From assembly GCF_001557215.1 (NCBI RefSeq), contig NZ_LSJM01000367.1:1-26743 (forward strand): DNA of 26,743 bases. Direction: 5' to 3'. Within the stretch, counting starts at the first letter, position 1. Every line of letters starts with the position of its first letter. The DNA comes from Sphingomonas sp. CCH9-E2. Its GTDB lineage: Bacteria > Pseudomonadota > Alphaproteobacteria > Sphingomonadales > Sphingomonadaceae. The position numbers and the translations under genes were made by a program. Shown piece by piece: positions 1-26,743 of this stretch. The notes under the pieces are model-generated. The model saw only the letters and a program-made list of their open reading frames with translations. It had not been told where the DNA came from and searched no databases.

Positions 1-224
1 CCCGCCTGTGGCATGCGGCGCGTGAGCGTCTGCTCGCCGCGCCGGGCGGTTGCGAGGAAATGGTCGAGGAGACGATCGGCCCGGTCGAAGCGCCGCAGCT
101 GGCCGATTGCGTCGCGCTGCTCTGCGCGCCGGCGCTGGTGCCGGGCTGCTCGGTCGACGATTATTGGGTCGATGCCATGCCGGGTATCCCGGGTTTGCCC
201 AACCAGGACGCGATCGCGGCCTGA
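1..224 (+). CDS. 3' end of an unidentified protein (partial)
   Basis: This is an open reading frame in the third forward frame, already open at the left edge and ending with TGA at 222-224. About 73 residues are visible. The composition looks like real soluble protein (RLWHAARERLLAAPGGCEEM near the start, then acidic and hydrophobic stretches), unlike the arginine-rich translations of the other two frames. Two closely spaced cysteines (in the DCVALLCAP stretch) and a GCSVDDYWVDAMPGIPGLP segment near the end are the most distinctive parts. I do not recognise the family. It is followed by a strong hairpin shared with the converging sugar transporter gene. The assignment as coding is fairly secure; the function is unknown. 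Confidence 0.55.
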   Translation, partial: RLWHAARERLLAAPGGCEEMVEETIGPVEAPQLADCVALLCAPALVPGCSVDDYWVDAMPGIPGLPNQDAIAA

Positions 225-275
225 CACGAACTGCAAGGGGGCGCTCACCGCACGCCCCCTCCCAGATCCCCCGAA

Positions 276-310
276 GAAGGGGCCGGTGCGATCCCTCCGC
301 CGGCCCCTTC
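276..310. terminator. Hairpin between converging genes, probably a bidirectional terminator
   Basis: An 11-bp perfect stem (GAAGGGGCCGG at 276-286 pairing with 300-310) with a 13-nt loop is followed on the plus strand by GACCTTTT. It lies between the stop of the upstream partial gene (224) and the stop of the converging transporter (324). A second small stem GGGGGCG/CGCCCCC precedes it at about 237-257. On the minus strand the trailing T-run is weak, so termination there is less certain. Confidence 0.55.
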
Positions 311-323
311 GACCTTTTCGGGC

Positions 324-1757
324 TCAGCCCGCGACCGGCCCGTCATACGGACGACGAGCATAATAACCGAAGCCGGCGATGATCGCGTAGCACAGGGCCG
401 GGAGCGCAAAGGCAAGCGCGAGGCTGCCGGTGTTGTCGGCAATCGCGCCGGTCGCCAGCGGGATGACTGCGCCGCCAAAGATGGCAACGTTGATGATCCC
501 CGACCCGTCCGCGGCGCGACTGCCCAGCTTTTCGCTCGCAAGGCTGAAGATCGTCGGAAACATGATCGAGTTCATCAGGCCGATGGCGAGCAGCGAGTAA
601 GCGGCGACGGTACCGGTGGTGTTGGCGGAAATCACGATCAGGGCAATCGCGCCGACCGCAACAAAGGCAAGGAGCTTGCCCGGGCTGATAACCCGCATCA
701 ACGCCGATCCGATGAAGCGGCCAACCATTGCGCCGCCCCAGTAGATCGACACCATCCATCCGATGACCGATTCCGGCTGGCCGAGCACCCGGTCGAGTGC
801 GAGGTAGTTGATGATCAGCGAGCCGATCGAAACCTCGGCACCGACATAGAGGAAGATGCAAAGCGCGCCGAAACTGAAGCGACGACGCGACAGCAGGTCG
901 TTGCCGTACAGCCAGACCACCGGGGCCGCCATGATCAGCACCAGCCCGGCGAGCGCATTGACCTCGACCGCGAGAACCGCGCCGATGATGAACAGGACGA
1001 GACCGGCGGTATAGCGCGGGACGCTGACGAATTCCTTGTCGCCCATCGTGGCGGCGCTGTGCGGCAGCCGGTTGCGGAACGCCCAGACCGCGATGGCGAC
1101 GACGGCGAGTGCTGCGGCGATGCCGAGATAGCCGTTGACGATCGCCTGGCTTTCGGCCGTGCGATAGGCGTCGAGCGCGGCCCCCGACAGCTGGTCGGCG
1201 GTCACGGCGGCAAGGCTGCCGAGGATCACGATCGCGCCGACATAGGGAAACACCGTGGTGCCGAGCGAGTTGAACGCCTGCGCAAAGGTCAGGCGGCTAT
1301 GCGCGGTCTGCGGCTTGCCGAGCAGCGAAATCAGCGGGTTGGCGACGACCTGGACGATCACCACCCCGCTCGCCAGCACGAACAATGCGCCGAGGAAGAG
1401 CGCATAGGTCGCGTTCTGGGCCGCGGGGATGAAGAGCAGGCAGCCGACGATCATGATGACCAGGCCCGCCACTGCGCCGCGCATATAGCCCAGCTTCTTG
1501 ACCAGCTTCGCGCCGGGAATCCCGATCACCAGATAGGCGGTGAAAAAGCAGAACTGGATCAGCATCGCCTGCGTGAAGTTGAGCGTGAACAGCTCCTTCA
1601 ACTTGGGGATGATGACGTCGTTGAGCGACGTGATGCCGCCGAAGATGAAGAACAGCGCGAAGACGAAGACCTGAAGGTCCGGGGCGTTCACCCCTTGCGC
1701 GCCCGGATCGCCCGGATTTGGGTCGGTCGAGCTCATATCGATGACGGGTGCGGCCAA
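324..1757 (-). CDS. gluP: FucP/GluP-type sugar:H+ symporter (MFS)
   Basis: This is a 477-residue, very hydrophobic protein with about 12 membrane segments. Features typical of the FucP branch of the major facilitator superfamily are visible: FALFFIFGGITSLNDVIIPKLK near the N-terminus, QFCFFTAYLVIGIPG, VQVVANPLISLLG, and LTFAQAFNSLGTTVFPYVGA in the first half, and GLMNSIMFPTIFSLA near the end. The family imports fucose, glucose, galactose or related sugars with protons across the inner membrane; the exact substrate cannot be read from sequence. I chose the TTG start at 1757 because AGGAGAGG lies 4-5 nt before it. The first ATG, at 1736, has no good ribosome binding site. A LacI-type operator sits immediately upstream. 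The gene is divergent from the peptide cassette and the hexuronate genes, which suggests a shared carbohydrate-utilisation locus. Confidence 0.88.
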   Translation of the reverse strand: MAAPVIDMSSTDPNPGDPGAQGVNAPDLQVFVFALFFIFGGITSLNDVIIPKLKELFTLNFTQAMLIQFCFFTAYLVIGIPGAKLVKKLGYMRGAVAGLVIMIVGCLLFIPAAQNATYALFLGALFVLASGVVIVQVVANPLISLLGKPQTAHSRLTFAQAFNSLGTTVFPYVGAIVILGSLAAVTADQLSGAALDAYRTAESQAIVNGYLGIAAALAVVAIAVWAFRNRLPHSAATMGDKEFVSVPRYTAGLVLFIIGAVLAVEVNALAGLVLIMAAPVVWLYGNDLLSRRRFSFGALCIFLYVGAEVSIGSLIINYLALDRVLGQPESVIGWMVSIYWGGAMVGRFIGSALMRVISPGKLLAFVAVGAIALIVISANTTGTVAAYSLLAIGLMNSIMFPTIFSLASEKLGSRAADGSGIINVAIFGGAVIPLATGAIADNTGSLALAFALPALCYAIIAGFGYYARRPYDGPVAG

Positions 1758-1768
1758 TGCGCCTCTCC

Positions 1769-1782
1769 TGATAACGTTGTCA
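1769..1782. promoter_or_regulatory. LacI-family operator upstream of gluP
   Basis: TGATAACGTTGTCA is a 14-bp near-perfect palindrome (one mismatched pair) centred on CG, the usual form of operators bound by LacI-family repressors. It adjoins the ribosome binding site of the transporter gene, so a bound repressor would block transcription near or just after initiation. No LacI-family gene lies in the window, so the regulator must be encoded elsewhere. Confidence 0.65.
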
Positions 1783-2037
1783 GCTGCCCGGATGTTTAAC
1801 CCCGTGGACGGGAAAGGCGAGGGGGAAAGTGCGTCGATGCGGCTATGCCGCTGGTTTCGTTCACATTGCCGGTTCGCTGGTCAAAATCGGGTATGTCAGC
1901 GCTGCCCCCACCACGGCTTTAGGCTGATCTGTGCGCGCGGTGCCGGTATCGCATTTGAAGATCGACATCAGCGTCGCGCGGATGTTTTGTCGAGACGGCG
2001 CAGCGACTGTGGCTGACACGAACTGGGGGGAATGATC
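1783..2037. other. Divergent intergenic region
   Basis: This region separates the transporter from the putative precursor peptide and should hold both promoters. I see no convincing -35/-10 pair for either gene. Short ORFs crossing it have no ribosome binding site and low-complexity translations, so I do not call them. GGGGGGAA at about 2025-2032 is the ribosome binding site of the downstream peptide. Confidence 0.5.
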
Positions 2038-2187
2038 ATGGAAACGCAGCAGTTCGATCGCGAAGACGTTCAGCCGGGCCAGTGGGTCGCCCCGCTGGAG
2101 TCGATCGAAACGTTCTCGGTGGCCGAATTCACGCAGTTCGATACGTTCCCGGGCGACGACGGTGCCGGGAGTTTTACGCACTCCTGA
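2038..2187 (+). CDS. Putative RiPP (lasso-type) precursor peptide, 49 residues
   Basis: This small gene starts with ATG at 2038 after GGGGGGAA (spacing 5-6) and ends at TGA 2185-2187, 28 bp before the cyclase gene. The product is acidic and has no Lys or Cys. Residues 16-20 read WVAPL, which resembles the Tyr-x-x-Pro-x-Leu element that lasso leader peptides use to bind their recognition protein. A Thr follows at position 25 and another at 32; lasso leaders normally carry Thr two residues before the core. If Thr32 is that residue, the core is 16 residues (Phe34 to Ser49) with Asp40 or Asp41 at ring position 7 or 8. If Thr25 is used, the core starts at Ser27 with Asp35 at position 9. The first choice matches the leader spacing better, but Phe as ring residue 1 is unusual. 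Gene position and leader-like motif support the call; the core is inference. Confidence 0.6.
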   Translation: METQQFDREDVQPGQWVAPLESIETFSVAEFTQFDTFPGDDGAGSFTHS

Positions 2188-2215
2188 CGTCGGGCGTTAG
2201 CTTGATCCAAGCCAG

Positions 2216-4147
2216 ATGAGCGAGTTTCGCGGGTATGTTGCCCATGCTGCGGACGCGCTGACCGAACAGGATCGGGCACGAATCGGTGCCCCCTTTGTTA
2301 GCAATGGCATCGCCAAAACGCGGGTGTGGCGCGACGACGTCGCCGCGCTCGCGCATGCGCAGCGGATCGTAACCGTCGAAGACTCGGCTGAGCGCCAGCC
2401 CACCCCGGATGCGAGCGGGCGCGTGGTGCTGTTCGACGGCTATCTCTTCGACCCCGATCCGTTGCGTTCGGAGCTGGGTCTTCCCCCGCGTACGCCCGAT
2501 TCTCAGATCGTGGCTGCGTGGCTGGGCCGCCATGGCTTCGACGCGCTGCACCGGCTGAAGGGAGATTTCTGCTGCGCGTTCTGGGATCCGCGCGTCCGGC
2601 AGCTGCACCTGATCGTCGCGCCGATGGTGATGCGGACCATTTACTGGCATGCGCGCGCAGGCGGGTTCTGGTTCGCGACGACGTTAAGCGCGCTGCACCA
2701 GTTTTCCGGAGTGCCCGACCAGATCGATCCCCTTCAGCTGGCGCTTCAGTTCACCGTCAATGTCGGCGATCCAGCAGCCACGCTGTACAAGGATATCCGG
2801 CTGGTCCTGCCCGGCACGCATCTTGTTGCGGGGCCCAGCGGGGTGCAGGAGCGGCAGTTCTGGCAGCTCGACCCCCGCCGCCGCGTTGCGCTGAAATCAC
2901 CGGAGGAAGGGGTCGAGGCGGCGCGCGCACTGCTGGACCAGGCGGTCCGGCGCAGCCTGCGGGCGGCCAATACCCCCGGGCTGTTGCTGTCGGGCGGACT
3001 GGACAGCGCCGCTGTTGGCGCGTCGGCGGCGCGGATGATCGATCCCCGTCCGCTTGACAGCTACACGGTCGAGCCCCCGCCGGGGCATGAACTCGCGGCG
3101 CGCGGTGGCTGGTATGATCGCGAACGCCCGCATGTCGAGGCGCTTGCGGCACTGCATGCCAATCTTCGCCCCCAGTTCGTTCATTCGACCGATCCCGCGT
3201 CGTTCGAGGATGACCCCACCCCCTTTTTCGTGGCCGGCGGCCGGCCGCAGATCAATGCCACCCATATCGGCTGGTTCGATCCGGCCTATCGCGCCGCGCA
3301 GCGCGATGGCCATAACGTCCTGTTGACGGGCCAATCCGGCAATCTGACGCTCAGCTATACCGGGCTGCGCGGGCTTGCCGATCTGGCGCGCAGCGGGCGG
3401 ATCGACCTGCTGATCCGGTTGCTGCCGGGCGTCGCGCGATATCGCCAGAACACGATCTGGGGCACGCTCAAGGGCGAGGTGCTGCTCCCCGCCTTGCCGT
3501 CGAAGCTGCGCGCGGCATTGTGGCGCTGGCGTCATGGCGATGCCGCGCCGTCCACCAAATATGCCGCGATCCGGTCCGACTTCGCCGCCGCCATGGGGCT
3601 CGATGCCGTGTTGCAGGCGCAGGGCGATGACGGGTTATCCTTCTATGGCCCCGACAGCCGCAAGCTCATCGCACGGCACCTTGGTCCGCTGCGCGTGAAC
3701 TTGCTTGAAAACGTCCGCACGATCCGGACCGTTTACGGGATCGAGCTGCGCGATCCGCTGGCGGACCCCGACCTGGTCGAATTCTGCCTCGCGATCCCGC
3801 GCGAACACTATCTGCTGGGCGGTGTCCAGCGCAGTCTCGCGCGCCGGGTGCTCGCCGATCGCCTGCCCGATGCGCTGCTGGCCGAGCGCAGGATCGGGCG
3901 GCAGAATCCCGAATGGTTCACCCGAATCTCCGCCCAGCGCGAGCGCTTCGCGGCGGAGATCGAGCGGCTGGCCAATGTCCCGCTCGCGGCCGAGATGCTC
4001 GATCTGCCGCGCCTCAAGCAGCTGATCGATCACTGGCCGGAGGATGCTGCGGCCGCCGAAGCCCGCCGGTTTGACCTCGAGGTGCTGCTTCCGCGCGCCG
4101 TTCAGATGGGTCGCTTCATCCGCTGGAGTGAACGGGGCAATCACTGA
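2216..4147 (+). CDS. Asparagine-synthetase-like lasso-peptide cyclase homologue
   Basis: This is a 643-residue protein with the two-domain layout of asparagine synthetase B: an N-terminal glutaminase-like domain (about 1-200) and a C-terminal ATP-pyrophosphatase domain with the PP-loop SGGLDS at residues 259-264. Residue 2 is Ser, so the catalytic Cys2 of true glutamine-dependent asparagine synthetases is absent. Loss of this Cys is known for McjC-type cyclases, which adenylate a side-chain carboxylate and join it to the core N-terminus. The segment GDFCCAFWD (about 115-124) is the usual remnant of the glutaminase fold. The start at 2216 is the only in-frame ATG after a stop at 2198-2200. Its ribosome binding site is poor, suggesting coupling to the precursor gene 28 bp upstream. 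A free-standing amino-acid-metabolism role is the alternative, but the PqqD-like neighbour argues against it. Confidence 0.78.
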   Translation: MSEFRGYVAHAADALTEQDRARIGAPFVSNGIAKTRVWRDDVAALAHAQRIVTVEDSAERQPTPDASGRVVLFDGYLFDPDPLRSELGLPPRTPDSQIVAAWLGRHGFDALHRLKGDFCCAFWDPRVRQLHLIVAPMVMRTIYWHARAGGFWFATTLSALHQFSGVPDQIDPLQLALQFTVNVGDPAATLYKDIRLVLPGTHLVAGPSGVQERQFWQLDPRRRVALKSPEEGVEAARALLDQAVRRSLRAANTPGLLLSGGLDSAAVGASAARMIDPRPLDSYTVEPPPGHELAARGGWYDRERPHVEALAALHANLRPQFVHSTDPASFEDDPTPFFVAGGRPQINATHIGWFDPAYRAAQRDGHNVLLTGQSGNLTLSYTGLRGLADLARSGRIDLLIRLLPGVARYRQNTIWGTLKGEVLLPALPSKLRAALWRWRHGDAAPSTKYAAIRSDFAAAMGLDAVLQAQGDDGLSFYGPDSRKLIARHLGPLRVNLLENVRTIRTVYGIELRDPLADPDLVEFCLAIPREHYLLGGVQRSLARRVLADRLPDALLAERRIGRQNPEWFTRISAQRERFAAEIERLANVPLAAEMLDLPRLKQLIDHWPEDAAAAEARRFDLEVLLPRAVQMGRFIRWSERGNH

Positions 4148-4148
4148 G

Positions 4149-4163
4149 CCGACGTTCCGTCGG
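4149..4163. other. Small perfect hairpin after the cyclase gene
   Basis: CCGACG-TTC-CGTCGG forms a 6-bp perfect stem with a 3-nt loop, starting one base after the cyclase stop codon and 95 bp before the PqqD-like gene. There is no T-run, so it is more likely an mRNA 3'-end stabiliser or weak attenuator than a terminator. Confidence 0.35.
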
Positions 4164-4257
4164 GGCGCAGCCGCAGCATGCAGCAAAGGCCAATCGCGAT
4201 GTTCACAGCGGCCCCATCGCCCTATAGGCGGAGTGGCTGACTAAAGGAGAGCGAGGG

Positions 4258-4539
4258 ATGGTCGATCTGGAAACGGTGGTGGTCCGCAGCGACACGATCC
4301 TCGATGCCAGCGTAGATGACAACATCGTGGCAATGAGCGTCGCGACCGGTCAATATTACGCCATGAAGGTCACCAGCCGTGCGATCTGGCAACGATTGGA
4401 CACGCCCGTGCGCGTCGACGCGCTTTGCGCCGAGCTGGCCGACGCCTATCAGGCGCCGCTGGCAACGGTTCAGGCCGATACTTTGGCGTTCCTCAACTAT
4501 CTGGAAGCCGAGAAGATGATCGAGCGTCGGGAGCAATGA
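4258..4539 (+). CDS. PqqD-like RiPP recognition element (lasso B1-type)
   Basis: This is a 93-residue protein of the PqqD fold. It has an N-terminal beta-rich part (VVVRSDTILDASVDDNIVAM) followed by SVATGQYYAMKVTSRAIW, the typical 'x-x-G-x-Y-x-x-x-x-x-x-x-x-x-I-W' signature, and a C-terminal helical half ending in FLNYLEAEKMIERR. PqqD-like domains bind leader peptides and hand them to the modifying enzymes; in split lasso systems this is protein B1. The ribosome binding site AAAGGAGAG is strong. Its place downstream of a precursor and an asparagine-synthetase-like gene fits a lasso-type set. No transglutaminase-like B2 peptidase follows; the next gene, 43 bp away, is a sugar-acid dehydratase. 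Confidence 0.82.
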   Translation: MVDLETVVVRSDTILDASVDDNIVAMSVATGQYYAMKVTSRAIWQRLDTPVRVDALCAELADAYQAPLATVQADTLAFLNYLEAEKMIERREQ

Positions 4540-4582
4540 TAGCGTGCAGTGCGATGAGCCATGCAACCGTGGAGGTGCCGCA

Positions 4583-6061
4583 ATGCCGCGTGCGCTGAAA
4601 ATCGCCCCTTCCGACGATGTCCTGACGATGCTGGAAAATGGCGAGGTGGGTGATCGCGTCGGGTTTGACGGCGGGTCGGTGCAGCTGATCGATGCGGTCG
4701 AGCGCGGGCACAAGGTCGCGCTGCACGCGATCGCGGACGGCGCAACGGTGCGCAAGTTCGGCTTCCCGATCGGGCGGGCGACCCGGTCGATCGCGGCGGG
4801 GGAACATGTGCATGTCCATAACCTGCAAACCGCGCTGGCGGGGCAGGGCAGCTACGCCTTTGACACCGGTAGCAGCGCGCCGCAGCCTGCGCCATCGGCG
4901 GCGACGTTTATGGGGTATCGCCGCGCCGATGGCCAGGTGGGCACGCGCAACGAAATCTGGGTGCTGCCGACGGTCGGCTGCGTCGCGCGCACGGCGGAGC
5001 GGATCGCGCAACAGGCGGGCGAGCGCGTCGCGCATCTGGTCGATGGCGTGCACGCCTTTGCGCACCCGCACGGCTGTTCGCAGCTGGGCCACGACCTCGA
5101 CGGTACGCGCGCGATCCTCGCCAGCCTGGCGTGCCATCCCAATGCCGGGGGGGCGCTGATCATCGGCCTGGGCTGTGAGGAAAATCAGGTCGCCGCCCTG
5201 CTGGAGGCGATCCCGGAGGCGCGGCGCGGGACGGTCCGCTTTCTCGTGGCACAGGCCAGCGCGGACGAGGTGGCCGAGGGCGTCGCGCTGGTCGAGGAAC
5301 TGGCGCAGGCCGCAACGGCGCAGCGCAGCCCGGTCGGGCTCGACGCGCTGGTGCTGGGTGTCAAATGCGGCGGATCGGACGGGCTGTCGGGGCTGACCGC
5401 CAACCCGCTGGTCGGGCGCATGGCGGATCATGTGACCGGGGCGGGGGGCAGCACGATCCTGACCGAAATCCCGGAGATTTTCGGGGCCGAGCATCTGCTG
5501 ATGGAGCGCGCCGCATCGCGTAAGACGTTCGATGCGATCGTCGCCTTGGTCAACGGGTTCAAACAGCATTTCATCGACCATGGCGAGCCAGTGTCGGAAA
5601 ACCCGTCGCCCGGAAACATCACCGGCGGCATCACCACGCTGGAAGAAAAATCGCTCGGCGCGGTGCAAAAGGGCGGGACGAGCGCGGTGGTCGATGTGAT
5701 CGATTACGGCGCCCGGATCACACGGCACGGCCTGACGCTGCTCGAAGCACCGGGCAACGACGCGGTTTCGTCCACCGCGCTGGCCGCGGCGGGTGCGACA
5801 GCGATCCTGTTCACCACCGGGCGCGGCACGCCGCTTGGCTTTCCGGTGCCGACGATCAAGATTGCGTCGAACCATGACCTTGCCACCCGCAAGCCGGGCT
5901 GGATCGATTTCGATGCCGGGATGGTGCTCGACGCCGGGATGGACGCGGCCGACGCCGCGCTGTTGCAGCGGATCATCGCGATCGCCTCGGGCGAAGAGAC
6001 GGCCGCCGAGCGCAATGGCGAGCGCGAGATCGCGATCTGGAAACGTGGAGTAACCCTGTGA
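4583..6061 (+). CDS. uxaA: Altronate dehydratase family protein
   Basis: This 492-residue protein has the full UxaA layout: an N-terminal SAF-like domain (about 1-95, with GDRVGFDGG and KVALHAIADGATVRKFGFPIG) and a long C-terminal catalytic domain with GYRRADGQVGTRNEIWVLPTVGC, HPHGCSQLG, GLGCEENQ, KCGGSDGLSG, ENPSPGNITGGITTLEEKSLG and FTTGRGTPLGFPVPTIK. The family dehydrates D-altronate to 2-keto-3-deoxygluconate in the hexuronate pathway; the iron-binding cysteines are probably among those in the listed motifs. I chose the ATG at 4583 because GGAGG lies 7 nt upstream; a longer N-terminus to about 4544 has no support. The stop overlaps the next gene's GTG start by 4 bp. Galactarate dehydratase is a related alternative, but the neighbouring dehydrogenase favours altronate. 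Confidence 0.88.
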   Translation: MPRALKIAPSDDVLTMLENGEVGDRVGFDGGSVQLIDAVERGHKVALHAIADGATVRKFGFPIGRATRSIAAGEHVHVHNLQTALAGQGSYAFDTGSSAPQPAPSAATFMGYRRADGQVGTRNEIWVLPTVGCVARTAERIAQQAGERVAHLVDGVHAFAHPHGCSQLGHDLDGTRAILASLACHPNAGGALIIGLGCEENQVAALLEAIPEARRGTVRFLVAQASADEVAEGVALVEELAQAATAQRSPVGLDALVLGVKCGGSDGLSGLTANPLVGRMADHVTGAGGSTILTEIPEIFGAEHLLMERAASRKTFDAIVALVNGFKQHFIDHGEPVSENPSPGNITGGITTLEEKSLGAVQKGGTSAVVDVIDYGARITRHGLTLLEAPGNDAVSSTALAAAGATAILFTTGRGTPLGFPVPTIKIASNHDLATRKPGWIDFDAGMVLDAGMDAADAALLQRIIAIASGEETAAERNGEREIAIWKRGVTL

Positions 6062-7500
6062 CATTTCTGTCCCGCGCCACCCTGTCGGGTCTCCCCGCAA
6101 CGGTGGAGACGCCGGCGGGGCGTCCGGCCCTCAAAACCGGTATCGTCCATTTCGGGCCGGGCGCATTCCACCGCGCGCATCAGGCCGCCCATATCGATCG
6201 TCTGCTCACGGATGACCCGCGCTGGGGGATTGCTGCCGTCTCACTGCGGACGCGCGGCACGGTCGATGCACTGGCGGCGCAGGACGGGCTATATACGCTG
6301 GCGATCCGCGACGCGCAGCCATCATTGCGTGTGATCGGCGCACACAGCGCGTTTCTGGGACCGGAGGACGCAGCGCAGACCGCCGCGCTGCTCGCCGATC
6401 CTGCGGTGCGACTGGTCACCTCCACCGTGACCGAGAAGGGCTATTGCCTCGCACCCGATGGCACGCTCGACCTGTCGCATTCCGATATCGTGCACGATCT
6501 GGCGGGGGCGGGGACGCCGCGCTCGGTGGTCGGCTGGATCGTCTTGGGGCTGGCGGCGCGGCGGGCGGCGGGCGCCGCGCCGTTCACGGTGATGCCGTGC
6601 GACAATCTCGCGGATAATGGCCGCAAGCTGCACGCGGCGCTGGTCGCATATGCCGGGCAAAGCGATGAAGAACTGGCGGCATGGATCGAGACGCAGGTCG
6701 CGGTGCCGTGCACCATGGTCGATTCAATCACCCCCGCCAGCGACGCGGGCTTCTTGTCCGAGCTGACCGCGCAACTGGGCCTCGCGGATGCCGCCGCAGT
6801 GCAGCGCGAGGCGTTTGCGCAATGGGTCGTTGAGGATCTCGGGATCGACTTCGGCCCGGACCTCAAGGCGGCCGGCGTCATCCTGACCAGCGACGTCGCG
6901 GCGTGGGAGCGCGCCAAGCTGCGCATCCTCAACGGCGCGCATTCCAGCATCGCCTATCTCGGCCTGCTGCGCGGAGCAGCATCGGTGGCGGAAGCGATGC
7001 AGGACGCCGCTTTGGCACGCTTCGCCGACGCGATGGTGCGCAACGAAATCCAGCCCTTTGTCGGAACCGTACCCGGCCTCGACCTCGACCAGTATCGCGC
7101 CGATGTGCTGCAGCGCTTTCGCAATCCAGCGATCGTCCACCGGCTGGAGCAGATCGCGATCGATGGGTCGCAGAAAATCCCGTATCGCCTGGGCGATTCG
7201 CTCGCGGCGAACCGCGCCGCAGGGGTGCTGCCCCGGCATATCGTCACGGCAACGGCAGGATGGGTCGTATTCCTGCACGAGCGCGCGCGGACGGGCACGC
7301 CCATCGCCGATCCGCACGCAGCAGTGATCGCAGAACGCGCCGCCGACAACGATGCGCCAGCTTTCGCCCGTGCGCTGGCAGAGCGGGATATCGGGTTAAG
7401 CCGCGCGATGCTGGCCGACGCCGCGCTGATGGCGGCGCTGGAGCAGGCGGTGCAGGCCGTGGCCGACCGCCGCTGGGATGCGACGCCGCTGCCCGGCTGA
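6058..7500 (+). CDS. Mannitol dehydrogenase family protein, probable fructuronate reductase
   Basis: This 480-residue polyol-specific long-chain dehydrogenase has an N-terminal NAD-binding part (KTGIVHFGPGAFHRAHQA), the STVTEKGYC element at about residues 120-128, PCDNLADNG, and the catalytic K-x4-N-x2-H array at Lys287, Asn292 and His295. Members interconvert a ketose or keto-acid and a polyol or aldonate: fructuronate to mannonate (UxuB), tagaturonate to altronate (UxaB), or fructose to mannitol. Pairing with altronate dehydratase suggests a uronate substrate. The GTG start overlaps the uxaA stop in GTGA, indicating translational coupling. A mannonate dehydratase and a hexuronate isomerase are not in the window. 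Confidence 0.85.
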   Translation: MTFLSRATLSGLPATVETPAGRPALKTGIVHFGPGAFHRAHQAAHIDRLLTDDPRWGIAAVSLRTRGTVDALAAQDGLYTLAIRDAQPSLRVIGAHSAFLGPEDAAQTAALLADPAVRLVTSTVTEKGYCLAPDGTLDLSHSDIVHDLAGAGTPRSVVGWIVLGLAARRAAGAAPFTVMPCDNLADNGRKLHAALVAYAGQSDEELAAWIETQVAVPCTMVDSITPASDAGFLSELTAQLGLADAAAVQREAFAQWVVEDLGIDFGPDLKAAGVILTSDVAAWERAKLRILNGAHSSIAYLGLLRGAASVAEAMQDAALARFADAMVRNEIQPFVGTVPGLDLDQYRADVLQRFRNPAIVHRLEQIAIDGSQKIPYRLGDSLAANRAAGVLPRHIVTATAGWVVFLHERARTGTPIADPHAAVIAERAADNDAPAFARALAERDIGLSRAMLADAALMAALEQAVQAVADRRWDATPLPG

Positions 7501-7508
7501 ATAGGGGG

Positions 7509-7584
7509 TGGTGCCGGTTGCAGGAATCGAACCCGCGACCTTCGGTTTACAAAACCGCTGCTCTACCAGCTGAGCTAAACCGGC
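7509..7584 (-). tRNA. tRNA-Thr (anticodon UGU)
   Basis: The minus strand gives a complete cloverleaf of 76 nt. Acceptor arms are GCCGGTT and AACCGGC, the D-arm contains AGCTCAGCTGGTAGAGC, the anticodon loop is TTTGTAA (anticodon TGT), the T-arm contains GGTTCGATTCC, and the discriminator A is followed by an encoded CCA. It begins only 8 bp beyond the stop of the converging dehydrogenase gene. Confidence 0.95.
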
Positions 7585-7632
7585 GCGGCGGGTGGCGCTG
7601 GCGCACCCGCATCTGGATGGCGTCCCTTTGCG

Positions 7633-8490
7633 TCAAGCGATGCCGAACGTCCAGCCCTCTGCGCGCGCAATTGCCGCACTCATCGCGGCGGGGTGCCATA
7701 GCGCGTGCTGGTCTGCAGCCCGCCTCAGCCACGCCGCCGTCAGCAGCGCGTCGGTCGCATGGTCGGTGTAGCGCGTAATCGGCGCATGCGCTCGCGACCC
7801 CAAGGCGGCGAGCGCCACGTCGAGCGACTCGGCATCGCGCAGCTTCGACCGCCCCTTGCGCGCACCGGCCGCTCGCGCGGCGATGGCGGTGTAAATCTCG
7901 ACCACGCACGCGCCGCGGCTGGGCAGGGGATCGAACGGCCACACCGGGACACGACCGTTCAGCCGGTGGAGCAGCCGCATTCCGGCAAAGCTGGCCTTGG
8001 CCACCTGCGCGGCGCCGATGGCGTCGAACACCGTCGACGGCTTGGTGGTCCCGTCATGCGCGATCTCGCACGCGCGCCAGTGCAGAAAGTCGGCCTTGGC
8101 TCCGTCGGCCGCGCCCAGATAGAAATGGGTGCCGCGCCGTGCGTCGATGAACCCCGCCGCGCCCAGATCGGGATCGTCGCTCGCGGCTTCGACATGCGCC
8201 CATAGCGCGCGGGCGTCGTCGCCCCGCGTCTCGCCGGGCAAGTGTGCGCCACGCGCGACGAATGGGGCCGAAAAGCTGAAATCGAACCCGATCAGTATCG
8301 GCGCGTCCGCCTGCGCCAGCACCCAGTCGAGCACTTCCCGACGCGCCCAGGCGCGATCGGGCGCCGCGATCAGCCGGGGGGCGGCATCGCCAGCCCCGCA
8401 GGTGGCTACCGCGATTCCTGGGTGGCGCACGCCTTTGGCACCGGACCAGTCGATCGCCGCAAATTGAGTGAAATGATGCGAGAACGCCAC
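7633..8490 (-). CDS. Uncharacterised DUF429-like protein (possible RNase H fold)
   Basis: This 285-residue soluble protein has coding-like composition. The N-terminal FAAIDWSGAKG and the later ILIGFDFSFSAPF (about residues 80-92) resemble the paired acidic strands of RNase H/actin-like folds found in DUF429-type proteins. A segment near the C-terminus, TRYTDHATDALLTAAWLRRA, adds a conserved-looking Asp/His/Asp group. No signal peptide or membrane segment is seen. It lies 12 bp downstream of the response regulator stop and in the same direction, so it may share that transcript. The coding call is strong; the family assignment is tentative and the function unknown. Confidence 0.7.
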   Translation of the reverse strand: MAFSHHFTQFAAIDWSGAKGVRHPGIAVATCGAGDAAPRLIAAPDRAWARREVLDWVLAQADAPILIGFDFSFSAPFVARGAHLPGETRGDDARALWAHVEAASDDPDLGAAGFIDARRGTHFYLGAADGAKADFLHWRACEIAHDGTTKPSTVFDAIGAAQVAKASFAGMRLLHRLNGRVPVWPFDPLPSRGACVVEIYTAIAARAAGARKGRSKLRDAESLDVALAALGSRAHAPITRYTDHATDALLTAAWLRRAADQHALWHPAAMSAAIARAEGWTFGIA

Positions 8491-8502
8491 GGCAGAGCCG
8501 GC

Positions 8503-9123
8503 TCAGCCCGGCGTCTCGATCCCCGCGAGCACCGCCAGCCGGATCGCTTCGGCGAAACTCGACACGTCGAGCTTGAGCATGATCCGCGCGCGATGCGATT
8601 CGACGGTGCGCACGCTCAGGCCCAGCTTTTCGGCGACTTCGCGATTGGTCAGCCCGTCGACCAGCAGCGCCAGGATCTCGACCTCGCGCTCGCTCAGCGT
8701 CTCCAGCCGGTTGCGGTCGCGCCCCGACTGCTGCGCCTCGGCCAGGTTGCGGTCGAGCAATTCGAACGCGATCCTCAGCGGCCCAAGCAGCTTGTCGAGC
8801 GTGAACGGCTTTTCGATGAAGTCGATCGCGCCGCGTTTGAGCGACTCGACCGCCGAGGTAATCTGTCCCTGTCCCGAGACGATGATCGCGGGAAAGCGGC
8901 GGTGATCGAACGCACGCAGCGCCTCATTGCCCGACAGTCCCGGCATGTTGAGATCGAGCAGCACGACCCCGGGGGCAGCACCGTCCTGTGCGGCAGTCAG
9001 AAAGCGCTCCGCCGAATCCCATGCGCTGACCGAAACCCCCGGCAATGTCGCCACCAGGCTGGAAATAACATCGCGGGCGAGATCATCGTCGTCGACGACA
9101 TGGATGGTGCGGGACATGGTCAT
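8503..9123 (-). CDS. FixJ/LuxR-type response regulator
   Basis: This 206-residue protein has an N-terminal receiver domain (about 5-120) with the acidic pocket DDDD at 11-14, phospho-acceptor Asp57 in VVLLDLNMPG, and Lys in the IEKPF motif. A C-terminal LuxR-type helix-turn-helix (about 140-200) follows: LSEREVEILALLVDGLTNREVAEKLGLSVRTVESHRARIMLKL. FixJ-type regulators bind DNA as dimers after phosphorylation. The gene lies 74 bp after the large hybrid kinase on the same strand, so it is the likely end point of that phosphorelay. The start could be ATG at 9123 or the ATG two codons later. Confidence 0.92.
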   Translation of the reverse strand: MTMSRTIHVVDDDDLARDVISSLVATLPGVSVSAWDSAERFLTAAQDGAAPGVVLLDLNMPGLSGNEALRAFDHRRFPAIIVSGQGQITSAVESLKRGAIDFIEKPFTLDKLLGPLRIAFELLDRNLAEAQQSGRDRNRLETLSEREVEILALLVDGLTNREVAEKLGLSVRTVESHRARIMLKLDVSSFAEAIRLAVLAGIETPG

Positions 9124-9171
9124 TCGCTGCTGGGACCGGGAGCCGGTTTGATAACGATCATGCTCCGTAAG

Positions 9172-9201
9172 TCCATATGATCACGTATTCTTACTACTCA
9201 A
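9172..9201 (-). promoter_or_regulatory. Possible internal promoter for the response regulator
   Basis: On the minus strand TTGAGT (9196-9201) and TATGGA (9172-9177) are separated by 18 bp in an unusually AT-rich pocket between the kinase stop and the regulator start. This would let the regulator be expressed apart from the kinase. The match is moderate and rests on consensus alone. Confidence 0.3.
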
Positions 9202-12200
9202 ACTGATGCGTCTTGGGAACTTGTTTCGATCAGTGCTAGCAGTGCTTGTGCAAGAATAATGCGCTCACCGGGTGTCGCATCGATCATCGCTCGTTCGGTT
9301 TCGCGGGCCCTGTTCCCCAGCGCTTCGTCGCCGAAATGCCCGGCGGTCCCCGCCAATTTGTGGATGTCGGACAGTAATGTGGCAATGGCCCGCGAGTCAT
9401 CGGCGGCGTTCGCATCGAATGCCCGCAGCGCGTCGGCGAGCGCGGCGCGACGTTCGCCGTAACGTGCCATCAGGGACGGCGGGAGGGGTTCGGCTGTGGG
9501 AGCCATGCTCGATGTCGGGAGGATCGGCCGAACACCGGGACGGCGCCGTGCCCAGGTCGCGATGGCCCGTTCCAGATCCTCGCGTCGGACCGGCTTGGCC
9601 AGATGGGCCTGCATCCCTGCCGCAAAACAGGCGTCGATGTCATTCTGATAGACATTGGCCGATAGCGCGACGATCGGCAGCGTTTCGGCATCGAAGCCCA
9701 GGCTGCGCAAGCGCTGAGTCGCGCCGATGCCATCAAGGATGGGCATCTGGATGTCCATAAGGATCAGGTCATAGGGTGTACCAGCCTCGGCGGCGGCTTC
9801 AGCGCCGGTAACCGCTTCCAATCCGTTGCCGACCACGTCGAGCGCCAGCCCCAAGCGCGCCGCCGTCGCGCGAATCAGCGCCTGGTTGATTTCATTGTCT
9901 TCGGCCAGCAAGACCCGGATTGCGGTCGACGTCGGTGCCGGCGCATCCACGCCGCTGTTCGTCCGTGGGGCATTGGGCGAAGCCGTATGGCCGCTGGCCG
10001 ACGCTGGGACGCAGGGCAGGGTGAAGTGAAAGCTGCTGCCTTCATTTACCCGGCTGTGGACCTTCAGACTGCCGCCCATTAGGCGCACCAGCGAACTGGA
10101 GATGGTGAGGCCCAGTCCGGTTCCCGTCCCGGTCGCACGTGCGACAGGGTGAATCTGAACGAACGACTTGAAGATATCCGCCAACCGGTCCTGCGGGATG
10201 CCGGGGCCGGAATCCACGACGGTAAACCGCATTCCTTCGCTGGCGCGGCTGATCTCGAGCCGGACAAATCCGCGCTCGGTGAACTTGACCGCGTTGCCGA
10301 GCAAGTTGAGCAAAACCTGGCGCAGTCGCAGCTTATCCCCGCGGACGACCGGGGGAAGTTTGGGGTCGATCTGGACCTCCAGCCATACGTCACGCCGACG
10401 CACGCTGGGCATCAGCATGCGGATCGCCGAACTGGCCAGTTCTTCGAGCGCCACGGGTTCGTCGGCCAGCTCCAGATGCCCCGCCTCGATCTTGGACAAG
10501 TCGAGAACATCGTTGAGCAGCGCCATCATGTTGGTGCCGGACTCGATGATGATCTGGGTATAGTTGCGCTGTTCGGTGGCCAGTTTCGTTTCCAGCAGAA
10601 GTTCCGCAAAGCCGATCACGCCGTTCATCGGAGTACGGATTTCATGGCTCAGATTGGCCAGAAACGTCCCACGCGCCTGCGCCTCGCGCTGCGCTGAATC
10701 GCGCGCTTGTAGCAATTGCTCGCGCACCCGCGTCTCGTTGGTGACGTCCTGCATCACCCCGAACAGGGCGGCGGTCTTGCCGTCCGGACGCGGTTCGGCG
10801 CGCCCGAGATAGGACAGATAGCGTGTCTCGCCATTATCGTCCCGGGTGATCCGCACGCGCAGGTTGAACGGCGCCTGGTCGCGCACCGCCGCCAACATTG
10901 CCTCCCAGGTCTGGTCCCGGTCTTCGGCATGCAGATAGTCGAGCGCCTCGTCCCGCGTGATCGGGTTGGCGGGGTCGCGCCCATGGATGCGATAAACCTC
11001 GTCCGACCACAACAACGTGCCTGCCGCGATGTCGTAGCGCCAATGCCCGACATGCGTCGTCGCCTCGGTCATCAGCAACAGGCGGTTCGCCTCCGACAGC
11101 TCGGCGGTGGAGCGCTCGACCTCCCGTGTGACCACCGCCTCGCGGCGCGCCACTACCGCAAGCACCGCAGCGAGGGCGAGATTGATCGTCAGGCCGGTGA
11201 GCAACACGAGCAGCGGCTCGATGCTGCGCGAGCGCGCCTCGAACGCGGCAGTGCTGCGCCACTCCAATCGCCACACGCGACCGGCGACCTTCATTTCGCG
11301 CGACGTCACAAAGGCCGACCGGTGGATCGCTCTGGGAGCATCGGATCGGCTATCGAACACCGATACCCATCTATTCGCACCATCACGCGCACGGATCGTC
11401 AGTTCGAAGTCTTCGCCCTGGTTCGGGGTCAGGTCGCTGAAAAACCGCTGAGCGGTAAACGGGTGATAGACCCAGCCGATGAGTGCACGGCGACGCTCCG
11501 CCACCGTGCGGGGAGGTTCTGCCGCTGCATAGACGGGGCGCATCATCGTGAAGCCCGGGCCAGGCCCGCGATATTGGATGAACTGAAGCGGTTGGGTAAC
11601 GACCGCTCTCCCGCTGTCGCGCGCCTGATCGGCGGCCGTGCGTCGCTTCGGATCAAAGGTGATGTCCACGCCCAGAACGGCGCGGTTCCGCTCCAGCGGA
11701 TAGATATAGCTCACCACATAATGATCACCGGTCGCGGGCGCGCGCGCGATCTGCGCGATCGGCAGGCCATTGCGCACGGACTTGGCCTTGAACGCGGCGA
11801 CATCGGCGCGGGGCACGCGCACGATAAATCCGATGTCGCGAATGCCGGGATAGCGGCGCTCGATGTCGATCACCTTGGCATAGGCAACCCATTCGTCCCA
11901 CGTTACCCGATCGCCGGCGGTGAACAATGCCGATGCTGCGTCGAGGCTTTGCGCCGCGCGGTTCAGCCGCTCGTGCAGCGCCTGCTCGCTTTCGGTTGTC
12001 AGCATCGCAAAGTTCGACCGACTGCTGTCGTAAACGCGCTCGCGCACGTTGATCCACGCGAACATGGTCAGCGCAAGACCGAGGCCGCATCCCAGCGCGA
12101 TATAGCCGAACAACCCGCGGATCGGCGCCCCGCGCCACAATGCCCGAAAGCGCCGCCTTGTGCCGATCATCGCGAAGGGCGCAACGGTCAGGATGCCCAA

Positions 12201-12764
12201 TATGTCGCCCAGCGCCCAGGTCGCGACGCTCCCCGGCACGCGTTCGACCGGAAAGCCGCGCAGCGCCATCATCGCCAGATGCCCGATCGCTGCCGAGACG
12301 AGGGCAGGGATCAGGATGCCCAGCCCGATCGCCACGGCGACAGCGCGCCCATCGGTCAACTCGATCTGATCGCCGAACCGGCGGCGCAGCAGGACATCGG
12401 CGGTCAGCACCTGCAGCGTTGCGCCGGTTGCCGTCCATACGGCCAGCCCGCCCGCGCGCAGCAGGCTCGATCCCATCGACATGCCCAAAATCACGTTGAG
12501 CAACAGCGAGGCAAGGAACACCGCAGGCAACAGCCAGCGACCGTAAAGCAGCACCGCCGCGACGGCGACACCCGACGGTAGCCACAGCATCGTCACATTG
12601 GCCGGCGGAATCGCGAGTTGCTTGGCAACCCAGCCGCTGGCCACGAACATCACGACCAGGATCAGCCCGAGTCGCATGCGCTCCACGACCGACAGCGGCG
12701 CGGGACCCACCGACGCACCGGGAGGCTGCTCAGCTTCAGAACGGACGTCGCGCACGAGCTCCAC
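9198..12764 (-). CDS. Hybrid sensor histidine kinase, MASE1-CHASE-PAS-HisKA-HATPase-REC-Hpt
   Basis: This 1188-residue membrane sensor begins with a multi-pass MASE1 region (about 30-230, with ANVTMLWLPSGVAVAAVLLYG). A large extracytoplasmic CHASE domain follows (about 240-500, with YPGIRDIGFI and VLGVDITFDP), then a membrane helix near 520-545 and a PAS domain (about 570-680, WSDEVYRIHG). The kinase core has phospho-acceptor His707 in NLSHEIRTPMNG, the N-box NLLGNAVKFTE and the G-boxes DSGPGIP and GTGLGLTI. A receiver domain carries Asp1004 in LILMDIQMPILDG, and a C-terminal Hpt domain carries His1135 in IHKLAGTAGHFGD. All four phosphorelay residues are therefore present. CHASE domains often bind small extracellular ligands; the ligand here is unknown. 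The GTG start at 12764 has a weak ribosome binding site, so the exact N-terminus is uncertain. Confidence 0.9.
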   Translation of the reverse strand: MELVRDVRSEAEQPPGASVGPAPLSVVERMRLGLILVVMFVASGWVAKQLAIPPANVTMLWLPSGVAVAAVLLYGRWLLPAVFLASLLLNVILGMSMGSSLLRAGGLAVWTATGATLQVLTADVLLRRRFGDQIELTDGRAVAVAIGLGILIPALVSAAIGHLAMMALRGFPVERVPGSVATWALGDILGILTVAPFAMIGTRRRFRALWRGAPIRGLFGYIALGCGLGLALTMFAWINVRERVYDSSRSNFAMLTTESEQALHERLNRAAQSLDAASALFTAGDRVTWDEWVAYAKVIDIERRYPGIRDIGFIVRVPRADVAAFKAKSVRNGLPIAQIARAPATGDHYVVSYIYPLERNRAVLGVDITFDPKRRTAADQARDSGRAVVTQPLQFIQYRGPGPGFTMMRPVYAAAEPPRTVAERRRALIGWVYHPFTAQRFFSDLTPNQGEDFELTIRARDGANRWVSVFDSRSDAPRAIHRSAFVTSREMKVAGRVWRLEWRSTAAFEARSRSIEPLLVLLTGLTINLALAAVLAVVARREAVVTREVERSTAELSEANRLLLMTEATTHVGHWRYDIAAGTLLWSDEVYRIHGRDPANPITRDEALDYLHAEDRDQTWEAMLAAVRDQAPFNLRVRITRDDNGETRYLSYLGRAEPRPDGKTAALFGVMQDVTNETRVREQLLQARDSAQREAQARGTFLANLSHEIRTPMNGVIGFAELLLETKLATEQRNYTQIIIESGTNMMALLNDVLDLSKIEAGHLELADEPVALEELASSAIRMLMPSVRRRDVWLEVQIDPKLPPVVRGDKLRLRQVLLNLLGNAVKFTERGFVRLEISRASEGMRFTVVDSGPGIPQDRLADIFKSFVQIHPVARATGTGTGLGLTISSSLVRLMGGSLKVHSRVNEGSSFHFTLPCVPASASGHTASPNAPRTNSGVDAPAPTSTAIRVLLAEDNEINQALIRATAARLGLALDVVGNGLEAVTGAEAAAEAGTPYDLILMDIQMPILDGIGATQRLRSLGFDAETLPIVALSANVYQNDIDACFAAGMQAHLAKPVRREDLERAIATWARRRPGVRPILPTSSMAPTAEPLPPSLMARYGERRAALADALRAFDANAADDSRAIATLLSDIHKLAGTAGHFGDEALGNRARETERAMIDATPGERIILAQALLALIETSSQDASV

Positions 12765-12903
12765 AGGGCGATCTATAACAAGCCGTGCGGCAGATGCATC
12801 CGTTGCAATACCGGGTTGACGTAGGGCAGCCAGCTTGACTGCGCGACGCGTTGATGCCCGCCATAGGCCGGCGCGGCGCGAAAGCCAATGGTGTGAAGCT
12901 TAT

Positions 12904-12980
12904 TGGTCGGGGCGACAGGATTCGAACCTGCGACCCCCACACCCCCAGTGTGATGCGCTACCAGGCTGCGCTACGCCCCG
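12904..12980 (-). tRNA. tRNA-Pro (anticodon GGG)
   Basis: The minus strand gives a complete 77-nt cloverleaf: acceptor arms CGGGGCG and CGCCCCG, D-arm with AGCGCAGCCTGGTAGCGC, anticodon loop CTGGGGG (anticodon GGG), T-arm GGTTCGAATCC, discriminator A and encoded CCA. It stands alone between the kinase gene and the Sec operon. Confidence 0.95.
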
Positions 12981-13155
12981 ACCGAAGGCAGGCCCTCTAG
13001 GCGGGTGCGACCGGGGATGCAAGGGGGATCGGGCGCGCTGTGGCCAGGGGGCGACAGTTGCATGGCCGCAACACAAGTGGTAGCTCGCGCCGCTTGAACC
13101 GGGGAGCATCGCTCCCCACCATTCAGGCCCAACCCTTTCTGGCCCCGGGAACCTC

Positions 13156-13497
13156 ATGATCATCACCCCAGCATTTGCACAGGCCGCAGGTAGCGCGGCG
13201 GCTCAGCCCAGCGGCGCGGCATCGTTCCTGTCGATCGCCCCGCTCGTCCTGATCTTCGTCGCCTTCTACTTCCTGATGATTCGCCCGCAGCAGAAGCGGA
13301 TGAAGACGCTGCAGGCATCGATCAGCTCGATGAAGAAGAACGACACCGTCGTCACTGCAGGGGGCTTGGTCGGCAAGGTGGTGTCGGTCGACGACGTTTA
13401 CGCCAATGTCGAAATCGCGCCGACGGTGAAGGTCAAGGTGGTCAAGGCGACCATCGTCGAGGTTCAGCCGCTCGGCGGCAAACCCGCGAACGACTGA
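13156..13497 (+). CDS. yajC: Preprotein translocase subunit YajC
   Basis: This 113-residue protein has a short periplasmic N-terminus, one membrane helix (about 25-45, FLSIAPLVLIFVAFYFLMI), the family hallmark RPQQKRMK immediately after it, and a cytoplasmic domain with KKNDTVVTAGGLVGKV. YajC joins SecD and SecF in the accessory complex that boosts SecYEG-driven export in the inner membrane. It is the first gene of the operon, 4 bp before secD. The length is normal for the family. Confidence 0.95.
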   Translation: MIITPAFAQAAGSAAAQPSGAASFLSIAPLVLIFVAFYFLMIRPQQKRMKTLQASISSMKKNDTVVTAGGLVGKVVSVDDVYANVEIAPTVKVKVVKATIVEVQPLGGKPAND

Positions 13498-13501
13498 CGC
13501 C

Positions 13502-15145
13502 ATGCTCGATTTTCCCAAGTGGAAGGTCTGGGCGGTCTGGCTCAGCATCGCGGTCTGCCTGTTGCTGGCGATCCCCAGCTTCGTACCCGAAAGCGCGCGT
13601 GAGCGCTGGCCGTCCTGGATTCCGCAACCCTCGATCAACCTCGGCCTCGATCTGGCCGGCGGCAGCTCGATCCTGCTCGAAGCGGATGTCGACGATCTCG
13701 CGCGCACCCGCCTCGCCGCCAAGCGCGACGAGATCGAGACCGAGTTCCGCCGTCAGGATCCGCGGATCGACATCGGCGACATTTCGACCCGTGACAATCG
13801 CATCAGCTTCATGGTGCGCAACGTGGCGCAGGTCGATGCTGCGCGCGAACGCCTGCTGCAGCTGACCGGCAGCGGCGTCGGCATGTCCGGCCAGCGTGAA
13901 TGGACGATCGAGGTGCGCGACGGCACCCGCTTCATCGTCAGCCAGACCCGCGCCGGACTTGATCAGGCTGTGACGCAGGCAATGTCCGACGCGCGCGAAG
14001 TCGTCGATCGCCGCATCAACGCGCTGGGCACGCTCGAGCCGACGATCATTCTTCAGGGGCGCAACCGCATCCTCGTCGAAGTACCGGGCGTCAAGGACCC
14101 CGAAGCGCTGAAGCGCACCATCGGCAAGACCGCGCGGCTTGAGTTCAAGCTGGTCGATACCACCGCCAATCCGGCTGAGCTCGCCGCTGGCCGTGCGCCG
14201 ATCGGCAGCGAAGTCGCGGCCTATCCGACCGCGCCGGGCGGGCTTCCCTATGTCGCCTATCCGACCAAGCAGGGCGAAGTCGCGAAGATCGCGCTCAAGC
14301 GCCAGATTATCGTCAGCGGCGATCAGCTGATCGACGCGAAGCAGGAGTATGATCAGGACCAGCAGGTGGTGGTCGGTTTCACCTTCGACACGCAGGGGGG
14401 GCGCCGCTTTGCCCAGGCCACCCAGACCAACACCGGCAAGCCGTTTGCGATCATCGTCGACGGACAGGTGATCTCGGCACCGAACATCAACGAACCGATC
14501 CTCGGCGGTCGCGGTCAGATTTCGGGCGGCTTTACGGTCGAAAGCGCCAACGAACTCGCCATCGCGCTGCGCTCGGGCAAGCTGCCCGTCGCGCTCAAGG
14601 TCGTCGAAGAGCGAACCGTTTCGGCCGAGCTCGGTCAGGAATCGATCGAGAAGGGCATCCTCGCCGGCGTCGTCGGTACGCTCGCGCTGATCGCCTTCAT
14701 GCTGTTCACTTATCTGCGCTTCGGCGTCTACACGACCGCCGCGCTGCTGGTGAACGCGATCATGATCCTCGGCGTCATGGCGTTCTTCGGAGCGACGCTG
14801 ACCTTGCCCGGCATCGCCGGTTTCGTGCTCACCATCGGTGCCGCGGTCGACGCCAACGTGCTGATCAACGAACGCATCCGTGAGGAACAGCGCATCCGCG
14901 GCCGCGCCGCAATCGCCTCGGTCGAGTTCGGCTACAAGGAAGCGAGCCGTGCGATCTTCGACGCGAACATCACCAACGTCATCTCGGCGGCGATCATGTT
15001 CATGTTCGGCACCGGCCCGATCCGCGGGTTCGCGGTCGTGCTCGCCATCGGCATCATCACCTCGGTGTTCACCGGCGTCACCTTCACGCGTCTGCTCGTT
15101 GCCGATTATCTGAAGCGCAACCGTCCCAAGACGATCAATATTTAA
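13502..15145 (+). CDS. secD: Protein translocase subunit SecD
   Basis: This 547-residue protein has a first membrane helix at about 8-27, then the D1 motif LGLDLAGGS at 47-55. A large periplasmic domain follows (to about 370, with RRINALGTLEPTI and ILVEVPGVKDPE), then five C-terminal membrane helices containing GAAVDANVLINERIREE and FKxAxRAIFDANITN-like GYKEASRAIFDANITN. SecD uses the proton gradient to pull exported proteins across the membrane after SecA action. It is separated by 12 bp from secF. It is complete, with no anomaly seen. Confidence 0.97.
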   Translation: MLDFPKWKVWAVWLSIAVCLLLAIPSFVPESARERWPSWIPQPSINLGLDLAGGSSILLEADVDDLARTRLAAKRDEIETEFRRQDPRIDIGDISTRDNRISFMVRNVAQVDAARERLLQLTGSGVGMSGQREWTIEVRDGTRFIVSQTRAGLDQAVTQAMSDAREVVDRRINALGTLEPTIILQGRNRILVEVPGVKDPEALKRTIGKTARLEFKLVDTTANPAELAAGRAPIGSEVAAYPTAPGGLPYVAYPTKQGEVAKIALKRQIIVSGDQLIDAKQEYDQDQQVVVGFTFDTQGGRRFAQATQTNTGKPFAIIVDGQVISAPNINEPILGGRGQISGGFTVESANELAIALRSGKLPVALKVVEERTVSAELGQESIEKGILAGVVGTLALIAFMLFTYLRFGVYTTAALLVNAIMILGVMAFFGATLTLPGIAGFVLTIGAAVDANVLINERIREEQRIRGRAAIASVEFGYKEASRAIFDANITNVISAAIMFMFGTGPIRGFAVVLAIGIITSVFTGVTFTRLLVADYLKRNRPKTINI

Positions 15146-15157
15146 GGCCGCCCAGAT

Positions 15158-16135
15158 ATGCGCCCGCTCAAACTTGTCCCCGACAACACCAACATCCCGT
15201 TCCTGAAATGGCGGAACGTGGCGATGGCATTGTCGCTGCTCCTCATCATCGGTTCGATCGTGCTGTGCGTGGTGAAGGGGTTCAACCTCGGCATCGATTT
15301 CGTCGGCGGGCAGCAGACCCGCGTGACCTTCAGCCAACCGGTCGATATCGAAACGCTGCGCCAGCGCGTCGAAGCGCTCGGCTATGGCGAGGCGACGATT
15401 CAGCGCAGCGGTGACACGACCGAATATTCGGTCCGCACCCCGCTGCCCGAAGGTGGCGAGGAAGCCGCGAACAAGGCCGCATCGGCGATCCGCGCGACGA
15501 TCCAGCAGGGCTATCCCGGTGCCCAGGTCGCCGGCGCGCAGAGCGTGTCGGGCAAGGTGTCGGAAGAGCTGTTCCGCAACGGCGCGATCAGCCTCACCCT
15601 CGCGATGCTGGCGATCGCGCTCTACATCTGGTTCCGCTTCGAATGGCAGTTCGGCGTCGGTGCGCTGTTCGCCCTGTTCCACGACGTTGCGCTGACGCTC
15701 GGCTTCTTCGCGCTGACTCAGCTCGAGTTCGACCTCAACATCGTCGCGGCGATCCTGACGATCATCGGCTACTCGCTCAACGACACCATCGTGGTCTATG
15801 ACCGTATTCGCGAAAATATGCGCAAATACCGCAAGATGGAGATGGGCGAACTGCTCGACCTGTCGATCAACGAGACGCTGTCGCGCACCGTCGTGACGTC
15901 GCTGTCGATCGGTATCGTGCTCGCGATCCTGCTGGTCATCGGTCCGGACGTCATCTTCGGCTTCACCGCCGCGATGCTGCTCGGCATCGTGATCGGTACC
16001 TTCTCGTCGGTCTATGTGTCGGCCGCGATCCTGCTGTGGCTGCGGCTGAAGCCCGACAGTTTCCTGCCCAAGGAAGCGACCGGGCCGAAGGGCGCTGAGC
16101 GTGCCGAGGCGGTCGACTTCAAGGACATGCCCTGA
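15158..16135 (+). CDS. secF: Protein translocase subunit SecF
   Basis: This 325-residue protein has the same plan as SecD on a smaller scale: first helix at about 20-40, motif LGIDFVGGQ at 44-52, a short periplasmic domain, and five membrane helices containing TIIGYSLNDTIVVYDRIREN and LSRTVVTSLS. It pairs with SecD to form the proton-driven export motor. It is acidic at its C-terminus (EAVDFKDMP). The stop TGA shares one base with the ATG of the next gene. Confidence 0.97.
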   Translation: MRPLKLVPDNTNIPFLKWRNVAMALSLLLIIGSIVLCVVKGFNLGIDFVGGQQTRVTFSQPVDIETLRQRVEALGYGEATIQRSGDTTEYSVRTPLPEGGEEAANKAASAIRATIQQGYPGAQVAGAQSVSGKVSEELFRNGAISLTLAMLAIALYIWFRFEWQFGVGALFALFHDVALTLGFFALTQLEFDLNIVAAILTIIGYSLNDTIVVYDRIRENMRKYRKMEMGELLDLSINETLSRTVVTSLSIGIVLAILLVIGPDVIFGFTAAMLLGIVIGTFSSVYVSAAILLWLRLKPDSFLPKEATGPKGAERAEAVDFKDMP

Positions 16136-16497
16136 TGCGGGTCGACCGGACCCGGATCGAGGGACCGGTCGTCTCGGGGTTCAGCGGTCGCGGCTTCCGC
16201 GTCGATGATGGCGTGTATGACGGGCTGCTGCTGACCCCGACGCGCGCCGATGGCTGGGCTCCGCCGCCGCTTGCAGAGCTGACCGTGGACGATCTCGCGC
16301 CGTTGCTGGCGATGGACCCGCTACCGGAATTCCTGATCCTGGGCACCGGCACCACGCTGCGCCGTCCGCCAGCAGCACTGGAAGCAGCGCTGCCTTTCGG
16401 CATCGAGCCGATGGACAGCCGCGCCGCGGCGCGCCTGTGGGGCGTGCTGCGCGCAGAGCTTCGTGGCGTCGCCGCCGCGCTCTATCCGCTCGACTGA
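16135..16497 (+). CDS. Mth938-like domain protein
   Basis: This 120-residue soluble protein starts in the overlap TGATG with secF. It shows the family pattern VVSGFSGRGFRVDDGVYDGLLLTPTRADGW, then LAPLLAMDPLPEFLILGTGTTLRRPP and the C-terminal SRAAARLWGVLRAELRGVAAALYPL. Mth938-like (DUF498/NDUFAF3-type) proteins are associated with membrane-complex assembly in mitochondria, but their bacterial role is not settled. Linkage to secDF is common in alphaproteobacteria as far as I know, and the overlap indicates cotranslation. Confidence 0.85.
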   Translation: MRVDRTRIEGPVVSGFSGRGFRVDDGVYDGLLLTPTRADGWAPPPLAELTVDDLAPLLAMDPLPEFLILGTGTTLRRPPAALEAALPFGIEPMDSRAAARLWGVLRAELRGVAAALYPLD

Positions 16498-16568
16498 TCG
16501 CCATACCCGATCTTCCAATTTAATTGGAACTACGGCATGATCCCCGCAAACAAGCAGGGGAGAGGATC

Positions 16569-17696
16569 ATGCTGACTTCGGTAATCGCACTGGCTGCAGC
16601 GCAGGCGGCCGCACCTACGGCAACCGACTATCGCAACCCGGACCATTGGTTGTGCCGTCCAGGTCGCGAGGATAGCTGCACCGTCAACCTCGACGCCACC
16701 GTCGTGGCGCCCGACGGATCGCGCACGATCGAGAAGTTCATCCCAGCAGCAAACCCGAAATTCGATTGCTTCTACGTCTATCCGACCGTCTCGACAGATC
16801 AGACCCCCAATAGCGACCTCAGCATCGACGCCGCCGAGCGCCGCGTCGCGATGATCCAGGCGGCGCGCTTCCGCAGCGTGTGTCGCGTCTACGCGCCGAT
16901 GTATCGTCAGGTCACGCTCAAGGCGCTGCAGGCGGTCATGGCCGGGCAGGTTTCGGGCGCCGACCCGGTGCTCGGCTATCGCGACGTCAAGGCCGCGTTC
17001 GACGACTATATGAAGCACGACAATCAGGGCCGCGGTGTCATCCTGATCGGGCACAGCCAGGGCGCGCGGATGCTCTCGCAACTGCTGGAGCGCGAATTCG
17101 ACGGCAAGCCAGCGGCGATGAAGCCCGTCATCTCGGCCATGCCGATCGGGTTCAACCTCGACGTCGCGGCCGGCCAGCGCACCGGCACGCTCAAGACGAT
17201 CCCGACCTGCGCCAGCGCGACCGACACCGGCTGCGTCGTGACCTATGTCAGCTTCCGCGCGACCGTCCCGCCGCCGGCCAAGTCGCGCTTCGCCCGTTCG
17301 ACCACCCCGGGGATGCAGGTCGCCTGCACCAACCCGGCGGCGCTCGGCGGAGGCAGCGCGCCGCTCAATGCCTATCTCCCGACCGGCTCGCTGCTCGGCA
17401 CCGCCTCCGCCTTCGCGTGGAGCAAAGACGGCCCGCCGGTGACGACCAACTTCGTCAAGCTGCCCGGCCTGATCTCCGGCGCGTGCGTGGTGAAGGATGG
17501 CGCGAGCTATTTCGAGGCGACGCTGAACGCCAATCCCGCCGACGCGCGCACGGACACCATTCCCGGCGACGTGATGGTTGGCCCGCAGCGGCTCGACGAC
17601 TGGGGCCTGCACCTGATCGACATGAATCTGGCGATGGGCGATCTGGTGAAGCTGGCGGAGACGCAATACGCCGCGTGGGCGAAGAAGCAGCGCTGA
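16569..17696 (+). CDS. DUF3089 alpha/beta-hydrolase, secreted lipase-like
   Basis: This 375-residue protein has a short N-terminal hydrophobic stretch (MLTSVIALAAAQAAA) that looks like a signal peptide, followed by YRNPDHWLCRPGREDSC, a conserved opening of DUF3089 proteins. FDCFYVYPTVSTD is the first core strand and loop, and GVILIGHSQGARML carries the nucleophile elbow with Ser163. Several cysteines (in LCRPGREDSC, CRVYAP, PTCASATDTGC) fit disulfides in the periplasm or outside the cell. The family is predicted to hydrolyse esters or lipids; the substrate is unknown. I chose ATG 16569 because GGGGAGAGGA precedes it; an upstream in-frame extension has no ribosome binding site. Confidence 0.85.
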   Translation: MLTSVIALAAAQAAAPTATDYRNPDHWLCRPGREDSCTVNLDATVVAPDGSRTIEKFIPAANPKFDCFYVYPTVSTDQTPNSDLSIDAAERRVAMIQAARFRSVCRVYAPMYRQVTLKALQAVMAGQVSGADPVLGYRDVKAAFDDYMKHDNQGRGVILIGHSQGARMLSQLLEREFDGKPAAMKPVISAMPIGFNLDVAAGQRTGTLKTIPTCASATDTGCVVTYVSFRATVPPPAKSRFARSTTPGMQVACTNPAALGGGSAPLNAYLPTGSLLGTASAFAWSKDGPPVTTNFVKLPGLISGACVVKDGASYFEATLNANPADARTDTIPGDVMVGPQRLDDWGLHLIDMNLAMGDLVKLAETQYAAWAKKQR

Positions 17697-17706
17697 GCTT
17701 CCTCGA

Positions 17707-17831
17707 TCCTCCCCCGCCAGGGAGAGGTGGCAGCGAAGCTGACGGAGAGGGAGGAAGCACGACGATTGAGAGGGTACAGCCGTCCTCCCCCTCCGTCGCC
17801 TACGGCGACACCTCCCCTTGGCGGGGGAGGA
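17707..17831. repeat. Inverted pair of dispersed palindromic repeats between converging genes
   Basis: Two copies of an about 49-bp element that begins TCCTCCCCCGCCA lie in opposite orientation at 17707-17755 and 17783-17831, separated by 27 bp. Together they can form one long imperfect stem. The first copy has several differences from the second in its middle part. A third copy begins at 26701. Placed between two converging genes, the pair probably also ends transcription from both sides. Confidence 0.8.
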
Positions 17832-17837
17832 TTAGTT

Positions 17838-19004
17838 TCATCGCCCGACCAGTGCCGCCAAATGCGCATAGAGCGCGTCGCGATTTGCCTCCCAGGTGAA
17901 CCCCGCCGCGCCCGCGCGCACGGCATCGGGCGGGGGCGGGGCGGCCAGTAACGCGCCGAACGCCTCGGCAAACGCCGCCGCAGTCCGCGCGACGATCCGC
18001 CCATGCTCCGGCGCAGCGACCAGTTCGCGCGCACCGCCAGCATCCGGGATCACCACCGGCGTCCCGCTCGCCAGCGCCTCGACCCAGGCATTGGCGAGTC
18101 CCTCCGAAGACGACGCAAGCGCCATCACGTCCGCCGCCGCCAGCAATCCCGGCAGCTCGCCATGCGCCACGCTGCCCAGCAGCCTCACCCGGTCGCCGAC
18201 GCCCAGCCGCGCGATCTGCGCCACCAGCTTCGGTCGCTCCGGCCCTTCGCCCGCGATCATCAGCCGCACGTCGGGCAGCGCCGCGACTGCGTCGATCACG
18301 ATCTCATGCCCCTTGCGCGGGATCAGCGCCCCGACGCTGGCGACCAGCGGCCCCTCGACGCCCAGCGCGGCCTTCGCCGCCGCCCGATCGCGCGGTGCGA
18401 AGCGATCGAGGTCGACCCCGGTGCGATGCACGCGGATCTTTGCGGCATCCATGCCCAGCGCGACCATGTCGTCGCGCATCGACCCCGCCACCGCGAGCAG
18501 CCCGTCCGCTTCCAGCCCGGCGCGCAGCACCTGTCCGGCTGTTCCCGGCGCGCGTCCCCAATGGTGAATATCCGCGCCCCGCGCCTTGATCGAAACCGGT
18601 ACGCCGAACGTGTGGCCCAACTCCACCGCCGCCACCCCATCGGGAAAGAAGAAGCTCGCATCGATCACATCGAACGCGAAATCGCGCCGGATCGCGCGCA
18701 GCAACGGCTTCAGCTGTGCCGCGAGCATCGCCGCATGAAACCGCCCGCCGGTGCCGGGCAGGTTCATAAAGCGCGGCCGCCACGTCTCCACGCCCTTCCA
18801 CGTCTCATGCCGGGGCAGGGCGGCAAGCGCGGCATAGCGCCCCATACGCGACAAGGGCCAAGGCGGCACGCCGACCGGTGCAACCAGCTTCAGTTCAACA
18901 TCGGGATGTGCCGCCAGCCCAAGCGTCTGCCGCTCGACGAACACGCCGAAATTCGGGCGGGTCGCGTCAGGAAATAACGACGAAAGGGTGAGCACGCGAA
19001 GCAT
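17838..19004 (-). CDS. Group 1 (GT4) glycosyltransferase
   Basis: This 388-residue GT-B-fold glycosyltransferase has an N-terminal acceptor domain with LTLSSLFPDATRPNFGVFVERQ and a C-terminal donor domain with VASVGALIPRKGHE (about 235-250). The family's EX7E motif is present as EGLANAWVE (around residues 301-309), followed by ALASGTPVVIPDAGGARELV. It transfers a sugar from a nucleotide donor, probably to a surface polysaccharide or lipid; the donor and acceptor cannot be read. The start ATG is at 19004. It is a lone gene here, not part of a visible polysaccharide cluster, converging on the hydrolase gene. Confidence 0.9.
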   Translation of the reverse strand: MLRVLTLSSLFPDATRPNFGVFVERQTLGLAAHPDVELKLVAPVGVPPWPLSRMGRYAALAALPRHETWKGVETWRPRFMNLPGTGGRFHAAMLAAQLKPLLRAIRRDFAFDVIDASFFFPDGVAAVELGHTFGVPVSIKARGADIHHWGRAPGTAGQVLRAGLEADGLLAVAGSMRDDMVALGMDAAKIRVHRTGVDLDRFAPRDRAAAKAALGVEGPLVASVGALIPRKGHEIVIDAVAALPDVRLMIAGEGPERPKLVAQIARLGVGDRVRLLGSVAHGELPGLLAAADVMALASSSEGLANAWVEALASGTPVVIPDAGGARELVAAPEHGRIVARTAAAFAEAFGALLAAPPPPDAVRAGAAGFTWEANRDALYAHLAALVGR

Positions 19005-19050
19005 TGCTCCGACGCACTACACCCTTCCGGTTAACGTTGCGAAACCGGGA

Positions 19051-19431
19051 TTAGCGGCAGCGCACTTCGCCGCGGTCGACCGATGCGCCGATCGCAGCAC
19101 CACCGGCTGCTCCGATGATCGTGCCCAGCGTCTTCGATCCGCCCGGCGCGATGATGTTCCCGAGCACGCCGCCGGCGATGCCGCCGACGATCAGACCCGC
19201 GCTGCCGTCGCTGCGGCGGCAATAATAGCGCCCGTCGCGCCCGACATAGATGTTGTCGTTGCGGCTCAGCCGCCGCTCTTCATAGCTGCCGTCGCGATAA
19301 TAGCGCGCGGCGTCCCATTCACCGCGGCTCGCATAGCCGGGGCGGTCATAGCCATATTGGCTGCACGCACCGGTCAGCGCCATCGCGCCTGCGCTCAGCG
19401 CGATCATGCCGCTGCGAAGTGAAAAGGTCAT
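19051..19431 (-). CDS. Glycine-zipper 2TM-domain envelope protein (copy 1)
   Basis: This 126-residue protein has an N-terminal export signal whose end, LTGACSQ, fits a lipoprotein site (Cys at about 23). A Tyr/Arg-rich middle part (EWDAARYYRDGSYEERR) follows, then DGRYYCRRSDG and a glycine-zipper stretch AGLIVGGIAGGVLGNIIAPGG plus TIIGAAGGAAIGASVDRG, ending in RCR. Glycine-zipper domains insert in or associate with membranes; this family includes outer-membrane lipoproteins of the SlyB/OsmB type. It is clearly related to the adjacent 19534-19851 gene, especially in the DGR-YCR-DG block and the Arg-Cys-Arg end. Confidence 0.8.
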   Translation of the reverse strand: MTFSLRSGMIALSAGAMALTGACSQYGYDRPGYASRGEWDAARYYRDGSYEERRLSRNDNIYVGRDGRYYCRRSDGSAGLIVGGIAGGVLGNIIAPGGSKTLGTIIGAAGGAAIGASVDRGEVRCR

Positions 19432-19474
19432 CGGGCATCTCCCTGTTCATGATGCCCCCCGCCGATGATGTGCC

Positions 19475-19508
19475 AACGAAACGGGGCGCGGAAATATCCC
19501 GCGCCCCG
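19475..19508 (-). terminator. Intrinsic terminator of the second glycine-zipper gene
   Basis: On the minus strand CGGGGCGCGG (19499-19508) pairs perfectly over 10 bp with 19482-19491 around a 7-nt loop and is followed by TTTCGTT. It lies 26 bp beyond the stop of the 19534-19851 gene and ahead of the start of copy 1, so the two paralogues are likely separate transcription units. Confidence 0.72.
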
Positions 19509-19533
19509 CACCATTTCTTCATTTGGATCGGTA

Positions 19534-19851
19534 TCAGCGGCAGCGCTTGCCGCTGCGCTCGATCTCGCGTCCAGCGACGGCGCCAGCGGCGGCACCCAGC
19601 AGCGTGCCGACCGTACGGTCGCCGCGCGTGTCGATCGTGCGGCCGACCAGCGCGCCTGCGACGCCGCCAATCACCAGACCGGTCGTACCATCCGGCTTGC
19701 GGCAATAACGGCGGCCATCACGGCCGTTCCACTCACGATAGCTGTAGCGCTTCTTCTTCGAATGCGCCTGCGCATCGCCCATGTTCGGCAGAACCACCGT
19801 GGCCGGAACGGCCAGCGAAGCGGCGCCCAGCGCCAGCATCAGGTTACGCAT
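19534..19851 (-). CDS. Glycine-zipper 2TM-domain envelope protein (copy 2)
   Basis: This 105-residue protein has a signal-like N-terminus (MRNLMLALGAASLAVPATVV) ending near GDAQAHS, so it is probably secreted rather than a lipoprotein. A basic Tyr-rich segment KKKRYSYREWNG, the block DGRRYCRKPDGTTG, the glycine zipper LVIGGVAGALVGRTI and LLGAAAGAVAGREIERSGKRCR follow. I chose ATG 19851, which is preceded by GGAGTGAG; the 24-residue extension upstream has no ribosome binding site or signal character. It is a tandem paralogue of the 19051-19431 gene. The pattern is typical of small sphingomonad envelope proteins; the function is unknown. Confidence 0.8.
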   Translation of the reverse strand: MRNLMLALGAASLAVPATVVLPNMGDAQAHSKKKRYSYREWNGRDGRRYCRKPDGTTGLVIGGVAGALVGRTIDTRGDRTVGTLLGAAAGAVAGREIERSGKRCR

Positions 19852-19959
19852 TTTACTCACTCCATCTTCCTGAACTCGCGGGTAAAAACGACGGCCGGTC
19901 GGGCGGGGTTTCATGAACGTCACATTTCGTGCAGTTCATCTGGCATGCAGGAATCGCGC

Positions 19960-20376
19960 ATGCACATCGAACGCCTTGGCCTGGCTCCTCATCCGGAAGG
20001 CGGCTGGTACAAGGAAACATGGCGTTCTCAACCACTTGACCCCGGCACACGGTCGCCGGGAACCGCGATCCTGTTCCTGCTCGAACAGGGGCAGAAGTCG
20101 CATTGGCACCGCGTCGATGCCGACGAACTGTGGCTGTGGCACGCCGGATCGCCGCTCGATCTGATGATCGCCGATGCGGCGGACGCCAATCCGGTGACGA
20201 TCGCGCTTGGCGGAGACGTGCTCGGCGGCTACCAGCCGCAGGCGCGCGTCCCGACGAATCGCTGGCAGGCGGCGGATGCGCATCGCGGCTGGGCGCTGGT
20301 CAGCTGCATCGTCGTCCCGGGCTTCGACTTTGCCGGGTTCGAACTCGCCCCGCCCGACTGGTCCCCGACCCGCTGA
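19960..20376 (+). CDS. DUF985-family cupin protein
   Basis: This is a 138-residue protein. It opens with LGLAPHPEGGWYKETWRS, the hallmark of the DUF985 cupins, then has TAILFLLEQGQKSHWHRVDADELWLWHAG (metal-binding-type His pair in SHWHRVDADE) and WQAADAHRGWALVSCIVVPGFDFAGFEL. It is a single beta-barrel of normal family length. Members are uncharacterised; some are annotated as sugar epimerase-like. I chose ATG 19960 because AGGA lies 7 nt before it; an ATG at 19945 is possible and would add five residues. It is transcribed toward the non-coding region that follows and shows no terminator of its own. Confidence 0.88.
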   Translation: MHIERLGLAPHPEGGWYKETWRSQPLDPGTRSPGTAILFLLEQGQKSHWHRVDADELWLWHAGSPLDLMIADAADANPVTIALGGDVLGGYQPQARVPTNRWQAADAHRGWALVSCIVVPGFDFAGFELAPPDWSPTR

Positions 20377-20385
20377 ATCGCTTCC

Positions 20386-20405
20386 CGTGATTCACGTTAT
20401 CCACA
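20386..20405. promoter_or_regulatory. Palindrome CGTGATTCACG joined to a consensus DnaA box
   Basis: An 11-bp palindrome CGTGA-T-TCACG (20386-20396) is followed without a gap by TTATCCACA (20397-20405), which matches the DnaA box consensus exactly. It sits just after the cupin stop and upstream of the structured region. A protein-binding site is plausible. A replication origin is not supported, as no box cluster or AT-rich unwinding region is seen. Confidence 0.35.
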
Positions 20406-20479
20406 GATCGTAACCGTCGATCGCCGCTTCGCCCGACTCGAAAACCGTGACAGCATCATGGGGCAGGCAGATGAGGCCG

Positions 20480-21156
20480 CGGCGGGAAACCAAAGCGAAA
20501 TCAGATGTTTGTCACGGCTCGACACGTGCAGGTGCCTTCGGGAAACCGCATGGATCGGGACGGGGACGCCACCCCGGGAAACCGCAGGGACGATGTTCGC
20601 ATCGGCCAGGCGTGAACGGAACGGACAGGCGTCCAATGGCACCTCCCGGCCTTGTGTCGGAGGTGACAGGCGGAAGGGCAGGGGCCGATGCTTTCGGGCA
20701 GCGGGCCGGACCGGAAGCCATGGACGCAAAGCCCGTCTTCGGACCGGGTGGAGCGGGTTGCAGCGGAGCGGCGGCGCCTTCGGGCAAGGCCAGGAAGAGG
20801 CAGCCACAGCCGCGACGGGACCAAAGCCTTCGGGCAAAGGAACCGGCGCGAGGTGATCGGATGAAACGACCCTTCGGGGATCGTATCGATCGATGACCGG
20901 ACCGTGATGCCGGATCGCCGCAAGGCGCGAAGGGATCGCAAGGACATCGAGGCGGGAACGCGGCTCTTCGGAACCGCCCCCGTCCCGGTGACCGGCCAAC
21001 GGACGCAACGCGACCGTTGGAACGCAGGGTTCCGCAGTCCCTTGCCGGAAGCGGAACACTGCCTGCCGCCGCCGCGGCGCGCCCGTCTCCCGGATGGGCA
21101 AGCGAGCGGATGGCGACACCGGAGGGCTGGCGGAGACGCCGGCCCTCTTTTGGTTT
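20480..21156 (+). ncRNA. Candidate large structured non-coding RNA
   Basis: This stretch has no credible protein gene but many hairpins that read on the plus strand. Perfect stems include 20591-20604 (5 bp, UUCG loop), 20640-20665 (7 bp), 20996-21020 (7 bp) and 21024-21062 (4 bp, one G-A mismatch, 7 bp). UUCG-capped hairpins include 20732-20748, 20776-20785, 20826-20835, 20867-20883 and 20960-20977. CTTCGG occurs six times and its complement CCGAAG not once, as expected for RNA made from this strand only. GGGAAACCGCA occurs twice (20540 and 20576) and GGGAAACC once more at 20484. The region ends in an intrinsic terminator with a GAGA loop. It lacks tmRNA, RNase P or SRP RNA landmarks. The 5' end is a guess. 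Long ORFs on either strand here have Arg/Pro/Gly-rich, low-complexity translations. Confidence 0.6.
21122..21156 (+). terminator. Strong intrinsic terminator at the end of the RNA candidate
   Basis: An 11-bp stem (21122-21132 with 21137-21147, one G-T wobble) closes a GAGA tetraloop and is followed directly by TTTTGGTTT. This is a textbook rho-independent terminator on the plus strand, 746 bp after the cupin stop and not at the end of any convincing ORF. Confidence 0.85.
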
Positions 21157-21177
21157 CGGGGAGCGCACGCCTTCTCC

Positions 21178-21198
21178 CTCTCCCCTTTAAGGGGAGAG
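21178..21198. repeat. Short GC-rich palindrome
   Basis: CTCTCCCC and GGGGAGAG form an 8-bp stem around TTTAA. It resembles short purine/pyrimidine palindromes scattered in sphingomonad intergenic DNA. No separate function is visible. Confidence 0.4.
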
Positions 21199-21221
21199 AG
21201 GGCAATGCCCCCACAACAACC

Positions 21222-21327
21222 GTCACCCCGGTCCCCGTGCCGGGGTCCACCCCGCCGCACATCCGGCGCTTCAGCCTCTTGCATCGCGCCCGCCCCCCGG
21301 TGGACCCCGGAACAAGTCCGCGGTGAC
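21222..21327. repeat. Inverted pair of REP-like palindromes (BIME-like)
   Basis: Two about 30-bp elements, at 21222-21251 and 21299-21327, share the ends GTCACC and GGTCCACC in opposite orientation. Each can fold on its CCCCGG/CCGGGG core. They are separated by 47 bp and lie between the RNA candidate and the permease gene, like REP pairs seen elsewhere in bacteria. Confidence 0.65.
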
Positions 21328-21375
21328 GACAAGCGGGCTGGACGCAGAACGGCCACGCGCTACGCCTCAATCCCG

Positions 21376-22119
21376 ATGTCCATCGACTCCCTCCACCTCG
21401 CGCTCGCCGCCTGCATGTTCCTCGGCGCGCTGCTCTATTCCACCGTCGGCCATGGCGGGGCGTCGTCCTATATCGCGCTGATGGCGCTGTTCAGCGTGCC
21501 GGTGGCGGTGATGCGGCCGACCGCGCTGGTCCTCAACCTGATCGTCGCGACGCTGGGATCGATGCGATACGCGCGCGCGGGGCTGTTCCGCTGGCGCACG
21601 CTGTGGCCGTTCCTGGTTGGCGCGATCCCCGCCGCGTTCGTCGGCGGCACGATCCATGTGCCCCCCGAACTCTACCGCCCGGCGATGGGCGCGGTGCTGC
21701 TCTTCTCGGCTGTCCGCATGCTGTGGCCGCGCGAGCTGAAGGCAGAGCGGGAGTGGCATGATCCGCCTTTATGGGTCGCGATCCTCGCCGGGATCGGGCT
21801 TGGCCTGCTCGCCGGGCTCACGGGGACCGGCGGCGGCATCTTCCTCTCGCCGCTCTTGTTGTTCCTCGCCTGGTCCGCCCCCAAGCCGGCATCGGGCGTC
21901 GTGGCGGTGTTCATCCTCGCCAACTCCGCCGCCGGCCTCGCCGGAAACCTCGCCTCGGTCGGCAGCCTGCCGCCCGAACTCCCGCTCTACGCGATCGCAG
22001 TGCTGGCGGGCGCCGTGGTCGGCACCACGCTCGGCATCAAGCTACCGCAAAAGTGGATCCTGCGCGCCCTCGGCCTCGTCCTGCTGGTCGCCAGCGCGAA
22101 GCTGTTCGGGGTGTATTGA
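21376..22119 (+). CDS. TSUP (TauE/SafE) family membrane permease
   Basis: This 247-residue protein has about seven to eight membrane helices. The paired TSUP motifs are visible in each half: YSTVGHGGASSYIALMALFSVP near the N-terminus and LLAGLTGTGGGIFLSPLLLFLAW in the middle. The latter is followed by PKPASGVVAVFILANSAAGLAGN. Family members move sulfite, sulfonates or other small organic anions; the substrate here is unknown. I chose ATG 21376, since upstream in-frame sequence is repeat-derived. The last 78 bp overlap the 3' end of the DUF805 gene on the other strand. Confidence 0.88.
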   Translation: MSIDSLHLALAACMFLGALLYSTVGHGGASSYIALMALFSVPVAVMRPTALVLNLIVATLGSMRYARAGLFRWRTLWPFLVGAIPAAFVGGTIHVPPELYRPAMGAVLLFSAVRMLWPRELKAEREWHDPPLWVAILAGIGLGLLAGLTGTGGGIFLSPLLLFLAWSAPKPASGVVAVFILANSAAGLAGNLASVGSLPPELPLYAIAVLAGAVVGTTLGIKLPQKWILRALGLVLLVASAKLFGVY

Positions 22120-22599
22120 ACTGCGCGGATCGGGGCCAAAGCGGTTGGCGCCTTCGGTGCCGGGGACCACGAGTATGAAAGCCAAGAAAAATAGGACGCC
22201 GCCGATCTGAAAGAGCAAGGCCCAAACGGGCAGGTCGGGTAACGTCGATCCTCCATTCAAAGGATCGAAGAACACAAACCGGGCGCTCGAATAGACGCCG
22301 AACGCCATGGTTGGCGGTAGCAACAGCGTCCACCATCCGCTGACGTTCGCGTCATGGAGCCGACGCGCGAAGAGGGCGAAGATCGGTAGCAGCAACAACA
22401 GCTGACCCGCCTGATCCACGATCCAGTCGGTTCGCGGTGACAGTTGATAAGGAATGTGCCGAATGATCGTTCCGACGAGCATCGCCGCGATCCAGTAATA
22501 GAAAAACTCGGAGCGCCGAGATCGACCCTTGAACGTCACGATCCCGGTTATGGCGCGCATTACGAGCGCCAGGCTATCATGAGTCGCTTGCTGTGCCAT
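22042..22599 (-). CDS. DUF805 membrane protein
   Basis: This 185-residue protein starts with a cytoplasmic helix and the family signature FKGRSRRSEFFYYWIAAMLVG (about 23-43). Further membrane helices follow, with FALFARRLHDANVSGWWTLL, the second DUF805 hallmark (RRLHD). VVPGTEGANRFGPDP, where most members end, is followed by an extra polar tail of about 25 residues. That tail is exactly the part antisense to the TSUP gene. The role is unknown; family members are small inner-membrane proteins. The start ATG is at 22599. Confidence 0.85.
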   Translation of the reverse strand: MAQQATHDSLALVMRAITGIVTFKGRSRRSEFFYYWIAAMLVGTIIRHIPYQLSPRTDWIVDQAGQLLLLLPIFALFARRLHDANVSGWWTLLLPPTMAFGVYSSARFVFFDPLNGGSTLPDLPVWALLFQIGGVLFFLAFILVVPGTEGANRFGPDPRSSIHPEQLRAGDQQDEAEGAQDPLLR

Positions 22600-22657
22600 C
22601 GGCGATCAGCCTAGCTGCACGGCCAATCATCTCAAGACAGCAAACGGCCTCCATCGT

Positions 22658-22680
22658 TGTCCCGGCCTTGAGCCGGGACA
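22658..22680. repeat. Perfect palindromic repeat TGTCCCGGC-CTTGA-GCCGGGACA
   Basis: A 9-bp perfect stem with a 5-nt loop lies in the gap between the DUF805 start and the dnaJ terminator. It resembles a widespread alphaproteobacterial intergenic palindrome. It may help end dnaJ transcription as a second hairpin. Confidence 0.6.
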
Positions 22681-22701
22681 GGGCTTCTTCTCAGTGTCAG
22701 C

Positions 22702-22732
22702 AAAAAGAGCCCAGCCCCGGGTTAGCCCGGGC
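22702..22732 (-). terminator. Probable terminator of the dnaK-dnaJ operon
   Basis: On the minus strand GCCCGGG-CTAA-CCCGGGGC folds into a GC-rich stem (22714-22732), followed after a few bases by TTTTT (22702-22706). It lies 16 bp beyond the dnaJ stop. The T-run is offset by about 7 nt from the stem, which weakens the call. Confidence 0.45.
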
Positions 22733-22747
22733 GACGGGGGAGGGCCG

Positions 22748-23860
22748 TCAGCCCCCCACCGCCTTCTTCAGCTTGTCGAAGAAGCCGGTCGACACCGGGC
22801 ATTCCTCGCCGGTCTCCAGCGCGCGGAACTGTTCCAGCAGCGCGCGCTGTTCGCCCGACAGCTTGGTCGGGATCTCGACCTCGATCCGCACGACCAGGTC
22901 GCCGCGACCGCGTCCCTGAAGCACGGGCATGCCCGCGCCGCGCTGACGCACCTCGCGCCCGCTCTGCGTGCCGGGATGCAGGTGGATCTTGTGCACCTCG
23001 CCATCCGGGCCGGGAATCTCGATCTCACCGCCCAGCGCCGCCGTCGTGAAGCTGATCGGCGCGCGCGCGAACAGGGTCGTGCCCTCGCGCTCGAAGATCG
23101 CGTGCGGCTTGACGTGCAGGAAGATGTAGAGGTCACCCGGAGGCGCACCGCGCGCGCCGGCTTCGCCCTGACCCGCCATGCGGATCCGCGTGCCTTCGTC
23201 GACGCCCGGCGGAATGTTGACGTTCAGCGTCACCGTCTTGTCGACGCGGCCGTCGCCGCGACAGGTGCGGCACGGATCGGCAATGGTCTGGCCCGCGCCA
23301 TGGCACGACGGACAGGTCCGCTCGACCACGAAAAAGCCCTGCTGCGCGCGCACCTTGCCATGCCCGGCACAGGTGCCACAGCGCTTCGCCATCGTCCCCG
23401 GCGCAGCGCCGGTGCCGCCGCACGGCTCGCACGGCCCGGATACATCGATGGTGATGTCGGCCTGTTTGCCGTGAAAGGCGTCTTCCAGGCTGATTTCCAT
23501 GTCGTAGCGCAGGTCGGCGCCGCGCGCCTGGCGCTGTCCGCCTCCGCCACGGCCGCCCATGAACTCGCCGAACATGGATTCGAAGATATCGGAAAATGCG
23601 TCGAAGCCCGGCCCGGCGCCGGCGCCCATGCCCTGCGGCCCGGCATGGCCGAACCGGTCATAGGCCGCGCGCTTCTGCGGGTCCTTCAGGCAATCATAGG
23701 CTTCGTTGATCGCCTTGAACTTGGCTTCCTGATCCTTGCACCCGCCATGCTTGTCGGGATGGCACTGGATCGCCAGCTTGCGAAACGCCGATTTGATCGT
23801 CGCATCGTCTGCATCGCGCGAAACGCCGAGCAGCTCGTAATAATCTACCTGGGTGGTCAT
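22748..23860 (-). CDS. dnaJ: Chaperone protein DnaJ
   Basis: This 370-residue type I Hsp40 has a J domain (about 5-70) with the HPD triad at 34-36, a Gly/Phe-rich linker (71-112), and a zinc-binding domain with four CxxCxGxG-type repeats (Cys 144/147, 161/164, 183/186, 197/200). The C-terminal substrate-binding domains follow, with GDLYIFLHVKPHAIFEREG and GRGRGDLVVRIEVEIP. It stimulates DnaK ATPase and delivers unfolded clients in the cytoplasm. It follows dnaK after 68 bp on the same strand. Confidence 0.97.
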   Translation of the reverse strand: MTTQVDYYELLGVSRDADDATIKSAFRKLAIQCHPDKHGGCKDQEAKFKAINEAYDCLKDPQKRAAYDRFGHAGPQGMGAGAGPGFDAFSDIFESMFGEFMGGRGGGGQRQARGADLRYDMEISLEDAFHGKQADITIDVSGPCEPCGGTGAAPGTMAKRCGTCAGHGKVRAQQGFFVVERTCPSCHGAGQTIADPCRTCRGDGRVDKTVTLNVNIPPGVDEGTRIRMAGQGEAGARGAPPGDLYIFLHVKPHAIFEREGTTLFARAPISFTTAALGGEIEIPGPDGEVHKIHLHPGTQSGREVRQRGAGMPVLQGRGRGDLVVRIEVEIPTKLSGEQRALLEQFRALETGEECPVSTGFFDKLKKAVGG

Positions 23861-23882
23861 TCACTCGGCCCCCGCCCGATCC

Positions 23883-23916
23883 CCCGCCGCCTTTCCTTGG
23901 GAGTGAAAGGGGCGGG
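23883..23916 (-). promoter_or_regulatory. Hairpin between dnaK and dnaJ
   Basis: A 12-bp stem with one bulged base (23905-23916 with 23883-23895, loop of 9 nt) lies in the dnaK-dnaJ gap. There is no T-run after it on the minus strand, so it is more likely an mRNA-processing or partial attenuation element that lowers dnaJ relative to dnaK than a full terminator. Confidence 0.45.
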
Positions 23917-23928
23917 GGTGAGCATAAA

Positions 23929-25833
<1,905 letters not shown>

Positions 25834-25889
25834 GAGTCCTCTAAGGCCCCCGTCTGCTAAATCATGTTAAACCAGTGCGTTACCGCGCC

Positions 25890-25896
25890 CCTCAAG
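25890..25896 (-). promoter_or_regulatory. Possible heat-shock -35 element upstream of dnaK
   Basis: On the minus strand CTTGAGG stands about 57 bp before the dnaK start. CTTG is the conserved part of alphaproteobacterial RpoH -35 elements. No clear matching -10 is seen at the usual distance, so this is a weak call based on position and one half-site. Confidence 0.3.
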
Positions 25897-25940
25897 CGGC
25901 AACGCGGCCATCACTAGGCGGGATATAGGCGCGGCGCGCC

Positions 25941-25969
25941 TTGTCGCAAGACCATGGCGCTCTTAGGAA
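25941..25969 (+). promoter_or_regulatory. Possible promoter of the PCu(A)C gene
   Basis: TTGTCG (25941-25946) and TAGGAA (25964-25969) are separated by 17 bp, about 40 bp ahead of the PCu(A)C start codon. Two direct TTCCCGAA repeats and an inverted half-site follow immediately, over the expected transcription start. Confidence 0.45.
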
Positions 25970-25970
25970 T

Positions 25971-25994
25971 TTCCCGAAGGTTCCCGAATCGGGA
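25971..25994. repeat. Helically phased TTCCCGAA repeat with inverted half-site
   Basis: TTCCCGAA occurs at 25971-25978 and 25981-25988, a period of 10 bp (one helical turn). The second copy forms a 13-bp palindrome TCCCGA-A-TCGGGA (25982-25994) that runs into the ribosome binding site GGGAGAAGGAG. This could be an operator or an RNA hairpin that hides the ribosome binding site. Confidence 0.5.
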
Positions 25995-26009
25995 GAAGGA
26001 GTTTCGACA

Positions 26010-26438
26010 ATGCGGTCTCTGGTTGCGGTAATGGTGGCGGCGGTGGCACTGGCCGGATGCGAACAGGCGCAACTGGGGGTCGAGGACGCATGGGTCCGCC
26101 TGCCCGCCGTGTCGAGCCGTCCGGGCGCGGCCTATTTCACGGTAAAGGGCGGGGCCGACGCGACCAGCTTGCTCGCCGTCTCCTCGCCCGCCGCAGTGCG
26201 CACCGAACTGCACGAAATGAAGCATGAAGGCGGGATGATGACGATGTCGCCGCTCAAGGACGTCGCGATCCCCGCTGGAGCCACGGTCAAGTTCGAGCCC
26301 GGCGGCAAGCATGTCATGCTCTACGACATCTCCCCCGAAGTCCGCGCCGGCGGCAAGATCCCGCTGCGCCTCGCCTTCGCCAACGGCAAGACGATCGAGG
26401 TCGAGGCCGAACTGCGCGCCCCGGGTCAGGAGAAGTAA
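26010..26438 (+). CDS. PCu(A)C-type copper chaperone lipoprotein
   Basis: This 142-residue protein has a lipoprotein signal peptide whose lipobox LAGC places the lipidated Cys at about residue 17. The mature domain starts with VEDAWVRLPAVSSRPGAAYFTV, the conserved opening of the PCu(A)C family. The copper-binding His/Met set is present: HEMKHEGGMMTM followed by KHVML about 20 residues later. Such proteins hold Cu(I) in the periplasm and help load cytochrome oxidase. I chose ATG 26010, which follows GGGAGAAGGAG. Confidence 0.9.
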   Translation: MRSLVAVMVAAVALAGCEQAQLGVEDAWVRLPAVSSRPGAAYFTVKGGADATSLLAVSSPAAVRTELHEMKHEGGMMTMSPLKDVAIPAGATVKFEPGGKHVMLYDISPEVRAGGKIPLRLAFANGKTIEVEAELRAPGQEK

Positions 26439-26495
26439 CGCCGGGGGGAGGGCGGCGGCGCGGGAGCGATGACGCTCCAGCCGCGTTGAACCGCC

Positions 26496-26687
26496 ATGTC
26501 CCTCGAAAACCCGACCCCGCCCCCCGGCCCGCGCCAGCGCCGCATCCTGTGGCTGCTCCCGCTGGTCATCATCGCCATCGTCGCGGTGATCTTTGTCGGC
26601 ATGAATTTGAGCCACCTGCGCGAAACCGAGCAGGGCGAGGCGGTCGGCAACGAATCCGGCGTGCCGGGACCGGTGAATTTGCGATAG
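26496..26687 (+). CDS. Small single-pass membrane protein
   Basis: This 63-residue protein has a Pro-rich basic N-terminus (ENPTPPPGPRQRR), one strong membrane helix at about 17-36 (ILWLLPLVIIAIVAVIFVG) and a polar, acidic C-terminus. Positive residues before the helix predict the C-terminus outside. It follows the PCu(A)C gene by 57 bp on the same strand and may be cotranscribed. The family is not recognised and the ribosome binding site is weak (no clear AGGAG), but composition and context support a real gene. Confidence 0.6.
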   Translation: MSLENPTPPPGPRQRRILWLLPLVIIAIVAVIFVGMNLSHLRETEQGEAVGNESGVPGPVNLR

Positions 26688-26700
26688 GTCTGACCCTAAA

Positions 26701-26743
26701 TCCTCCCCCGCCAGGGGGAGGTGGCGCCGAAGGCGACGGAGGG
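26701..26743. repeat. Dispersed palindromic repeat, cut by the window end
   Basis: The element begins TCCTCCCCCGCCAGGGGGAG and continues with a GGCGCCGAAGGCGACGG-type core. It is the same family as the two copies at 17707-17831. It sits just after a stop codon, the usual place for these repeats. Confidence 0.8.

Follow-up and report, generated by a model that had tools for sequence, protein, structure and literature searches.

The intergenic stretch between the cupin_5 and TauE/TSUP genes of this Sphingomonas-like host encodes a structured non-coding RNA of approximately 690 nt, which runs from a predicted start to a T-run (20462..21151, plus strand; positions refer to the window, the whole 26,743 nt stretch of DNA analysed). 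The reading that we favour, and consider fairly probable, is that of a trans-acting regulatory RNA that has both a promoter and a terminator of its own and is timed by DnaA and by GcrA/CcrM, which would represent a new RNA family of Sphingomonas and probably of the wider Sphingomonadales. Bacteria have few large structured RNAs. The present one, unmatched in Rfam, is apparently kept as a single copy across much of a genus that is well sampled, and probably also beyond it. Its promoter, which is nearly unique in the genome and bears DnaA and methylation sites, gives a hint at its purpose that is unusually clear for an orphan RNA. If confirmed, this would open up RNA-level control of the sphingomonad cell cycle.

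The element evolves as an RNA

The plus strand of positions 20470-21156 folded at -338.3 kcal/mol with a z-score of -3.54, which was equalled by none of 20 shuffles, whereas the minus strand of the same positions gave a z-score of -1.66, equalled by one of 20 shuffles; the strand bias is therefore real. This bears out the initial annotation, which had proposed a structured non-coding RNA with hairpins that are strand-biased and go beyond what GC-rich spacer DNA would give. That annotation had placed an RNA of about 650 nt at 20480..21156, and the RNA is indeed located there, but its 5′ end lies nearer to 20462 and its length nearer to 690 nt. It had overlooked the promoter at approximately 20428-20456 with its GANTC site, the DnaA box at 20397-20405 and the anchoring of the RNA beside a Gly-zipper gene.

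Substitutions between the element and its counterparts in five relatives, 82-92% identical, were spread evenly over the three codon positions (17/20/19 in comparison with L001, 31/24/24 with L002, 25/23/20 with L003, 40/40/38 with L139 and 43/35/44 with L142, where L numbers denote homologous loci), and the indels in the same comparisons were mostly of 1 nt. The cupin gene served as control and displayed the opposite pattern, with 8/9/31, 9/10/33 and 8/12/40 substitutions at the three codon positions in comparison with L001, L002 and L003, respectively. Two other readings, an overlooked protein gene or a GC-rich spacer in which hairpins arise by chance, could be proposed since a high GC content yields stable folds and long open frames, and such frames are indeed present on both strands of the element. 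The three open frames tested had no match in Pfam, and a protein gene was rejected on the absence of a third-position excess, the mostly 1 nt indels and the opposite behaviour of the cupin control. Together with the conservation in many species and the covariation described below, the flat codon positions and 1 nt indels already contradict both the spacer and the missed gene, to which we give next to no credence. The earlier statement that this region holds no believable protein was thus upheld, as the codon-like substitution pattern by which it could have been overturned was absent in all five comparisons, and the element is, judged by these patterns, one that evolves as an RNA and not as a protein gene.

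The RNA ends in an intrinsic terminator (21121..21151, plus strand), with a stem of 12 pairs (21121-21132 with 21137-21148), a GAGA loop of the GNRA type and a T-run; the loop and T-run had been described correctly, but the stem had been given as 11 pairs. A terminator scan of positions 19800-21800 found this single terminator-like site where 1.3 would be expected by chance, and the conservation of the terminator in homologous RNAs (helix 4 of the alignment A3 discussed below, with 99.7% of cells paired) is therefore better evidence than the scan itself.

Compensatory changes in the 5′ and 3′ domains

Subgroup alignments of the homologous RNAs, which range from approximately 240 to 820 nt, revealed a common architecture of a conserved 5′ block, a middle of very variable length, a conserved 3′ block and the terminator. 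The 5′ domain opens with helix P1 (20462..20513), in which 20462-20469 pairs with 20506-20513, and for which 32 distinct strand pairs were found among 36 sequences, with 3/36 having at most 4 pairs. It encloses the P2 hairpin (20484..20491) with a GAAA tetraloop, which has 2 pairs in the window and 0 to 6 in homologues, with 2/36 unpaired. In 5000 permutations none was as good for P1, nor for P2 (mean 2.92 pairs versus 1.91 when permuted), although these permutations ignore kinship and the figures hence overstate independence. The P3 hairpin (20531..20547, GGUgCC-UUCG-GGaaACC) follows, with a loop varying between UUCG, GCAA, ACCC and others.

The length-variable middle (20569..21023) consists of hairpins capped by UUCG and GNRA loops. 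Repeated GCGCAAGC mini-hairpins of the GNRA type were observed in the middles of L007, L016, L018 and L022, and such mini-hairpins seem to account for much of the length variation of the RNA.

The 3′ domain starts with P4 (21029..21057), where 21029-21035 pairs with 21051-21057 and the loop bears the motif CCCUUGCCGG (21039-21048), which is missing in some divergent homologues. P4 was named by eye from the sequences before being counted, and RNAalifold does not predict it on alignment A2, which was not fitted to a model; on the model-fitted alignment A3 (where it is helix 1) double changes were present in 6/6 pairs, with 81.9% of cells paired. It is followed by a long-range helix (21065..21115, helices 2 and 3 of A3), the GCCGCC ... 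GGCGAC core, which encloses a variable hairpin. In A3 as a whole, 92.7% of cells pair, a share that fell to 80.7% on shuffling the columns and to 48.4% or less on sliding the partners, and 21/26 pairs have changes on both sides; this alignment (70 rows, 66 distinct, 3 of them spurious terminators) was fitted to the model and leans towards it. With MAFFT alignments not fitted to the model, RNAalifold found double changes in 10/15 pairs of the 5′ domain and 12/25 pairs of the 3′ domain, and the compensatory changes that the initial annotation had called for were thus present by either route.

Among the 234 pairs predicted over the full length of the six nearest copies, 147 were invariant, 18 changed on one side and 19 were compensatory, with 56 having at least one broken cell (the classes overlap), and the middle is therefore less firmly supported than the ends. 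The compensatory changes in the 5′ and 3′ helices are, as a pattern of substitution, those of a structured non-coding RNA. At the level of sequence comparison, the RNA is conserved together with its promoter region; covariation is present in its 5′ domain and in its 3′ core, and the middle varies in length. An alternative pairing of the 5′ and 3′ ends, of GGCAGGCA with UGCCUGCC near 21060, was noted in close relatives of the window and was not seen in most other groups. In the window and these relatives the first 8 nt (20462-20469) may pair either with the 3′ strand of P1 or with UGCCUGCC (21059-21066), which makes a switch possible.

The RNA is anchored beside a Gly-zipper gene

Three genes with Pfam domains surround the element: a divergent gene encoding a Gly-zipper 2TM protein (PF05433; 19537..19851, minus strand), the Cupin_5 (DUF985) gene (19960..20376, plus strand), the product of which is 93% identical to its counterpart in a Sphingomonas MAG, and the downstream TauE/TSUP gene (21376..22119, plus strand), the last two lying outside the RNA element. 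Given its position, the RNA could belong to one of the genes on either side, as a cis-acting TSUP leader or as the 3′ UTR of cupin. Among 33 loci identified with the RNA model, and thus picked independently of the cupin gene, the cupin gene was present in just 8 and TSUP was matched in 3, whereas the Gly-zipper gene was located upstream on the opposite strand in 31 (seven of 40 loci had been removed from this count: L112, L119, L127, L137, L138, L140 and L150). Of 80 loci gathered through the cupin gene, 37 carry the RNA downstream, as recognised by its conserved ends; all 37 have the Gly-zipper gene and 4 have a TSUP match. In L039 the RNA downstream of the cupin gene was found by the covariance model. 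This gene order indicates that the RNA is neither a TSUP leader nor a cupin tail, and a conserved terminator separates it from TSUP; the cis-acting reading is already contradicted and we consider it highly improbable. Across the homologous loci, the RNA is, by gene order, anchored beside the Gly-zipper gene.

Between the RNA terminator and TSUP (21237-21327) a unit like GTCACCCCGG...CCGGGGTCCACC occurs as an inverted pair, which resembles a dispersed intergenic repeat of sphingomonads.

Distribution within and beyond the genus

Matches were collected with R1, a covariance model built on the 3′ domain, which identified the 3′ core in 106 of 250 genomes sampled from the genus (E ≤ 1e-7), while in the other 144 genomes absence and divergence are not told apart. 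A second match was present in 4 of the 106 genomes, and the second matches inspected (L127, L186 and L187) were terminators of protein genes and not further copies of the RNA, which is, by this model, effectively single-copy per genome. A broader model (R2) matched 17 of 347 family-level genomes, with some overlap with the genus sample, and 4 of 289 class-level genomes. Covariance-model E-values are rough, and the limits of the family outside the genus were set by eye. When genomes were picked by locus name, 10/11 matched R1 at E ≤ 0.001, many of them weakly, with the match absent at this threshold from the Novosphingobium malaysiense genome of L043; with R2 at E ≤ 1e-5, 11/25 had a match, nearly all weak, and 14/25 had none.

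Twenty weak matches were inspected by eye, of which 13 resembled divergent copies of the RNA (L171-L175, L177-L183 and L188) and 7 resembled plain terminators after protein genes (L176, L184-L187, L189 and L190). The divergent copies include those in the genomes of Erythrobacter rubeus (L181) and E. ani (L182), weak matches with the same promoter layout, as well as L177, located after the end of an argininosuccinate synthase gene, and these three likely belong to the same RNA family. L127 and L150 were dropped as false model matches. A plasmid search by blastn gave no match.

A DnaA box and a GANTC site in the predicted promoter

The predicted start site and the -35 and -10 elements were assigned by eye. 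The extended -10 element, TG-A-CAGCAT (20448..20456), was recognised from an alignment of 37 sequences (A1) in which its T, G, A and T are invariant (columns T13, G14, A17 and T21), with deviations in L122 and L124, both outside this alignment. It has the form TGA-CANNNT and lies 17 bp after the -35 element, TTCGCC (20428..20433), which is TTGGTG or TTTGCG in many homologues. A scan of positions 19800-21800 for σ70 consensus promoters found none, with 0.1 expected. Upstream of P1, ahead of the extended -10 element, most groups have CTTGGYGCGACTCG or CTTTGCGCGACTCG, and the window has CTTCGCCCGACTCG.

A GANTC site (GACTC, 20435..20439), the CcrM-type methylation site, is located between the -35 and -10 elements at about -27/-28, and a DnaA box, TTATCCACA, is found at 20397..20405 (roughly positions -65 to -57 relative to the predicted start), the sole exact copy in the window, with 0.03 expected. 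DnaA boxes are conserved across the homologous loci, and sometimes tandem. In 79 loci the best upstream box was an exact TTATCCACA in 52 and had at most one mismatch in 78, and a GANTC followed within 75 nt of the box in 75, a proportion that was 14% in random windows and 24% in shuffles. In this count, which includes the 13 divergent loci picked by eye, the box was taken wherever the upstream stretch matched best and not at a fixed place, and twelve loci had been dropped as false matches (L127 and L150) or as duplicates and near-duplicates (L008, L009, L012, L014, L037, L112, L119, L137, L138 and L140). L125 and L173 were counted as lacking GANTC as a box away from the promoter had been chosen, but their promoters do have GACTC, and the site is absent from the promoter position in L130 and L172.

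The middle base of the site varies (GACTC, GAATC or GATTC) and its flanks diverge, while the site itself is kept; in L017, L030 and L031 the usual GANTC is lost and a GATTC is present approximately 6 bp further on. The window is depleted in GANTC, with 48 sites versus 129 expected. Three GANTC sites were noted within 65 nt upstream of the RNA (20375-20439) in this otherwise GANTC-poor window, and in L125 and L126 a second box, TTATCCACAG, is located within the body of the RNA.

The promoter pattern marks the RNA in many genomes of the genus

We searched the 250 genomes of the genus for the composite pattern TTATCCAC-N14-50-TTNGNNCGANTC, which was present in 95 genomes, once in each (overlaps merged), versus 5 matches by our own count for the reversed-pattern control. 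For 75 of the 95 sites a 3′-core match lay less than 2 kb downstream on the same strand, where 0.023 would be expected. The pattern was drawn from loci that are partly in the same 250 genomes; its recall is therefore circular in part, which does not apply to its near-uniqueness within each genome.

In the remaining 20 genomes with the pattern, 15 sites were examined, 11 of which had a downstream R2 match of at least 30 bits on the same strand; five of these (L193 and L199-L202) scored no more than 30-36 bits, as plain terminators can do too, and L193 and L199-L201 additionally show 5′ hairpins. The sites in L194, L203, L204 and L205 had no downstream RNA at the R2 threshold of 30 bits. In L194 and L203 a DnaA box is followed by a GANTC-bearing, -35-like region without the RNA; these two sites may precede a protein gene, and are possibly another replication-linked promoter.

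The evidence for the RNA is independent of how its promoter is read, and a housekeeping or stress function outside the cell cycle, with ordinary growth control and an incidental DnaA box and GANTC, would also be consistent with the two loci that have no GANTC (L130 and L172). Against such ordinary control stand the occurrence of the composite promoter just once per genome in 95/250 genomes, where it marks the RNA in 75, and the retention of GANTC despite its varying middle base in a window poor in this motif. We regard this alternative as possible but a good deal less probable than timed synthesis.

Proposed timing by DnaA and GcrA/CcrM

A GcrA domain is encoded in 13 of 14 genomes, the exception being a MAG (G001), and a RAMA domain of the CcrM type in all 14, although this domain, one that CcrM contains, is by itself not proof of the enzyme. 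The conserved GANTC between the -35 and -10 elements and the encoded GcrA and RAMA domains fit a predicted GcrA/CcrM-type promoter, and we infer, with fair support, that DnaA and GcrA/CcrM may time the synthesis of the RNA.

The conserved, sometimes tandem DnaA boxes would also suit a DNA element, either a DnaA-titrating or replication-control site, for which datA and DARS are the comparison, or a portion of an origin, the transcript then being a by-product. In the complete genome G006 the RNA is located at 3.56 Mb and the skew switch at 3.18-3.40 Mb, or possibly near 2.6 Mb, as estimated coarsely in this one genome from 20 sampled stretches of 20 kb. The RNA is probably not at the replication origin, and an origin-of-replication reading was tentatively rejected on this one coarse comparison. 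The compensatory changes in the helices and the conserved terminator indicate an RNA, and we consider a DNA element improbable.

For a timed regulatory RNA, we propose that RNA polymerase with σ70 would start near 20462 from the extended -10 promoter, and that DnaA bound at the upstream box and GcrA bound at the methylated or freshly hemimethylated GANTC would tie synthesis to the passage of the replication fork, with the transcript ending at the GNRA-loop terminator. The least certain steps are those thereafter, in which the RNA may act post-transcriptionally, either through base pairing by exposed loops, CCCUUGCCGG for example, or through a protein held by its core, with the middle hairpins as a length-tolerant spacer. 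Purine-rich ribosome-binding sites are conceivable pairing partners of the P4 loop CCCUUGCCGG, and a protein might be held by the GCCGCC/GGCGAC core. Since CCCUUGCCGG is missing in some divergent copies, a core that binds a protein, combined with a tolerant spacer, is no less likely than loop pairing. A more far-reaching version, which we put forward tentatively and think doubtful, is that of an order-wide RNA of the Sphingomonadales, several hundred nt in length, which is fired once per chromosome replication by DnaA and GcrA/CcrM at its promoter and feeds back on the cell cycle; if true, a core component of sphingomonad cell-cycle control would have been missed by protein-centred models.

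Comparison with known RNAs and cell-cycle promoters

A scan of the window with Rfam 15 at gathering thresholds gave two tRNAs only, both located elsewhere in the window, and a permissive scan of positions 20300-21400 (E ≤ 5) gave six matches, the best scoring 19.3 bits versus the 72.2 required. Scanning of 10 homologous loci detected only an unrelated cobalamin riboswitch (L021, 8044-8241, minus strand, 115 bits). The initial annotation had recognised no described family here and had found the landmarks of tmRNA, RNase P RNA, SRP RNA and 6S RNA absent, and the Rfam scans agree on both points. The element shares with RNase P RNA, alpha tmRNA and 6S RNA that these are stable non-coding RNAs of similar or smaller size, but each was rejected as its identity: RNase P RNA (RF00010) and alpha tmRNA (RF01849) were both found elsewhere in 10/10 genomes, with no tmRNA detected in the window by ARAGORN, and a 6S RNA candidate (RF00013) was found elsewhere in 9/10 genomes (E ≤ 0.001), in 3/10 above the gathering score. 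The SRP models of Rfam had no match in the window.

OLE, GOLLD, ROOL and HEARO are large structured bacterial non-coding RNAs of hundreds of nucleotides with multiple helices, from which the sphingomonad RNA differs in being unmatched in Rfam and in its own type of promoter, neighbouring gene and core. The titles and abstract openings of the open-access literature searched contained no description of the element, and the passages naming sphingomonads in PMC8632094, PMC11109978 and PMC2864571 likewise yielded nothing on it.

The closest parallels are found in the cell cycle of Caulobacter, where start sites with a GANTC between the -35 and -10 elements are described as being switched on at 40-60 min (PMC4287350). 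According to the same account, ctrA P1 has its GANTC at -28/-29, and podJ P2 has a GANTC at -24 and a DnaA motif at -82 (PMC4287350). The sphingomonad promoter resembles both in having a GANTC between the -35 and -10 elements, here at about -27/-28, and resembles podJ P2 also in its upstream DnaA motif, but ctrA P1 and podJ P2 drive protein genes, whereas its own predicted product is a large RNA. Within the Sphingomonadales, ctrA is reported as a likely target of GcrA on the basis of bioinformatic analysis (PMC7987155). Among RNAs, CcnA of Caulobacter crescentus (CCNA_R0094), described as located at the replication origin and presumably activated by CtrA (PMC8959179), is an alphaproteobacterial non-coding RNA tied to master cell-cycle regulators, and is unlike the sphingomonad RNA in that the latter has a promoter with a DnaA box and GANTC, a contrast drawn by description and not by alignment; the two are possible functional analogues.
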